Shown here one piece after another: positions 1-64,000 of a stretch of DNA of 64,000 nucleotides. Positions within the stretch are counted from its first letter, which is position 1; every line of letters starts with the position of its first letter. A model generated the notes under the pieces. It worked only from the letters and a program-made list of their open reading frames with translations, was not told where the DNA came from and did no database searches. This stretch comes from Lachnospiraceae bacterium. Lineage in GTDB: Bacteria; Bacillota; Clostridia; Lachnospirales; Lachnospiraceae. The stretch spans positions 1-64,000 of the forward strand of contig JAFYYN010000046.1 of the NCBI GenBank assembly GCA_017557525.1. The letters run 5' to 3'. The translations under genes were made by a program, and so were the position numbers.

Positions 1-1234
<1,234 letters not shown>

Positions 1235-1291
1235 TTATAAAATTATATTTGCTTAACAGGGTCATCTTCCCCGTCGCCTTCAACGGATGTT

Positions 1292-1320
1292 ATTCTATAA
1301 TATGTTGTAACATTTGTCAA
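1292..1320 (-). promoter_or_regulatory. Sigma-A promoter of gdhA
   Basis: On the minus strand TTGACA (1315-1320) is followed after exactly 17 nt by TAGAAT (1292-1297). The same -35 box and -10 box recur upstream of glnN and purF. Confidence 0.8.
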
Positions 1321-1361
1321 CTGTTTTTTAATTTTTTTACATTTTTTTGTATATTTTTTAT

Positions 1362-3461
1362 TCACCCACTCAGGCTGCCATAATATACAATATTCCCATA
1401 ATAATCATACGCAGTTATAGTAACTGAGATTCCGCTTCCGCTAAGTGAAAGCTTCTCATTAATTCCATACCCGTTATTTGTATACTCATACCGTGTCCCA
1501 TTCGACAGACTGATCACTACATTCTTTACACCAGAACCGGCATTTATTGAAATATTCAGTGTACCCACATTATTGGAATAACTATATGACGAGCTTATAT
1601 TACATGAGGTATCCCCTGAATATACAGGCTGTGTGACTATAGGAGTCATGGTGACTATAGGAGTTGATGTCGGGTATGCAGTAATCACCGGCGTAGGATT
1701 CTGCGTAGGCGAAGCTGTAGGCACATTAATCGGCGCTGTAGGATATGCCGTGATCACCGAAGTAGGTCTCGGCGTAGAGGTTATAATCTCCCACGTAGGC
1801 ATAGGATACTCTGTGATCACAGGATCCGGTTCAGGAGTCACCGGAGTCTCTGTTACCGTAGGAGTCGGGGGTGTGTCCCAATATCCGTGACCGTCAAATT
1901 CCATATCTGCTAAGTAAGGTACACCATATCCATAATAAACATCAAAGCCATCACTTCCCAGATCCACAGCATATGCTTTTAGCGTCTCAGTCATCTCCGA
2001 GCAGGTCATGGACGGAGTTATGATCTTTACCAGTGCCGCAAGACCGCTGATGTGCGGTGTAGCCATTGAAGTACCTGACCAGGATTCATATCCGTTTCCG
2101 GGTACTGAACTATAAATGTTTACTCCCGGAGCAGAAAAATCAACACTGTTTCCATAGTTAGAAAAATAAGCTCTGTTATAATTTGAATCAATAGCAGCCA
2201 CAACTATAGCATCATAATTATGTGCCGGACATTCATATGCCGTATCACTTGAGTCATTTCCTGCTGCAACAACCACTATACACCCGTTTGAAATGGCTTT
2301 CTGTATCGCAGTATCCTCGTAATGACCTGTACCGTAGCTTGCCCCGCCGAGACTTAAATTAATTACATCCGCTCCAGCTTCAGAAGCATAGAGTATCCCG
2401 TTATATACAGCCAGACTTGAGCCATATCCCTGTCCTGAAAGAACCTTAACCGGAAGCAGGGATACATTTGCACCTGATACTGTATTAACAATTATGCCGG
2501 CTACATGTGTACCATGACCGTTATCATCATATGCATCGTAATCATTATTAATGAAATCATAGCCCTTAGAAATGACACTACCTTGAAGATAACTGTGGTT
2601 ATAATCTATACCGGTATCTACTACAGCTACTGTAACGCTTCTGTCAATTCCCGCTTCCCGAAGTCTTTCTGCCAGCTTATCAGCACCGAGCATACTTACA
2701 TTCCAGTCAGAGTTACTTCCGTAATAATCATATGCACTTGCATTAAGCACCGAATCCGGTTCTATCATGGATATAAACTTATCCGGCTCAACATACTCTA
2801 CCTTCTTTGCATCGGTGAGTTTTTCATAAGCAGCCTTAGTTTCCTTCTCGGTATTAAACTGAAGAATATATGTATTTCCATTTATGACATAATCTACCGC
2901 ACCATAGGATTTAGGAGAAATCTTCTTACCCTTCTTGGTTTCTACGATAAGTCTCTTTAACTGATAAGGGCTGGTAACAGAAATGCCGTCCTCCGTCACC
3001 TCAATATCATAGCATGAATTAACGTCAATATCTCTGGCATTCATCACATAAACGCCATTCTTTTTCAGAGGTTTATTTTCTAAGACATATTTCTCGCCGT
3101 CAAAGGTTGAGGACTTTTTATTTATCTTACATTCCCATGTGAATTCATTCGAGGACATTGTAAACGTTTTTCCACTGCGCTTGTAGCTGATACCGGCATC
3201 CTTACAGAAGGAACGAACCGGGATATACCATTCTCCGTCAACGAGACAAGCTCCATCCTCATTCGAATAGTAGAGCGTATCAAAATAATCATCCTCCCAG
3301 TAACGTGAAATGAGATCCGATGTCTCGGTATAAAAATCGAATTTATCCTTCTGACCGTCAATTCTTTCAGGCACATTTATCTCAACAGCCCCTACCGGTG
3401 TGGTACCTGCAGAAAAAGCAAATAAAACTGCAAAAAAGAAACATAAAAATCTCTTATTCAT
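1362..3461 (-). CDS. Secreted subtilisin-like serine protease (S8)
   Basis: A 699-residue exported peptidase. A Sec signal peptide covers about residues 1-25 (basic MNKR, hydrophobic FLCFFFAVLFAF, cleavage near VGA). Residues about 55-175 resemble the copper-amine-oxidase-N-like beta domain common on clostridial cell-surface proteins, and about 180-230 look like an I9-type propeptide. The catalytic triad is intact: D282 in VVDTG, H316 in NGHGTHVAG, S465 in SGTSMATPH, with the oxyanion N402. A Pro/Thr-rich linker (about 540-625) with repeated VITAYPT-like units leads to a small C-terminal beta domain. No sortase motif or membrane anchor is seen. It is monocistronic and has no evident link to its nitrogen-metabolism neighbours other than possibly supplying peptides. 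Confidence 0.93.
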   Translation of the reverse strand: MNKRFLCFFFAVLFAFSAGTTPVGAVEINVPERIDGQKDKFDFYTETSDLISRYWEDDYFDTLYYSNEDGACLVDGEWYIPVRSFCKDAGISYKRSGKTFTMSSNEFTWECKINKKSSTFDGEKYVLENKPLKKNGVYVMNARDIDVNSCYDIEVTEDGISVTSPYQLKRLIVETKKGKKISPKSYGAVDYVINGNTYILQFNTEKETKAAYEKLTDAKKVEYVEPDKFISMIEPDSVLNASAYDYYGSNSDWNVSMLGADKLAERLREAGIDRSVTVAVVDTGIDYNHSYLQGSVISKGYDFINNDYDAYDDNGHGTHVAGIIVNTVSGANVSLLPVKVLSGQGYGSSLAVYNGILYASEAGADVINLSLGGASYGTGHYEDTAIQKAISNGCIVVVAAGNDSSDTAYECPAHNYDAIVVAAIDSNYNRAYFSNYGNSVDFSAPGVNIYSSVPGNGYESWSGTSMATPHISGLAALVKIITPSMTCSEMTETLKAYAVDLGSDGFDVYYGYGVPYLADMEFDGHGYWDTPPTPTVTETPVTPEPDPVITEYPMPTWEIITSTPRPTSVITAYPTAPINVPTASPTQNPTPVITAYPTSTPIVTMTPIVTQPVYSGDTSCNISSSYSYSNNVGTLNISINAGSGVKNVVISLSNGTRYEYTNNGYGINEKLSLSGSGISVTITAYDYYGNIVYYGSLSG

Positions 3462-3550
3462 GTCCGGCTCCCTTCAAAAAAACTGCAACCATCCCTTATG
3501 AATTTATCATTTTTTAGTCCCCAAGTCAAGAATATACAATAACAACTGCA

Positions 3551-3600
3551 TAAAAACAGGAGCTGTAACCAGCCTTTATCGAGACCGGAAACAGCTCCTG
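3551..3600 (-). terminator. Intrinsic terminator after glnN
   Basis: On the minus strand CAGGAGCTGT and ACAGCTCCTG form a 10-bp stem (3557-3566 with 3591-3600) followed by a U run. It lies 29 nt after the glnN stop codon. Confidence 0.85.
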
Positions 3601-3628
3601 ACACTTAAATTTTCTATTTTCTATTCAA

Positions 3629-5728
3629 TCAGTTTCTAACACCGAAAAGTAATTCACCGTAAGTCGGGAACGGCCAGTGAGCTCTGTCGGTAAGAGTTTC
3701 AGCCTCATCACAAACTACTCTGAGCTCTGTCATTGCAGGAAGGACATTGTCCCTGATCAGTGCTGATTCCTCAATGATATCCTTAGCGCCGGTCACATCA
3801 GCAACCTTCTGCTTTAATGCATCAGCCAGGTCTATTATTCTCTCTACAGATACCGAAAGCTTCTTGATAAGATCTGTCTCATACTTTGATACAAGCTTCG
3901 GATCAAGCTGCTTCTTTGTAAGTGCTGTCTTTGCAACATCACCGATATAACCTTCAACTGCAGGAGCTATCTGAGCCTTAGCCATATCAACCATTGTATT
4001 TGCCTCAATGATGATGGTCTTTGAGTAGTTCTCAAGCATGATCTCGCATCTTGACTCAATCTCTGCCTTTGAGAATACGTTCTGACCGGTAAGCATCTTG
4101 ACGTTCTTGTCTGAAAGGATAAGAGGCATACAGTCGGGAGTTGTCCTTAAGTTAAGGAGCTTTCTCTTAGTGGTAGCTTCCTTGATCCAAGCATCATCAT
4201 ATCCGTTTCCGTTGAAGATGATCCTCTTATGCTCCTTGATTGTCTTCTGGATAAGCTTATGAAGGTCATTCTCGAAATTCTTTGACTTCTCAAGCTCGTC
4301 TGCGAAAATCTTAAGTGACTCAGCTACAGAAGCATTCAGCATGATGTTTGCACAAGCGATGCTGTTTGATGAACCGAGCATTCTGAACTCGAATTTATTT
4401 CCTGTAAATGCGAAGGGGGAAGTACGGTTACGATCTGTTGTATCTCTGTTGAATCTCGGAAGTACATCAACGCCGAGCTTCATCTGCTTCTTCTCAACGC
4501 CCTTGTAAGGCTTATCCTTCTCGATAGCCTCAAGGATGCCGTTAAGCTCTTCGCCAAGGAAGATTGAAATAACTGCGGGAGGTGCCTCGTTAGCGCCAAG
4601 TCTGTGATCGTTGCCTGCGGTTGCAACTGATATTCTGAGCAGATCCTGATAATCATCAACTGCCTTAATAACTGCGCAGAGGAAGGTCAGGAACTGTGCG
4701 TTTTCATAAGGAGTATCACCGGGCGATAAAAGGTTTACGCCGGTATCGGTACCGATTGACCAGTTGTTGTGCTTGCCGCTTCCGTTAACACCTGCAAAAG
4801 GCTTTTCATGAAGCAGACATACAAGACCGTGACGTGCAGCAACCTTCTGCATGATCTCCATGGTCAGCTGATTCTGGTCTGTTGCGATATTTGTGCTTGA
4901 ATAAATGGGAGCCAGCTCATGCTGTGCAGGAGCAACCTCGTTATGCTCTGTCTTAGCGAGAACACCGAGTTTCCAAAGCTCGTCATTTAAGTCCTTCATG
5001 TACTCCTGAACCTTAGGCTGGATTGTTCCGAAATAATGGTCATCCATTTCCTGTGTCTTAGGAGGCTTTGCACCGAAAAGTGTACGTCCGGTAAACTTAA
5101 GATCGCTTCTCTTGTTGTACATTTCCTTGGTTACAAGGAAGTATTCCTGCTCGGGACCAACTGACGTGGTAACGCGCTTAACATCCTCATTACCAAAGAG
5201 CTTTAATATACGGAGCGCCTGCTTGTTTAATGCTTCCATTGAACGGAGCAGAGGTGTTTTCTTATCAAGTGCCTCTCCGCCGTATGAACAGAATGCGGTA
5301 GGTATGCAAAGTGTATTATCCTTAATGAACGCATAAGATGTAGGATCCCATGCTGTATATCCTCTTGCCTCGAAGGTAGCTCTAAGTCCGCCGCTCGGGA
5401 ATGATGATGCATCAGGCTCGCCCTTTATAAGCTCTTTGCCTGAGAACTCCATGATAACGCCGCCATCAGGTGAAGGTGTGATAAAGCTGTCATGCTTTTC
5501 AGCGGTGATGCCTGTAAGAGGCTGGAACCAATGTGTAAAGTGTGTAGCACCCTTTTCTACAGCCCAGTCCTTCATAGCCTCTGCTACTGCATTAGCAACT
5601 GAAAGCTCAAGCTTTTTGCCCTCGTCGATTGTTTTTCTGAGTGACTTGTAAACGTCCGAAGGAAGCACTGCCTTCATAACCCTGTCATCAAACACGTTAC
5701 ATCCGAAATAATCTGATACTGTTGTCAT
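3629..5728 (-). CDS. glnN: Glutamine synthetase type III
   Basis: ATP-dependent amidation of glutamate by ammonium. At 699 residues it has the length of the dodecameric GS III family (about 700-730), far longer than GS I. Visible GS III features are the N-terminal [11 protein letters not shown] segment, THWFQPLTG, the EKHDSF stretch, [23 protein letters not shown] and [12 protein letters not shown] (the ammonium/glutamate-binding core), and [16 protein letters not shown]. The start ATG has an AGAGGAAAA ribosome site. It is preceded by a long leader with two hexaloop/terminator hairpins and followed by an intrinsic terminator, so it is transcribed alone. Regulation by nitrogen-responsive antitermination is inferred from the leader. 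A second, very different GS (GlnA) lies at 39.4-40.6 kb. Confidence 0.97.
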
Positions 5729-5818
5729 ACACTTTTCCTCTTTTCTTAAGATTTTTTGAGTAGTGCCAAAGTGTGTTGAGCCTTCAGTTCTTTTGGTTCC
5801 TCTCGCTTTGGTAGTTTA

Positions 5819-5922
5819 AAAAAATTAGGCGCCTTATACCGTGCACAATCAGATATAAGACGCCCTTGCCTTTAAATATGAAAAGAGTCTTTGAAACACT
5901 GTTCAAAGACTCCCTTGCCCTT
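5819..5922 (-). promoter_or_regulatory. glnN leader: tandem hexaloop hairpins and two alternative stems
   Basis: Minus strand. Copy 1 is AAGGGC-[AAGGGA]-GTCTTT (5905-5922); its 3' arm alternatively pairs in the 11-bp stem GAGTCTTTGAA...TTCAAAGACTC (5885-5912). Copy 2 is AAGGC-[AAGGGC]-GTCTT (5857-5872); its 3' arm alternatively pairs in GGCGTCTTATA...TATAAGGCGCC (5828-5864), followed by a U-rich tract (5819-5826), an intrinsic terminator. Loop positions 1 (A) and 4 (G) follow the ANTAR rule. Tandem copies match the two-hairpin ANTAR target. Confidence 0.8.
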
Positions 5923-5932
5923 ACGAATATGT

Positions 5933-5961
5933 ATTCTATATCAACTTATTTTATTTGTCAA
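5933..5961 (-). promoter_or_regulatory. Sigma-A promoter of glnN
   Basis: TTGACA (5956-5961) and TAGAAT (5933-5938) on the minus strand with a 17-nt spacer. The first hexaloop hairpin starts about 10 nt into the transcript. Confidence 0.8.
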
Positions 5962-6036
5962 CTGTTTTTTGTAATTTTTTCAATAAATTTGAGATGTTAT
6001 TTTTCCTTCACTTTGAGTAAAAAATATTTGTCTCCT

Positions 6037-7680
6037 TTATACTCCGCTGGCACCGTAATTTGAAAGCACTCTTGCTGACGGATCGTTTACGTTACATCCT
6101 TCCCAGTTCTTGTTGGGCATCCAGAAGTCAACTACCATCTCCGACTGTCCGGGATAGTACTTTTCAAATATCTGGCGATACAGGAGCGACTCTTTTGTAA
6201 ACGGTGTTGCATGTGTATATTTCTTGCATTCTCTCTCAAAATCCGCATCAGATATCTGCTTTTCAGCATACTCCTTAAGGTAATCCACCATTGAATGACC
6301 TACTGCGTCCGAGAAAGCTGCCTTTTCACGCCAGAGAATCTCATCAGGCAGATAATTTCCTTCCTCAAAGGCTTTCCTGAGCAGGTATTTACCCTTGCCA
6401 TATTTGTTCATCTTAAGCTCAGGATCTACAGACATTACATATTTAACGAAATCAAGATCACCGAAAGGTACACGTGCCTCGAGTGAATTTACTGATATAC
6501 ATCTGTCGGCACGAAGAACGTCATACATATGGAGCTCGTAGATACGCTTCTCTGCTTCCTTCTGGAATTCCTTTGCGCTCGGTGCAAAATCAGTATATTT
6601 ATATCCGAATAATTCATCAGAAATCTCACCGGTAAGTAATACTCTGATATCTGTGGTCTCATGGATCGCCTTACATACAAGGTACATTCCCATACTGGCT
6701 CTTATCGTAGTGATATCATAGGTGCCTAAAAGATGTATAACCTCCTCTAAAGAGCTTATAACCTGCTCGGGAGTCATGTAAACTTCAGTATGCTCGCTGC
6801 CTATAAAATCGGCTACCTGCTTGGCATATTTTAGGTCGATTGCATCCTCTGTCATACCTATTGCAAATGTCCGTATGGGTTTGTCAGACTTTTGTGCGGC
6901 GATGGCACATACAAGTGAAGAATCAAGTCCGCCTGAAAGGAGAAAACCAACCTTTGCATCTGCCACAAGCCTTTTTTCAACACCTGCTACCAGTTTGTTG
7001 TGGATGTTCTTAATTACGGTATCAAGATCATCCTTAAGATATACCTCGCCATCCACCTCAGGATCGTGATGTATCAGAAGTCCGGCTACATTGCTGGTGC
7101 GTCCTGCAGGCTTTGAAATATCATTGTAGCATATGAATTCGCCACCCTTATAAAAATGTCCGGGAGGGAAAGGCATTATCTTATCACAAATACCTACCAG
7201 ATTTTTGGGTTCACTTGCAAATAATATCGAATCCTGATCATCATAGCCATAATATAAAGGTCTGATACCTATCGGATCACGAGCTGCAATATACTCTCCC
7301 GTCCTTCCATCATAAATGACGCAGGCATATTCTGCATCCAGCATCCTGAACATATCAGTACCATATTCAAAATATAGTGGAAGAAGTATCTCACAGTCGC
7401 TGTCACTCTCAAATGTATAACCCTTTTTTATCAGTTCATCTCTCTGAGCCTTAAAACCATATAACTCACCGTTACATACCACAAAGCTCCCGTCTCTTTC
7501 AAAAGGCTGCATTCCTTCGGGATGCAGGCCCATGATAGCAAGCCTGTGGAAACCCATAATACCGTTTTTCAGCGGTATTATACGGCTGTCATCAGGTCCT
7601 CGGGAGACGGTTTTCTCAAACCCCTCCTGAAATATTTTATAATCAGCATTTTCATCACAATATGTCATTATAGAACACAT
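6037..7680 (-). CDS. asnB: Asparagine synthase (glutamine-hydrolysing)
   Basis: Transfers the amide of glutamine to aspartate with ATP. The 547-residue protein has Cys2 (MCSIMTY) as the class II amidotransferase nucleophile, with conserved FHRLAIMGL and NGELYGF, then the ATP-pyrophosphatase domain with the PP-loop SGGLDSS at residues 249-255 and LTGEISDELFGYKY further on. Length matches AsnB of E. coli (about 554). It starts 36 bp after the gltB stop and has no promoter of its own visible, so it is probably the last gene of the operon gltD-gltB-asnB. No clear terminator hairpin follows. Confidence 0.96.
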   Translation of the reverse strand: MCSIMTYCDENADYKIFQEGFEKTVSRGPDDSRIIPLKNGIMGFHRLAIMGLHPEGMQPFERDGSFVVCNGELYGFKAQRDELIKKGYTFESDSDCEILLPLYFEYGTDMFRMLDAEYACVIYDGRTGEYIAARDPIGIRPLYYGYDDQDSILFASEPKNLVGICDKIMPFPPGHFYKGGEFICYNDISKPAGRTSNVAGLLIHHDPEVDGEVYLKDDLDTVIKNIHNKLVAGVEKRLVADAKVGFLLSGGLDSSLVCAIAAQKSDKPIRTFAIGMTEDAIDLKYAKQVADFIGSEHTEVYMTPEQVISSLEEVIHLLGTYDITTIRASMGMYLVCKAIHETTDIRVLLTGEISDELFGYKYTDFAPSAKEFQKEAEKRIYELHMYDVLRADRCISVNSLEARVPFGDLDFVKYVMSVDPELKMNKYGKGKYLLRKAFEEGNYLPDEILWREKAAFSDAVGHSMVDYLKEYAEKQISDADFERECKKYTHATPFTKESLLYRQIFEKYYPGQSEMVVDFWMPNKNWEGCNVNDPSARVLSNYGASGV

Positions 7681-7716
7681 ATGATCTGTTCCTCCTAGTT
7701 TCGTTAAAACATAATT

Positions 7717-10700
7717 TTACTTTGACTTATTTGTAATAAGCTCAGTAAACGCATTTATCTGTGCCTCATCCCTAGTAAGTCCCTTGTTGAGATTCTTATC
7801 GATCAGGCTCATAATCTCCTTGTAGTCAACAGGTATTATCTTTTTAAAGCTGCCGATATAGGATTCGAAGTTATCAAGAACCTTCTTTCCTTTTGTGGAA
7901 CCGGTAAGAGCCACATGCTTTTCTATGATACCCTTTACCTTTTCAATCTCAGTCTTATCCTCTAAGCTTTCCATGCTTACAAGCTGGCGGTTGAGGTTTT
8001 TATAAAGCTTATTGCCCTCATCAAGTACATATGCGATACCGCCGCTCATGCCGGCTGCGAAGTTTTTGCCGGTAGGTCCTAAGATTACTGCAACGCCACC
8101 TGTCATATATTCGCATCCATGCTCACCAACGCCTTCAACAACTGCGGTTGCACCGGAATTTCTTACGCAGAATCTCTCTCCAGCCATACCTGCGATATAT
8201 GCCTCACCTGAGGTTGCACCGTAAAGGGCAACGTTACCGATAAGGATGTTCTCACTCGGGTCATACTTGGCATTATCAGGTGCTTTGACAACAAGCTTTC
8301 CGCCTGAAAGGCCCTTTCCGAAGTAATCGTTAGAATCACCGGTGATCTTAAGTGTAAGTCCCTTAGGTACAAATGCACCAAAGCTCTGTCCGCCTGCACC
8401 CTGGCAGTTAACTGTGATTGTATCCTCAGGAAGTCCCTCTGGATGAAGCCTTGTAATTTCAGCACCAAGCAGTGTTCCAAATGTTCTGTCGGTATTCTTT
8501 ATATCTACCGAAATCTCACATGCCTTTCCATCCTTAACTGCCTTAAGAACATTTTTATCCTTTAAGAGAACTTTCTCGTCAACAGTTTCTTCAAGCTTAA
8601 AATCATAAAGGTTTTTTGCATCAAATACCTGCTGATCCTTATCAACATGCGACATATCACAGAGTATCTTTGAAAGATCGATCGCAGCCTTTTTATCATT
8701 CTTTACAGCCTTACTCCTTAAGAGATCGGTCCTTCCTACAAGCTCCTTCATACTCCTTACGCCAAGTTTAGCCATGTATTCCCTGAGCTCTCTTGCGATA
8801 AATCTCATGAAATTCTCAACATACTCAGGCTTGCCGATAAATCTCTTCCTGAGCTCAGGATTCTGCGTTGCAATACCCATAGGACAGGTATCCTGATTAC
8901 AAACTCTCATCATTACACAGCCTAATGTTACAAGAGGAGCGGTTGCAAAACCGAATTCCTCTGCACCAAGGATTGCTGCTATAGCAACATCCCTGCCGCT
9001 CATAAGCTTTCCGTCTGTCTCGATGATAACCTTATTTCTAAGTCCGTTAGCTACCAGTGTCTGATGAGTCTCAGCAAGTCCAAGCTCCCAGGGAAGTCCG
9101 GCGTTATGGATTGAGCTGATGGGTGCTGCACCGGTACCGCCGTCATAGCCTGAAATAAGTATTACCTGTGCACCTGCCTTTGCAACACCTGATGCTATGG
9201 TACCAACGCCTGCCTCGGATACCAGCTTAACCGATATCCTGGCTTTTTTATTTGCATTCTTTAAATCGTAGATAAGCTCTGCCAAGTCCTCGATCGAATA
9301 AATATCATGATGCGGGGGCGGTGAAATGAGGCTCACGCCGGGTGTCGAATGTCTCGTCTTTGCGATCCAGGGATAAACCTTCTTTCCGGGAAGATGTCCG
9401 CCTTCACCGGGCTTAGCACCCTGTGCCATCTTGATCTGGATTTCCTGTGCACTTATAAGATAAGCACTTGTAACACCAAAACGTCCGCTTGCTACCTGCT
9501 TGATCTTTGAGCTTCTGTCATCCTTAGTCCCGGCGGTTGCAATCCTCTCATCACTCTCTCCGCCTTCACCACTGTTTGACTTGCCCTGAAGATGGTTCAT
9601 AGCAATTGCAAGTGCGGTATGTGCTTCCTCTGAAATTGAGCCGTAGGACATAGCACCGGTCTTAAACCTTTTTACTATTTCGTCCTCACTCTCTACTTCA
9701 TCTATCGAAATACCTTCTGCAGGATAATTAAAATCTATAAGGCTTCTTAAATAACCGGTTTCTTCCGCATCAACCATTGAGGTATACTGCTTAAATTTAT
9801 CAAAACTGCCCTCACGGGTTGAGGTCTGGAGCATATGTATTGTCTCAGGATTATACCTGTGATTCTCGCCCTGACTTCTTGATTTATGTCTGCCGTATGC
9901 GGTAAGCTCATTATTTACCTGAAGTCCTAACGGATCAAATGCTTTTGAGTGCTGTCCGTCAACTGCCTTTCCAATCTCTTCAAGTGAAATACCGCCTACA
10001 CGGCTTACTGTTCCTGTAAAATATTCATTTATTACATCTTCAGAGATACCGATTGCTTCAAATATCTTGCTGCCCTGATAGGACTGGATGGTTGAGATAC
10101 CCATCTTTGAAGCTATCTTTACAATACCGTGAAGAACTGCCTTGTCATAGTCCTCTCCTGCTGCATAATAATCCTTGTCAAGAAGTTCCTCATCAACAAG
10201 TTCCTTGATTGCTGCATGTGCAAGATAAGGATTGACTGCCGATGCACCATAACCTAAAAGTGTAGCAAAATGATGTACTTCACTGGGCTCACCGGACTCA
10301 ACTATGATCGACATAGCAGTTGACTTCTTGGTCTCAACCAAATGCTTATGTACTGCTGCCACTGAAAGCAGTGAAGGCAGAGCCACATGGTTTTCATCAA
10401 CTCCTCTGTCGGAAAGGATCAGGATTGTAGCTCCCTCACGGTAAACCTTGTCAACCTCGATAAACAGGTGCTTTAAAACACGCTTCATCGGTGTACCCTT
10501 ATAGTAGCAGGTAGAAACCTTAGCAACCTTAAAGCCGTCCTTTTTCATATGCTCGATCTTTAAAAGATCAAGATCTGCCAGAATAGGATTATGAATCTTT
10601 AATACATGACAGTTCTGGGGTTTTTCCTCTAAAAGGTTACCATTCTTTCCTACATAAACAGTAGTTGAGGTAACTATTTTTTCACGTTCGGCATCGATCG

Positions 10701-12279
10701 GAGGATTTGTAACCTGTGCGAACAGCTGCTTAAAGTAATAGAAAAGCGGCTGATAGCTGTCCGAAAGTGCTGCAATCGGTATATCAACACCCATTGCACC
10801 TATCTGTTCAGAGCCGTTAAGCGCCATGGTAAGTATTGAATCATGATAATTTTCATAAGTGTAGCCGAAGGATTTCTGAAGACGATTTAACTCATCCCTG
10901 CTGTATGAAGGAACCTTAAGGTTGGGGATTTTTACATCATGAAGCTCTATGATATTACTGTCAAGCCATTCTCCGTAAGGCTCCTTATGTGCATAACGCT
11001 CCTTAAGCTCCTCATCTTCTATGATCCTGCCCTTTACTGTATCAACCAGCAGCATCTTTCCGGGATGAAGTCTCTCCTTCTTTACAATGTGCTCTTCATC
11101 AAAATCAAGAACGCCAACCTCACTTGCAAGGATCAGTCTGTCATCATCCGTTACATAATATCTTGAAGGACGAAGACCGTTTCTGTCGAGGATAGCACCC
11201 ATTATATCGCCGTCTGAGAATACGATCGATGCGGGACCATCCCAAGGCTCCATCATGGTTGCATAATACTGATAGAAATCTCTTTCCTCCTGAGACAAAG
11301 TCTCATTATGTGCCCAGGGCTCAGGGATGGCGATCATTGCAGCTAAGGGAAGCTCCATACCGCTCATCATAAGGAACTCAAGAGTATTATCCAGCATAGC
11401 TGAATCAGAACCGCTCTGAGAGATAACAGGAAGAACCTTTGTCATATCCTCCTCAGAGAATGCATTGGTATGCATGGTTTCTTCACGGGCGAGCATCTTA
11501 TCAGCATTACCCTTTATAGTATTGATCTCACCATTATGAACGATCAGCCTGTTAGGATGAGCCCTGTTCCAGCTGGGCGTGGTATTTGTTGAGAAACGTG
11601 AATGAACCATTGCGATAGCTGACTCGTAATCCTTATCCATAAGGTCCTTAAAGAATGTACGGAGCTGTCCTACAAGGAACATTCCCTTATAAACTATTGT
11701 CCTGCATGAAAGTGAAGGAATGTAGGTATTTACATTACTCTGTTCAAATTCACGACGGAGAACATAGAGCTTTCTGTCAAAGTCAATATCTGTCCTAATA
11801 TCTTCAGGTTTCTCAATAAATACCTGATAAATATTGGGCATGCACTCTAAAGCCTTTGTTCCGAGTACACCCGGATCTGTATCTACTTTTCTAAAGCCTA
11901 AGACCTTGAGACCATTCTTTTTTGCAATGACCTCAAACATGGTCTTTGCCTGACGTAGAGCTAATTCATCCTGAGGGAAGAATATCATACCTACACCGTA
12001 GCCTCTTTTTTCCGGAAGGTCGATGTTCTGATGTTTTAACACCTTTTTGAAAAATTTGTGAGGTATCTGGGTAAGAATACCGACACCGTCACCGGTCTTT
12101 CCTTCTGCATCCTTACCGGCTCTGTGTTCAAGGTTCTCTACTATTGAAAGGGCATCAGCTACTATTCCGTGCCCTGCTTTTCCTTTTATATTTATGATAG
12201 CTCCGATACCGCAGTTATCATGCTCAAATTCGGGACTGTATAAACCATTTTTAGAAACTTCATTCAACGTAATTTTCAT
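7717..12279 (-). CDS. gltB: Glutamate synthase (GOGAT) large subunit
   Basis: Converts glutamine plus 2-oxoglutarate into two glutamates. At 1520 residues it is full length. The N-terminal amidotransferase nucleophile is Cys23 in HDNCGIG, implying removal of a 22-residue propeptide. The central FMN domain carries GEGGESDER and KPGEGGHLPG, with the 3Fe-4S cysteines in CVMMRVCNQDTCPMG. The C-terminal GXGXG beta-helix repeats start near GAGGQSFGAF. It lies 87 bp downstream of gltD in the same operon; gltD precedes gltB here. Nitrogen control would act through the gltD leader. Confidence 0.97.
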   Translation of the reverse strand: MKITLNEVSKNGLYSPEFEHDNCGIGAIINIKGKAGHGIVADALSIVENLEHRAGKDAEGKTGDGVGILTQIPHKFFKKVLKHQNIDLPEKRGYGVGMIFFPQDELALRQAKTMFEVIAKKNGLKVLGFRKVDTDPGVLGTKALECMPNIYQVFIEKPEDIRTDIDFDRKLYVLRREFEQSNVNTYIPSLSCRTIVYKGMFLVGQLRTFFKDLMDKDYESAIAMVHSRFSTNTTPSWNRAHPNRLIVHNGEINTIKGNADKMLAREETMHTNAFSEEDMTKVLPVISQSGSDSAMLDNTLEFLMMSGMELPLAAMIAIPEPWAHNETLSQEERDFYQYYATMMEPWDGPASIVFSDGDIMGAILDRNGLRPSRYYVTDDDRLILASEVGVLDFDEEHIVKKERLHPGKMLLVDTVKGRIIEDEELKERYAHKEPYGEWLDSNIIELHDVKIPNLKVPSYSRDELNRLQKSFGYTYENYHDSILTMALNGSEQIGAMGVDIPIAALSDSYQPLFYYFKQLFAQVTNPPIDAEREKIVTSTTVYVGKNGNLLEEKPQNCHVLKIHNPILADLDLLKIEHMKKDGFKVAKVSTCYYKGTPMKRVLKHLFIEVDKVYREGATILILSDRGVDENHVALPSLLSVAAVHKHLVETKKSTAMSIIVESGEPSEVHHFATLLGYGASAVNPYLAHAAIKELVDEELLDKDYYAAGEDYDKAVLHGIVKIASKMGISTIQSYQGSKIFEAIGISEDVINEYFTGTVSRVGGISLEEIGKAVDGQHSKAFDPLGLQVNNELTAYGRHKSRSQGENHRYNPETIHMLQTSTREGSFDKFKQYTSMVDAEETGYLRSLIDFNYPAEGISIDEVESEDEIVKRFKTGAMSYGSISEEAHTALAIAMNHLQGKSNSGEGGESDERIATAGTKDDRSSKIKQVASGRFGVTSAYLISAQEIQIKMAQGAKPGEGGHLPGKKVYPWIAKTRHSTPGVSLISPPPHHDIYSIEDLAELIYDLKNANKKARISVKLVSEAGVGTIASGVAKAGAQVILISGYDGGTGAAPISSIHNAGLPWELGLAETHQTLVANGLRNKVIIETDGKLMSGRDVAIAAILGAEEFGFATAPLVTLGCVMMRVCNQDTCPMGIATQNPELRKRFIGKPEYVENFMRFIARELREYMAKLGVRSMKELVGRTDLLRSKAVKNDKKAAIDLSKILCDMSHVDKDQQVFDAKNLYDFKLEETVDEKVLLKDKNVLKAVKDGKACEISVDIKNTDRTFGTLLGAEITRLHPEGLPEDTITVNCQGAGGQSFGAFVPKGLTLKITGDSNDYFGKGLSGGKLVVKAPDNAKYDPSENILIGNVALYGATSGEAYIAGMAGERFCVRNSGATAVVEGVGEHGCEYMTGGVAVILGPTGKNFAAGMSGGIAYVLDEGNKLYKNLNRQLVSMESLEDKTEIEKVKGIIEKHVALTGSTKGKKVLDNFESYIGSFKKIIPVDYKEIMSLIDKNLNKGLTRDEAQINAFTELITNKSK

Positions 12280-12366
12280 ATTATCTCAATACTCCTGTTT
12301 CTAAGCCTTCTCCTCAAGGTGAAGTCTTTTTTCATTCTGTCTGATTTCAATATGATTAACATTTAA

Positions 12367-13851
12367 TCACAAATTCGAATATCCCATCAGATACTCATCA
12401 ACTTCCTTAGCTGCTGCCTTACCTTCCGCAATGGCCCTTACAACAAGTGACTGTCCGATATGCATATCACCTGCGGTGAATACCTTTGCTACTGAAGAAG
12501 CATGCTTATCTGCGTCTGTCTTTACATTAGTCCTGCCATCAACCTCTACTTTAAAGGAATCGGTAACATAGCTTTCACTTCCCAGAAAACCTGCTGCAAT
12601 CAGTACTAACTGTGCGGGCACTTCCCTTTCCGTACCCTCAACAGGAACCATGCTCATACGTCCTGTCTTTTCATCCTTTTTAGATTCCAGTGAAACCAAA
12701 ACAACACTCTTCAGTTTTCCGCTATTATCTTTTTTAAATTCCTTAACGGTAGTCTTATATATTCTGGGATCGGAACCAAACTGATCGATTGCTTCTTCCT
12801 GACCATAATCTACTTTTAATACCTTGGGCCATTCGGGCCAGGGATTTGATTCAAGTCTTTCCTTAGGAGGCTCCGGCATCATCTCCAGCTGGGTAACACT
12901 CTTTGCATGTAATCTGATACAGGTGCCCACACAATCATTTCCGGTGTCACCACCGCCGATTACTATTACATCCTTGCCCTCTGCGAGATCAAAGGGAAAT
13001 TTCTTCATTTCCGAATCAAGCAGCCTCTTTGTTACTGATTTTAGGAAATCAACAGCGAAATAAATACCCTCTGCATCCCTGCCCGGAGCGTTTATATCTC
13101 TCGGATGTGAAGCACCACATGCAAGAACTACAGCATCATATGATTTTAGTAGCTCATCTCCTGAAATATCTTTTCCTATATCGGTACTTACCTTAAAGGT
13201 AATACCAGCTTTTTCCATAAGTGCAACTCTTCTGTCTATAACGGACTTGTCGAGCTTCATATTAGGAATGCCATACCTGAGTAATCCGCCTACACGGTCG
13301 CTTCTTTCAAAAACTGTAACCAGATGACCTCTGCGGTTTAGCATCAAAGCGGCTGCAAGTCCTGAAGGACCACTTCCTATTACTGCAACCTTTTTCCCTG
13401 TCCTGACCTTAGGCTCGGGCTCATCTACCAGACCATTCGTAAATGCATATTCAATAACAGCTTTCTCATTTTCCTTAGTTGAAACAGGTTCCTGATGAAG
13501 TCCGCATGTACATGCATGCTCACACAGTGCCGGGCAGACTCTTGAAGTAAACTCCGGGAAACAATGTGTAATGGAAAGCCTTCTGTACGCTTCTGCAAAA
13601 TTACCTCTGTAAACAAGATCATTTACTTCGGGAACCAGGTTATTTAGCGGACATCCTGATATCATACCCGAAATCTTTACTCCTGCCTGACAGAAAGGAA
13701 CACCGCATTCCATACATCTTGCAGCCTGTTTCCTCTGTTCTTCGAGTGACAGTCTGGAATGAAATTCATTAAAATTCTTAATTCTTTCTTTCTCCGGAAC
13801 AACTGCTCCGTCCTTTCTTTCATACTCTAAAAAACCTGTAGGCTTTCCCAT
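12367..13851 (-). CDS. gltD: Glutamate synthase small subunit
   Basis: NADPH-oxidising flavoprotein that passes electrons to GltB. The start is placed at MGKPTGFLEYER (13851), which matches the usual GltD N-terminus and has an AAAGGAA ribosome site; an upstream in-frame ATG at 13953 lies inside the leader hairpin and is rejected. The protein has 494 residues. The N-terminal cysteine clusters CMECGVPFC, CPLNN and CPALCEHACTCG bind Fe-S centres, followed by the FAD site VIGSGPSGLAAA and the NADPH site VIGGGDTGNDC. First gene of gltD-gltB-asnB, controlled by the tandem hexaloop leader upstream. Confidence 0.96.
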   Translation of the reverse strand: MGKPTGFLEYERKDGAVVPEKERIKNFNEFHSRLSLEEQRKQAARCMECGVPFCQAGVKISGMISGCPLNNLVPEVNDLVYRGNFAEAYRRLSITHCFPEFTSRVCPALCEHACTCGLHQEPVSTKENEKAVIEYAFTNGLVDEPEPKVRTGKKVAVIGSGPSGLAAALMLNRRGHLVTVFERSDRVGGLLRYGIPNMKLDKSVIDRRVALMEKAGITFKVSTDIGKDISGDELLKSYDAVVLACGASHPRDINAPGRDAEGIYFAVDFLKSVTKRLLDSEMKKFPFDLAEGKDVIVIGGGDTGNDCVGTCIRLHAKSVTQLEMMPEPPKERLESNPWPEWPKVLKVDYGQEEAIDQFGSDPRIYKTTVKEFKKDNSGKLKSVVLVSLESKKDEKTGRMSMVPVEGTEREVPAQLVLIAAGFLGSESYVTDSFKVEVDGRTNVKTDADKHASSVAKVFTAGDMHIGQSLVVRAIAEGKAAAKEVDEYLMGYSNL

Positions 13852-13925
13852 CTTCTTAAATTCCTTTCTATAAATTATAGAAACCTTCGTTGCATTATGG
13901 GTCTCATTTTTTAACTTAAAATATA

Positions 13926-14039
13926 AAAGGGTGTCTGAAATAAATCCAGACACCCTTGCCTTGATAATCTATACCTTATTATTTTATAACTTCAAAAAAA
14001 GAGGCACCTTTGGTGTATACCAAAGGCGCCATTGTCTTT
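13926..14039 (-). promoter_or_regulatory. gltD leader: tandem hexaloop hairpins and terminators
   Basis: Minus strand. Copy 1 is AAAGAC-[AATGGC]-GCCTTT (14022-14039, one A-C mismatch); the competing stem GGCGCCTTTGG...CCAAAGGTGCC (14003-14030) is followed by seven U residues (13994-14000). Copy 2 is AGGC-[AAGGGT]-GTCT (13948-13961); the competing stem AAGGGTGTCTG...CAGACACCCTT (13927-13957) is also U-flanked. Both loops have A1 and G4. Confidence 0.8.
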
Positions 14040-14048
14040 CTTTGTCGC

Positions 14049-14077
14049 ATTATAAAACCTTAGTAATTATTTGTCAA
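14049..14077 (-). promoter_or_regulatory. Sigma-A promoter of gltD-gltB-asnB
   Basis: Consensus TTGACA (14072-14077) and TATAAT (14049-14054) on the minus strand, 17-nt spacer. Confidence 0.85.
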
Positions 14078-14281
14078 GCATAAATTTTAATTTTCCAAAA
14101 AAATTTTTGGTCTCCTTTTCAAATATTTTGGATTATAAAGTTATCATAATTGACCTGTATATATAGTATATGATATACTAATTTATATTAATCTAATTTG
14201 ATAATTTTAATTATTTTACCAAGTTACGAATTGTTATCAACTATAGATCGGTTATAAATTATAAAGGAACGCCAAAAAGAT

Positions 14282-16801
14282 ATGGAAGAATTAAAAAATG
14301 TTCACTATGACGCTTTTATCAGCTACAGGCACTGTGAGCTGGACAGCTTTGTAGCAGAGAAGATCCACAAAAAGCTTGAAGCCTTCCGACTTCCGAGATC
14401 TGTAAGATCAAAGGTAAAAAACGGGAAAACAAGAATAGAGAGGATTTTCAGGGACCTTGAGGAGCTACCGTTATCGGACAACCTCATGGACCCTATTACC
14501 AATGCACTCAATAATTCCGATTACCTGATCACCATATGTTCCCCGAGATATCTCGAATCCATCTGGTGTATGAAGGAGATTGAAGTTTTCCTACAGACTC
14601 ATGACAGAGAACATATACTTGTAATACTCGCAGAGGGTGAACCATCTGATTCATTTCCGGAAATACTTACATATGAAGAAATAACATCCACAGATGAAAA
14701 CGGTAATACAGTTATTACACGACGTGAGCTGGAACCGCTTGCAGCAGATGTAAGAAGTTCTGATAAAAAGGGACGGTTAAAAGCAATAGATACTGCTGTA
14801 ATTAAACTCAGTGCTGAAATATTCGAGGTTAATTATGATGACCTGAAGCGCCGGCACAGAGCACAGAAAATCCGAAAAATGGCCATCATATTCGGAAGCA
14901 TAGTAGCTGTCCAATTGATATTTGCAATCATCGTTTCAATCATGCTCATCAAAATATCCAATCAGAATGAACAGATCTCAAACCAAAACGAAATGATGGC
15001 AGAACAGAATCAGAAAATCACGGAACAAAACGTTGAAATCCAGAATCAGTACAAGGAATTAGAGGATAAATATGCAGCTTCCATGGCAACAGTTTCCCAA
15101 ACACTTATGGGTGAAGGCAAGCGCAAGGATGCTGCAGCAGTCCTAAGAGCTGTACTTCCCGATAATAAAGAAAGCGGTTACAATGTTGAGGCCCTTCAGA
15201 GCCTGTACTCTGTTATGGATCCTTATGATGTTTCAGGAAAAACTACCCCAAACGCTATGTATACAATGGAGGGAGAAATTGAGTCATACAGTATATCCTA
15301 TGATGAAAAATACATTCTGATAAATGATTCTCAAAACATTTGTGTTTTCGATGTTAACTCCGGAGAGATGCTAAAAAAGATTGAAATGAAATCTGACTCG
15401 GAGAGTGACAAGGATAAGAATGAAACCTATTATGGGTACACTTCTGATTTTAAAGCAGAATTCTGTGGAAGCGATGGATTAATAGTTATTAACAATGACG
15501 AGGTATCCTATGTATCTCTCATAGGAAACGAGGTAAAGAGCATTGATTTCATAGATACATACTCTTCCCTCACACATTCGGATGATGGCAGGGTCACTCT
15601 GGCTCTTTCAGATTGTGAGATTATCGGAATAGATAATAATGGTGATCTTTTATATAGCATTGACTTAGAAGATTTATTTGATGAATACTATTATGAATTT
15701 TCAAACGTAAGCTTTTATAATGACCGTGCAATAATGAGCTTTACAGGTTATGAAAATTTCTATATAGTTATTTTCAACAAAGAGACCGGTGAAGTGATCC
15801 ACACGATATCCGATTCCGATGCTTACAGGGTATGCGGCTTGCTTGAAGGAGATATTATATACTACTTCCATTCCGGTTATTCTGATAACAGAGGCTATAA
15901 TACTACCGTAGTTTCAGCCAAAAACTATATAAAAGACCAGGAATTATGGACAATGTATTATATAAATATTTCACCGTCAAATTTAATGATGACCGATGAA
16001 AGTCTTTTCCTTCTCGAACAGAGTATGATCACTGTAATAAGTAAGCTCTCCGGAGCTAACGAAAACTACTATTATCTTGAAAGTCCGCTTATCAATAGCT
16101 GGACAGTTGGCAGCTCACTATATTATATTAATTATGACAGTACTATACACTGCTGCGACAGATACAGGATATATGATTACACGGATTACTTTTTCGTTAA
16201 TTCACCTACATCAAAGCTCCTGTCTGCAGAATATATCAATAGCAGCCTGTTCTGCAAATTTAACGAAAAGAATTATATAACCTATTACTCATCAGAGGCT
16301 AATCCTGAAATTATTAAAAGTGATTATGAATACTCTGAGCTTTACGGAAGTGAAAGCACTACAGTCGAAACCTTTGAAAATGCACCGGATATGGATTACA
16401 GGCTTATCACAGAAGCTTTTTATTCAGATGACCGGAAATATTATTTTGCTCATTTTACCGATCATACAGCAAGGATCTATAATGCTGAAACCTTTAAGGA
16501 GATATACTCCTTTGACGGAAAAAACGGACATTTTCTGAACCTTAAATATTCAGAATTAACTAAAGGTTATATTTTAAACGGCAAATACGAATCCTTTATA
16601 CTGAATGATAATCTCGAAGTGGTCAGCCATACAGACCGTATCATAGATGAGAAGGACGGGAAATTTATCATGATGACCACCAAAAAGCTTTGTTATGAGG
16701 TTCCGTATGTAAGCTACGAAGACCTCATAAAGCGCACAGATTCTTATCTAAAGGGCTATGAGCCAAGTGATTCCGTAAAGCAGAAATATAAGCTAAAATA
16801 A
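14282..16801 (+). CDS. Membrane TIR-domain protein with coiled coil and propeller-like C-terminus
   Basis: An 839-residue protein of unknown function. Residues about 7-150 form a TIR-type domain (YDAFISYRH, then CSPRYLESIWCMKE); E99 in WCMKE sits where TIR NADases keep the catalytic glutamate. Residues 200-223 form one hydrophobic membrane span, followed by a heptad-like coiled coil rich in NQNEQIS units (about 225-265). The remaining 550 residues are beta-rich with WD40/PQQ-like repeats (YDEKYILIND, DDRKYYFAHF) and should lie on the other side of the membrane. The start has an AAAGGAACG ribosome site and an AT-rich upstream region with TATAAATTATAA. Similar TIR-TM-repeat proteins are common in Lachnospiraceae; a signalling or defence role is possible but unproven. 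Confidence 0.85.
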   Translation: MEELKNVHYDAFISYRHCELDSFVAEKIHKKLEAFRLPRSVRSKVKNGKTRIERIFRDLEELPLSDNLMDPITNALNNSDYLITICSPRYLESIWCMKEIEVFLQTHDREHILVILAEGEPSDSFPEILTYEEITSTDENGNTVITRRELEPLAADVRSSDKKGRLKAIDTAVIKLSAEIFEVNYDDLKRRHRAQKIRKMAIIFGSIVAVQLIFAIIVSIMLIKISNQNEQISNQNEMMAEQNQKITEQNVEIQNQYKELEDKYAASMATVSQTLMGEGKRKDAAAVLRAVLPDNKESGYNVEALQSLYSVMDPYDVSGKTTPNAMYTMEGEIESYSISYDEKYILINDSQNICVFDVNSGEMLKKIEMKSDSESDKDKNETYYGYTSDFKAEFCGSDGLIVINNDEVSYVSLIGNEVKSIDFIDTYSSLTHSDDGRVTLALSDCEIIGIDNNGDLLYSIDLEDLFDEYYYEFSNVSFYNDRAIMSFTGYENFYIVIFNKETGEVIHTISDSDAYRVCGLLEGDIIYYFHSGYSDNRGYNTTVVSAKNYIKDQELWTMYYINISPSNLMMTDESLFLLEQSMITVISKLSGANENYYYLESPLINSWTVGSSLYYINYDSTIHCCDRYRIYDYTDYFFVNSPTSKLLSAEYINSSLFCKFNEKNYITYYSSEANPEIIKSDYEYSELYGSESTTVETFENAPDMDYRLITEAFYSDDRKYYFAHFTDHTARIYNAETFKEIYSFDGKNGHFLNLKYSELTKGYILNGKYESFILNDNLEVVSHTDRIIDEKDGKFIMMTTKKLCYEVPYVSYEDLIKRTDSYLKGYEPSDSVKQKYKLK

Positions 16802-16841
16802 ACCTCTAGTAAACTTTTTTAAAAAATTTTCAAAAAAGGTA

Positions 16842-16870
16842 TTGACAAATCTAAATCACAGGATTATAAT
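16842..16870 (+). promoter_or_regulatory. Sigma-A promoter of amt-PII
   Basis: Consensus TTGACA (16842-16847), 17-nt spacer, TATAAT (16865-16870). Confidence 0.85.
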
Positions 16871-16879
16871 GCGCAACAT

Positions 16880-17004
16880 AAAGACAAGGGCGCCTTTGGA
16901 AATTCCAAAGACGCCTTCCTGTTTTTATAAACTTCATTTTATCAACGTATGGCGGGGCAAGGGCGTCCGAGCAATTAATTGTTCGGGCGCCCTTCTCATT
17001 GCCC
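16880..17004 (+). promoter_or_regulatory. amt leader: tandem hexaloop hairpins and competing stems
   Basis: Copy 1 is AAAGAC-[AAGGGC]-GCCTTT (16880-16897, one A-C mismatch); its 3' arm also forms GGCGCCTTTGG...CCAAAGACGCC, followed by UUCCUGUUUUU. Copy 2 is GGGC-[AAGGGC]-GTCC (16955-16968); its 3' arm also forms a strong stem from 16961 to 16992, extended by GGGCAA/TTGCCC to 17003. The first hairpin begins about 10 nt after the predicted transcription start. Both loops obey A1/G4. Confidence 0.8.
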
Positions 17005-17127
17005 TGGATGATGGATGAAACAATGTACGATCTGGTCCGGCCGGCGAGAAGAGTACTTTAAATTCAAGGCAGGGAACGTGAGCAGTTGTTAGCGTATCCC
17101 AAGCCAAAAATAAGGAGGACTTGTTTT

Positions 17128-18891
17128 ATGGATGAAAGTTTGATTAAAGATCTCGTGTCAGAGATGACCTCAGCGCAATTATTCGCAGTTTGGTTCCTTA
17201 TCGGTGCCGCTCTTGTTTTCTGGATGCAGGCAGGCTTCGCAATGGTTGAAGCAGGCTTTACAAGAGCAAAGAATACAGGAAATATCATAATGAAGAACCT
17301 TATGGATTTCTGTATCGGTACTGTAGTATTCATTCTTATCGGTTTTGGTTTACTTTTGGGAGAAGATGTTTGCGGTCTGATCGGCAAGCCCGGTTTTGAC
17401 ATTTTTACAGCTTACGCAGATTTCGATTTCTCTAATTTCTTATTCAACCTGGTATTCTGTGCTACAACAGCTACTATCGTTTCAGGTGCCATGGCTGAAA
17501 GAACCAAATTCCTTTCTTACTGTGTATACTCAGCAGTTATTTCTGCTCTTATATACCCTATCGAAGCTCACTGGATCTGGGGCGGCGGCTGGCTTAGCCA
17601 GATCGGTTTCCATGATTTCGCAGGTTCATGTGCAATCCATATGGTAGGTGGTATCTCAGCACTCATCGGTGCTAAGATGTTAGGACCCCGTATCGGTAAG
17701 TTCACTAAAGACGCAGAAGGCAAGATTACAAAGGTTAATGCTTTCCCCGGTCACAATATCTGTATAGGTGCTCTCGGTGTATTCATCCTCTGGCTTGGCT
17801 GGTATGGTTTCAACGGTGCTGCATGTACTTCAGTTGAACAGTTAGGTTCAGTTTTCCTTACTACTACAGTTGCTCCCGCAATCGCAACAGTTGTATGTAT
17901 GATCTTTACATGGATCAAATACGGCAAGCCCGATGTTTCAATGTGTTTGAACGCTTCTCTTGCAGGTCTTGTTGGTATTACTGCTCCTTGTGATGTTACC
18001 GATTGTTTCGGTGCTATCATGGTAGGTATCGTTAGTGGTCTTATCGTTGTATTTGGTGTATGGCTGCTTGATTATAAGCTTCATATCGATGATCCTGTCG
18101 GTGCTGTTGCTGTTCACTGTATGAACGGTATCTGGGGTACAATTGCTGTTGGTCTGTTTGCTACTTCTTCAGCTCCCGGTTATTCAATCGCTAACTCTTC
18201 AGGTGAAGTTATTGAAGGTTTATTCTACAGCGGAAGCTTTGAACTGTTAGGTCTCCAGTTAGTAGGCTTTGGCGCTGTTGCAGGCTGGACAGTTATCACA
18301 ATGATAATCGTATTTACAATTATTAAGAAGATCTTCGGTCTTAGGGTTTCCCGTGAAGAAGAGACAATCGGTCTTGATGCTACCGAGCATGGTCTTCCTT
18401 CAGCTTATGCTGGTTTTGCTATGCTTCCTGAGTATATCGAGGAAGGTGGAGCTGCTCCTGTTGTTGTAGATGGTGATGTTCCTGTTGCTGAGGCTGTTAC
18501 TGTTAAGAAGGTTCCTTCATTTGAGCAGGGTGAACATAAGTATACTAAGATTGAGATTGTTTGCAAAGAGTCTCGTTTCGAATCTCTGAAGTCAGCCCTT
18601 ATGAATGTCGGCATCACAGGTATGACTGTTTCTCACGTTCTTGGCTGTGGCTTACAGAAAGGCAAGCCTGAGTATTACCGTGGTGTACAAGTTGAAGCTA
18701 CTCTGCTTCCTAAGGTTCAGGTTGATATCGTTGTCAGCAAGGTTCCTGTAAGGACTGTTATTGAGACTGCTAAGAAGGTGCTTTATACAGGACATATCGG
18801 TGATGGCAAGATCTTCGTTTACGATGTTGAAAACGTTATCAAGGTTCGTACCGGTGAAGAAGGTTACGATGCTTTGCAGGATGTGGAATGA
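17128..18891 (+). CDS. amt: Ammonium transporter fused to a PII regulatory domain
   Basis: Membrane ammonium channel of 587 residues. The start is MDESLIKDL at 17128 with the site AAGGAGGA 8 nt upstream; an in-frame ATG at 17086 has no ribosome site. The Amt part (about 1-405) shows the usual eleven hydrophobic segments with FWMQAGFAMVEAG, GAMAERTKF, HWIWGGGWL, and the pore histidines in SCAIHMVGG and VAVHCMNGIWG. After a linker, residues about 471-587 are a GlnB/PII domain (KYTKIEIVCKESR, T-loop region PEYYRGVQ, and GDGKIFVYDVENV). PII domains sense 2-oxoglutarate, ATP and ADP and gate Amt, so this is a built-in regulator. Such fusions are known in clostridia. Followed by its own terminator. 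Confidence 0.96.
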   Translation: MDESLIKDLVSEMTSAQLFAVWFLIGAALVFWMQAGFAMVEAGFTRAKNTGNIIMKNLMDFCIGTVVFILIGFGLLLGEDVCGLIGKPGFDIFTAYADFDFSNFLFNLVFCATTATIVSGAMAERTKFLSYCVYSAVISALIYPIEAHWIWGGGWLSQIGFHDFAGSCAIHMVGGISALIGAKMLGPRIGKFTKDAEGKITKVNAFPGHNICIGALGVFILWLGWYGFNGAACTSVEQLGSVFLTTTVAPAIATVVCMIFTWIKYGKPDVSMCLNASLAGLVGITAPCDVTDCFGAIMVGIVSGLIVVFGVWLLDYKLHIDDPVGAVAVHCMNGIWGTIAVGLFATSSAPGYSIANSSGEVIEGLFYSGSFELLGLQLVGFGAVAGWTVITMIIVFTIIKKIFGLRVSREEETIGLDATEHGLPSAYAGFAMLPEYIEEGGAAPVVVDGDVPVAEAVTVKKVPSFEQGEHKYTKIEIVCKESRFESLKSALMNVGITGMTVSHVLGCGLQKGKPEYYRGVQVEATLLPKVQVDIVVSKVPVRTVIETAKKVLYTGHIGDGKIFVYDVENVIKVRTGEEGYDALQDVE

Positions 18892-18934
18892 TCCTAAGCC
18901 TTTCATAACTATTTTCCCTAATATATATAGTTCT

Positions 18935-18975
18935 AAAACAGCAGGCTTTCCGAATGGGGCCTGCTGTTTTTGGGT
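18935..18975 (+). terminator. Intrinsic terminator after amt
   Basis: AAAACAGCAGGC pairs with GCCTGCTGTTTT (18935-18970), followed by a T-rich tract, 44 nt after the stop codon. Confidence 0.85.
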
Positions 18976-18998
18976 TTGTTTTGTATGGGTTGCACTCC

Positions 18999-19209
18999 GA
19001 GAGCGACAGGCAGTATTTCATCCGCACGCAGAAAGCGGATTTTGCGTAGGTCCATTAATTCTATCCTTTATCTCTTACCATTGCAATTCAAAGAAAACAC
19101 GCAAAATCCTTCTCAGACGTTTTTCCATCGGGCAAACCCAGCCCGATAAGAGCGGAAAAAGTCTGCGCGTAGCGAACAGCGTGCGGATAAAACACTGCCT
19201 GCCGCTCTC
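18999..19209. repeat. MITE-like long inverted-repeat element, about 211 bp
   Basis: The ends GAGAGCGACAGGCAGT (from 18999) and ACTGCCTGCCGCTCTC (to 19209) are 16-bp inverted repeats with one mismatch. The pairing continues inwards with ATCCGCACGC / GCGTGCGGAT, then ATTTTGCGT / ACGCAAAAT, and an inner palindrome ATCGGGC / GCCCGAT inside GTTTTTCC / GGAAAAAG. There is no open frame of its own. The whole element could fold into one branched cruciform or RNA. It sits exactly at the junction between the amt region and the accessory island. Confidence 0.7.
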
Positions 19210-19242
19210 TTACTCTTATGTTATATTTTTTTATACATTTGT

Positions 19243-19839
19243 TTATTCCCTATAACCGCCCAATTTCATAAATACTACATTTGCACTTTTTTCATTACCT
19301 AAAGAATAATACATGAGTGCATCCAAATAATCATAAATTTTCTCATCTCCAGGATATATCGATGATAAAACCTCAACATACCGCGGTTCATTCTTAAAAA
19401 AGCTATATAGATTTAACTCCGTAATGATGCTTCTATAACTCTGAGTAGCATTATCAATTGATTTTGTACCTAATTTGCTATTCCTTGTATTCTCAGTCTT
19501 CCCCGCATTATCATTAACTTCACAAGTTATATTATAGTTATCTAAGCTGTAGCTATTCTTTATCTCTGATAGTATTTTTTGTATCAAAATCAAGCAATCG
19601 CATCCACTAAGTTTAAACAATCCACTATTATTTGCATCTATTAGATGAATAGCACCTTTTGAAGATGAGAATTCCTTACGAACAACATCAAAAAATTCTA
19701 TGCAAAAGGCATATACAGAACTGGCACCTTCTCCAATAATCACAGAATTGCTGTCATCAAAAAATTTTATAGTTTTTATCTGATTAAACTGAGGGACATT
19801 TGGTGTAATTTTCATTCTCAAGAAATCGTATACTTTCAC
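19243..19839 (-). CDS. Hypothetical protein, last gene of the SIR2-TIR operon
   Basis: A 198-residue protein I do not recognise. It starts with GTG behind GGAGAATTGTTAA and lies 40 bp downstream of the TIR gene on the same strand, so it is probably co-transcribed with SIR2 and TIR. The N-terminal part is mixed alpha/beta with FFDDSNSVIIGEGASSVYAF; the middle contains a polar low-complexity stretch (NDNAGKTENTRNSK) and the end is helical (YLDALMYYSLGNEKSANVVFMKLGG). There is no signal peptide or membrane span. By position it could be an accessory or regulator of the neighbouring NAD-linked proteins; this is inference only. Confidence 0.7.
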   Translation of the reverse strand: MKVYDFLRMKITPNVPQFNQIKTIKFFDDSNSVIIGEGASSVYAFCIEFFDVVRKEFSSSKGAIHLIDANNSGLFKLSGCDCLILIQKILSEIKNSYSLDNYNITCEVNDNAGKTENTRNSKLGTKSIDNATQSYRSIITELNLYSFFKNEPRYVEVLSSIYPGDEKIYDYLDALMYYSLGNEKSANVVFMKLGGYRE

Positions 19840-19879
19840 TTAACAATTCTCCTTTCCTCATTACAGCAAGTTTAGTTTG

Positions 19880-22048
19880 TTAATGATTATAAGGATTTAG
19901 CCTTTTGTACATCATATATTTATCTTTTAAGTCATTATTGCCTGTTTCAAGTTCAACTACCTTCTCATTACTATCTGCATAATTAGCATCTTTATACAAT
20001 ATATATGCATGAACAATTTTACCTTCACTGAAAAATTCTCCAGCTGCTCTGTATTTCTCTATATTACCCACTTTTTTAATATCCATATTGGATATCGTAT
20101 CAAGAAAGCCTTCTTCAAGATATTTTCTGTATAACGAGTCGAGCAATGGACAGTCTACATTAGCATTTTTTTCATATTCCGAAATTTTCTTTTTTACGTC
20201 TTCTATGATATTCATAAAGTATTCCGGATCATCTGCTCCCAAAGGAATATTGATATCCGAAAAACCATATAATTGAGCATTTCTAATATTTTCATTAGTC
20301 TTTAGTATTTGACTAATTTCATCACTTAAGTTGTCTAACGAATTATTTATTTTTTTCTTTTTACCGATATCAAACAGTCCAAGATTATTTGATTCTGCTT
20401 GTAATTGAGTAATCTGTTTTCGAATTTCCCATAGTCTATTTACATTATTTAGATACTCGTTTAGACTTTTTAACGCCTCTTTATACTTCCTGCATGTATC
20501 AGCCTCAACCTTAGATATTTTTTTCTTTTCTGTATAATCATCATAGACCGCCTTAAACAGGAACAATTCTTCGAGACGATTTTTCAATTTTGACTTAATA
20601 TCATGAAATATATTATCTACATACTCCTTGTTCTGTTCTTCTTCTGCTGCCTTTTTTCTAATCTCTTCTCCTTTTCTTAAACACTCATTATAGCAAAGCT
20701 CTGAGTCTTTGTATCCGATTAAACTATTAAACATCTGAGCAGCTAAAGAAAAGTCATCTTCTGTACTAGCTTTGCCCATTGCAGATATAGCAGCCTCATA
20801 TTTCATCTGACTTTGAATACTATTCAAATAATTCTCAATCTTAGTTACAAAATCTTTATCTCCGTATTTTTTTATTTTTCTGTAATTTTCATTATCTTCA
20901 AAATCAATTTTTGACGACTCCAAATCTTCTTCACAGTGCACTTTAAGATTCGCTAGCATCTTTCCGAAATAGGCCTTTGCATTTTCTGGATCTAAATCAA
21001 GTACTTTTTCACAATAAATGTCAGCATCATCCCAGTTACCATCCTCCAAAAAAATAAAAACTCGTTTAAGAAGTGTTTCAGTAGAAGCCTTTATTGACAT
21101 ATCCTGTGAATTAATAGTTTTATTATCTATTGAATTCTGTTGCTTATCATTTAAATATGTGATTTTCTTGATTCCGCGGATTAAATCCTGCATGAAACCA
21201 AGTTTTGACATATCTTGTGCTTGGAGATGTGAAAACTCTTCCGGTAAGTCATAAGGATCCATATCCTTATATGCCGGAATCAAGATTTTCTTTCCATTAC
21301 TATTCTTTACAAGACCAAGATAACGGCTCCACTCATTCTTAACCCATACAGCGTTAAAGTATTCAGGTTTTGTTCCAAGTACAACCATAACCTTAGCAGA
21401 GTTAAGTGCTGCGAAGATATAGGGTTCATATGCGGTCCCAAGTTTATCTTCCAAGGTTATGCGCGCAAAGAATACCTTAAAACCTTCCTGTGTAAGTTGA
21501 TGATAAAGATCATTCGCAAGAACTGAATCCTGTGTTCTTCGGCCGTTTGCGTCTGTTTCTTTATAACATATGAAAACATCAAAAGGATCTTCTTTCTGGG
21601 ATATTGAAAGAATGCACTTCTGTATTTCGTTTATTGCATTAGCTTCTTGTTCGTATATAGTACGCTGAAGTGTGTCTGAATACTGTAAAGCCGACTTATA
21701 GTTATCATCATCAAATATCGATGTAAACTGGGCACGGTTAACCGTCGGTACTCTTTTGTGTGTTGCAGGATCTTCAACATATTCAATACCGTACTGACAG
21801 ATGACCAAAGACCAGTATGCTTCGGCATCAGACGGGTCTTCGTTCAATATCTGCTCGTATATTCCGGCAGCTTTATCATAATCATTGTTACGGCGGAAAT
21901 GATTAGCACGATCATATAAGTTAGTCTTACGATCATCATCAAGTTTAGGAAGTGTCTGCTTCGTTCCGCAATGCTGGCACTCACCTACTGTTGCTCCTTC
22001 TTCGAATTCTATTGTTCCACCGCACATTTTACATTTGAATATTGACAT
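19880..22048 (-). CDS. Zinc-ribbon/TPR/TIR protein with C-terminal coiled coil
   Basis: A 722-residue protein. Start MSIFKCKMCGG (22048) with an AAAGGTTAG site, 19 nt after the SIR2 stop. A zinc ribbon (C6, C9, C24, C27) is followed by TPR-like helices (about 40-150) and a TIR domain (about 155-295: FDVFICYKETD, then VFFARITLEDKLG). E239 in WVKNEW occupies the position of the TIR NADase glutamate. Residues about 310-480 look like further TPR helices, and 480-720 is rich in charged coiled coil with no known effector. The first ~295 residues are nearly identical to those of the TIR gene at 23.4-26.0 kb. Adjacent SIR2 suggests NAD-based immunity, by analogy with Thoeris-type pairs; this is inferred. 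Confidence 0.85.
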   Translation of the reverse strand: MSIFKCKMCGGTIEFEEGATVGECQHCGTKQTLPKLDDDRKTNLYDRANHFRRNNDYDKAAGIYEQILNEDPSDAEAYWSLVICQYGIEYVEDPATHKRVPTVNRAQFTSIFDDDNYKSALQYSDTLQRTIYEQEANAINEIQKCILSISQKEDPFDVFICYKETDANGRRTQDSVLANDLYHQLTQEGFKVFFARITLEDKLGTAYEPYIFAALNSAKVMVVLGTKPEYFNAVWVKNEWSRYLGLVKNSNGKKILIPAYKDMDPYDLPEEFSHLQAQDMSKLGFMQDLIRGIKKITYLNDKQQNSIDNKTINSQDMSIKASTETLLKRVFIFLEDGNWDDADIYCEKVLDLDPENAKAYFGKMLANLKVHCEEDLESSKIDFEDNENYRKIKKYGDKDFVTKIENYLNSIQSQMKYEAAISAMGKASTEDDFSLAAQMFNSLIGYKDSELCYNECLRKGEEIRKKAAEEEQNKEYVDNIFHDIKSKLKNRLEELFLFKAVYDDYTEKKKISKVEADTCRKYKEALKSLNEYLNNVNRLWEIRKQITQLQAESNNLGLFDIGKKKKINNSLDNLSDEISQILKTNENIRNAQLYGFSDINIPLGADDPEYFMNIIEDVKKKISEYEKNANVDCPLLDSLYRKYLEEGFLDTISNMDIKKVGNIEKYRAAGEFFSEGKIVHAYILYKDANYADSNEKVVELETGNNDLKDKYMMYKRLNPYNH

Positions 22049-22067
22049 TTTCACTAACCTTTCTCTT

Positions 22068-23342
22068 TTACTTTTCTGCAAGAAGCATTTCTATAATACT
22101 TTTAAAATCAGACGTCTTATATACTTGAATTTGTTCCGAGAACAGTCTATCCTTTATGTTCTTGTCTTCTCTCTTAATCTCATTCTCATTATCTAATTTT
22201 TCAGTTTCATTCTTAGGCTTCTTAACATAATAAAAATACACAGTTTTAGTTTTATCCGAATGTAATCGTTCTCGAAGAATATTAATTATATGTTCATCAT
22301 CTGTATTTATCCCGTACCCCAAAACAACAACCAAATCTGCTTCATTTATCATTTTTACTGCCTTGGCGAACTCTTTAATTTGCCAAGTTGAAACAATGGG
22401 TTTAACTCCGCTTTGGACAAAAATGTAAGGAAAAATAAAATCTTCTGAATTTGTAAATTCTTGAAGAGGTTTCACCTGCTTTGTTAATAAGTCTTCAAAC
22501 AAATTCATTTTCCCATGGACATAAGCTATATGCTCTTCGTCAAGATCTATCAGTTTTTCAGCAAAACTTGTGTAATTGGTTGTTACTACAGAAACCTCTG
22601 CTTTATTCTTAAGTTCCTTTATATAGTTATAATACAAGTTCTTATTTTCTAAATTCTCTTTTATGATTTTATCTTGAGCTTCTAAAAGTAAATTAGCCAA
22701 ATTCTTTCTATTATAAACGATATTGTCATTGAATTTAATTCCATCTTTCTGAATATTTCCGGCTACTTTGGCTATTCCATTAAAAACACTATTATATGCC
22801 GAATAGTACATTTTAACAACTCTTCCAACTTCTTTTTTATATTTATCAGGTTCTCTTAGACAATTAAACAATGAATCTATCATGGCGTAAAAGCATGTTT
22901 TTTCAAGTAGTTTTTTAGTTTTATCACATTCCAATTTCTTATTGCCATTAACTATAGCTTCATATAACTCATTTCTATAAAGTTTTCTAAATTCATCTCT
23001 AATTTTATTCTTATCATTTTTTGACAGTCCTTTAACAAAATCCCTATCTTCCTTATACTTAATATATTTATTTACTATTTTTATATCATTCTGGCTTAAC
23101 CCAAAGTCTTCTATTGTTTTTGCTTCCTTTATAGTTTGATATAATACACTAGTCCCATTTGGACTTAGAAATGTACCATCAGATATATCGTATTGCTCGG
23201 CTTTCGATTTAATATTTATTCTATCAACCAGTTTTCTTACATCCTGCGCCAAAATAGTATCTCTCTTAAAATCATTACCCGAAGGCATGCCAAGTTGACC
23301 AGACCCTTCACAGCCAGCACCCAATAAAAAAGCTATTTTCAT
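22068..23342 (-). CDS. SIR2-like NAD-binding protein
   Basis: A 424-residue protein with a SIR2_2-type core split by a helical insert. The N-terminal glycine loop is LLGAGCEGSGQ (residues 7-17), VTTNYT carries N256, YVHGKMN carries the candidate catalytic H276, and VVVLGYGINTDDEH (about 338-351) forms the second NAD-binding segment. Such proteins in bacterial defence systems degrade NAD. No SLOG, HerA or Argonaute partner is visible; its partner by position is the TIR protein whose start lies 19 nt downstream. The ribosome site GGAGGAACT is strong. Probable operon: SIR2, TIR, 198-residue hypothetical. Family assignment is fairly secure, function inferred. Confidence 0.82.
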   Translation of the reverse strand: MKIAFLLGAGCEGSGQLGMPSGNDFKRDTILAQDVRKLVDRINIKSKAEQYDISDGTFLSPNGTSVLYQTIKEAKTIEDFGLSQNDIKIVNKYIKYKEDRDFVKGLSKNDKNKIRDEFRKLYRNELYEAIVNGNKKLECDKTKKLLEKTCFYAMIDSLFNCLREPDKYKKEVGRVVKMYYSAYNSVFNGIAKVAGNIQKDGIKFNDNIVYNRKNLANLLLEAQDKIIKENLENKNLYYNYIKELKNKAEVSVVTTNYTSFAEKLIDLDEEHIAYVHGKMNLFEDLLTKQVKPLQEFTNSEDFIFPYIFVQSGVKPIVSTWQIKEFAKAVKMINEADLVVVLGYGINTDDEHIINILRERLHSDKTKTVYFYYVKKPKNETEKLDNENEIKREDKNIKDRLFSEQIQVYKTSDFKSIIEMLLAEK

Positions 23343-23417
23343 TTTGTAGTTCCTCCGTTATATCTGAAACTATTTTCCTGATATGCATTCAAATTCAAAA
23401 ATTATAAGATTATATGA

Positions 23418-26045
23418 TTAAAAAATTATATACAAAGCAGGACGTACTCCGAGGAGGCTACAGTTGACGCAGCTACCACGAGAATCGATACGACCAGGGA
23501 GGAGCACGCAAGCTGCGAAGTTAGTGTCGTAACCTGGAGAACGGAGCCACCACCCACAGGCTTTATTAATATCTTTATATCCGTCTTGTGCATAACAATG
23601 TGCTGTTGCTTTGCATTTTCTGGCATCATTCGAACCAAAATAATTGTTTACTTCCAAGATACTTAGCAGGAATACCTTATCCGTCGTACTTTTGCCGGGA
23701 TTTGTGTTATAATCTGGATTCTTGTTCGAGCTTACTGGCACTCTGGGTATCATAGCTCTCTCTTCTTCTGAAAATGCTTCGTTCAAAAATATCTCATTCA
23801 GCCATTTGTTCAGTGTACAATTCTTCCAAGTTACGCTTTCATTTATTTTATTATATGGTTGGAACTCCAGTGCGTATTTGCTAATAACAAGTAAACGGTT
23901 ATTTTTTCTTTCAAGAACCTGCCACTCGATTGGTTCGGGCGTGTCGTTCTCTTTTTGGACGTATCTGCCAAACAAGATTGAATTACAGTCTACCGTTGGA
24001 TAAAGCACTGAATTCACTGCACGAGTCATTTCCTGTTCTTTCAAATATATTTTGATAGCTTCTTCATAACTGTAAGAATTTCTTCTGTTGACTTGCCAAT
24101 GCTCAATCTGTTCTTCAAGTTTAGATGCAGCTACATTTTCCTTTGTGATTTCATTTTCAATATCTTCCTTAGAGTTAAAGCTACATCGATGCTCCTTATT
24201 CTGTCTTATTCGGTTGGCAATATCACATATATTGTTATCAAGTATGGAAAAGCGTGAATTAATCTCCCTTTTCTTCGCATCAATCTTAGCCAATTCCTCA
24301 CCAATCTGTTTTTTCTCTCTTCCTGCAAAAATTCCAAGTTCTGAGAGACGAGCTGTAAGGCTTGCCTCTTGGGACATAAGTGATGATAACTCTTCTGAAA
24401 GTTTTGTTTTTTGAGACACAACCGCCATCTGTTCCTTTTGCAGTCCAGACATCTGAGTTAAGAGTGTGGCAAATTCATTTCTCAATGTTGACAAGAATTC
24501 AATTCTATTTTTTGATGCTACTAGCTTTTGCTTAAGTATTGTGTCATTACTTGATATTTTTCCAGCTTTTATGGTTTCAGCAATTCGTATTACCTTTTCT
24601 TTTTCCACTCTTTGGAGCTTCTCTTCAATTCTTCGGCATTCCTCAGCTCTTTCAAGACACTGCTCAGCAAGGGAATCAGCATCCTCGAATCCGGAAATTG
24701 TTTTGAACGTAGCCACTACTACTTTATAGGAAGATTCAGAATTTGCTGACTTCATAACAGCAACAGCATTATTATAAATGTCAGTGAGACGAGCATTTTC
24801 GTTACGTTTCTTAATATGATCAATACAACCTGAAAGCATCCCTGCAATCTCGTCATCTCCAAAGCGCACCGCCTTCTGATAGTTGTTTCTGTTATCAAAC
24901 GGTTGCTCACAGTTTAAGAGATCATCCAGCCTCCTTACGCGAAGCTCCGCCATCAGTTTTCCAAGGTAAGCCCTCGCATTTTCTGGATCAATATCAAGAA
25001 CTTTCTCGCAATAGGTGTTCGCATCTTCCCATTGTTCATCATCTAGAAAAATGTCCACTCTTTTAAGAAACGATTCTACAGACGCATTTGTAGATGTCTC
25101 CTTTACAATTTCTTTAACTACTTCCTTTACTACAGGCTTTGGTTCATCTGTCACCACTATTTTCTTGATTCCACGGATTAAGTCTTGCATAAAGCCCAGT
25201 TTCGACATATCCTGAGCCTGAAGATGTGAAAACTCTTCTGGTAAGTCGTAGGGATCCATATCCTTATATGCAGGAATAAGTATCTTTTTCCCATTACTAT
25301 TCTTTACAAGTCCAAGATAGCGGCTCCACTCATTCTTAACCCATATGGCATTAAAGTATTCTGGTTTTGTTCCAAGGACTACCATTACCTTAGCAGAGTT
25401 AAGTGCGGCAAAGATATACGGCTCGTATGCGGTCCCAAGTTTATCTTCTAATGTTATGCGCGCAAAGAACACCTTAAAGCCTTCCTGGGTAAGTTGATGA
25501 TAAAGATCATTCGCAAGAACAGAATCCTGTGTTCTTCGACCGTTTGCATCAGTTTCTTTATAACATATGAAAATATCAAAAGGATCTTCCTTCTGGGATA
25601 TTGAAAGAATGCCCTTCTGTATTTCGTTTATTGCATTAGCTTCTTGTTTGTATATTGTTTGCTGAAGAGTATCAGCGTACTGCAAAGCAGACTTGTAGTT
25701 ATCGTCATCAAATATCGATGTGAACTGAGCACGGTTAACCGTAGGAACACGCTTATGTGTAACTGGATCCTCAACATATTCTATTCCATACTGGCAGAGG
25801 GCCAAAGACCAATATACTTCGGCATCAGAAGGATCTTCGTTCAATATCTGCTCGTATATTCCGGCAGCTTTATCATAATCATTGTTCCGTCGGAAATGAT
25901 TAGCGCGATCATATAAGTTAGCCTTACGATCATCATCAAGTTTAGGAAGCGTCTGCTTTGTGCCGCAGTGCTGGCATTCACCTACTGTTGCACCTGATTC
26001 AAATTCTATTGTGCCGCCGCACATTTTACATTTAAATATTGGCAT
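23418..26045 (-). CDS. Zinc-ribbon/TPR/TIR protein with C-terminal DUF6273-like domain
   Basis: An 875-residue protein starting at MPIFKCKMCGG (26045) with site GGAGGAAACG. Domain order: zinc ribbon (C6, C9, C24, C27), TPR helices, TIR (about 155-295, E239 in WVKNEW), second TPR region (about 330-480), long coiled coil (about 485-660), then a C-terminal domain (about 690-875) with ILFGRYVQ, IEWQVLERKNNRLLVIS, WKNCTLNKWLNEIF and the end WWLRSPGYDTNFAA...LGVRPALYI. That end is the DUF6273 pattern, a fold seen in many Lachnospiraceae surface or variable proteins. The stop lies 76 bp before the SIR2 start on the same strand, so it may belong to the same transcript. Function unknown; sensor-effector fusion is plausible. 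Confidence 0.85.
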   Translation of the reverse strand: MPIFKCKMCGGTIEFESGATVGECQHCGTKQTLPKLDDDRKANLYDRANHFRRNNDYDKAAGIYEQILNEDPSDAEVYWSLALCQYGIEYVEDPVTHKRVPTVNRAQFTSIFDDDNYKSALQYADTLQQTIYKQEANAINEIQKGILSISQKEDPFDIFICYKETDANGRRTQDSVLANDLYHQLTQEGFKVFFARITLEDKLGTAYEPYIFAALNSAKVMVVLGTKPEYFNAIWVKNEWSRYLGLVKNSNGKKILIPAYKDMDPYDLPEEFSHLQAQDMSKLGFMQDLIRGIKKIVVTDEPKPVVKEVVKEIVKETSTNASVESFLKRVDIFLDDEQWEDANTYCEKVLDIDPENARAYLGKLMAELRVRRLDDLLNCEQPFDNRNNYQKAVRFGDDEIAGMLSGCIDHIKKRNENARLTDIYNNAVAVMKSANSESSYKVVVATFKTISGFEDADSLAEQCLERAEECRRIEEKLQRVEKEKVIRIAETIKAGKISSNDTILKQKLVASKNRIEFLSTLRNEFATLLTQMSGLQKEQMAVVSQKTKLSEELSSLMSQEASLTARLSELGIFAGREKKQIGEELAKIDAKKREINSRFSILDNNICDIANRIRQNKEHRCSFNSKEDIENEITKENVAASKLEEQIEHWQVNRRNSYSYEEAIKIYLKEQEMTRAVNSVLYPTVDCNSILFGRYVQKENDTPEPIEWQVLERKNNRLLVISKYALEFQPYNKINESVTWKNCTLNKWLNEIFLNEAFSEEERAMIPRVPVSSNKNPDYNTNPGKSTTDKVFLLSILEVNNYFGSNDARKCKATAHCYAQDGYKDINKACGWWLRSPGYDTNFAACVLLPGRIDSRGSCVNCSLLGVRPALYIIF

Positions 26046-26173
26046 AATCGTTTCCTCCAGCCCCATTATATTCACTTCCATTTTACAATTTAATCTTCTT
26101 GATATAATTCTTTTCTATTCTCTCAAACTGCATGTTACAGGAGGACAGTTCTGTTGTCTCATTTTGTTTTTTT

Positions 26174-26200
26174 GTGACAGTAGAACCGTCCCCCTGTCAC
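26174..26200. repeat. REP-like palindrome (GGGACGGTTCT family)
   Basis: Contains GTGACAG..AGAACCGTCCCCCTGTCAC; the conserved GGGGGACGGTTCT core recurs at 42830-42863, 57117-57185 and 58035-58061. This core is widespread in Clostridia and is of the type mobilised by REP-associated transposases; none is encoded in this window. Confidence 0.7.
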
Positions 26201-26224
26201 GCAATAAAAAAGATAATTCGATGA

Positions 26225-27067
26225 CTACAGAATCTGTTGAAAAACCAAATCATAACCCTTTTCTGAAAGAGTTGAGCGATAAACCTTTAATTTAGCTCCG
26301 CAATTATTTAATCTTTGTGCAATTTCAATTATATTTTTCTTTTTTTCCGGCTCCATTCGATATCCCAAATAAACAGCAGAAATACAATCAAATGGTATGT
26401 TTAGTGAATAATATATGCTTTCATTTATGTCATATAACTGCTTTTTTGTATATATTATTCTCCACTCTCGCTCGTACTCCCATGCCTTTCCTTTTATAAG
26501 AAACATCGGAAGAATATCCTCAAGAGATTCACTTCCATCATACTCATAATCACCATGTATGGCTTCTTTCAACGCAATATGGCTTTCTGTTAGCGACTCA
26601 ATATCTCTTCTTATAAAACGTTTGTTTTTATAACAAACTGGAAACAGATGCTCCAGCAAAGCTTTTTCTTTCTTAACTCTCTTAATATCATATTCAATGC
26701 AGAACCCTTTGTATTGTTCTGCATAATGACTCCACATCAAAGTATTATTATTTGTTTCTGTGAAACATGTCATAACCGCTAAATCTTCCAAAAGCTGCAG
26801 CCGATCAAACGCAATATCTGTTTCTGTACATGGGATTCCTTCATATATATCATTCATGACCCCATTCGGCGATAAATGAATTATACGGTTTTCCAAATTT
26901 CGAATATTATAGTATGAAGCAGGTACATATCTATACAACATAAATTCCGAACTGTTTTCAATTGCAAGCTTAAGATCATTTGCAAAATCCAAAAGATCGT
27001 TATCCTCTATGCTCTGATCCCAGTATTCATACTTTTCCTTTATAATTTCTCTTAACTTATCTAACAT
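26225..27067 (-). CDS. DUF2971 family protein
   Basis: A 280-residue cytoplasmic protein. The conserved DUF2971 landmarks are present: LYRYVPASYYNIRNLENRIIHLS, then MNDIYEG, CFTETNNNTLMWSHYAEQYKGFCIEYD, and KAWEYEREWRIIY, about residues 43-215. The domain is of unknown function and is often found singly beside mobile or defence genes. Start ATG with AGGAG five to nine bases upstream. It stands in the middle of the TIR-rich island, 144 bp from the next gene, with a REP-like palindrome between them. No catalytic role can be claimed from sequence. Confidence 0.82.
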   Translation of the reverse strand: MLDKLREIIKEKYEYWDQSIEDNDLLDFANDLKLAIENSSEFMLYRYVPASYYNIRNLENRIIHLSPNGVMNDIYEGIPCTETDIAFDRLQLLEDLAVMTCFTETNNNTLMWSHYAEQYKGFCIEYDIKRVKKEKALLEHLFPVCYKNKRFIRRDIESLTESHIALKEAIHGDYEYDGSESLEDILPMFLIKGKAWEYEREWRIIYTKKQLYDINESIYYSLNIPFDCISAVYLGYRMEPEKKKNIIEIAQRLNNCGAKLKVYRSTLSEKGYDLVFQQIL

Positions 27068-27298
27068 TTTAAATACTCCTATATTTCATCACATAACACT
27101 GACACATTTTCACTTTAGCCCATAATACTCCTGTGATTTTCTTCTAACCATATCACTATTCATGGTTTTCTTTATCCTTTTCCAAAACTGCCTGCTTCAA
27201 AAAGATTATAAGATTTCGAATTAAGCTATAAACCCGTTTTTATACCTTGTACTCGTTGGTAGTGCAGACCTCTAATAAGATTTGTCTTTTGAAAACAG

Positions 27299-29881
27299 TT
27301 AATTCAATGATTCTATCAAACTCTGTAACTCAGCCAAACGAGCTTCTATTTCTTTTCTTCTTTTTCCGGTAAACAGTCCTCTCAAATTAGCAAGTTCAGT
27401 TTGAAGTGTTTCTTGTTCTTCTTCATATTGTTCTTTTTCTTTTTTCTTTTTTTCTTGTTCCTTTCTTTTCTGTTCCAGCTTTTCCTGTTCGATTCTTTCT
27501 TGCCTTTTTATTTCCAGCTTTACTCTTTCTTTTTCTTCTATAAGCCTTTTTGTTTCGTATATTCCACTATTAAGATAGTTTATTATTTTTTTCCCTCCAT
27601 TATTCTTTTCCAAAGTAGCCTTAACTATATTATAATCACCGGTACAGAAAATCGTTTTCAGATTATCACAACCGCTGAATACAAATTCCCCAATGTTTGT
27701 CACACTTTCCGGGATTGTTATACTTATAAGATTTTTACAGTATCCAAATGCAGATTTCCCGATGCTAGTCACACCTTCCGGAATTATTATACTTGTCAGG
27801 TTTTCACAACGGCGGAATGCTTCAACTCCAATGCTAGTTACACTTTCTGGGATTGTTATACTTGCCAGATTTGTACAGTCATGGAATACATTATCTCCAA
27901 TGCTAGTCACACTTTCTGGAATTGTTATACTTGTCAGATTTGTACAGCCATGGAATACATTATCTCCAATGCTAGTCACACTTTCTGGAATTGTTATATT
28001 TGTCAGATTTGTACAGCCATAGAACGCAGATTCCCCGATGCTAGTCACACTACCTGGTATTATTATGCTTGCTATGTTTTTGCATTCCCTAAATGCGCTA
28101 TTTCCTATGCTACTCACACTTTCCGGGATTGTTATACTTGTTAGATTTTTACAGTATGCGAATGCATATTCCCCGATGCTAGTCACACCTTCCGGAATTA
28201 TTATACTTGTCAGTTTTTCACAGAAGTAGAAAACATTATCTCCAATGCTAGTCACACTACCCGGTATTATTATGCTTGCCAGTTTTTTACATCCCCAAAA
28301 TGCGGAATTTCCTATGCTGGTCACACTTTCTGGGATTGTTATACTTGTCAGATTCTCACAGCCTTCAAATGTAAAATCTGTAATACTGGTCACACTCCCT
28401 AGAATTGTTATATTTGTCAGATTTGTACAATCTTTAAATAAACCTTTCCCTATGCTGGTCACACTTTCTGGGATTGTTATGCTTGTCAGATTTATACAGT
28501 CTTTGAATACACTAAAACCGATTCTGGTCACTGGTTTTCCGCGGTATTTTTCTGGAATATTAATTGATTCAACTTTTTTATCAATAATACCTTCCAATGA
28601 ATATCCATCTTCGAATTCTCCATATCTAAAAGTTTTCGATGGAACTTCTATTTCTGTATCAGAGTTTATATAGTCTTTCAACTCAGCCTTTAGTTTTTCA
28701 TCTCCATATTTTACAGCCTTTAGGTAGTTCTTATTGTTAGTATATACTATTCCACAGTTAGCTAACTCAGAACGTTTTTGAACCTGCAACTCTGACATCA
28801 GTTTCCCCAAATATGCTTCTGCATTCTCTGGATCTATATCTAAAACTCGTTCACAATATTCATCAGCTTTTGACCAATCTTCATCTTCAAGGAAAAGGAA
28901 GGCACGTTTGAGCAAGGCGCTGACATTACTACCCTCATTATTTGTAGTTATGGTCTCATTTTCCTTATGGGTTTGGTTGTTTTCTTTATTAACTACTACC
29001 TTTTTTATTCCCCTTATAACATCATTTATAAACCCAATCTTTCCCATATCCTGGGCCTGAAGATGAGCGAACTCTTCCGGGAGCTCATAAGCATCCATAT
29101 CCTTATAGCAGGGAATAAGAAGCTTGGTTTTGTCAGTCTTCATAAGGTTTAAAAACCTTGACCATTCATTCCTTACCCAAACAGCATTAAAATACTCAGG
29201 TTTCGAACCTATAACGAGCATAACCTTAGCCGTTGTCAAAGCCGCAAAAATATAAGGCTCATATTCCTGACCAAGTTTATCCTCCAGTGTTATAGCAGCA
29301 TAAAATACCTTGAAGCCTTCCTGAGTCAGCTGATGATATATATCGTTTGCAATTACGCTGTCTTTTGTACGGTTTCCATTTTCATCGGTCTCTTTGTAGC
29401 ATATGAAAACATCAAAAGGTTCTTCCTTTTGTACTATGGCAAGTATATTCTTCTGTATCTTATCTATTTCCTTAGCTTCTTTTTCGTATATTGTCTGTTG
29501 AAGTGTATCTGAATAATCTATGGCCGCCTGATAATCAGGGTCTGTAGTTACAGCTTCATAAAGAGTCCTGTGACAAGTTGGTATACGTTTCTTCGTTGCG
29601 GGATCCTCTACATATTCTATTCCATAACGGCAGAGTACTATACCCCAGTGAGCTTCGGCTTCGCTGTCATCCTGTTCTACTATCTTTTCATATATGGACA
29701 TCGCCTTGTCAAACTCGCACTTAAGGCGCATATTGTTTGCCCTATTGAAGAGATTAGCTATTACATCATCGTCAGTCTTGGGAAGTGTCTGCTTCGTTCC
29801 GCAATGCTCACACTCGCCAACAGTCGCTCCCTGCTCAAATTCAATTGTTCCACCGCACATTTTGCACTTTAATACACTCAT
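27299..29881 (-). CDS. Zinc-ribbon/TPR/TIR protein with BspA-type leucine-rich repeats
   Basis: An 860-residue protein starting at MSVLKCKMCGG with GGAGGGTTT upstream. The N-terminus has the same chassis as its two neighbours: zinc ribbon (C6, C9, C24, C27), TPR helices, TIR domain (about 155-295, E239 in WVRNEW) and a second helical region (about 315-410), but at clearly lower identity. Then about thirteen 23-residue LRR_5/BspA repeats of the form NLTSITIPESVTSIG (about 465-765), and a C-terminal coiled coil of E/K/R (about 785-860). LRRs usually bind ligands, here unusually cytoplasmic. It follows the SPFH and membrane genes by 27 bp, so it is the third gene of that operon. Confidence 0.88.
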   Translation of the reverse strand: MSVLKCKMCGGTIEFEQGATVGECEHCGTKQTLPKTDDDVIANLFNRANNMRLKCEFDKAMSIYEKIVEQDDSEAEAHWGIVLCRYGIEYVEDPATKKRIPTCHRTLYEAVTTDPDYQAAIDYSDTLQQTIYEKEAKEIDKIQKNILAIVQKEEPFDVFICYKETDENGNRTKDSVIANDIYHQLTQEGFKVFYAAITLEDKLGQEYEPYIFAALTTAKVMLVIGSKPEYFNAVWVRNEWSRFLNLMKTDKTKLLIPCYKDMDAYELPEEFAHLQAQDMGKIGFINDVIRGIKKVVVNKENNQTHKENETITTNNEGSNVSALLKRAFLFLEDEDWSKADEYCERVLDIDPENAEAYLGKLMSELQVQKRSELANCGIVYTNNKNYLKAVKYGDEKLKAELKDYINSDTEIEVPSKTFRYGEFEDGYSLEGIIDKKVESINIPEKYRGKPVTRIGFSVFKDCINLTSITIPESVTSIGKGLFKDCTNLTNITILGSVTSITDFTFEGCENLTSITIPESVTSIGNSAFWGCKKLASIIIPGSVTSIGDNVFYFCEKLTSIIIPEGVTSIGEYAFAYCKNLTSITIPESVSSIGNSAFRECKNIASIIIPGSVTSIGESAFYGCTNLTNITIPESVTSIGDNVFHGCTNLTSITIPESVTSIGDNVFHDCTNLASITIPESVTSIGVEAFRRCENLTSIIIPEGVTSIGKSAFGYCKNLISITIPESVTNIGEFVFSGCDNLKTIFCTGDYNIVKATLEKNNGGKKIINYLNSGIYETKRLIEEKERVKLEIKRQERIEQEKLEQKRKEQEKKKKEKEQYEEEQETLQTELANLRGLFTGKRRKEIEARLAELQSLIESLN
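27690..28535. repeat. 69-bp coding tandem repeats of the LRR domain
   Basis: About thirteen 69-bp units encode the 23-residue LRR_5 repeats. Units from 27829 to 28035 are almost identical at the DNA level, including two units that encode the same IGDNVFH segment, which points to recent tandem duplication and likely copy-number variation between strains. Confidence 0.85.
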
Positions 29882-29908
29882 AAACCCTCCACCAGAGCTA
29901 TATTTTTA

Positions 29909-30598
29909 TTATTTGGACATTTTACAGATTCTATTTCTTTCTTCCAACATACCTGTAACACTTCTACATAATGATTCTATGGAAACGTTATCCTTCTCTG
30001 AAACTGCTCCGTTCAGTTCCTGAAGCTTTATGCCTAGTTCATACTCTAACTGCCTGGTACTTTCTGACGATACCGGGTCGCTGTATCTGAATGCATCTGC
30101 CAAGCCCTGTAATTTACTTTTCACAGCTGCATCATCACATAAGCCCGATAATGATGCTGCTAATGATTGAAGGCTCCGCATATTTGTTACATCTATCTTG
30201 GTTTTAACATCCTGTTTTAATACTTCATCCCTTACGATATCTGCAGTAATACAGCCTATAAGTGCTGCTGCCAATAGTAATACATTGATTGTCAAGGCAA
30301 CAAATATAGGCAAAAAGGCTGCGGTACACATCTCTATAATGCTCAATGCAAGCTGGGCTATCAAATATATGATACCGATTTTTGCTATTGGGAATCCGTA
30401 AAATTTGCTCTTTGCATCGCTTCCGGCAGTAAACGATATTCTAAATACATATATTTGTAGCAGTATGGCGATCAAACCGAATACAAATGCCGACCAGAAT
30501 ACTGCATTCATCGCAAATGGAGGTAAGAATGAAATACAACAGAATACTACAAGTACTACTCCCATGATCATATATCCTCTTTGTGCATTTTTGTTCAT
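29909..30598 (-). CDS. Four-helix membrane protein, middle gene of SPFH-TIR operon
   Basis: A 229-residue protein I do not recognise. The start is placed at MNKNAQRGYMIMG (30598), 7 nt after GAGGTG; another ATG at 30604 is too close to that site. Its start is essentially fused to the stop of the SPFH gene, implying translational coupling. Four hydrophobic segments cover about residues 8-30, 33-55, 75-95 and 98-122, followed by a soluble helical tail of about 100 residues (SLQSLAASLSGLCDDAAVK). It probably anchors the complex formed with the SPFH/zinc-ribbon protein upstream and the TIR-LRR protein downstream; that is inferred from gene order only. Confidence 0.78.
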   Translation of the reverse strand: MNKNAQRGYMIMGVVLVVFCCISFLPPFAMNAVFWSAFVFGLIAILLQIYVFRISFTAGSDAKSKFYGFPIAKIGIIYLIAQLALSIIEMCTAAFLPIFVALTINVLLLAAALIGCITADIVRDEVLKQDVKTKIDVTNMRSLQSLAASLSGLCDDAAVKSKLQGLADAFRYSDPVSSESTRQLEYELGIKLQELNGAVSEKDNVSIESLCRSVTGMLEERNRICKMSK

Positions 30599-30600
30599 GA

Positions 30601-32505
30601 TCATTCACCTCGCTTCTTTCCGCAGATATTACAGAAATTACCTACTACTCCCTTATTTCCGCAAGAGCAGTCCCATGTTGTACTCTGCTGTGACCGTTTG
30701 GCTCCGCAGAAGTTACAGAAGTTACCGATTATACCTTTGGCACCACATGTACAGTCCCAGGTATCAGGTATGCTGGGTGCCGGTTTGGGACTTCCGCAGA
30801 AATTGCAGAAGTTACCTACTATTCCCTTTGCACCGCATGCGCAATCCCAGGTATCTGCGAGAGCTTGTCCTATTGGATTATTTAGATTCTGACTCTGCAT
30901 TCCTACATTTACAGGTGTCTGAGGGAAACTACCTGCTGCCGTCGTATTTATCGTAGCTGGGTTCTGGATGTTCATGCCCTGTATCATTCCACCAAGTTGA
31001 GGTGCGATAGCTCCGGCGGCTGCGATTCCGACACTCAGCCCAAGCATATCGCCCACTATACCGCTTCCACCACCTGATGATATTGCAGGTCCCATATTTC
31101 CAATTCCTTCAGCATATGCTTTCTGAACATCTGCCTGGAGAACGTCTTTCTGGGTGTATCCTTTAGCTTGCATTATCTCAGCCTCGGTAAGTCCGTCCAT
31201 ACGCTTTGCCTGAGCTTCAGCCTGAGCCGCAATGACTCTTCTTTCCGCCTCTCGTTTAGCTATCTCCGTCTCTGTAGTCTGCTGCTCAAGTACAGCGCCT
31301 CGATGTGCTGCTTCTATAGCTGCCTTGCTCTGCTCCTGAGCGGTCCTGTACTGAGCTTCGCTCTGTGCCTGAGCCGTCTTAACTGTGGCTTCAGCCTGGA
31401 TCATCCTTGTCTGCAATGTTATGGTATGCAGTTCCCTGATACGCTTGAAATTAGGGTCATTTTCCGGTAATACTATACCTGTTACATAAAACTGTGGAAC
31501 TGTCAGGCCATACTCCTCAAAACCTGCTACAATCTTACTTTGCAGGCTGGAAGATATGATATCAAGTTTAGAATCTATCTCCAGTATGTCTATAGCTTCA
31601 TCTGTTATTACTTTAGAAAGGTTTGTCTTTACCGCACTCGAAATAAGAGGTCTGAATGAGCTTTGGATTGACTTGGCAAGTCCGATCCCCTCTTCCCATG
31701 ATATCCCCTTCATGGTACCTACAAGCTTGATCAGAAGCTTTCTAGAATCTGATACCTGAAGGTTCATCTCACCGGATGCTCCAAGTTCAAGCGGCACACC
31801 AGTCAATGGATCTATAAAGCGTACTTTTTCAGGTGTTCCCCACTTTATAGCCATTTGTACTGTTTTATTTATAAAATATACTTCTGTATGGAAAGTTCTT
31901 TGAGGATCGGTAGGTAACTGATAGATCTTTTCAAGAAGTGGCAGTTGCTGTGTTTCCAGAGTATATCTTCCGGGACCAAACAGATCAAGTGCCTGACCAT
32001 CCTTGAAGAATATTGCTTCCTGGCTTTCGTGAACTATGAGCTGGGATCCGTAGTTAAAGTCTTCAATAGGATGTTTCCAGATAAATGTGTTGTTGTCACC
32101 CTCATACTTTATTATGCTTGCCAGACCATCTTTCTTAATTTTCTCTGACATAAGACGTTCCTGCACATCATTTACGCAGTCACAAACCGGGCAGGTGTAT
32201 GTTCCAGCCGATTCTGAGGTCATTAAGATAACTCCGCACTGGGAGCAGGCAAATGACTGTAATTTCTGACTATCTGCCATTGTATTTATCTTTCCGTGAC
32301 ATACAGGACATTCAGCATCCGCCCCTTTTGTCTGGTCAAATACTACTGAATTACCGCAATGGGGGCATACTTTAGAAGCTAGTTTGTCTGTTCTAACGTC
32401 TATTACATTCCCGCATGCACAATCTATCTTCTTTCTTGAGAAGAAACCTGTCTTTCCCTCTGCATATCTGCCACAAACAGGGCACTCAATCGCAAACTTT
32501 GCCAT
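30601..32505 (-). CDS. SPFH-domain protein with N- and C-terminal zinc ribbons
   Basis: A 634-residue protein resembling the YdjI/'virion core protein' SPFH group. The start MAKFAIECPVC (32505) has GGAAGG upstream. The N-terminus holds about four CxxC zinc-ribbon pairs (CPVC, CPHC, CPVC, CSQC/CPVC) in the first 110 residues. An SPFH/band-7 domain follows (about 150-350; VHESQEAIFFKDGQALDLFGPGRYTL), then a long Ala/Gln/Glu-rich coiled coil (about 360-440), a Gly/Met-rich hydrophobic segment, and three near-identical zinc ribbons at the C-terminus with the pattern WDCxCGxKGxxGNFCNxCG. SPFH proteins form membrane-associated rings. First gene of an operon with the membrane protein and the TIR-LRR protein. 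Confidence 0.87.
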   Translation of the reverse strand: MAKFAIECPVCGRYAEGKTGFFSRKKIDCACGNVIDVRTDKLASKVCPHCGNSVVFDQTKGADAECPVCHGKINTMADSQKLQSFACSQCGVILMTSESAGTYTCPVCDCVNDVQERLMSEKIKKDGLASIIKYEGDNNTFIWKHPIEDFNYGSQLIVHESQEAIFFKDGQALDLFGPGRYTLETQQLPLLEKIYQLPTDPQRTFHTEVYFINKTVQMAIKWGTPEKVRFIDPLTGVPLELGASGEMNLQVSDSRKLLIKLVGTMKGISWEEGIGLAKSIQSSFRPLISSAVKTNLSKVITDEAIDILEIDSKLDIISSSLQSKIVAGFEEYGLTVPQFYVTGIVLPENDPNFKRIRELHTITLQTRMIQAEATVKTAQAQSEAQYRTAQEQSKAAIEAAHRGAVLEQQTTETEIAKREAERRVIAAQAEAQAKRMDGLTEAEIMQAKGYTQKDVLQADVQKAYAEGIGNMGPAISSGGGSGIVGDMLGLSVGIAAAGAIAPQLGGMIQGMNIQNPATINTTAAGSFPQTPVNVGMQSQNLNNPIGQALADTWDCACGAKGIVGNFCNFCGSPKPAPSIPDTWDCTCGAKGIIGNFCNFCGAKRSQQSTTWDCSCGNKGVVGNFCNICGKKRGE

Positions 32506-32615
32506 ATAAACCTTCCCCTTTCCTATATCTGATAGTCGAAACCCCACCTGATAACTTGATTTATTAGGTGGGGAAATACTGCTATCTTTAATCCCATATA
32601 AAAGATAATAATCTT

Positions 32616-32680
32616 TACTATGAGTATGTTTCTACTCATAGTATTCTACCATATTTATTAACTCATAGTCAAGTACTCAT
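32616..32680. promoter_or_regulatory. Palindromic operator cluster between SPFH operon and XRE gene
   Basis: TACTATGAGTA and TACTCATAGTA (32616-32626 and 32633-32643) form a perfect 11-bp inverted repeat with a 6-nt spacer. Half-sites ACTCATAGT (32661-32669) and TACTCAT (32674-32680) follow and overlap the likely -35 box TAGTCA of the XRE gene, whose -10 is TATAAT at 32689-32694. Spacing suits an XRE dimer acting on both divergent units. Confidence 0.7.
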
Positions 32681-32714
32681 TATTTATTTATAATGGTTTC
32701 AGAGGGGTGATAAG

Positions 32715-32957
32715 ATGATTGATGTAGACTATGGACATATCGCAATTAAGCTTGATAAACTCATTAAAGAACAGAATATTAGCATAAACAAACTTGCCTT
32801 TCGTTCAGAGACACAGAGGACTCAGCTAAAGGCATATCTTAAGGGGGATGTTCAAAGAGTAGACCTGGCGGTGCTTTCCAGGCTCTGCTATGCTCTAGAG
32901 TGTGATCTTGGGGATATTTTAGAATATGTTCCACCCGCAGTGAGCGGGTCTGAATAA
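32715..32957 (+). CDS. Small XRE-family helix-turn-helix regulator
   Basis: An 80-residue Cro/C1-type DNA-binding protein. The HTH covers about residues 12-65 (LIKEQNISINKLAFRSETQRTQ, then the typical end LSRLCYALECDLGDILEYVPP). The RBS AGAGGGGTG lies 6 nt before ATG. It is divergent from the SPFH-membrane-TIR operon and shares an intergenic region with strong palindromes, so it probably represses itself and that operon. It is a member of the short YozG/HTH_26-like group, without a sensor domain. A terminator follows at 32989-33012. Confidence 0.88.
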   Translation: MIDVDYGHIAIKLDKLIKEQNISINKLAFRSETQRTQLKAYLKGDVQRVDLAVLSRLCYALECDLGDILEYVPPAVSGSE

Positions 32958-32988
32958 GATTTCAGTATGAATTTATGTTTTTTACTTG

Positions 32989-33012
32989 GAAGCCGACGCC
33001 GGCTTCTTTTTT
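32989..33012 (+). terminator. Intrinsic terminator after XRE gene
   Basis: GAAGCCG-ACGC-CGGCTTC followed by six T residues. Confidence 0.85.
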
Positions 33013-33025
33013 GTCAATAAACTTA

Positions 33026-33054
33026 TTGACAAACCATATAAAAAAGATTATCAT
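33026..33054 (+). promoter_or_regulatory. Sigma-A promoter of a small RNA
   Basis: TTGACA (33026-33031), 17-nt spacer, TATCAT (33049-33054), pointing into a region with no open reading frame on the plus strand. Confidence 0.75.
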
Positions 33055-33060
33055 GACGGA

Positions 33061-33224
33061 GTAGATAACAGGCAACGCAGGGTGTCTGTTTAGGCTGTGA
33101 AGCAATGAGTCGTGCCAGTATGCGGTGTGTTGCAGAGCCTATGGATGGTTTGATGGTTCCCAAAAACTGGCACTGAAAACATCAGAAGGCTCTTCATGTA
33201 CAACATGAAGAGCCTTGATTTTTT
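33061..33224 (+). ncRNA. Putative stand-alone small RNA, about 160 nt, with pseudoknot
   Basis: A complete transcription unit: consensus promoter, no plausible coding frame, and a very strong terminator (AAGGCTCTTCATGT / ACATGAAGAGCCTT, 33186-33216, then a T run). TAGGCT (33091-33096) pairs with AGCCTA (33136-33141), and GTGCCAGT inside that loop (33112-33119) pairs with ACTGGCAC (33166-33173), giving an H-type pseudoknot. The gene downstream converges from the minus strand, so this is not a leader. It does not match the conserved cores I know of for 6S, SRP, tmRNA, RNase P or common riboswitches. Confidence 0.6.
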
Positions 33225-33537
33225 ATGTATTTTGGAATATATAGTTTTCATATTCTTCAGGCAAACGTAAATTATATTTTCGAACATAGTAAGAAAGACT
33301 TCCATCCCATGAAAAAATATCATTAGACTTAATACAGACTGTTTTATATGGTTTTATAAGGTCGCCACTAATCTTATCCTGTGATAGTGAGGGGGAGACA
33401 AGATGTGTCTTACCTTTTTCAAGATACTCTGCAACTATATCCTGTCCAGGATACTTAACTGGACAAAATAGCGTTTTTATAGAAGGGGCATCCGGCATTC
33501 CGAATTCTTTCCAATTTAAAAGACCATATTTATCCAT
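33223..33537 (-). CDS. Hypothetical 104-residue protein
   Basis: Start at MDKYGLLNWKEF (33537) behind GAGAGGCGATTGC; a longer frame upstream has no ribosome site. The protein is soluble, with a beta-rich middle (THLVSPSLSQDKISGDLIKPYKTVCIKSNDIFSWDG is split by charged residues) and the end LRLPEEYENYIF. I do not recognise a family. A 16-codon relic of the same 3' end survives at 37300-37350, so the gene once had a second copy here. It lies convergent with the small RNA, sharing its terminator region. Confidence 0.65.
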   Translation of the reverse strand: MDKYGLLNWKEFGMPDAPSIKTLFCPVKYPGQDIVAEYLEKGKTHLVSPSLSQDKISGDLIKPYKTVCIKSNDIFSWDGSLSYYVRKYNLRLPEEYENYIFQNT

Positions 33538-33665
33538 GCAATCGCCTCTCTTCTCATTCTTAATAAAACTTTTTTTTCTATGTCGAAAAATCATTGTTCC
33601 ACATTTCTGCCAGCATGATCCCTTTTACTACGTTTTTCAGACATTATAAACACCAGTGTTTTCCA

Positions 33666-33690
33666 TCGAGATTCCGAATTGGAATCTCGA
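33666..33690. repeat. Perfect 10-bp inverted repeat
   Basis: TCGAGATTCC (33666-33675) and GGAATCTCGA (33681-33690) around GAATT, between the hypothetical gene's upstream side and the 3' end of the DUF1016 gene. No T run follows, so an operator is as likely as a terminator. Confidence 0.5.
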
Positions 33691-33719
33691 ACATTTCTCA
33701 AGTATCTTCTGTGACTTCT

Positions 33720-34706
33720 TTATTGCAACCTGACAGCGTCCATATTTGCCAATTCTTGAAGTTTCTTCCGCAGTACTTCTTTATCCGGTAATTGCAACTG
33801 GTATTGCGATACCATCATAGGCGACATCGTCCTGCTCATAGCATATTCAACGACCTCATCGTTTTTTGACGCACACAGGATCAGACCGACACTCGGGTTT
33901 TCATCCGGTTTCTTCACCTGTCGGTCAAGTCCTTCAAGATAGAAATCCATCTTTGATATGTATTCCGGTATAAACTTCCCGGTCTTTAACTCCACTGCCA
34001 CAAGGCAGCGCAGCGTCCTGTGATAGAACAGAAGATCCACACGATAATCCTCGCCACCGACTATTATAGTATATTCTTCACCGACATAGATGAAATCCTT
34101 GCCAAGTTCAAGGATGAATTTCTTCATACTTTCGATAAGCCCTTTCTTCAGGTGTTTTTCCTTAAATGTTGATGGAAAATCCAAAAACTCGATTACATAA
34201 GAATCTAGAAATGGGTTAAACTTGGACTTTATCTTCTCTGGTAGAAGCTTTTCCTTCGAAAGCATATATCTTTCATAATATCCGCTATCTATCTGACGCT
34301 CTAGTTCGCGCTTGCTGTATCTTTCCTTAATTGCCAATCGTATATAAAATTCACGCTCTTCATCTGACTTACAGCCGGACATAATCAGCAGATGATTAGT
34401 CCAACTTAATTGTGTCACCAGTGGTGACACTTTTTCATTTCCATCATATAACTCAAAAAACTGCTTCATTCTGTACAATCCACGGCGATTAAATCCTTTG
34501 ATCCCAGGAAACCGATTTTGAATGAAAGAAGCAAGAGAATCAATATATCCATCACCATAAGTGGCCATCTGCGACTGCCCTGAAAGGAACCGACCTACGC
34601 TCTGGTACATAAGTATCAGTTCCTCATTTACCTTTCGATATGCATTTTCACGTGCATTTTCTATGATCAACGCAACCTGCTCAAAGCTTTTATCAATTTC
34701 GTTCAT
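33720..34706 (-). CDS. DUF1016 / YhcG-type PD-(D/E)xK nuclease
   Basis: A 328-residue protein with the two-part DUF1016 layout. The N-terminal helical DNA-binding region includes RKVNEELILMYQSVGRFLS and RGLYRMKQFFELY, then VTQLSWTNHLLIM. The C-terminal nuclease core shows YRVDLLFYHR with D224, and VAVELKTGKF with E239 and K241, i.e. the D...ExK triad. The start is placed at MNEIDKSFE (34706) because GAGGA lies 9 nt upstream; a GTG 42 nt earlier lacks a site and lies in a palindrome. Related proteins are thought to act in genome maintenance, mobile elements or restriction; its role here is unknown. Confidence 0.88.
   Translation of the reverse strand: MNEIDKSFEQVALIIENARENAYRKVNEELILMYQSVGRFLSGQSQMATYGDGYIDSLASFIQNRFPGIKGFNRRGLYRMKQFFELYDGNEKVSPLVTQLSWTNHLLIMSGCKSDEEREFYIRLAIKERYSKRELERQIDSGYYERYMLSKEKLLPEKIKSKFNPFLDSYVIEFLDFPSTFKEKHLKKGLIESMKKFILELGKDFIYVGEEYTIIVGGEDYRVDLLFYHRTLRCLVAVELKTGKFIPEYISKMDFYLEGLDRQVKKPDENPSVGLILCASKNDEVVEYAMSRTMSPMMVSQYQLQLPDKEVLRKKLQELANMDAVRLQ
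34412..34430. repeat. 19-bp palindrome inside DUF1016, echoed upstream
   Basis: GTGTCACCAGTGGTGACAC is a perfect palindrome apart from its centre, encoding the family motif VSPLVTQ. A near copy, TGTCACCACCAGTGACA (34731-34747), lies just upstream of the start codon, and both are followed by the same CTTTTT tract. Confidence 0.6.
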
Positions 34707-34788
34707 TTGTTCATTCCTCATTTTTAATTTTGTCACCACCAGTGACACTTTTTAACATTTTTTCAAGATAAATTCGCAAATATTATCT

Positions 34789-35547
34789 TTACGAATTTAT
34801 ATCTATAAATTTCATTGTATTTGAAATATCCTGTTCTGTACCCTGTTCGATACACCGCAGGGATTCACGCTCTATCAACGTTTTGACAAGCATTTTTCCA
34901 TATGCATCCAGCCGTAAAAACTGCCGTATGATATCAATCTGCTCACTTTGAATATCCATTTTTGCAAGCTCTTCATTCTGTTCTTTTGTAAATTTAGTTA
35001 ATGAACAATCACACTTAGCATAATCTGATTCAATGGTTTTCTTATTGGCGTTAGCTTTATTGGCCTCATACAACCCGACTGCTTTTGAAAAATACTTTTT
35101 ATATGATTTAATGCTTATCTTATTTTTTGCCTCATTCAAGAGAAAAATGAACCATTTGGGGTCATCATCTAATTTTTTCAATATGGAATCATGTGCTTTA
35201 TCTTGCACCTGATGACTTTCGTATCTAGTTATAGTCTTGCCACCCCATCCGAGCAAAAGACACAGATCGCTTTGTGTAATTCCATACTTAGCCCGAATAG
35301 CTATAATCTCATCTGAAGTCAGAAGCCCCTCCGTCTTACGATATGTATTCTTAAGTCTTAAATCATTCTCCTGTATCTGCTGTTCATTCATATAAAACTC
35401 ATCTGCTACATCACAATAAAGATAACATGCCTCATATTTTACATCTATACCCTTAAAAATGGTCTGTTCGTCAACAAGAACTGTCTTGATTTCATGCTCT
35501 TTCATGCAACATGTACATAAACTTTTTTCCCTGAATATGACTTTCAT
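34789..35547 (-). CDS. MqsA/YgiT-like zinc-finger HTH protein
   Basis: A 252-residue protein. The N-terminus has CxxC-type cysteines (LCTCCMKEHE) as in the YgiT/MqsA zinc-finger group, followed by a spacer and an XRE-type HTH (about 80-125; YGITQSDLCLLLGWGGKTITRYESHQVQ). The C-terminal 120 residues are helical and charged and unmatched by me. MqsA-type proteins are antitoxins that autoregulate; a perfect palindrome lies at its promoter. A toxin partner is not obvious; the DUF1016 gene 83 bp downstream of its stop is the only neighbour on the strand. It could equally be a stand-alone regulator. Confidence 0.75.
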   Translation of the reverse strand: MKVIFREKSLCTCCMKEHEIKTVLVDEQTIFKGIDVKYEACYLYCDVADEFYMNEQQIQENDLRLKNTYRKTEGLLTSDEIIAIRAKYGITQSDLCLLLGWGGKTITRYESHQVQDKAHDSILKKLDDDPKWFIFLLNEAKNKISIKSYKKYFSKAVGLYEANKANANKKTIESDYAKCDCSLTKFTKEQNEELAKMDIQSEQIDIIRQFLRLDAYGKMLVKTLIERESLRCIEQGTEQDISNTMKFIDINS

Positions 35548-35572
35548 ATTTCAAATACCATTCCCGAATTTA

Positions 35573-35619
35573 GTATCATTTGATACCTATATTTTAATAC
35601 TTGTCTTTGTTATTGTCAA
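35573..35619 (-). promoter_or_regulatory. Promoter and operator palindrome of the MqsA-like gene
   Basis: Minus-strand TTGACA (35614-35619), 17-nt spacer, TAAAAT (35591-35596), then the perfect palindrome GTATCATTTGATAC (35573-35586) over the expected transcription start. This fits autorepression. Confidence 0.7.
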
Positions 35620-35657
35620 TACATATCAAAAAGAGGGTACATTTTTTTGATTAGATA

Positions 35658-35686
35658 TTGACAAATAGCACCGATAGGCTTAGAAT
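35658..35686 (+). promoter_or_regulatory. Sigma-A promoter of purF
   Basis: TTGACA (35658-35663), 17-nt spacer, TAGAAT (35681-35686). It is back to back with the MqsA-like gene promoter. Confidence 0.82.
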
Positions 35687-35696
35687 AAATTTCGTA

Positions 35697-35740
35697 AAAG
35701 ACAAGGGCGCCTTTGGTAATCCAAGGGCGTTTTTTATATT
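35697..35740 (+). promoter_or_regulatory. purF leader part 1: hexaloop hairpin versus terminator
   Basis: AAAGAC-[AAGGGC]-GCCTTT (35697-35714) starts about 5-10 nt into the transcript. Its 3' arm CGCCTTTGG alternatively pairs with CCAAGGGCG (35721-35729), followed by six T and further T-rich sequence: an intrinsic terminator well ahead of the coding region. Confidence 0.78.
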
Positions 35741-35752
35741 TTTCAAGAGGTT

Positions 35753-35825
35753 AAGTTTGAAAATAAATTTTCAAACTTCCATCGGTGCCGCGACAGGCAC
35801 GTCACCGATGTGTAAGCATGCCTGT
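35753..35825 (+). promoter_or_regulatory. purF leader part 2: hairpin plus H-type pseudoknot
   Basis: A 26-nt A/T-rich hairpin (35753-35778, arms AAGTTTGAAAA and TTTTCAAACTT) is followed by stem ATCGGTG/CACCGAT (35781-35787 with 35803-35809). Its loop carries ACAGGCA (35793-35799), which pairs perfectly with TGCCTGT (35819-35825), 16 nt before ATG. The same layout with compensatory changes precedes carA and glnA. No strong Shine-Dalgarno site is visible, suggesting control of translation start. Confidence 0.75.
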
Positions 35826-35841
35826 TACATTGATATGAACC

Positions 35842-37230
35842 ATGAGTATACATGAAGAATGCGGAGTTTTCGGTATATACTCCGACCACAAACAGGATGT
35901 TGCTTCTCTTTCATACTACGGTCTATATGCTCTCCAGCACAGAGGTCAGGAGGGCTGCGGTATTGTTGTTAATAACGACAGAGAGTTTTATTCACATAAG
36001 GATCTTGGGTTAGTCAGCGAAGTTTTCTCACAGGAAACACTTGCAAAGTTACCACATGGTACTATGGCCGTTTCCCATGTAAGATATGCAACTACGGGTG
36101 CAGTAACCCGTATCAACTGCCAGCCCATAGAGGTTAATCACAGAAAAGGCAAAATGGCTCTTGCCCATAATGGTAACCTTTCCAATGCTGCTAAGCTGCG
36201 TGAAGAATTGGAACTTAAAGGTGCCATTTTCCATACCACCAGTGACACCGAAACCATTGCATATATCATTACAAGGGAGCGCCTGGTCACATCTTCGATT
36301 GAGGAAGCTGTAGAAAAATCCATGCCTTATTTGGAAGGAGCATACTCTCTTATAATCATGTCTCCCCAGAAATTGATCTGTGTACGCGACCCCCACGGTT
36401 TCCGACCTTTATGTTATGGTCGCACACCTGATGGTACATATATTGCTGCGTCAGAGTCATGCGCCTTGCATGCTGTCGGCGCTGAATTTATAAGAGATTT
36501 AGAGCCGGGTGAGATAGTCGTTTTCAGTAATGAAGGGATCAAATCGATCAAGACTCATGTAAATACTGCTGAGAGAAAGTTCTGCGTTTTTGAATATATT
36601 TATTTCTCACGTCCGGATTCTGTGATTGATGGGATTTCGGTACACGCTTCCAGAGTTAAAGCAGGTGAGATTCTTGCGGAAGAACATCCTGTTGAAGCGG
36701 ACACAGTTATTGGCGCTCCTGATTCTGGTCTTGATGGGGCTCTAGGTTTTTCTAGAAAGTCCGGTATTCCTTACGGTTTGGGATTTATTAAGAATAAGTA
36801 TATAGGGCGTACTTTCATTTCGCCTACCAAGTCTGCCAGAGTTGATGGTGTCAGGATCAAGCTGGCTGCATTAGAGGAAGAAGTACGCGGGAAGCGTGTA
36901 GTGTTGGTAGATGATTCTATAGTCCGCGGTACTACCATGGAAAGAATCGTAAGACTGCTCAAGGAAGCCGGTGCTATCGAGGTTCATGTCAGGATTTCAT
37001 CTCCTCCTTTCCTGCATCCCTGCTTCTACGGAACCGACATTGCTTCAGAAGAAAACCTGGTTGCCGCAGGGCATACTGTTGACCAGATATGCCAGATAAT
37101 CGGTGCCGATTCACTTGGTTTCTTCCCTAGAGAACGACTCGGTGAACTTACAGGCGGCAAAGGATATTGCAGTGCATGCTTTGATGGTGTGTATCCGACG
37201 GAGGTACCGTATATTTCTGTAAAGGAATAA
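35842..37230 (+). CDS. purF: Amidophosphoribosyltransferase
   Basis: First step of purine synthesis: PRPP plus glutamine to phosphoribosylamine. The 462-residue protein begins MSIHEECGVFG; Cys7 is the amidotransferase nucleophile after a short propeptide. Conserved landmarks are HRGQEGCGI, GHVRYATTG-type SHVRYATTGA, and the PRPP loop VVLVDDSIVRGTT. The C-terminal cysteines (CYGTDI, YCSACFDG) fit the Fe-S-containing Bacillus-type enzyme. It is not in a pur operon here but isolated between regulators, with a two-stage leader: a terminator-type hexaloop element, then the pseudoknot next to the start. A terminator follows at 37269-37298. Confidence 0.96.
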   Translation: MSIHEECGVFGIYSDHKQDVASLSYYGLYALQHRGQEGCGIVVNNDREFYSHKDLGLVSEVFSQETLAKLPHGTMAVSHVRYATTGAVTRINCQPIEVNHRKGKMALAHNGNLSNAAKLREELELKGAIFHTTSDTETIAYIITRERLVTSSIEEAVEKSMPYLEGAYSLIIMSPQKLICVRDPHGFRPLCYGRTPDGTYIAASESCALHAVGAEFIRDLEPGEIVVFSNEGIKSIKTHVNTAERKFCVFEYIYFSRPDSVIDGISVHASRVKAGEILAEEHPVEADTVIGAPDSGLDGALGFSRKSGIPYGLGFIKNKYIGRTFISPTKSARVDGVRIKLAALEEEVRGKRVVLVDDSIVRGTTMERIVRLLKEAGAIEVHVRISSPPFLHPCFYGTDIASEENLVAAGHTVDQICQIIGADSLGFFPRERLGELTGGKGYCSACFDGVYPTEVPYISVKE

Positions 37231-37268
37231 TTATAAAATCTGTTCTCGTCTAGTGACTTTAAAAGAAT

Positions 37269-37298
37269 GACCTGCTCAGTTATTGAACAGGTCTTTTT
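37269..37298 (+). terminator. Intrinsic terminator after purF
   Basis: GACCTG (37269-37274) and CAGGTC (37288-37293) with inner pairing, followed by TTTTT. Confidence 0.75.
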
Positions 37299-37299
37299 A

Positions 37300-37350
37300 T
37301 TATGTGTTTTGGAGTATATAGTTTTCATATCCTGCTGGTAAACGTAGATT
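37300..37350 (-). pseudogene. Relic of the 3' end of the 33.2-kb hypothetical gene
   Basis: On the minus strand these 51 bases read NLRLPAGYENYILQNT and a stop, matching NLRLPEEYENYIFQNT at the end of the gene at 33223-33537. It begins inside the stop codon of the HTH-Uma2 gene, without a start, so it is a truncated copy left by recombination or insertion. Confidence 0.75.
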
Positions 37351-38212
37351 AAGCGTCTGGAAGCTCTGCGTACTCTTCTATTATCTGCCCTATTTCTGAT
37401 AGGTCTATTTGAAGTTTTCCTTCGTACATTGAAACACCCACCATTCCTTCTAATGAATGGACACAAGGTATATAATCATCGTCTACAAAATAAGTGATAA
37501 GCTTTTTACTTTTCAGGTCAATGTACCATATCTCTTTAACGCCTGCATTAATATATTTATAAAGCTTGATCCCTAAATCCTTTTTTCTTGTAGAATCTGA
37601 CAAAACTTCAAGTACAAAATCAGGTGCTCCGTAGTTGCCAAATCTCTTAATTTTATCCTTATCGCAAACAATATAAATATCTGGTTCAACCATTGTTCTG
37701 TCATCACAATTCAGCTGAACCGAAGAAGGAGAAATGCGAACAGTGCATTTTCCTTTGTTGGATTTTATATAGGCTTTAATGTCATAAAACAGAGTACCAA
37801 CTATCTCCTGATGAATATTTAAAGGAGATGCCATATCATAAAAAACTCCGTCAATAAGTTCCTTCCTGTCTCCATCAGGAAGAGCAAAATAATCTTCTAC
37901 TGTATATTCACCCTGTTTTTTCTCCTTTACCTCATCTTTCATGGCAGCAGAACCATAAATATACTCCCCGGCATCTTCACACACGATATTAATTGAAGAT
38001 TGCTCTTCATACTCGAAACTCTTACCGGAGTAAACCGCTTCATCGCCTTCTAAAACTTTCTCCAAAGCGTTAAGTGTTGCAGCTCGTGGGTTCTTCGACT
38101 CTCCAGTTATGATCTTTCTAATAGTACCTACAGGAACACCTGAATATTCCGATAGTTTTGCTACGCTGTATCCTCTTTTTTCTTTTAACTCAATTATCTC
38201 TTCTCTGGTCAT
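37349..38212 (-). CDS. HTH plus Uma2-type PD-(D/E)xK nuclease fusion
   Basis: A 287-residue protein. Residues about 1-55 form an XRE-like HTH (YSVAKLSEYSGVPVGTIRKIITGE), and about 100-270 form a Uma2/DUF820 restriction-endonuclease-fold domain: YTVEDYFALPDGDRKELIDG, then VEPDIYIV, APDFVLEVLSDSTRKKDLGIKLYKYINAGVKE is the family hallmark in shortened form (APDFVLEV...KLYKY...GVKEIWYID). Candidate active-site residues are the D of EPD, the E of LEV and nearby lysines. Uma2 proteins are abundant in cyanobacteria and mobile-element-rich genomes and have unknown roles. The HTH may direct it to DNA or repress its own gene. Transcription converges on purF. Confidence 0.85.
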   Translation of the reverse strand: MTREEIIELKEKRGYSVAKLSEYSGVPVGTIRKIITGESKNPRAATLNALEKVLEGDEAVYSGKSFEYEEQSSINIVCEDAGEYIYGSAAMKDEVKEKKQGEYTVEDYFALPDGDRKELIDGVFYDMASPLNIHQEIVGTLFYDIKAYIKSNKGKCTVRISPSSVQLNCDDRTMVEPDIYIVCDKDKIKRFGNYGAPDFVLEVLSDSTRKKDLGIKLYKYINAGVKEIWYIDLKSKKLITYFVDDDYIPCVHSLEGMVGVSMYEGKLQIDLSEIGQIIEEYAELPDA

Positions 38213-38460
38213 TTGGGGTCCCGCCTTATCAAATACTATAATATTTTAATCTACTATTTATTTTATCACATTATATCAGAATATTCAACCCATTTTTGCT
38301 TATTATTATCCTTTTTTATCCTCTTTTTACCTTTTCCATTTATAATAATCCCCTTCCGTTTTGCCATAAGAGTCCAGAATAATGTTAACCGTACCCTAGA
38401 AGTATCATGGTATGGTATTGTTGATTCACATTTAACCTTTACAATGAAATTTCCAATAAA
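38213..38460. other. Intergenic stretch without recognised genes
   Basis: AT-rich; upstream of the HTH-Uma2 gene. Apart from the bidirectional hairpin that follows it, I see no coding region, structured RNA or repeat here. Confidence 0.5.
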
Positions 38461-38463
38461 AAA

Positions 38464-38505
38464 CATCCCTATATGCGCATGACAGCATATAGGAATGTTT
38501 TTTTT
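38464..38505. terminator. Bidirectional terminator after the glnA-ANTAR operon
   Basis: CATCCCTATATGC (38464-38476) pairs with GCATATAGGAATG (38485-38497) with one mismatch; T runs flank it on both strands. On the minus strand it lies 14 nt beyond the small ORF that follows the ANTAR gene. Confidence 0.8.
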
Positions 38506-38518
38506 ATGATTATTTCCT

Positions 38519-38680
38519 CTAGAAAAGCTCCCTCATCATCTTTTCGAGCTCGGTATCAAATCCGTTTTCTGACACGAATTTAGCCTCATCATCAAGTTTT
38601 TGGTAACCATAAGGACCGTATAACAAATTTTTACGCATTATAGCTTCACGCCCATTCAAGTCTTTTATGACCCAGATCAT
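38519..38680 (-). CDS. Small hypothetical ORF downstream of the ANTAR gene
   Basis: Fifty-three codons from MIWVIKDLNGREAIM to MMRELF and a TAG stop. The frame stays open upstream to the end of the ANTAR gene, giving about 12 more codons without ATG or GTG. Composition looks coding (balanced charged residues; YGPYGYQKLDDEAKF), and it ends just before a terminator, so it is plausibly the third gene of glnA-ANTAR or the remains of a longer one. No Shine-Dalgarno site is clear. No known family recognised. Confidence 0.45.
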   Translation of the reverse strand: MIWVIKDLNGREAIMRKNLLYGPYGYQKLDDEAKFVSENGFDTELEKMMRELF

Positions 38681-38717
38681 TTCAACATTTAAAGCCTGTT
38701 TTTCATTATTAGATGTT

Positions 38718-39293
38718 TTATGAATATGTATTTATAACTTCCTTTGCAATCAGTCCCTTTGAAACACAGCGGTCCATAGCCTGTTTTTCGATGTATCTGT
38801 GCGCTTCGGGCTCTGACATTGAAAGATTGTTGATTAGGAGCCACTTTGCACGGTTAACGATTCTTATCTCTTCCATCTTTTCTTCGATGGTTAGATTCTT
38901 TTTCTGAGTCCTTCGGATTATTTCCCTTGCACTTGCCATCCAGTTAAGTGCTGATGTGATCATTGCTTTGGAGAAAGGCTTTTGCAAGGTGAATACTCCG
39001 TTTTCAGTAGTAATGCCATTTATTGAGGCATACAGTTCCGAGTCTGCGATCATCATTACTACCGAATTTGCGCTGACATCTATGGCAAATCTTGTTCCGA
39101 CATCATCCGGAAGCGGTGCATTTATTATCACGAAATCATATGATTTATCCATTGTCTTTCGCTTCGCAGAACTGATACTCGGTGAGGTATGCACCGGCGA
39201 ATATCCTGACTCAGGAAGGTTTGAGAGCATTAATTCTATGAAGCTTCTTGAAGCTGATACTATGAGTACACTGTATGTTCGCTCTTCGTTCAT
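38718..39293 (-). CDS. ANTAR-domain antitermination regulator with pseudo-receiver
   Basis: A 191-residue RNA-binding regulator of the NitR/AmiR-NasR type. Residues about 7-120 keep the receiver fold (SVLIVSASRS, FVIINAPLP, LQKPF with K105) but the acidic pair is replaced by Ser/Ala and the phospho-acceptor position is N58, so phosphorylation control is unlikely. Residues about 135-187 form the ANTAR domain (EEKMEEIRIVNRAKWLLI...SEPEAHRYIEKQAMDR). ANTAR proteins bind paired hairpins with six-base loops (A1, G4) and prevent termination. It lies 134 bp downstream of glnA, an arrangement known from Clostridium (glnA-nitR). Ribosome site AAGGAGTGAG. Leader hairpins with matching loops precede seven nitrogen genes in this window. 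Confidence 0.9.
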   Translation of the reverse strand: MNEERTYSVLIVSASRSFIELMLSNLPESGYSPVHTSPSISSAKRKTMDKSYDFVIINAPLPDDVGTRFAIDVSANSVVMMIADSELYASINGITTENGVFTLQKPFSKAMITSALNWMASAREIIRRTQKKNLTIEEKMEEIRIVNRAKWLLINNLSMSEPEAHRYIEKQAMDRCVSKGLIAKEVINTYS

Positions 39294-39348
39294 ATGCTCT
39301 CACTCCTTTCTTGTTTTATTTGCGTATTTTCTCTTATACTTTCCCTAT

Positions 39349-39432
39349 TAGGATACCTCATACGTTGAATGCTTTAGCGTTCGACCACAGTGCTACGTGT
39401 ATCGATATATCCTCTCAAGTGGAAGGCTTAAC
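39349..39432. repeat. Degenerate copy of the CCTCATC...GGAAGGCTTAA repeat
   Basis: Reads GGATACCTCATACG, later ATGCTTTAGCGTTCGACC, CTACGTGTATCGATATATCC and CTCAAGTGGAAGGCTTAA; parallels the better-preserved copies at 58062-58150 and 59391-59479. It fills the space between glnA and the ANTAR gene and just overlaps the glnA stop codon. Confidence 0.6.
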
Positions 39433-40630
39433 AGTAAAGATCCAGTATTTCCTTAGGCACGTACTTATTTATAAAGTCACTATTAGCTGCTATCTGTCTT
39501 GCAAGGTCTAGTGAATCAGGCAGCTGCTGGTATTTGCCCAAAGTATTTTTATCTGCCTTAAAGAAGTTTACATCTGCAGGCTCAGGTAATTCAAGCTTGT
39601 TCTCTAAGCCATTAAGAGCTGCATAGATCATTAGCCCGAATGCAAGGTAAGGATTTGCAAGAGGATCGGGTGATCTAAGCTCTGCACGCTTATTCTCATC
39701 CATAACTGCAGGAATACGTACAAGCTGAGAACGGTTCTGGTGAGACCATGAAATATACTTAGGTGCCCTGTTATGTCCAAGCCTTAAATATGATTCTCTC
39801 ACAGGGTTCATGAATAACGTCATATCTTCTACCTTATCAAGGATTCCGGCAAGCATATGACGGATTGTATCATCATCGGATGGTTCCATAGAAACATTGA
39901 TATGGAATCCATTTCCTGGTGTATCCTTTAAAGGAAGCGGTGAGAAATCAGCATAGAGACCGTTTCTCTGAGCAATCGTCTTTACTACTGTTTTAAACGT
40001 CATAGCATTATCTGCTGCATTAAGTGCATCTGAATGACGGAAATCTATTTCATTCTGTCCGGGTCCTATCTCGTGATGCGAACTTGTAGGACGAATACCC
40101 ATCTGCTCTAATGTAAGGCATATCTCGCGACGGACATTTTCACCCTTATCCTCTGGTGCAATATCCATATAGCCTGCATGATCATGAGGAACCAGCGTGG
40201 GATTTCCATCATCATCAAGTTTAAATAAATAGAATTCAAGCTCTGATCCGAAATTAAAGCTATACCCTTTTGCCTTTGCTGTCTCAACAGCTTTCTTTAA
40301 GAATGTTCTGGTGTCACACTCTATGGGTGTCCCATCCGGATGGCTAATACCACAGTAAAGTCTTATAACACCGCCATGCTCAGGCCTCCAAGGCAGGAGT
40401 GCCAATGTATCTGCATCAGGATGCAGGAACAGATCCGACTTCATCTCATCACCAAAGCCTGTTATCGATGACGCATCTATTCCTATGCCATGCTCAAAAG
40501 CCTTTTTTAGTTCACAGGGCATAATTGCGATATTCTTCTGATTTCCGAAAACATCACAGAAAGAAAGACGGATAAATTTGATATCCTCTTCCTGTACATA
40601 CTGTATTATCTCATTTGCCGAGTATTTCAT
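39428..40630 (-). CDS. glnA: Glutamine synthetase, short type I, with altered flap
   Basis: A 400-residue GS-fold protein, shorter than standard GS I (about 440-470). Start MKYSANEIIQYV (40630), with AAGG eight bases upstream; an ATG at 40666 lies inside the leader. Landmarks: FCDVFGNQK, GSELEFYLF, HHEIGPGQNEIDF, NGFHINVSM, and NRSQLVRIPA near the end. There is no adenylylation loop. The segment that in GS reads like GYEAP and supplies the flap glutamate is LRLGHNRAPKY here, with Arg in place of Glu. The metal-binding motifs look intact. It may be a true GS with altered activity or a specialised/regulatory paralogue. It precedes the ANTAR gene and has the pseudoknot leader. Confidence 0.88.
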   Translation of the reverse strand: MKYSANEIIQYVQEEDIKFIRLSFCDVFGNQKNIAIMPCELKKAFEHGIGIDASSITGFGDEMKSDLFLHPDADTLALLPWRPEHGGVIRLYCGISHPDGTPIECDTRTFLKKAVETAKAKGYSFNFGSELEFYLFKLDDDGNPTLVPHDHAGYMDIAPEDKGENVRREICLTLEQMGIRPTSSHHEIGPGQNEIDFRHSDALNAADNAMTFKTVVKTIAQRNGLYADFSPLPLKDTPGNGFHINVSMEPSDDDTIRHMLAGILDKVEDMTLFMNPVRESYLRLGHNRAPKYISWSHQNRSQLVRIPAVMDENKRAELRSPDPLANPYLAFGLMIYAALNGLENKLELPEPADVNFFKADKNTLGKYQQLPDSLDLARQIAANSDFINKYVPKEILDLYC

Positions 40631-40645
40631 TTCCCATACCTTGCC

Positions 40646-40715
40646 GCAGACATGTGTATACATCAATGAAGTGCCTGCCTCTTCATCGATGGAAGTTATT
40701 TGTTTTACAAACTTC
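40646..40715 (-). promoter_or_regulatory. glnA leader: hairpin plus H-type pseudoknot
   Basis: On the minus strand: a hairpin with arms GAAGTT/AACTTC (40692-40715), stem ATCGATGAAG/CTTCATTGAT (40681-40690 with 40662-40671), loop GCAGGCA (40672-40678) pairing with TGTCTGC (40646-40652), then 15 nt to ATG including AAGG. Third member of the family seen at purF and carA. Confidence 0.7.
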
Positions 40716-40864
40716 TAATTAATGCAAATAGAAAACCTCTAATTGTTTCATCAAACACAAATCTATCTTATAATATAATATTTTAAAGATAAAATCAATG
40801 TGTTATCTTTCCAAATTTTAGTTATAATCACATACTGTTTTGGGATCAAATTTATTTTAATCAA

Positions 40865-42718
40865 TTATTCCACAGTTACCGACTTCGCCAGATTCTTAGG
40901 CTTGTCGATATCGCAGCCATTTTTCAATGCTACATAATATGCAAAGAGCTGGAGAGGAATGATCTCAATTACAGGTACCAAAAGCGGGTCTGTTACCGGT
41001 ACAGAGAGTACATCATCTGCCTCGGCGAAGATGCTCCTGTTTCCTTCGTGTGCTACTGCAAGGACTCTTGCGCCTCTGGCCTTTACCTGCTGAATATTTG
41101 ATATTGTCTTGTCAAGTAGCTTTTCATAACAGCAAAGTGCAACTACAAGCCTGCCCGGCTCAATAAGTGCTATTGTTCCGTGCTTTAATTCTCCGGCTGC
41201 ATATGCCTCTGAATGAAGATATGAGATTTCCTTTAATTTTAACGAACCCTCAAGCGCTACGGCATAGTCCATATTTCTTCCGATGAAGAACAGAGACTGG
41301 TTGTCATTATACTTGTCAGCCATCTTCTTTACTCTTGAGTTTAAGTCAAGTGCACGCTGAGCACGTTCGGGAAGACGCATGATGTCTTTGACCATAGTGG
41401 TATAAGCACCATGAGAAATTGTTTTAAGCTCTCCTGCTGCCCAAACTGCAAACATTGCAAGAAGTACAACCTGGGTCGTATAACCCTTAGTTGTAGCAAC
41501 CGCAATCTCAGGACCTGCCCAGGTGTAGAGGCAGTAATCTGCAAGCTTTGCGATGCTTGAGCCTACAACATTAACTATAGCTAATACTGTCGCACCCTTG
41601 TACTTGCATTCCTTCATGGCTGCAATTGTATCCGCAGTTTCACCTGACTGGCTGATTACGATTACAAGTGTTTTCTCGTCCATCACAGGATCCCTGTATC
41701 TAAGCTCGCTCGCAACCTCAGCTTCAACAGGAATCTTGCACAACGATTCTATTATCCCGCGGCCAACACAGCCTGCATGATAAGCCGAACCACAGGCGGT
41801 GATATGAACACGGTTAAACTTTTTCATATCAATATTCAATTCCTCGAATATGATTTCTTCGTCCTTTATCCTCGGCTCAATAGTTGCCTTTAGAGCCTGC
41901 GGCTGTTCCATTATCTCTTTTAACATGAAATGGTCATATCCGCTTTTCTCAGCCGAGGCTATATCCCAGTTGATATGTCGTATTGGTTTTTCTATTTCTT
42001 TGCCGGTATGGTCAAAAACCTTTACCTCGTCAGGAGTTATCTCGGCAACTTCACCGTCATCAAGATCGATGACGTTCTTTGTATTGCTTACAAGAGCAGT
42101 TATATCCGACGCAAAATAATTCTCGCCGATACCGATACCGATTATCAGAGGACTAGCCTGCTTTGCTGCAAATATTGTACCGGGATGCTCGTCCGAAATA
42201 ACACCGATAGCGTATGAACCGGTAAGTCTGGCAATAGTTTTCATCAGAGCTTTTTTGAAATTACCCTTGTAATTGTATGCCAAGAGCTGAACTATTACCT
42301 CTGTATCGGTCTCACTCTTAAACTCTATACCGTATTTCTGGAGCTCTTCCCTTATCTCTGCGAAATTTTCGATTATACCGTTATGTACAACTGCGAACTT
42401 TCCGTCGGCTGAAAGATGAGGATGCGCATTTGTGTCACTCGGTACACCGTGCGTTGCCCAACGTGTATGACCGATTCCACATACTCCCTTAAAGTCAGGC
42501 TCTGCCTCGAATTTCTCTACTAAGTGACTTACCTTACCGGTAGCTTTAAGCATCTTTATGGATGAGCCTGCACTTTCACTGCCATCTGCATCTGCTTTTC
42601 TTTCACTCTGGATCGCAATACCGGCAGAGTCGTATCCTCTGTATTCAAGTCTTCTTAAGCCCTCGAGCAATATCGGTCCGGCCTGGTTAAGACCGGTGTA
42701 ACCTGTAATTCCGCACAT
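40865..42718 (-). CDS. glmS: Glutamine-fructose-6-phosphate aminotransferase
   Basis: Makes glucosamine-6-phosphate for peptidoglycan from fructose-6-phosphate and glutamine. 617 residues, full length. Cys2 of MCGITGYTG is the class II amidotransferase nucleophile; GHTRWATHG follows. Two SIS domains follow with CGSAYHAG, ISQSGETADT, and LKEISYLHSEAYAAGELKHG near the active-site lysine and histidine; the end is PKNLAKSVTVE as in the family. The ribosome site is GTGAGGATT. There is no sign of the glmS ribozyme core upstream; instead the leader carries the hexaloop/terminator element and two repeat relics. Confidence 0.97.
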   Translation of the reverse strand: MCGITGYTGLNQAGPILLEGLRRLEYRGYDSAGIAIQSERKADADGSESAGSSIKMLKATGKVSHLVEKFEAEPDFKGVCGIGHTRWATHGVPSDTNAHPHLSADGKFAVVHNGIIENFAEIREELQKYGIEFKSETDTEVIVQLLAYNYKGNFKKALMKTIARLTGSYAIGVISDEHPGTIFAAKQASPLIIGIGIGENYFASDITALVSNTKNVIDLDDGEVAEITPDEVKVFDHTGKEIEKPIRHINWDIASAEKSGYDHFMLKEIMEQPQALKATIEPRIKDEEIIFEELNIDMKKFNRVHITACGSAYHAGCVGRGIIESLCKIPVEAEVASELRYRDPVMDEKTLVIVISQSGETADTIAAMKECKYKGATVLAIVNVVGSSIAKLADYCLYTWAGPEIAVATTKGYTTQVVLLAMFAVWAAGELKTISHGAYTTMVKDIMRLPERAQRALDLNSRVKKMADKYNDNQSLFFIGRNMDYAVALEGSLKLKEISYLHSEAYAAGELKHGTIALIEPGRLVVALCCYEKLLDKTISNIQQVKARGARVLAVAHEGNRSIFAEADDVLSVPVTDPLLVPVIEIIPLQLFAYYVALKNGCDIDKPKNLAKSVTVE

Positions 42719-42779
42719 AATAAATCCTCACATTCTTCTGTACATTTCCTTTTTCCTATCATTTGCAAACTTCTTAAAA

Positions 42780-42863
42780 CTTCATCCGTCGTCTTCGGTG
42801 ATTCCTTCCCTTAAGTTGAAGGCCTAGCGGAATCAATCAAAGAACCGTCCCTCTGATTGATTC
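42780..42863. repeat. REP-type repeats in the glmS leader
   Basis: A degenerate CCTCATC-type copy (TTCATCCGTCGTCTTCGG, then CCTTCCCTTAAGTTGAAGG; 42780-42826) is followed by a GGGACGGTTCT-type palindrome (42830-42863) whose outer arms AATCAATCA/TGATTGATT replace the usual GTGACA/TGTCAC. Confidence 0.6.
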
Positions 42864-42865
42864 AG

Positions 42866-42910
42866 AAAAAGGCGAAGATATCCCTACCAACGTAGAAACA
42901 CCTTTGCCTC
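42866..42910 (-). promoter_or_regulatory. glmS leader: hexaloop hairpin versus terminator
   Basis: Minus strand GAGGC-[AAAGGT]-GTTTC (42895-42910) has A1 and G4 in the loop. Alternatively GGTG..CTAC pairs with GTAG..CGCC (42871-42904 region) followed by five U (42866-42870), a weaker intrinsic terminator. Confidence 0.65.
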
Positions 42911-42921
42911 CAACATTGAAA

Positions 42922-42950
42922 ATACTACTACTCTTTCAAAGATATGTCAA
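42922..42950 (-). promoter_or_regulatory. Sigma-A promoter of glmS
   Basis: Minus-strand TTGACA (42945-42950), 17-nt spacer, TAGTAT (42922-42927). Confidence 0.75.
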
Positions 42951-43081
42951 GCCAATAATAATACGTTATATAACATCATTCTATTTGGTTCATTTTCAAT
43001 TTGTATCCTGAGGCATTGAAAAAACTTATATCGAAGTTTATGAAGCAAAGTATTCGATTGGATTAATTCAGGTACCTTAAC

Positions 43082-43134
43082 AAAAACGAGGTACAGTACT
43101 GTAATTGATATTCTCAATCTCGGTACTGCACCTC
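43082..43134 (-). terminator. Intrinsic terminator after dapL
   Basis: GAGGTGCAGTACCG pairs with the later CAGTACTGTACCTC (14-bp stem with two G-U pairs), followed by a U run on the minus strand, about 80 nt after the dapL stop. Confidence 0.7.
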
Positions 43135-43212
43135 CAATTGTCTCATCACTTGCAGGAATCGATACTATCTTCATTTATTCCTAAAAGCTTTGTACATATA
43201 ACTAAGTTAAAT

Positions 43213-44412
43213 TTATTTTTTAAGTAAATTCTTAATTCTCTCCGCAGCTTCCTTTGTATCCTCTGGACTACCGAAGGATGAGAAACGGAAATATCCTTCA
43301 CCGCACTTTCCGAAGCCCTCACCGGGAGTGCCGATAACCTGAATGTTTTCAAGGAGATAGTCAAAAAACTCCCAGCTGCCCATACCGTCCGGGCATTTCA
43401 TCCAGACGTAGGGTGCATTCTTGCCGCCACAATACCAGATACCAACTGCATCTAAAGCCTCCATGATAACCTTGGCGTTGTTCTTATAGATATTTATATT
43501 CTCGTGGATCTGTTTCTGGCCTTCATCTGTAAATACTGCGGCACCACCAACCTGAATAATATAGCTGACACCATTGGTCTTAGTAGTACGGTTACGAACC
43601 CACATAGCGTTGAAATTCATACCGTCACGTTCTAAGGTCTTGGGGATCACGGTATAACCAAGTCTTGTACCTGTAAAGCCTGCAGTCTTAGAAAGCGAAC
43701 AGATTTCAATGGCACAGGTTCTGGCACCTTCTATCTCAAAGATGCTCTTAGGCAGTGAATCATCCTCAATAAAGGCCTCATAAGCAGCATCAAAAAGGAT
43801 AACAGAGCCGTTTGTATTAGCGTAATCAACCCACTCCTTTAACCCTGCTTTAGTATATACAGCACCGGTAGGGTTATTAGGTGAGCAGATATAAATAACA
43901 TCAGCCTTAATGCCCTCTTTCTCAGCCGACTTGGGAGTAGGCAGGAAGCCCTCGTCGCTGCTGGTAGGTAGATGATAAATCTTCTTACCTGCCATTACAT
44001 TAGCGTCAACATATGCAGGATAAGCAGGCTCCATGATAAGTACAGAGGTGTTCCTGTCAAACATATCAATGATATCACCCAGCTCATCGCTCGCACCACT
44101 TGAAACAAACGCTTCCTCAGCAGTAATATCTATGCCTCTCTTATTATAATATTCTGCAATCTTTTCTCTCAAAAACGGAGCACCGCACTCAGGCATATAC
44201 CCATGGAAGCTATCCTTATTTGCCTGATCATCAACACCCTTATGTAATGCCTTTATAACAGCATCACAAAGAGGAAGTGATACATCTCCGATACCGAGCC
44301 TGTACATCTTCTTATCCGGATGCTCGGTCTGATATTTCTTAACCTTCTGGGCGATATTAAAAAATAAATATGAATCTTTCAGCTCTCCATAATGCTTATT
44401 AGGTAATGACAT
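43213..44412 (-). CDS. dapL: LL-diaminopimelate aminotransferase
   Basis: Converts tetrahydrodipicolinate directly to LL-diaminopimelate with glutamate as amino donor, a shortcut for lysine and peptidoglycan in some Clostridia. 399 residues, the family length. Class I PLP fold: the Schiff-base lysine is K242 in SLSKTAGFTGTRLGYT, with SSGASDELGD, SPNNPTGAVYT and DAAYEAFI. The N-terminus SYLFFNIAQKV and GIGDVSLPLC are typical of DapL rather than AspC. Ribosome site AAGGAAG. It is flanked by a MITE-like element upstream and a terminator downstream, so it is probably transcribed alone. Confidence 0.94.
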   Translation of the reverse strand: MSLPNKHYGELKDSYLFFNIAQKVKKYQTEHPDKKMYRLGIGDVSLPLCDAVIKALHKGVDDQANKDSFHGYMPECGAPFLREKIAEYYNKRGIDITAEEAFVSSGASDELGDIIDMFDRNTSVLIMEPAYPAYVDANVMAGKKIYHLPTSSDEGFLPTPKSAEKEGIKADVIYICSPNNPTGAVYTKAGLKEWVDYANTNGSVILFDAAYEAFIEDDSLPKSIFEIEGARTCAIEICSLSKTAGFTGTRLGYTVIPKTLERDGMNFNAMWVRNRTTKTNGVSYIIQVGGAAVFTDEGQKQIHENINIYKNNAKVIMEALDAVGIWYCGGKNAPYVWMKCPDGMGSWEFFDYLLENIQVIGTPGEGFGKCGEGYFRFSSFGSPEDTKEAAERIKNLLKK

Positions 44413-44470
44413 TTTCTATACTTCCTTTCTTGCTTCTATTTTATTATCAAATATTTGAATTGTATATGTA

Positions 44471-44716
44471 AGGACAAATGAATTGCAAATCCGATATGAA
44501 ACCATAAAGTGAGTAGAAGATGTGCTAAAATCACAACCCCATCATATCAAGGCAAAAATCGTTTATCCAAAACGATTTTTGAGCGTAGCATAAGTGCGTC
44601 CGGTATCAAGCGGACGCACGATTGCAAGCGTCCGATGAGAAGATGAGGATGTGATTTTTCAGCACATCCTACGAACGGTAATAGGTTTCAGAGCGAATTT
44701 GCAATTCGCTTGTCCT
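44471..44716. repeat. MITE-like 246-bp inverted-repeat element
   Basis: Ends AGGACAAATGAATTGCAAAT and the complementary ATTTGCAATTCGCTTGTCCT with few mismatches, continuing to GAAACC/GGTTTC. Inside lie GATGTGCT...TCACA with TGTGA...AGCACATC, and two hairpins: AAAAATCGTTT/AAACGATTTTT and GTGCGTCCG/CGGACGCAC. No open frame. It separates carB from dapL. Confidence 0.75.
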
Positions 44717-44728
44717 ACATAACACCCC

Positions 44729-47700
44729 TTACTCCGCATCTATAGTAGATATTCCCATTGTGATCTCTTCGAGCACATCCAGCAGCACCCTCACAGTATC
44801 AAGTGAAGTCAGCATCGTGATACCATTCTGCGAAGCACATTTTCTGATAGCAACACCATCAACATAGTGTACACCTGAAAGCACTGCACGGGTACAGATA
44901 ACATAGCTTACATAACCCGCTCTTAAGGAATCAAGAATTTCCTCGCTTCCCTCCGATAATTTACGGCGAAGTCTTGTACGAATACCATGCTCTTTTAAGA
45001 ATACCGCTGTACCGATGGTGGCTTCAATATTAAAGCCCATATCATAGAAACGCTTAACAAGCGGCAAAGCCTCTTCCTTATCCTCATCAGCTAAGGTAAC
45101 TACGATAGTTCCGTAATTCTGCAGCTTCATGCCTGAGGCTATCATAGCCTTATACATAGCACGATGCAGCTTTTTATCATAGCCGATAGCTTCACCGGTA
45201 GATTTCATTTCAGGAGAAAGATAAGCATCCATTCCGTTAAGCTTTGAGAATGAGAATGCAGGAACCTTTACATAGTAGCGTTCCTTCTCCTTAGGATATA
45301 TCTCTGTAATGCCCTGTTCCTTAAGCGACTTTCCAAGGATAACCCTTGTCGCAATATCCGCCAAAGAATATCCCGTAGCCTTTGAAAGGAACGGAACCGT
45401 TCTCGATGACCTGGGGTTAACCTCGATAATATAAACATTATCCTCAGGATCAACAATGAACTGAATATTGAAAAGTCCGATAATGCCTATGCCCATTCCG
45501 AGCTTATAAGCATAATCAAGGATTGTATGTTTAACCTTCTGGGAAAGGCTGTAAGGTGGATAAACACTTATGGAATCGCCCGAGTGGACACCGGTTCTTT
45601 CAACCAGCTCCATGATACCGGGAACAAATACGTCCTTGCCATCACAGACAGCATCGACCTCAACTTCCTTACCTCGGATATATTTATCAACGAGGACAGG
45701 CTTATCCTCATCTATTTCAACCGCAGTCTTTAAGTAAGTACGCAGTGCCTCTTCCTTTGCAACAATCTGCATTGCTCTTCCGCCAAGTACGAAGCTTGGA
45801 CGTACAAGTACGGGGAAGCCTATCTCTTTTGCGGCATTAACGCCTGCTTCGATATTTGTTACAGCCATTCCCTTAGGTCTGGGGATATTGAGTTCATATA
45901 GCAGTTTTTCAAACAGATCCCTGTCCTCTGCACGGTCAATCGCATCATCATCAGTACCAATGAGCTTTACATCATAACCTTTGAGTGAGTCCGCCAGGTT
46001 AATAGCGGTCTGGCCGCCAAGTGTTGCAATGACTCCGACCGGCTTCTCAAGGTCTATGATATTCATAACATCCTCTGTGCAGAGCGGTTCAAAATATAGC
46101 TTGTCGGAGCAGGTATAATCCGTCGAAACTGTCTCAGGGTTGTTGTTTATGATTATCGCCTCATAGCCTGATGCCTTGATGGTCTTTACAGCATGCACGG
46201 TCGAATAATCAAACTCCACGCCCTGTCCGATACGGATGGGACCTGACCCGAGCACGATTATCTTCTCCTTATCCGAAACTATTGACTCATTTTCATCTTC
46301 ATATGTAGAATAGAAATAAGGGATATAGCTCTCAAATTCCGATGCACAGCTGTCTATCATCTTGTAAACAGGAACTATACCGAAGTCTTTTCTAAGCTCC
46401 CTGATCACCTTTTCGGTAGTGCCTGTAAGAATTGCGATCTCTTTATCGGAGAAACCAAATTTTTTGGCTTCTGCCAGGATTTTGATACTCTCGGGTAAAT
46501 CTTCTGTGATAGTGTTCACAGTTATGTTTTTGTCTATAAACTTCAGCCCCGGATCATAATCATCATATTTAAGAGTCTTTAATTTATTCTCGATATTGAT
46601 GATATTTTTCAGTTTATCCAGGAAGAAACAGTCAATCTTTGTGATATCGTGTATCGTATCAGTCTCACAGCCACGCCTTAACAGCTCGCCGATAGCAAAG
46701 ATACGGTCATCGGTACCGTTTTGTATGTACTTTCCAAGATCGATCGTGTTATAATCATCAAATTTCTTGCAATACAGATGGCACTCTCCGGTCTCAAGCG
46801 AACGGATGGCCTTAAGCAGGCTTTCCTCAAAGCATCTGCCTATGCTCATGACCTCACCGGTAGCCTTCATCTGAGTACCCAGGGTATTATTTGCGTCCGC
46901 AAATTTATCAAATGGGAACCTGGGCATCTTTGTTACTACATAGTCAAGCGCAGGCTCGAAAGATGCCGGAGTGTTGGCAAGCATGATCTCATCAAGAGTC
47001 ATACCGATACCGATCTTAGCAGAAACCCTGGCTATAGGGTATCCCGATGCCTTTGATGCAAGTGCCGATGAACGCGAAACTCTGGGGTTAACCTCTATCA
47101 GGTAATAATCAAACGAATTGGGGTCCAATGCAAACTGCACGTTACAGCCGCCCTCTATCTCAAGCGCCCTGATTATCTTTAACGCGGAATCACGGAGCAT
47201 GTGATATTCCTTGTTTGTCAGGGTCTGAGAAGGACATACAACTATGGAATCGCCCGTATGTATTCCTACAGGGTCGAGGTTTTCCATGTTACAGATGGTG
47301 ATGGCGGTATCATTCGAATCACGCATTACCTCGTATTCTATTTCCTTAAAGCCCTTTATGCTCTTTTCTATCAGTACCTGATGAACCGGAGAAAGCTTTA
47401 AAGCGTTCTTCATTATCTCGGTAAATTCTTCCTCGTTCTCGGCAAATCCGCCGCCTGTTCCGCCAAGGGTGAACGCAGGACGAAGGACTACAGGGAAACC
47501 GATCGTTTTGGCTACCTTTAGTCCTTCTTCTATTGAATGAGCTATGTCCGACGGGAGCACCGGCTCATTTAAGTTTTCACATAATTCTTTGAAAAGTTCC
47601 CTGTCCTCGGCCTTTTCGATACTGCTGCTTTTTGTTCCCAAAAGCTCAGTTCCACACTCGGCAAGGATTCCCTTTTTCTCAAGCTGCATGGCCAGGTTCA

Positions 47701-47986
47701 GACCGGTCTGTCCGCCAAGTCCCGGAAGTATGGCATCAGGTCTTTCATAGCGGATTATCTTTGCTATGTACTCCAGGGTCAACGGCTCCATATATACCTT
47801 GTCGGCAATTGCCGTATCCGTCATGATTGTTGCAGGGTTTGAATTGCAGAGAACTACCTCGTATCCCTCTTCCTTTAATGCAAGGCAGGCCTGGGTTCCC
47901 GCATAATCAAATTCTGCTGCCTGACCTATCACTATCGGTCCCGATCCTATTACAAGAAGCTTTTTTATATCCGTTCTTTTCGGCAT
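44729..47986 (-). CDS. carB: Carbamoyl-phosphate synthase large subunit
   Basis: Makes carbamoyl phosphate from bicarbonate, ATP and ammonia channelled from CarA, for pyrimidines and arginine. 1085 residues. Two homologous halves each have an ATP-grasp domain: first [19 protein letters not shown] and [13 protein letters not shown], second [18 protein letters not shown] and [14 protein letters not shown]. The C-terminal MGS-like allosteric domain starts near residue 950 ([19 protein letters not shown]). Ribosome site AGGAG. It lies 141 bp after carA; a CCTCATC-type repeat sits in the gap, so co-transcription is likely but not certain. Confidence 0.97.
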
Positions 47987-48069
47987 GATCTTCTGTTGCT
48001 CCTATTATTTCTTATTGCTTTTTATTCTGAAGTTTATATACCTGTCCCGGTGATTGACATGCGATTAAC

Positions 48070-48119
48070 ACCTCATCAGTCAGCTTCGCTGACAGCTTCT
48101 CCTCAAGGAGAAGCCTTTC
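48070..48119. repeat. CCTCATC...GGAGAAGCC repeat between carA and carB
   Basis: ACCTCATCAGTCAGC, hairpin GTCAGC-TTC-GCTGAC, then GCTTCTCC-TC-AAGGAGAAGC. Same family as 53858-53910 and 59495-59543, to which it is nearly identical. Confidence 0.75.
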
Positions 48120-48127
48120 CTGTCATT

Positions 48128-49270
48128 CTAACTTAGCATATTCAAGAATTTATCAAATAAGTATCTCGAATCCTGAGGGCCGGGAGCACTCTCGGGATGG
48201 TACTGCACACTGAATACCTTATCTGCTTCGCAGCTTACACCCTCAACCGTGTTATCCAGTATATTCATATGAGTTATCTTAAGCTTAGTATCTTTAACGC
48301 TTTCAGGATCTACCGCATATGAGTGGTTCTGGGATGTGATCTCAATCTTTCCCGTTTCAAGATTCTTTACTGGATGATTTCCACCACGATGTCCAAATTT
48401 CAATTTATATGTCTTTGCACCATATGCCAGAGATATTATCTGATGTCCCAGACAGATACCGAATATTGGGAACTTCCCGATCAGTTCTTTGACTGTTGCA
48501 ATTGTGGCCTCTGCATCCTCAGGATCCCCGGGTCCGTTTGAAATAAATACTCCGTCAGGTCTTAAATCCATTATTTCTTTTGCTGAGGTATTCCATGGAA
48601 CTATGGTCACATCAAGTCCGAGACGGTTGAGACTCAGCACGATGTTTTTCTTCATACCGCAGTCTATGGCAACTATATGCTTTTTATGCCATTTGTATTC
48701 TTGAGTAAAGCCTCCGGAAACTGACTCCTTTGCATTTCCCTGTACAAAGTTATTAGAAAGGATAACTCTTGATTTCCAGATATGCTGACAGCTGACCTTT
48801 GATACAGCATCCTTCGGAATATCAGTTTTCTTTAGTATCTCGATACCCTCTTCCTTTGTGGTAGATGCATCGGTTATCAGGACTTTCCTGCTTCCGTAGT
48901 CTCTAATCGAACGTACAAGCTTTCTTGTATCTAAGCCATAGATGCCGGGTATCTTATACTTTTCCATAATATCGGATAACGTAGCCGCACTTCTGAAATT
49001 GCTCGGATGATCATTGTATTCATGAACTATCAGTGCACCTGCTGTCAGGTTTTCTGATTCATAATCATCCTCAGCCATACCATAATTACCAATAAGTGGA
49101 TATGACATTACTATTGCCTGATAAGTGTAGGAAGGGTCGGACAGTATTTCCTGATAGCCTGCCATGGAAGTATTGAATACCAATTCGCATACCTTGTTCT
49201 CATTGGCACCGAATCCGTATCCGTAGTACTCCTGTCCATCCTCTAAGATAAGTTTCTTGTTGTACTCCAT
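48128..49270 (-). CDS. carA: Carbamoyl-phosphate synthase small subunit
   Basis: Glutaminase subunit feeding ammonia to CarB. Start chosen at MEYNKKLILEDGQEY (49270, 380 residues), because this gives the typical N-terminus and places the pseudoknot 14 nt upstream, as at purF and glnA; an ATG 18 nt earlier lies next to the pseudoknot arm. The C-terminal class I amidotransferase domain has FISNGPGDPE, the nucleophile in FGICLGHQI, and the HPE of QYHPESAPGP. The N-terminal domain shows YQEILSDPSYTYQ and GIYGLDTRKLVR. Shine-Dalgarno pairing is weak, in keeping with translational control. Confidence 0.96.
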   Translation of the reverse strand: MEYNKKLILEDGQEYYGYGFGANENKVCELVFNTSMAGYQEILSDPSYTYQAIVMSYPLIGNYGMAEDDYESENLTAGALIVHEYNDHPSNFRSAATLSDIMEKYKIPGIYGLDTRKLVRSIRDYGSRKVLITDASTTKEEGIEILKKTDIPKDAVSKVSCQHIWKSRVILSNNFVQGNAKESVSGGFTQEYKWHKKHIVAIDCGMKKNIVLSLNRLGLDVTIVPWNTSAKEIMDLRPDGVFISNGPGDPEDAEATIATVKELIGKFPIFGICLGHQIISLAYGAKTYKLKFGHRGGNHPVKNLETGKIEITSQNHSYAVDPESVKDTKLKITHMNILDNTVEGVSCEADKVFSVQYHPESAPGPQDSRYLFDKFLNMLS

Positions 49271-49284
49271 TTTCGTATCACGCC

Positions 49285-49357
49285 GCATGCATGCTTACAC
49301 ATCGGTGGCGTGCATGTACCAGCACCGACGGAAGCTTGAAGTTTTTCTTTCAAGCTT
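49285..49357 (-). promoter_or_regulatory. carA leader: hairpin plus H-type pseudoknot
   Basis: Minus strand: 26-nt hairpin with AAGCTTGAA/TTCAAGCTT arms (49332-49357), stem GTCGGTG/CACCGAT (49323-49329 with 49301-49307), loop ACATGCA (49311-49317) pairing by six bases with TGCATGC (49285-49291). Relative to purF the central loop base changes G to T and its partner C to A, a compensatory pair. Conserved flanks CTTCC(A/G)TCG and GATGTGTAAGCATGC. Confidence 0.75.
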
Positions 49358-49442
49358 ATCATATAGAATCATATTATCTTTCATTCCGCATTGCGGAATG
49401 GGGCCTTGTCACAAGTTATTCTCCCATTTAATGGGCTTCTTC

Positions 49443-51059
<1,617 letters not shown>

Positions 51060-51106
51060 CTATAACCAACCATGATTCAAGATATCTGTCAGTTGAATTT
51101 TCCCAT

Positions 51107-51152
51107 AAAAAAGAGGCGTCTCGTATCCTACAATACGAAACGCCATTGCTTC
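51107..51152 (-). promoter_or_regulatory. pyrG leader: hexaloop hairpin versus terminator
   Basis: Minus strand GAAGC-[AATGGC]-GTTTC (51137-51152). The 3' arm also forms GGCGTTTCGTATT...GATACGAGACGCC (51114-51144), followed by CUCUUUUUU (51107-51113), an intrinsic terminator. Loop A1/G4 conserved. Confidence 0.78.
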
Positions 51153-51166
51153 CTACCAACGAAATA

Positions 51167-51194
51167 AGTATACACTTTTAAAAAAATAAGTCAA
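51167..51194 (-). promoter_or_regulatory. Promoter of pyrG
   Basis: Minus-strand TTGACT (51189-51194), 16-nt spacer, TATACT (51167-51172). Confidence 0.7.
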
Positions 51195-51249
51195 GAGGAA
51201 TTTTAAATTTTTCTGTTACATAAACTTATAGGGATGGAGTATGTCTCCA

Positions 51250-52368
51250 TCAGATAATTTCATGATAGCTTCCAAGATACGTGAAGGTATCGCATACCTC
51301 ATTAAGCTCATTCATAAGCTGTAAAAGCTTAGGGCTGTCAGCAGGTATCTCGATATCGAAATAGAACATAAACTCAAACTCTTTGTTAGGCAGAGGACGG
51401 CTCTCAAGCTTTAGCAGGTTAATCCCGAGCATATGGAATTTTGAGAGTACCTTGTATAGTGAACCGTACTCGTGAGGAAGTACAAGCATCATAGATGTCC
51501 TGTCTGCACCGGGGTAAATCTCAAGATCCTTTGAAATACAGATAAAACGGGTATAGTTGTTGTCCTTATTCTGCACAGAGCTTGCCAATGGCTTTAAGCC
51601 GTAATACTTTATACAGAGATCGGATGCTAATGCCGCTATATCATCCCTGTCCGATTCTGCTACCATCTTTGCAGCCTGAGCGGTATTTTCGAAGGGGATT
51701 ATCTTCACACCCTTTAAGGTACTTAAGAACTCCGAACACTGGCTTATAGCCTGCTCATGGGAATAGATTTCCTTTATGTTTTCTATCGAGGTACCGGGCT
51801 TTGCGAGAAGGTTGTGGACAATCTTAAGCCTGATGCTGCGCACAATATAAAAGTTGTGCTTCATCATCAGGTCATATACAGAATTAACGGTACCTGCATA
51901 ACTGTTTTCTACAGGGATCACGCCATATTTGCAAAGACCCTTTTCAATGGCAGAAAAAACCGCACCAAATCTGTCGAAGAACATTATGTTGGAATTTCTG
52001 AAGATCCTGTCACAGGCTATCTGAGAATTTGCACCCTCTGTTCCCTGGCATGCTACTGTTACGAAATCCGGGAATAATTTGGCTGTTTCATTCTTTGACC
52101 TCTCGATTTTTCCGGAAAGGGTACCTTTTTCAGCCTTTATCTCCTTTGTATCCCTCATCTCGTTTAAGAGGTTCATGATGACGGGGATATAGTCCCTAAT
52201 GTCATCAGGATACTGATTTGCCAGTTCCATTATCTTGTTTTTACGCTCCCTTAACATTTCTATGGGAAGCTTACCTTTGTTCTCTTCTTCAGCCTCTTCC
52301 ACTGCTTTTACACGGTCATAAAGAAGCTTTACTATCGCCTCGTCTATCTGATCAATCTTGTTTTCCAT
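51250..52368 (-). CDS. pheA: Chorismate mutase / prephenate dehydratase
   Basis: Bifunctional P-protein leading to phenylpyruvate. 372 residues: an AroQ-type helical chorismate mutase (about 1-90; IDQIDEAIVKLLYDRVKAVEE), prephenate dehydratase (about 105-280; VACQGTEGANSQIA, GVIPVENSYAGTV, and TRFICISKD with the catalytic Thr-Arg-Phe), and an ACT domain (about 290-370; PHEYGSLYKVLSKFHMLGINLLKLESRP) for phenylalanine feedback. It follows trpF by 29 bp with ribosome site GAAGGAAG, so it is part of the trp transcript, linking Phe supply to Trp starvation. A short hairpin GATGGAG/CTCCATC lies at its stop codon. Confidence 0.94.
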   Translation of the reverse strand: MENKIDQIDEAIVKLLYDRVKAVEEAEEENKGKLPIEMLRERKNKIMELANQYPDDIRDYIPVIMNLLNEMRDTKEIKAEKGTLSGKIERSKNETAKLFPDFVTVACQGTEGANSQIACDRIFRNSNIMFFDRFGAVFSAIEKGLCKYGVIPVENSYAGTVNSVYDLMMKHNFYIVRSIRLKIVHNLLAKPGTSIENIKEIYSHEQAISQCSEFLSTLKGVKIIPFENTAQAAKMVAESDRDDIAALASDLCIKYYGLKPLASSVQNKDNNYTRFICISKDLEIYPGADRTSMMLVLPHEYGSLYKVLSKFHMLGINLLKLESRPLPNKEFEFMFYFDIEIPADSPKLLQLMNELNEVCDTFTYLGSYHEII

Positions 52369-52397
52369 CTGTTTTCTTCCTTCAATATATAATACTT

Positions 52398-53036
52398 TTA
52401 ACCACGTCGGACATTTTCAACAAACTGCTGCATCTTCACAGGATCCTTAAATCCGTCTGTCTCTATGCCGGAGCTTACATCCACACCATACGGTTTTATA
52501 TTTCTCACAACTTCTCCAACATTCTGCGGATCAAGACCTCCTGCCAGGAAATATGGTCTCTTAAAACCTTTAAGCAGGTCCCAGTCAAATGTTACTCCGT
52601 CTCCTGCACCGGCATCAAGCAATATGTAATCTGCACCGGAAGCCTCTGCTCTTAGCAGGTCTTCTGTAGTCTGAACCTTAACAGCCTGTATTATCGGCTT
52701 ATCGGTAAGGCTCCTTAATCTGCAGATGTAATCCTCATCCTCACTTCCATGAAGCTGTGCAAGATCAATAATACCGGTATTAAGAAGTTCTGCGACTATC
52801 CCGACATCTTCATTTACAAAAACTCCAACTGCCCGGATTTTTTTATTTCCCGAGTCCTTTAGGTTATCAGCATTAAGGTCTTTGTTTAATCGTTCTTTTA
52901 AAACTCTTGCCTCGTCTGGAGAAATATACCTTTTACTTTTTTCTACAAAAACAAATCCAATATAATCGGGTTTAAGAAGGTTTGCAGCATCTATGTCCTC
53001 TACGCGTCTTAAACCGCATAATTTAATCTTTGTCAT
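52398..53036 (-). CDS. trpF: Phosphoribosylanthranilate isomerase
   Basis: Isomerises PRA to CdRP in tryptophan synthesis. 212 residues from MTKIKLCGLRRVEDI (53036), overlapping the trpC stop by 14 bp. TIM barrel with the catalytic Cys in KLCGLRR, LAQLHGSEDE, and the phosphate-binding end FLAGGLDPQNV and VDVSSGIET. An ATG 39 nt upstream lies within trpC and is less likely. Separate trpC and trpF genes, as in most Firmicutes. Confidence 0.95.
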   Translation of the reverse strand: MTKIKLCGLRRVEDIDAANLLKPDYIGFVFVEKSKRYISPDEARVLKERLNKDLNADNLKDSGNKKIRAVGVFVNEDVGIVAELLNTGIIDLAQLHGSEDEDYICRLRSLTDKPIIQAVKVQTTEDLLRAEASGADYILLDAGAGDGVTFDWDLLKGFKRPYFLAGGLDPQNVGEVVRNIKPYGVDVSSGIETDGFKDPVKMQQFVENVRRG

Positions 53037-53814
53037 AAACATCCTTAAAGCTCTGTAACATAGCCTTTTTATCATCGGCTCTCATTAATGCCTCGCCAAT
53101 AAGGACCGCATCTGCTCCCATGGCCTTTACACGCTCGATATCCTCCACGCCTTTTACACCACTCTCGGATACAAAGATGATACCCTCGGGTACTTTGGAT
53201 CTTAAAGCCTTTGATAGTTCAATATCCACACTAAAGTCCTTGAGATTTCTGTTATTTACACCAATAATCCTGGCTCCTGATGCAATAGCAATTTCAATTT
53301 CTCTGTCATCATGACATTCAACAAGGGCTGAAATACCTAATTCATCACAGATTTTTATATATCTTTCTATCTGCTCACCATCAAGTATTGAAACTATCAG
53401 CAGTACTGCAGAGGCCCCGAGTATCTTTGCCTCATATATCATATATTCATCAACAGTAAAATCTTTTCTGATGATGGGAATATCAACCGATACAGCAATT
53501 TCCTTGAGATACTCGTTCTTACCCAAAAACCACTTAGGCTCGGTGAGAACCGAAATTGCATCGGCTCCTGCTGCCTCATATTCCTTTGCAATATCAAGAT
53601 AAGGGAAATTTTCTGCTATGAGACCTTTTGAAGGCGATGCTTTTTTACATTCGCAGATGAAAGACAATCCAGTTTTTGCTAATGCCTTTTCAAAGGGGAA
53701 ATCTCCTTTTGGCATGCTTAAAGCCTTTTCTCTCAGCTCCCCGGTTCCTATCTGTTTTTTTGATTCTGCTACTCTAAATTTAGCGTACTCTGCTATTTCT
53801 TCTAAGATATTCAC
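53023..53814 (-). CDS. trpC: Indole-3-glycerol-phosphate synthase
   Basis: Closes the indole ring from CdRP. The start is placed at GTG 53814 (V/M-NILEEIAEYAKF), matching the usual N-terminus and lying 8 nt after GAGGAT; this gives 263 residues. An upstream ATG (53829) overlaps that ribosome site. Landmarks: FICECKKASPSKG with catalytic lysine, AISVLTEPKWFLG, RKDFTVDEYMI, GVNNRNLKDF and VSESGV. A repeat of the CCTCATC type lies between trpD and trpC. Confidence 0.94.
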   Translation of the reverse strand: MNILEEIAEYAKFRVAESKKQIGTGELREKALSMPKGDFPFEKALAKTGLSFICECKKASPSKGLIAENFPYLDIAKEYEAAGADAISVLTEPKWFLGKNEYLKEIAVSVDIPIIRKDFTVDEYMIYEAKILGASAVLLIVSILDGEQIERYIKICDELGISALVECHDDREIEIAIASGARIIGVNNRNLKDFSVDIELSKALRSKVPEGIIFVSESGVKGVEDIERVKAMGADAVLIGEALMRADDKKAMLQSFKDVYDKD

Positions 53815-53857
53815 AGGTTGTATCCTCATGTTAAGTTTATCAGATGTTGTTAGTTTC

Positions 53858-53910
53858 CACCTCATCAGTCATCCTTCGGATGACAGCTTCCCCTCAAGGG
53901 GAAGCCTTTC
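53858..53910. repeat. CCTCATC...GGGGAAGCC repeat between trpD and trpC
   Basis: CACCTCATCAGTCATCC, hairpin GTCATCC-TTC-GGATGAC, then GCTTCCCC-TC-AAGGGGAAGC. The stem differs from the copy at 48070 by paired changes, as in repeats under structural constraint. Confidence 0.75.
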
Positions 53911-53931
53911 TGTGTAGTTGTTATCTTTAGA

Positions 53932-54948
53932 TTATCGGTTACTTACTTCTATCATCTTCTCGAGAGTCTGCTTTGCCTTACCGCTGTCGATAAGTTCTTT
54001 GGCAAACTCGATACCATCCTTAAAGTTCTCTGCCTTGCCTGCGATATAGATTGCTGCTCCGGCGTTCATGAGCACTGCATTTCTCTTATGTCCCTTTGCA
54101 CCTTCAAGGATATCAAGAGTGATCTTTGCATTTTCCTGAGGTGTGCCGCCCTTAAGATCATCCTTAGTACATCTTTCGAAACCGAAATCTTCGGGAGTGA
54201 TAACAGATGATTTGAACCATCCGTCCTTAATCTCACAGATCTTTGTAGGTGCTGAAAGTGAAATCTCATCCAGCTTATCCATACCATAAACTACCATTCC
54301 CCTTTTAACACCAAGATTTACAAGTACCTGTGCTAAGGGCTCAACAAGATAGCTGTCATAAACGCCTAACAGCTGCATTGTAGGTGAAGCAGGATTGGTA
54401 AGAGGTCCAAGGATATTGAAAACTGTACGGAAGCCGAGCTCTTTTCTGATGGGTCCGACATATTTCATGGATGTATGATACTTCTGTGCAAAGAAGAAGC
54501 ACATACCTGCTTCTTTAAGCATTTCGATACATTTTTCAGGACTCTGGTCGATATTTACGCCTAATGCTTCAAGACAGTCAGCTGTACCGCTCTTAGAAGA
54601 AGCTGCACGGTTTCCGTGCTTAGCAACCTTTACGCCGCCTGCTGCAGTAATAATAGCTGTGGTAGTAGAAATATTAAAGCTGCCTGCATTGTCTCCACCG
54701 GTTCCCACTATTTCAAGTACATCCATACCCGTATCAACCTTGGTTGCATGATCACGCATTGCTGCTGCACAGCCTGCAATCTCGTCTGTGGTCTCTGCTC
54801 TTGCACTCTTGGTTGAAAGTGCTGCAAGAAAAGCTGAATTCTGAGTGGGAGTGGTTTCGCCGCTCATGATCTCATTCATTACTGCATATGCCTCATCGTA
54901 GGTTAAGTCTTCTTTATTAACTATCTTCACAATCGCTTCTTTGATCAT
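53932..54948 (-). CDS. trpD: Anthranilate phosphoribosyltransferase
   Basis: Transfers phosphoribose from PRPP to anthranilate. 338 residues. Landmarks: the PRPP/Mg loop [35 protein letters not shown], the second metal site MDKLDEIS, and [20 protein letters not shown]. The start has AAAGGAA nine bases upstream. Fifth gene in the trp order, 126 bp after trpG. Confidence 0.96.
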
Positions 54949-55074
54949 TTTTGTTATTCCTTTCGTTTTAATTATATATTCCTTAGCTTTGTATCATTAG
55001 TCCGTTCTTAATTTATTAGTATTATTCAATGACATTCTATTTTACATTCTATTTTATAATAAAATATTTTTATA

Positions 55075-55641
55075 TCAGTCCTCTAGAAAATTCTTGAGCA
55101 TTCTCTTTCCTTCAGGTGTCAGGATTGATTCAGGATGGAACTGTACTCCATAAATCGGGTATTTCTCATGCATTACAGCCATTACCTCATCCTCTTCTGT
55201 TACTGCAATAACCTTTAATTCATCAGGAAGTGTTTCCTTTTTAACTGCCAATGAATGGTATCTCGCAACAGGTGTCTTTTCACTGCAATCCATAAATATC
55301 GGTGCTTTTCTGTCAAGCTTTGCTATTGACTGCTTTCCATGCATCAGCTTTGATGCATAGGTTACTACTGCATCAAAGGCCATACATATTGCCTGATGAC
55401 CGAGGCATACACCGAGTATCGGTATTTCCTTGCCAAGCTCCTTTACCACATCTATTATCACACCGGCATTCTCAGGTCTTCCGGGGCCGGGTGAAATAAT
55501 GATATGGCTGGGCTTCATCGCCCTAATCTCTTCAACTGTCTTTTCATCATTCCTGATAACCCTTACATCGGGGGTAAGCTCCCCTAAATACTGGTAAAGG
55601 TTATAGGAAAAGCTGTCATAATTATCTATAAGTAAAATCAT
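55075..55641 (-). CDS. trpG: Anthranilate synthase glutaminase subunit
   Basis: Releases ammonia from glutamine for TrpE. 188 residues; the ATG overlaps the trpE stop by four bases, so translation is coupled. Class I amidotransferase: ISPGPGRPENAG, nucleophile in ILGVCLGHQAI, and QFHPESILTPEG. It could also serve as the PabA subunit for folate if no separate one exists; sequence alone cannot tell. Confidence 0.95.
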   Translation of the reverse strand: MILLIDNYDSFSYNLYQYLGELTPDVRVIRNDEKTVEEIRAMKPSHIIISPGPGRPENAGVIIDVVKELGKEIPILGVCLGHQAICMAFDAVVTYASKLMHGKQSIAKLDRKAPIFMDCSEKTPVARYHSLAVKKETLPDELKVIAVTEEDEVMAVMHEKYPIYGVQFHPESILTPEGKRMLKNFLED

Positions 55642-57101
55642 TGGACGTCCTCCGACAACATCAGTGCTGTTAACGATGCCTTTGCTTTATTCATGCACTC
55701 CTCAAATTCCTTCTCGGGGTCTGAATCTGCAACTATTCCGGCACCGCTTCTTACGAATACCTTATTATTCTTTTTGTATGCAATCCTTATAGCTATGCAG
55801 GTATCCATATTACCTGTGAAATCTATGTAACCGATCGCACCTCCGTAGATACCGCGCTTATTATTTTCAAGTTCACCTATCAGCTGACAAGCCCTGATCT
55901 TAGGAGCTCCTGATAATGTTCCTGCAGGAAGCACTGCCTCTATTGCATCCAGTGCATCCTTATCATCTCTTATCTCGCCTCTTACAGTAGAGCCGATATG
56001 CATAACATGTGAAAATCTTTCGATGCTGTGAAGCTTTTCCACGCTCACCGTTCCAAATTTACTGATCTTTCCGAGATCATTTCTTCCAAGATCCACAAGC
56101 ATGTTATGCTCTGCAAGTTCCTTCTCATCTACTAAGAGCTCAGCTTCAAGCCTCTTATCTTCCTCTTCTGTCTTTCCTCTGGGTCTGGTACCCGCTAAGG
56201 GGAATGTATGAAGCACACCGTCCTCAAGCTTTACCAGTGTCTCAGGTGAAGCACCGGCTACCTCGATATCAGTCCCTGAGAAATAGAACATATACGGTGA
56301 AGGATTTACCGTTCTGAGCATTCTGTAGGTATTTAACAGGCTGCCCTCAAACGGTACCGTAAGTCTGTTTGAAAGCACTATCTGGAAGATATCACCTTCG
56401 TAAATATACCTCTTAGCCTTCTTTACCATGTCACAGAACTCTGCCTTATTGAACAGAGGAGTAACCTCGCCCATGAGTTTTCCAGGCTTTTCAACCTTCT
56501 TTTCACCGTTCTTTATTATATCCACAAGGTTCTTTAATTCCATGCATGCCTTATTGTATCCGGCCGTGCCATCCTTCAGCATCATGTTTACGATGACCAC
56601 TATTTTCTGGCAAACATTATCAAATGCGATAACCTTGTCAAAAAGCATCAGATCGACATCATTAAAGCCTTCTGTATCCTCGGGATTTCTCTTAGCCTCG
56701 GGCTCGCTGTATCCTAAATAATCAAATGCGAAATACCCTACGAGGCCACCCGTGAACGGAGGCAGATTGTCAAAACGCACGCTCTTGTATTCTGCCAAAA
56801 TCTGCCTTATCTCGTTTGAAGGATTATCGGTCTTGATCTTAACGTCACCGATTTTCAGGTTTCCGTCGATACAAGTGATGGATAGCTTAGGATCAAAGCC
56901 AAGGAATGTGTACCTGCCCCATCGCATATCCTGCCCTGCGGATTCAAGCATGTAGCAATGCTTTGATACGTTTTTAAGTTTCCTTAGCACCTCCATCGGG
57001 GTTATAAAATCCGATAAAAGCTCTGTGCTGACAGGCATTACCTTGTATTCGACCTTGTCAGCTATTTCTTTCATTTTTAATGTACCGGGTTCGATTTTCA
57101 T
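55638..57101 (-). CDS. trpE: Anthranilate synthase component I
   Basis: Converts chorismate to anthranilate. 487 residues. The N-terminal part contains the feedback site region (YCYMLESA-like [21 protein letters not shown]), and the chorismate-binding domain shows [47 protein letters not shown] and [15 protein letters not shown]. Ribosome site AAGGAGAAC. It is separated from trpA by a perfect inverted repeat of the GGGACGGTTCT family. Confidence 0.96.
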
Positions 57102-57116
57102 GTGTTGTTCTCCTTG

Positions 57117-57185
57117 ATGTGACAGGGGGACGGTTCTCTTGTCACATTTTTACTATGTGACAAGAGAACCGTCCCCCTGTCACAT
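57117..57185. repeat. Perfect long palindrome of two GGGGGACGGTTCT units
   Basis: The 31-bp arms ATGTGACAGGGGGACGGTTC... and its complement enclose a TTTTAC-type spacer and reach from five bases after the trpA stop to the trpE ribosome site. It could fold into a very stable hairpin in the trp mRNA. Confidence 0.85.
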
Positions 57186-57189
57186 TTAC

Positions 57190-57957
57190 TCAAATAGCAT
57201 CTACCATAGATTTCACATACTCAGATAACTCTTTAGGTGCGTCCTTACCATATTTTGCAACGATCCTTTCCATGGCTGAGCCTACTATGACACCATCCGC
57301 CTTCTTTGACATATTAGCGGCCTGCTCAGGTGTACTGATACCAAAACCAATAGCAGCGGGCGTATCGGTTGCTTCCTTTATAAGCTTCATGATTGAATCA
57401 AGGTCTGTGGTTATTTCGCTTCTTACTCCCGTTACTCCCAAGGATGAAACTACATATATAAAGCCTTTTGCCTGGGAAGCAATTGTTTTAATTCTGTCCT
57501 CACTTGTGGGAGCTATCATCGAGATGAAATCAATTCCGTATTTTGCGGCTGTTTCATCAAATTCCGAACGCTCCTCATACGGGCAATCAGGGATTATGAT
57601 CCCATCCGCTCCCGCTTCTGCTGCATTCTTAAAGAATTTGTCTGCTCCGTAATGATATACAGGATTTGCGTAGGTCATAAATACTATCGGGATTGTGTAA
57701 TCCTTTCTTAATTCCTTTACCAGCTGAAATACCTTGTCGGTTGTCATACCGGAACTTAATGCCCTTATATCTGCCTCCTGGATAACCGGTCCCTCGGCTA
57801 TTGGGTCTGAAAACGGAATGCCGACTTCTATAAGGTCTGCTCCTGCTTCGATTACTGCCTTGAAATTTTTTAAGCTGCTCTCAAAGTCCGGATCCCCGGC
57901 TGTGAGGAAAGCTATGAAGGCTTTTTTATTGTTAAATGCGTTTGCTATTCTGCTCAT
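57190..57957 (-). CDS. trpA: Tryptophan synthase alpha chain
   Basis: Cleaves indole-3-glycerol phosphate to indole and glyceraldehyde-3-phosphate. 255 residues. Catalytic Glu in LIEVGIPFSDPIAEGPVI, then catalytic Asp in GIIIPDCPYEE, YVVSSLGVTG and GFGISTPEQA with the phosphate site. Ribosome site TTTGGAGAA. It follows trpB by 194 bp of repeat sequence. Confidence 0.96.
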   Translation of the reverse strand: MSRIANAFNNKKAFIAFLTAGDPDFESSLKNFKAVIEAGADLIEVGIPFSDPIAEGPVIQEADIRALSSGMTTDKVFQLVKELRKDYTIPIVFMTYANPVYHYGADKFFKNAAEAGADGIIIPDCPYEERSEFDETAAKYGIDFISMIAPTSEDRIKTIASQAKGFIYVVSSLGVTGVRSEITTDLDSIMKLIKEATDTPAAIGFGISTPEQAANMSKKADGVIVGSAMERIVAKYGKDAPKELSEYVKSMVDAI

Positions 57958-58034
57958 GTTTATTCTCCAAATATCAATTATTCGCTAATATTCCATTCCA
58001 CTACGTGGAACGGAGCCGTAATCCACCAGTTTTT

Positions 58035-58150
58035 CAATCAGAGGGACGGTTCTTTGATTGACACCTCATCCGCCCTTCGGGCACCTTCCCTTCGCCAGGG
58101 AGGGCATCAACATGCTACGCATGTCGATATATCCCCTCAAGGGGAAGGCT
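58035..58150. repeat. Composite repeat between trpB and trpA
   Basis: A GGGACGGTTCT palindrome (CAATCAGAGGGACGGTTC..TGATTG, 58035-58061) abuts an 89-bp repeat (58062-58150) with CCGCCC-TTC-GGGC, CTTCCC..GGGAGGG, ACATGC-TACGCATGT and CCCC-TC-AAGGGGAAGGC. A nearly identical copy in opposite orientation lies at 59391-59479. Confidence 0.8.
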
Positions 58151-58151
58151 A

Positions 58152-59348
58152 TTAATCGGAGATATTTACGCCACGGTATCTTGCGATGGCAGCTACATCT
58201 TTGTCGCCACGGCCTGAGATGGTACAGATTATGATACTGTCCTTAGGCATCTCGGGCGCTATCTTCATCACATGTGCTACTGCGTGGCTACTCTCTATTG
58301 CAGGAATGATGCCCTCTGTTCTTGAAAGATATTCGAAGGCGTTTACTGCTTCTTCATCGGTTATCGGTACATATTGTGCCCTGCCGATTGATGCGAGATA
58401 TGCATGTTCGGGTCCAATACCGGGATAATCAAGTCCTGCTGAGATGGAATATACCGGAGCTATCTGTCCGTATTCATCCTGGCAGAAAAGAGATTTCATA
58501 CCATGAAAAATACCCATCGAGCCGTTTGCCATTGTTGCTGCATTTTTAGGATTATCAACTCCGAGTCCTGCTGCCTCGCAGCCTATGAGTTTTACTCCTT
58601 CATCCTTTATGTACTCGTAGAAGGAACCTATCGCATTGCTTCCGCCGCCAACACAGGCTATTACTACATCGGGAAGTTTTCCTTCTTTCTCAAGGATCTG
58701 CGCCCTGCTCTCCTTGCTGATAACCGACTGGAAGTCCCTTACTATTGTAGGAAAGGGATGAGGACCCATTACTGAGCCGAGCACATAGAGAGTATCGTCC
58801 ACTCTTGAGGTCCACTCACGCATCGCTTCGTTCACGGCATCCTTAAGTACCTTTGTGCCGGTTTTTACTGCGTGAACCTTTGCTCCCAAAAGATTCATCC
58901 TGTATACATTTAATGACTGGCGGATGGTGTCCTCTTCGCCCATGAATATCTCGCATTCCATATCCATAAGTGCGGCTGCGGTGGCGGTTGCAACTCCATG
59001 CTGGCCGGCACCGGTCTCTGCTATTACTCTGGTCTTGCCCATCTTCTTTGCCAGAAGCACCTGGCCAAGTACGTTGTTTATCTTGTGGGATCCTGTGTGG
59101 TTCAGATCTTCACGCTTAAGATATATTTTTGCTCCGCCTAAGTCCCTGGTCATCTTCTCTGCATAATAAAGAAGTGAAGGACGACCTGCGTATTCACGGT
59201 TAAGTTTGTCCAGTTCTGCTACGAACTCCGGATCATTTTTGTAATGCTCGTAAGCTGCCTCGAGCTTATGTATTTCATTCATCAATGTCTCGGGGATGTA
59301 CTGTCCTCCGAATTCGCCGAAACGGCCGTTGTTTGCCTGATTTTCCAT
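58152..59348 (-). CDS. trpB: Tryptophan synthase beta chain
   Basis: PLP enzyme joining indole and serine. 398 residues, the length of TrpB1. The PLP lysine is in [20 protein letters not shown], the phosphate loop GGGSNAIG and HGMKS follow; GPEHAYLAS near the end is typical. It is the first structural gene after the T-box, so the order is B-A-E-G-D-C-F-pheA rather than the usual E-first order. It is flanked on both sides by inverted copies of an 89-bp repeat. Confidence 0.97.
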
Positions 59349-59390
59349 TTTATATTATCCTTTCATAATAATGATATTTGCATAAACAAT

Positions 59391-59543
59391 CTGCCTTCCC
59401 CTTGAGGGGATATATCGACATGCGTAGCATGTTGATGCCCTCCCTGGCGAAGGGAAGGTGCCCGAAGGGCGGATGAGATGTTATTGGTGGTGTACACCTC
59501 ATCAGTCAGCTTCGCTGACAGCTTCTCCTCAAGGAGAAGCCTT
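59391..59543. repeat. Two repeats between T-box and trpB
   Basis: 59391-59479 is the inverted partner of the repeat at 58062-58150, differing at only one or two positions. 59495-59543 is a second, shorter unit of the CACCTCATCAGTCAGC type, nearly identical to 48070-48119. Together they fill most of the leader between the T-box terminator and the trpB ribosome site. Confidence 0.8.
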
Positions 59544-59565
59544 TAAAGGGAAAACCTTTATGTAT

Positions 59566-59935
59566 AAAAAAATCCTTGACAGAAAAACTTTCTGTCAAGG
59601 ACGAATAATCTTTATCCGCGGTGCCACCTTGATTCATGGGTTCGCCATGCTCTTGCAAGATACCAACATATCTCCGGCAACTTACGTATGCCTCACGTCA
59701 CGGATACTGAGTTCGATATGTACTGTCTTTAAAAACAATCCATAATTTTGACTGATTCTTTGCAAATACAAATCTCACATTTCCCCATGCCCTCAGCGGA
59801 CCATATAAGAAGTTTCCTTCACGTATCCCTCATACCACCCGGCTCTCACTGTCCCGGACTCGCTGAAAAAGCTCTGCTTTCCTGGCGATAAAATACTTTT
59901 TCTTCCGCTTCAACGGTTTGCTTCTGTTCAATTGT
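59566..59935 (-). promoter_or_regulatory. T-box riboswitch of the trp operon
   Basis: The minus strand carries the T-box sequence AAGGTGGCACCGCGG (59616-59630), which binds the free 3' end of uncharged tRNA, followed by a terminator TCCTTGACAGAAA...TTTCTGTCAAGGA with seven U (59566-59601). Stem I features such as GCGAGTCCGGGACAGTGAGAGC are present upstream. A UGG in ATATGGTCC at 59801-59803 fits a tryptophan specifier on the 3' side of Stem I; it is the best candidate rather than proven. Confidence 0.92.
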
Positions 59936-59940
59936 TTATG

Positions 59941-59969
59941 ATTATAATCATGTTAATTTTATTTGTCAA
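59941..59969 (-). promoter_or_regulatory. Sigma-A promoter of the trp operon
   Basis: TTGACA (59964-59969) and TATAAT (59941-59946) on the minus strand with a 17-nt spacer, just inside the guaA-trp gap. Confidence 0.85.
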
Positions 59970-59985
59970 CTATTTTTTTATTTTT

Positions 59986-61554
59986 TTATTCAAGCTCAAT
60001 GGTTCCGGGGGGCTTCGAGCTGATGTCGAAGAGTACGCGGTTTACTCCGCGGACCTCGTTGACGATACGGCTCATGACAGTCTGTAATGTCTCCCACGGA
60101 ATGTTTGCTGCTTCGGCGGTCATGAAATCAACTGTACGGACGGCACGGAGAACTATCGCATAGTCATAGGTTCTCTCATCTCCCATTACGCCTACGGATC
60201 TCATATTGGAAAGGGCTGCAAAATACTGGTCGGGCTTCCAGGTTGGCCAGTCACCATGTTTCTTATAGTATTCCCATGCAGTCCTGTCAACCTCTTCACG
60301 GTAGATGGCATCTGCATCCTGTACTATACGAACCTTGTCCTCAGTTACTTCACCTATTATACGCACTCCAAGTCCCGGGCCGGGGAACGGCTGACGGAAT
60401 ACAAGCTTTTCAGGAATCCCAAGCTCTAGACCTGCTTGGCGTACCTCATCTTTAAACAGGTTTCTTAATGGCTCGATTATTTCTTTAAAATCCACATGAT
60501 CCGGTAATCCGCCAACATTGTGATGGGACTTGATAACTGCCGATTCGCCGCCCAAGCCACTTTCTACAACATCCGGATAAATGGTGCCCTGTGCTAAGAA
60601 ATCAACCGCACCAATCTTCTTTGCTTCTTCTTCAAAAATATTTATAAACTCTTCGCCTATTATCTTTCGCTTTCTCTCAGGCTCAGATACGCCTGCAAGC
60701 TTGTCATAATAACGTTTCTGGGCATTTACCCTTATGAAATTAAGGTCGAAATTTCCTTCGGGTCCGAAAACCTTTTCTACCTCGTCTCCCTCGTTTTTAC
60801 GAAGCAGACCATGATCAACGAATACGCAGGTAAGCTGTTTTCCGATAGCCTTTGAAAGAATACCTGCTGCAACCGATGAATCAACGCCACCTGAAAGTGC
60901 AAGTAATACACGCCCATCGCCCACTTTCTCACGGATCTCCTTAATGCTGTTTTCAACGAAGGAATCCATTCTCCATGAGCCTGAGCAACCACAGATATTT
61001 CTTACAAAGTTATAAAGCATCTTGCTGCCTTCGGGTGTATGGAGAACCTCGGGATGGAATTGGATGCCGTACAGTTTTTTCTCGGTGCATTCCATAGCTG
61101 CTACAGGGGTATTTGTGGTATGAGCTACTGATATAAAGCCCGGTGCCAGTTTTGATATATAATCAAAGTGGCTCATCCAACAGACCGTATGTGCCATGAC
61201 ACCTTTAAACAGTGCAGAATTAATGTCTACGTCTACCTCTGTCTTGCCATATTCCCTTGAGGATGCGCGTTCAACCTTGCCGCCTAGGATATGGCTCATT
61301 AGCTGAGCTCCGTAACAAAGTCCGAGTACGGGCACTCCAAGCTCAAATAATTCTTTGGAACAGGTTGCCGCATTTTCCTCGTAGCAGCTTGAAGGGCCGC
61401 CTGTGAGGATTATTCCCTTGGGCTCCATCGACTTGATCTTATCAAGCGGAGTCTTGTAGGAATATATTTCGCAGTAGACATTACATTCTCTGACCCGGCG
61501 TGCAACAAGCTGGTTGTACTGACCGCCGAAGTCAATAACTAAAATCTTTTCCAT
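59986..61554 (-). CDS. guaA: GMP synthase (glutamine-hydrolysing)
   Basis: Amination of XMP to GMP. 522 residues. The class I amidotransferase domain has [11 protein letters not shown] (nucleophile Cys) and [12 protein letters not shown]; the ATP-pyrophosphatase domain has [13 protein letters not shown]; the C-terminal dimerisation domain ends in PPGTIELE, the universal GuaA terminus. The ATG lies one base after the stop of the upstream REC/HD-GYP gene with site GAGGGAGAAG inside that gene's end, so the two are co-transcribed and probably coupled. This means guaA has no private leader. Confidence 0.97.
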
Positions 61555-61555
61555 T

Positions 61556-63910
61556 TTACTTCTCCCTCATATTGTAGTCAGGGTCCTCGTCCATCATCTT
61601 GAGCATTATGTCAGCGAAGCGGGGATCGAACTGCTGGCCGCGGCCATTTTCGAGTTCGGAACGGACCTTGTCCTGGGGAAGGTAGGTACGGTAGCTTCGG
61701 TTACTGGTCATGGCGTCATATGCATCCGCAACGGCGATGATCCTAGCCTCCTCGGGTATCTCCTCGCCCTTTAAGCCGTCAGGATATCCGCCACCGCCGT
61801 ATCTTTCGTGGTGCCAGCGTGCACCCGAAGAAAGCTCCGGCATTTCCTTTATATTGCTTAGGATGTGGGCGCCAATGCCCGGATGCTTCTTTATCAGATT
61901 AAATTCATCATCGGTAAGGTGTGCAGGCTTGTTTATGACCGTATCCGGTACGCCGATCTTTCCAACATCATGCAGAAGGCCCATGATAAAGATATCGCTT
62001 TGCTGCTTTGAAGAATAACCTGCACGTTTTGCGATTTCTCTCGCGTATTCAGCAACACGGCTTGAATGACCGTTCGTGTAGCTGTCCTTCGCATCTATCG
62101 ACTGTGCAAGAGATTCTACGACATGGATGAAGAGGTTTTCATTCTCCTTGGTCTTCTTTTCAACCTCAAGATAAAGCGTCCTCTGGAGCCTTATCAGTTC
62201 CACGATATGCCTTACCCTTAAAACAAGCACCTCGGGTATGAACGGTTTCTTTATAAAGTCCATGGCGCCAAGGCTCAATCCCCTTGCCTCAAAGGACTCG
62301 TCATCATTCGCGGTAAGGAAGATAACCGGTATATCGGATATATCCGAATCCTCAGCGCGAAGTTTTGCCATTGTCTCAAAGCCGTCCATCTCTGACATCT
62401 TGACATCAAGGAGTATCAGATCAGGTTTGTTCCCTTTAACGAATGATAAAAGCTCCTTACCGGAATTAAGCAGGGAGACGCGCATGTTATTCTTGGAAAG
62501 AATCTTCTCAGCAATCTTTAAATTTAGCGGATCGTCGTCAACCACAGCTATCCAAAGAGTCTCATTATTGGGATTTGTCAGCGGCTCGGGCTCAATTCCC
62601 TCAACCTCAAATGTCACATTAACAATATCCCCGTGCTCCTTATGCCATGTGCCCTTTATGCTGCCGATAACCTGCGAGATTGCGAATTCCTTGATATCGG
62701 TAAGGAATACGAAAATCTGGTTCTTCCTGTAGCGCATTACAAGGTCGCTCTTTCTCAAAGATTCCTTTACATGCTCAAAGAATTTATCGCAGATATCATA
62801 GAATTCCTTGTTCTCTTCACCCACAGTCGAAACCGTGAACAGAAGCTTACAGGCATTACGATTGTAACGCTTTAGATATCTCATGATGAAACGGTAAACA
62901 TTGATAAATGCTTCCTTTTCAAGGGACAGCGCCGAATCCGGGATGTTTCGTTCGGAAAGGATCATCGAAAGAGCCTTAAGGCCCGTAGTATTGGCACCTG
63001 TAGCGTCGCTGGTGAAATCATCCTTATAAAGTGCAAACCCGTGCTTATCCTTCTGCTTTACATTGTATAAAGCCTTGTCCGCCAAAGAAAGCGCATCGGT
63101 ATAATCTGCCTCGGGACCACAGACATAAATGGCACCCATGGAAACTCCGAGCGGGATATCCATATCATCGCCCATCAATTCCTTTGCTTTATCCACAAGC
63201 TGCCTGTTGGCATTCTCGCATAATACGGCAATATCATTCTCTGAGGAATACTCGGTTATATAAGCAACGAATTCGTCTCCGCCGATCCTGCCCATTACGC
63301 TGCTCTCGGGAAGGTTGTTCTTTAATATCTCCGCAAAGGAAATGAGCACCTTGTCGCCCATGTCATGGCCGTAGATGTCGTTTACAAGCTTGAAGGAATC
63401 AAGGTCTATCATAAGAAGATAGCCTTCCGCTCTCTTGCATTCAATCCTCAGCTTTTCATTTGTCGCGGATTTATTAAGGAAACCGGTCAGCTTGTCGCGG
63501 GTTGCCTCATCCTGGAAATGATGCAGTTTCTCCTGCTTTTCAAGGATGTTGTTGATACGTTTAACCAGTATCTCGGGCTCGAAGGGTTTCCTGATATAAT
63601 CAGATACTCCAGCCTCAAAGCCACGACTCTCCGTCGATGTTTCCTCGTCTGCAGTCAAAAATACTACCGGGATCTCATCAAGACCCAGTTCTTTCTCTAA
63701 AGTACGTAACCTGCGGAATGTCTCAAAACCGTCCATCCCGGGCATTCTGATATCAAGAAGTATCAGGTCCGGGCTGTTGTCACGTATGAAACTTAAGAGT
63801 GCCTCGCCCGATTTGAGCGCGGTGACTCTCTTGTTATTCTTGCTAAGTATATGACCTGCAACCTTAAGGTTGGTCATATCGTCATCTACTACTACAATCC
63901 AATTTGCCAT
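61556..63910 (-). CDS. Dual-receiver GGDEF / HD-GYP signalling protein
   Basis: 784 residues, cytoplasmic. Order: receiver 1 (about 1-125; [22 protein letters not shown]), GGDEF (about 140-300; intact [11 protein letters not shown]), a second degenerate GGDEF-like region (about 310-445; [17 protein letters not shown] where GGDEF is lost), receiver 2 (about 455-575; [25 protein letters not shown]), and an HD-GYP domain (about 600-780; [32 protein letters not shown]). It could both make and degrade cyclic di-GMP under control of two phospho-inputs; no kinase is nearby. It is transcriptionally coupled to guaA, the source of GMP. Start site AAAGGAAATT. Confidence 0.9.
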
Positions 63911-63922
63911 ATTAATTTCCTT

Positions 63923-64000
63923 TTACATTTTTTTATATAACAACCCAAAAGTTCCGGGGCCGCAGTTAAGTGCGATGACAGGGGAAGCCTTGTGGAATAT
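63923..64000 (-). CDS. C-terminal end of a DegV-like fatty-acid-binding protein
   Basis: The last 25 codons of a gene entering from the right edge: VIALNCGPGTFGLLYKKM and stop. The GPG..GL pattern at the extreme C-terminus is typical of the DegV family. Only this fragment is visible, so the assignment is tentative. It ends 12 bp before the start of the REC/HD-GYP gene and may share its transcript. Confidence 0.55.
   Translation of the reverse strand: MFHKASPVIALNCGPGTFGLLYKKM

Follow-up and report, generated by a model that had tools for sequence, protein, structure and literature searches.

An apparently mobile RNA pseudoknot in the Shine-Dalgarno-to-AUG gap of many unrelated genes in a Lachnospiraceae bacterium

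Introduction

Leaders that contain an H-type pseudoknot are known from the preQ1 and SAM-II riboswitches and from the rpsO/S15 operator, each of which marks one pathway or gene. HEARO RNAs are mobile structured RNAs that are said to precede ATGA or GTGA. In phage T4, RNA structure in the leaders of genes 25 and 38 shortens the distance that separates the AUG from the Shine-Dalgarno (SD) sequence, 27 nt becoming 11 or 22 nt becoming 5, as described in PMC3014915. Rickettsia palindromic elements (RPEs) and MITE-like repeats are small repeats scattered over many unrelated genes, and nearly half of the RPEs lie within reading frames according to PMC10969869.

The window analyzed here, a stretch of 64,000 nt from a Lachnospiraceae bacterium, contains three copies of an element that can be compared with each of these systems. 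As in T4 genes 25 and 38, an RNA structure is located between SD and AUG, where it would affect initiation; the T4 cases are single genes with a simple structure, whereas the element precedes dozens of genes, combines a hairpin with a pseudoknot about 16 nt before the AUG and is often accompanied by a weakened SD. It is a small repeat in many unrelated genes like the RPEs but, unlike the RPEs, it occupies the SD-AUG gap and carries a conserved RNA pseudoknot. With the preQ1, SAM-II and rpsO leaders it shares the pseudoknot near the start codon and a possible action on translation, but it has no match in Rfam and is found at many genes. The likeness to HEARO is that of a structured RNA in a mobile element beside start-like sequences; the element differs in being much shorter and without an Rfam match, and its downstream genes start with ATGA, ATGG or ATGC. 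We know of no precedent for a mobile element that targets the SD-AUG gap. The titles and abstracts searched, to which most subscription papers do not belong, contain no published description of the element, which is weak evidence of absence.

Results and Discussion

The original prediction had described a leader with a hairpin, a stem, a CAGGCA-type loop and a TGCCTG-type 3' arm upstream of purF, carA and glnA, and all of these features were present at the predicted positions. At purF (plus strand) the original SD core GAGG (35747-35750; the empty site in the sister genome G017 reads AAAGAGGTTCAGCCATG) is followed by the P1 hairpin AAGTTTGAAAATAAATTTTCAAACTT (35753-35778), the P2 stem and loop (35780-35810, with 35780-35787 pairing with 35803-35810 and 35789-35790 with 35800-35801), the 5' arm of P3, CAGGCA (35794-35799), its 3' arm TGCCTG, which forms the pseudoknot (35819-35824), and a 17-nt spacer to the AUG (35825-35841) that ends in the same CC as the empty site. 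The purF gene (35842-37230, plus strand; TIGR01134) encodes an amidophosphoribosyltransferase of 462 aa. On the minus strand, the glnA copy (40628-40714) consists of P1 (about 40714-40693), P2 (40691-40681 with 40671-40661), P3 (40677-40672 with 40652-40647) and an AAGG-type spacer leading to the AUG at 40630-40628, the start of the glutamine synthetase gene glnA (39428-40630, minus strand) being placed at the ATG 16 nt past P3. The carA copy (49268-49358, minus strand) likewise contains P1, P2 and P3 (CATGCA/TGCATG), and carA (48128-49270, minus strand), which encodes the carbamoyl-phosphate synthase small subunit, was given the start ATG 15 nt past P3 (49270-49268). The spacers of 17, 16 and 15 nt for purF, glnA and carA, counted from the end of TGCCTG, equal the 16, 15 and 14 nt predicted with an arm one base longer. 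Single-strand folding without the pseudoknot yielded P1 and P2 in the three window copies (z = -3.02, -2.17 and -2.35). The core model R2, which lacks P1 and was built from 104 rows including the three window copies themselves, scored them at 72.5, 69.6 and 60.0 bits, with 11.1 bits for the runner-up in the window.

A terminator-like hairpin followed by a T run is located just 5' of the purF SD (35700-35740, plus strand) and, since similar sequence is present in G017, may represent an attenuator of purF's own. The window also contains two adjacent reading frames, both of 699 aa (1362-3461 and 3629-5728, minus strand), that perhaps arose by tandem duplication.

Although all three predicted members are real, they are not the whole set: parsing of this genome (3.93 Mb, 196 contigs) yielded 56 well-formed copies, these three included. 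A blastn search of the genome with the purF element returned 34 matches representing 32 distinct places, two self-palindromes having been subtracted, and at E<=0.1 the covariance model R1 built from the 32 aligned places gave at least 74 matches, of which 59 also passed E<=1e-5, with 150 of 1472 first-look candidates scored. Another divergent copy (L312, 2710-2773, minus strand; R2 35.4 bits) lies outside the R1 list, which makes the count of 74 incomplete; by eye, the gene after it resembles rsmE. One element copy adjoins a tmRNA gene (RF00023, 160 bits; L031, 1639-2027, minus strand). Many dispersed copies are what a mobile small repeat of the MITE or RPE kind would leave. Among 61 genomes, R1 matches were confined to ten, all within the genus (10 of 24 members, our genome counted; 0 of 37 genomes outside). 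An exact 31-base pattern occurred in the genomes of 84,980 species in one stretch, from a goat-omasum Lachnospiraceae MAG that shares its coordinates with the genus member G006. Within the family, R2 detected the core at E<=1e-3 in 25 genomes out of 397 (our genome included), clearly so in five other genera (G188, G298, G307, G378 and G270; best E <1e-14), and in 3 of 391 genomes of the class at E<=1e-4 (our genome included), one of them a weak match outside the family (28.5 bits); 13 candidates were scored per genome in the family and class scans, so that copy numbers there are lower bounds.

The element measures roughly 85-90 nt and is composed of the P1 hairpin, an H-type pseudoknot of P2 and P3, and a tail of the form GGCA-AGGTAC or GGCA-TGATAC. 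P2 comprises about 11 bp with a short loop, and is accompanied by the P3 pairing CAGGCA/TGCCTG, a linker of 7-9 nt in most copies and then the spacer. Out of 125 model records (69 from our genome and 56 from relatives; the duplicates L115 and L147 excluded), an H-type pseudoknot could be parsed in 119, and within simple limits in 109; the rows removed were six unparsed records and ten others, of which eight had a P2 shorter than 7 bp, one was antisense and one misparsed. In an alignment of 104 of the 106 distinct cores (L085 and L142 excluded), standard pairs occupy 91.1% of the cells, both sides have changed in 11 of 11 pairs of P2 and in 5 of 7 of P3, and the covariation score is 0.257 compared with at most 0.082 for slid versions. 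The number of cells changed on both sides is 116 as opposed to 30.1 in shuffles, and none of 500 shuffles reaches 116. With 32 distinct blastn places, 74 model matches and covariation above all 500 shuffles, the observation exceeds what chance would produce. Compensatory change in the pairing of loop and 3' arm, which had been read from three sequences, is supported by the P3 pairs, and the predicted covariation of stem 1 and the first hairpin by the P2 pairs and by P1, where 76.7% of the cells are paired and 9 of 12 pairs have changed on both sides in the 32-copy set. The P2 sequence is free, and the 5' arm of P3 is almost invariant (C20, A21, G22, G23 and C24 in 99-103 of 104 copies).

A stem with a score of at least 6 was found 5' of P2 in 76 of 109 copies compared with 17% of shuffles, often with a new sequence, and a looser count without this control gave 92 of 109. 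A loss of P1 in divergent copies was not borne out by the shuffle-controlled stem count, as 13 of 23 hand-picked divergent copies also have a stem at the P1 position. In the divergent copies L060, L105, L110 and L112 the sequence of P2 is new yet still pairs, and P3 and the spacing to the AUG are retained. A similar pattern was observed at ileS, which bears the element in both G000 and G008 (proteins 94% identical): P2 reads CATCCGTAGCG/CGCTACGGATG in one and CATCTGTGACG/CGTCACAGATG in the other, and P1 is likewise changed on both sides. If these two copies share descent, the structure would have been maintained after insertion at ileS; an independent gain is possible because G017 is without an ileS copy.

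For each of the 56 parsed copies of our genome, the assigned start opens a reading frame of 101 aa or more. The NCBIfam scan, which covered 50 of the 56 downstream proteins cut at 330 residues, named or suggested purF, hisB, an EF-P/FabG-type reductase, dtd, pyrD, carA, ileS, folD, dnaB, proC, glnA, der, eda, fliI, hprK, purE, thioredoxin, priA, rnfC, a histidine kinase, a response regulator, an ABC transporter, and CheW-, BlaR1-, rhomboid- and TldD-like proteins, several of these names (ileS, dnaB, glnA, folD, priA) scoring under the curated cut-off. Pfam added a GdpP-like protein, and 21 of the 50 scanned proteins had no NCBIfam family at E<=1e-10. The downstream genes are functionally mixed and do not form one pathway.

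The position relative to these genes is nearly fixed. An ATG in any frame is located 16 nt after P3 in 78 of 109 copies, 15 nt in 12 and 17 nt in 7 (15-17 nt in 97), the next commonest offsets being 4 nt (22 copies) and 9 nt (13); this all-frame count repeats without bias a first assignment that chose the in-frame start codon nearest 16 nt and was biased to that value. Comparison with G017 (PurF 92% identical) revealed an ordinary SD-AUG gap at purF, as given above, where our genome has AAGAGGTT, the element and then CCATG, and the sequence upstream of purF can be aligned between the two genomes. In all 29 orthologues compared, G017 lacks an intact copy and thus provides the empty sites expected of a mobile repeat. 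R2 gave no match below E=0.029 at 30 orthologous G017 loci, and tail-like sequence was present at two sites (L247 and L250). The 29 pairs were found with a joined query of N-terminal pieces, and protein identity was 58-96% in 28 and 40% in one, which may be a paralogue; three pairs required a shift of the G017 start by 6-12 nt. The clearest filled and empty pairs are L060/L229 (filled, GGAGGAAAA, insert, ATATGAGTAAGGTT; empty, GGAGGAAAATAATATGAGTAAGGTT), L040/L243, L046/L249, L043/L255, L033/L235, L045/L234 and L048/L228. No target-site duplication was seen by eye in the pairs with G017. Identity of filled and empty sites just before the AUG exceeds permutation only at -1 (17 of 29, p=0.01, six positions tested; p=0.23 at -2 and p=0.96 at -3), which leaves the 3' border of the element uncertain.

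Of 23 genus genomes that have purF one contains the purF copy, and of 24 that have carA one contains the carA copy, so that a gain of both in the lineage of our genome would be the simplest reading. The glnA copy is present in our genome, in G020 (26.5 bits) and in part in G010 (18.6 bits), where the glnA leader (L181) has a P2-like stem and CAGGCA with a long extra stretch before TGCCTG. At least 4 of the 56 copies of our genome have an orthologous copy among those fetched from relatives; 56 of 89 matches in relatives were fetched, making such sharing counts lower bounds.

We consider the element to be, with moderate confidence, a dispersed and apparently mobile structured RNA in the SD-AUG gaps of unrelated genes that most likely serves as a ribosome-binding module. 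The element lies in the same orientation each time between the SD and the start codon, where some enzyme would have inserted it, and by its location inside this gap it must belong to the mRNA. The pseudoknot, ending 16 nt before the AUG, would belong to the ribosome-binding module and recruit the ribosome, any regulation being conceivable on top of this, and about 60% of copies bring along a weak SD-like spacer word, typically AAGG. Once the element takes over initiation, the old SD would be freed from selection and decay.

No mobilizing enzyme was found in a search of one family, the Y1 transposases (Y1_Tnp; RAYT/IS200, PF01797), whose genes occur in 7 of 10 element carriers and 5 of 14 non-carriers and do not clearly track the element; the copy near one such gene precedes another gene. 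A phage or plasmid vector was set aside, as neither 50,697 phage records nor 72,556 plasmid records gave a blastn match to the purF copy at E<=0.01. A single exact 18-mer match in IMG/VR is without the 3' arm of P3; no listed ORF covers it, and by eye it reads as the last part of a reading frame that extends beyond the stretch.

Filled genes have a weaker upstream SD than the empty G017 sites (mean -4.9 compared with -8.4 kcal/mol; 29 pairs, Wilcoxon p=1e-4), and some copies retain a strong one (L048, -15.7; L060, -9.5). Of 109 copies, 66 contain an SD-like word in the spacer, most often AAGG at a distance of 8 nt from the AUG, the AAGG type being defined by AAGG, AAAG, GAGG, AGGG or CAGG within 12 nt after P3. 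The 34 of 109 copies of the TGAT type have no spacer SD and an upstream SD that is not above background (-4.0 compared with -3.6 for the control), and initiation in these copies is left unexplained by the ribosome-binding module. TGAT-type copies (e.g. L031, L032 and L033) often have a start-like codon about 12 nt upstream of the assigned one; it is in frame in 21 of the 28 scored out of 34 and may be the real start of some of these genes. A coding explanation, under which the 3' part (MCKHACGMIRNM) is read in frame with many genes, was considered and is not general, because the upstream start lies in another frame in purF (by eye), carA, L025, L046, L058, L096, L110 and L130.

The same SD data bear on the possibility, which we regard as unlikely, that the ribosome-binding site is split, the insert folding compactly so that the ribosome would use upstream SD and AUG jointly across it, for which T4 genes 25 and 38 are the precedent (PMC3014915). 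Anti-SD pairing rises just 5' of P1, SD-like pairing there is enriched over all copies (-4.9 compared with -3.6 for the control, p=9e-4), and 36 of the 92 stem-bearing copies have an SD core within 16 nt 5' of the stem, 28 of these at 1-5 nt; yet the signal is weaker than at empty sites and is lost in background in the TGAT type. Anti-SD peaks need not mean an SD, since a second and larger one coincides with GGTG, a conserved strand of P2 that by position is not an SD. Bridging would also leave a long gap in the window type, since the remainder of 16 nt between P3 and AUG exceeds, in linear distance, the 5 or 11 nt of T4. An insert of similar design that may fit bridging was observed in G076 (genus g54). 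This second SD-AUG insert type (22 blastn matches, loci L290-L311, e.g. L301, L295 and L290) has GGAGAA abutting a stem GCCAGAGG/CCTTTGGC that is variable inside and closes right before ATGATACAAAATATG, its smallest form (L301) being a plain hairpin, and it looks like a bridged SD. Its tail, GGCATGATAC(A/G)AAATATG, is common to the TGAT type of the window's element.

Just as unlikely in our view is a purely selfish, MITE-like repeat whose folding serves the copying of its own DNA and whose effect on translation is merely tolerated. The differences in presence between relatives and the existence of near-identical copies including P1 (e.g. L002, 98.6% over 73 nt) would be expected of such a repeat, and a hairpin function in DNA would also explain that P1 is often re-paired with new sequence. 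A dead repeat, however, need not keep P2 pairing, P3 and AUG spacing as the divergent copies L060, L105, L110 and L112 do, and DNA copying alone would hardly account for a location confined to the SD-AUG gap.

The ligand proposed originally, glutamine, PRPP or a nucleotide, found no support: the genes are mixed, copies differ between close relatives and the sister genome has an ordinary SD-AUG gap, and a regulon of this kind was set aside on the gene list and on these differences. A metabolite riboswitch would be expected to serve one pathway and to be kept with orthologues, neither of which is the case here. The element may still bind some ligand. The prediction was correct in that no riboswitch core is matched in Rfam 15, which contains no matching family at all. 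At the Rfam gathering score the window yielded the drum RNA alone (RF02958, 55.5 bits; 33092-33187, plus strand) with the element copies unmatched, the chance-level matches near the three window copies, accepted up to E=10, included no riboswitch, and eight other loci gave tmRNA alone; the riboswitch families considered were glutamine-I and -II, PRPP, ZTP and purine. Translational control, also part of the prediction, is still a natural guess because of the near-fixed AUG spacing and the often weak ribosome site, without the ligand that had been attached to it. A translational riboswitch or protein-binding leader that senses a global signal for a large regulon is improbable, somewhat more so than the two alternatives above. 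Its attraction is that the 5' arm of P3 is nearly invariant while P2 covaries freely, as expected of a recognition core, and that biosynthetic genes are among the carriers (purF, purE, carA, pyrD, hisB, proC, folD, glnA). It is opposed by the mixed functions of the genes overall, the few copies common to the relatives' fetched copies (4 of 56), the lack of an Rfam match and the failure of a competing hairpin: the one candidate expression platform tested for mutually exclusive structures, TGCC/GGCA against P3, was rejected, being 77.4% paired with a covariation of 0.107 both observed and shuffled.

Excision of the element from the mRNA after transcription would restore about normal SD-AUG spacing, e.g. 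at L060 and purF, and is very improbable, as no Rfam self-splicing family was found at threshold and a weakened upstream SD is unexpected under splicing.

Conclusions

The window offers a warning that not every covarying leader is a riboswitch, three neighbouring genes having mimicked a glutamine regulon by chance. If the reading as a mobile ribosome-binding module is true, a repeat that lands in the short gap separating ribosome-binding site and start codon, in genes such as ileS and dnaB, would be a mobile element of a kind without precedent known to us, and its copies would form a natural set of folded ribosome-recruiting modules. More tentatively, mobile RNA pseudoknots that insert into initiation regions might provide bacteria with portable modules for ribosome entry that are partly SD-independent, and other genera of the family might have related types with a different fold. 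The filled and empty genes would then be natural experiments on bacterial initiation without a normal SD.
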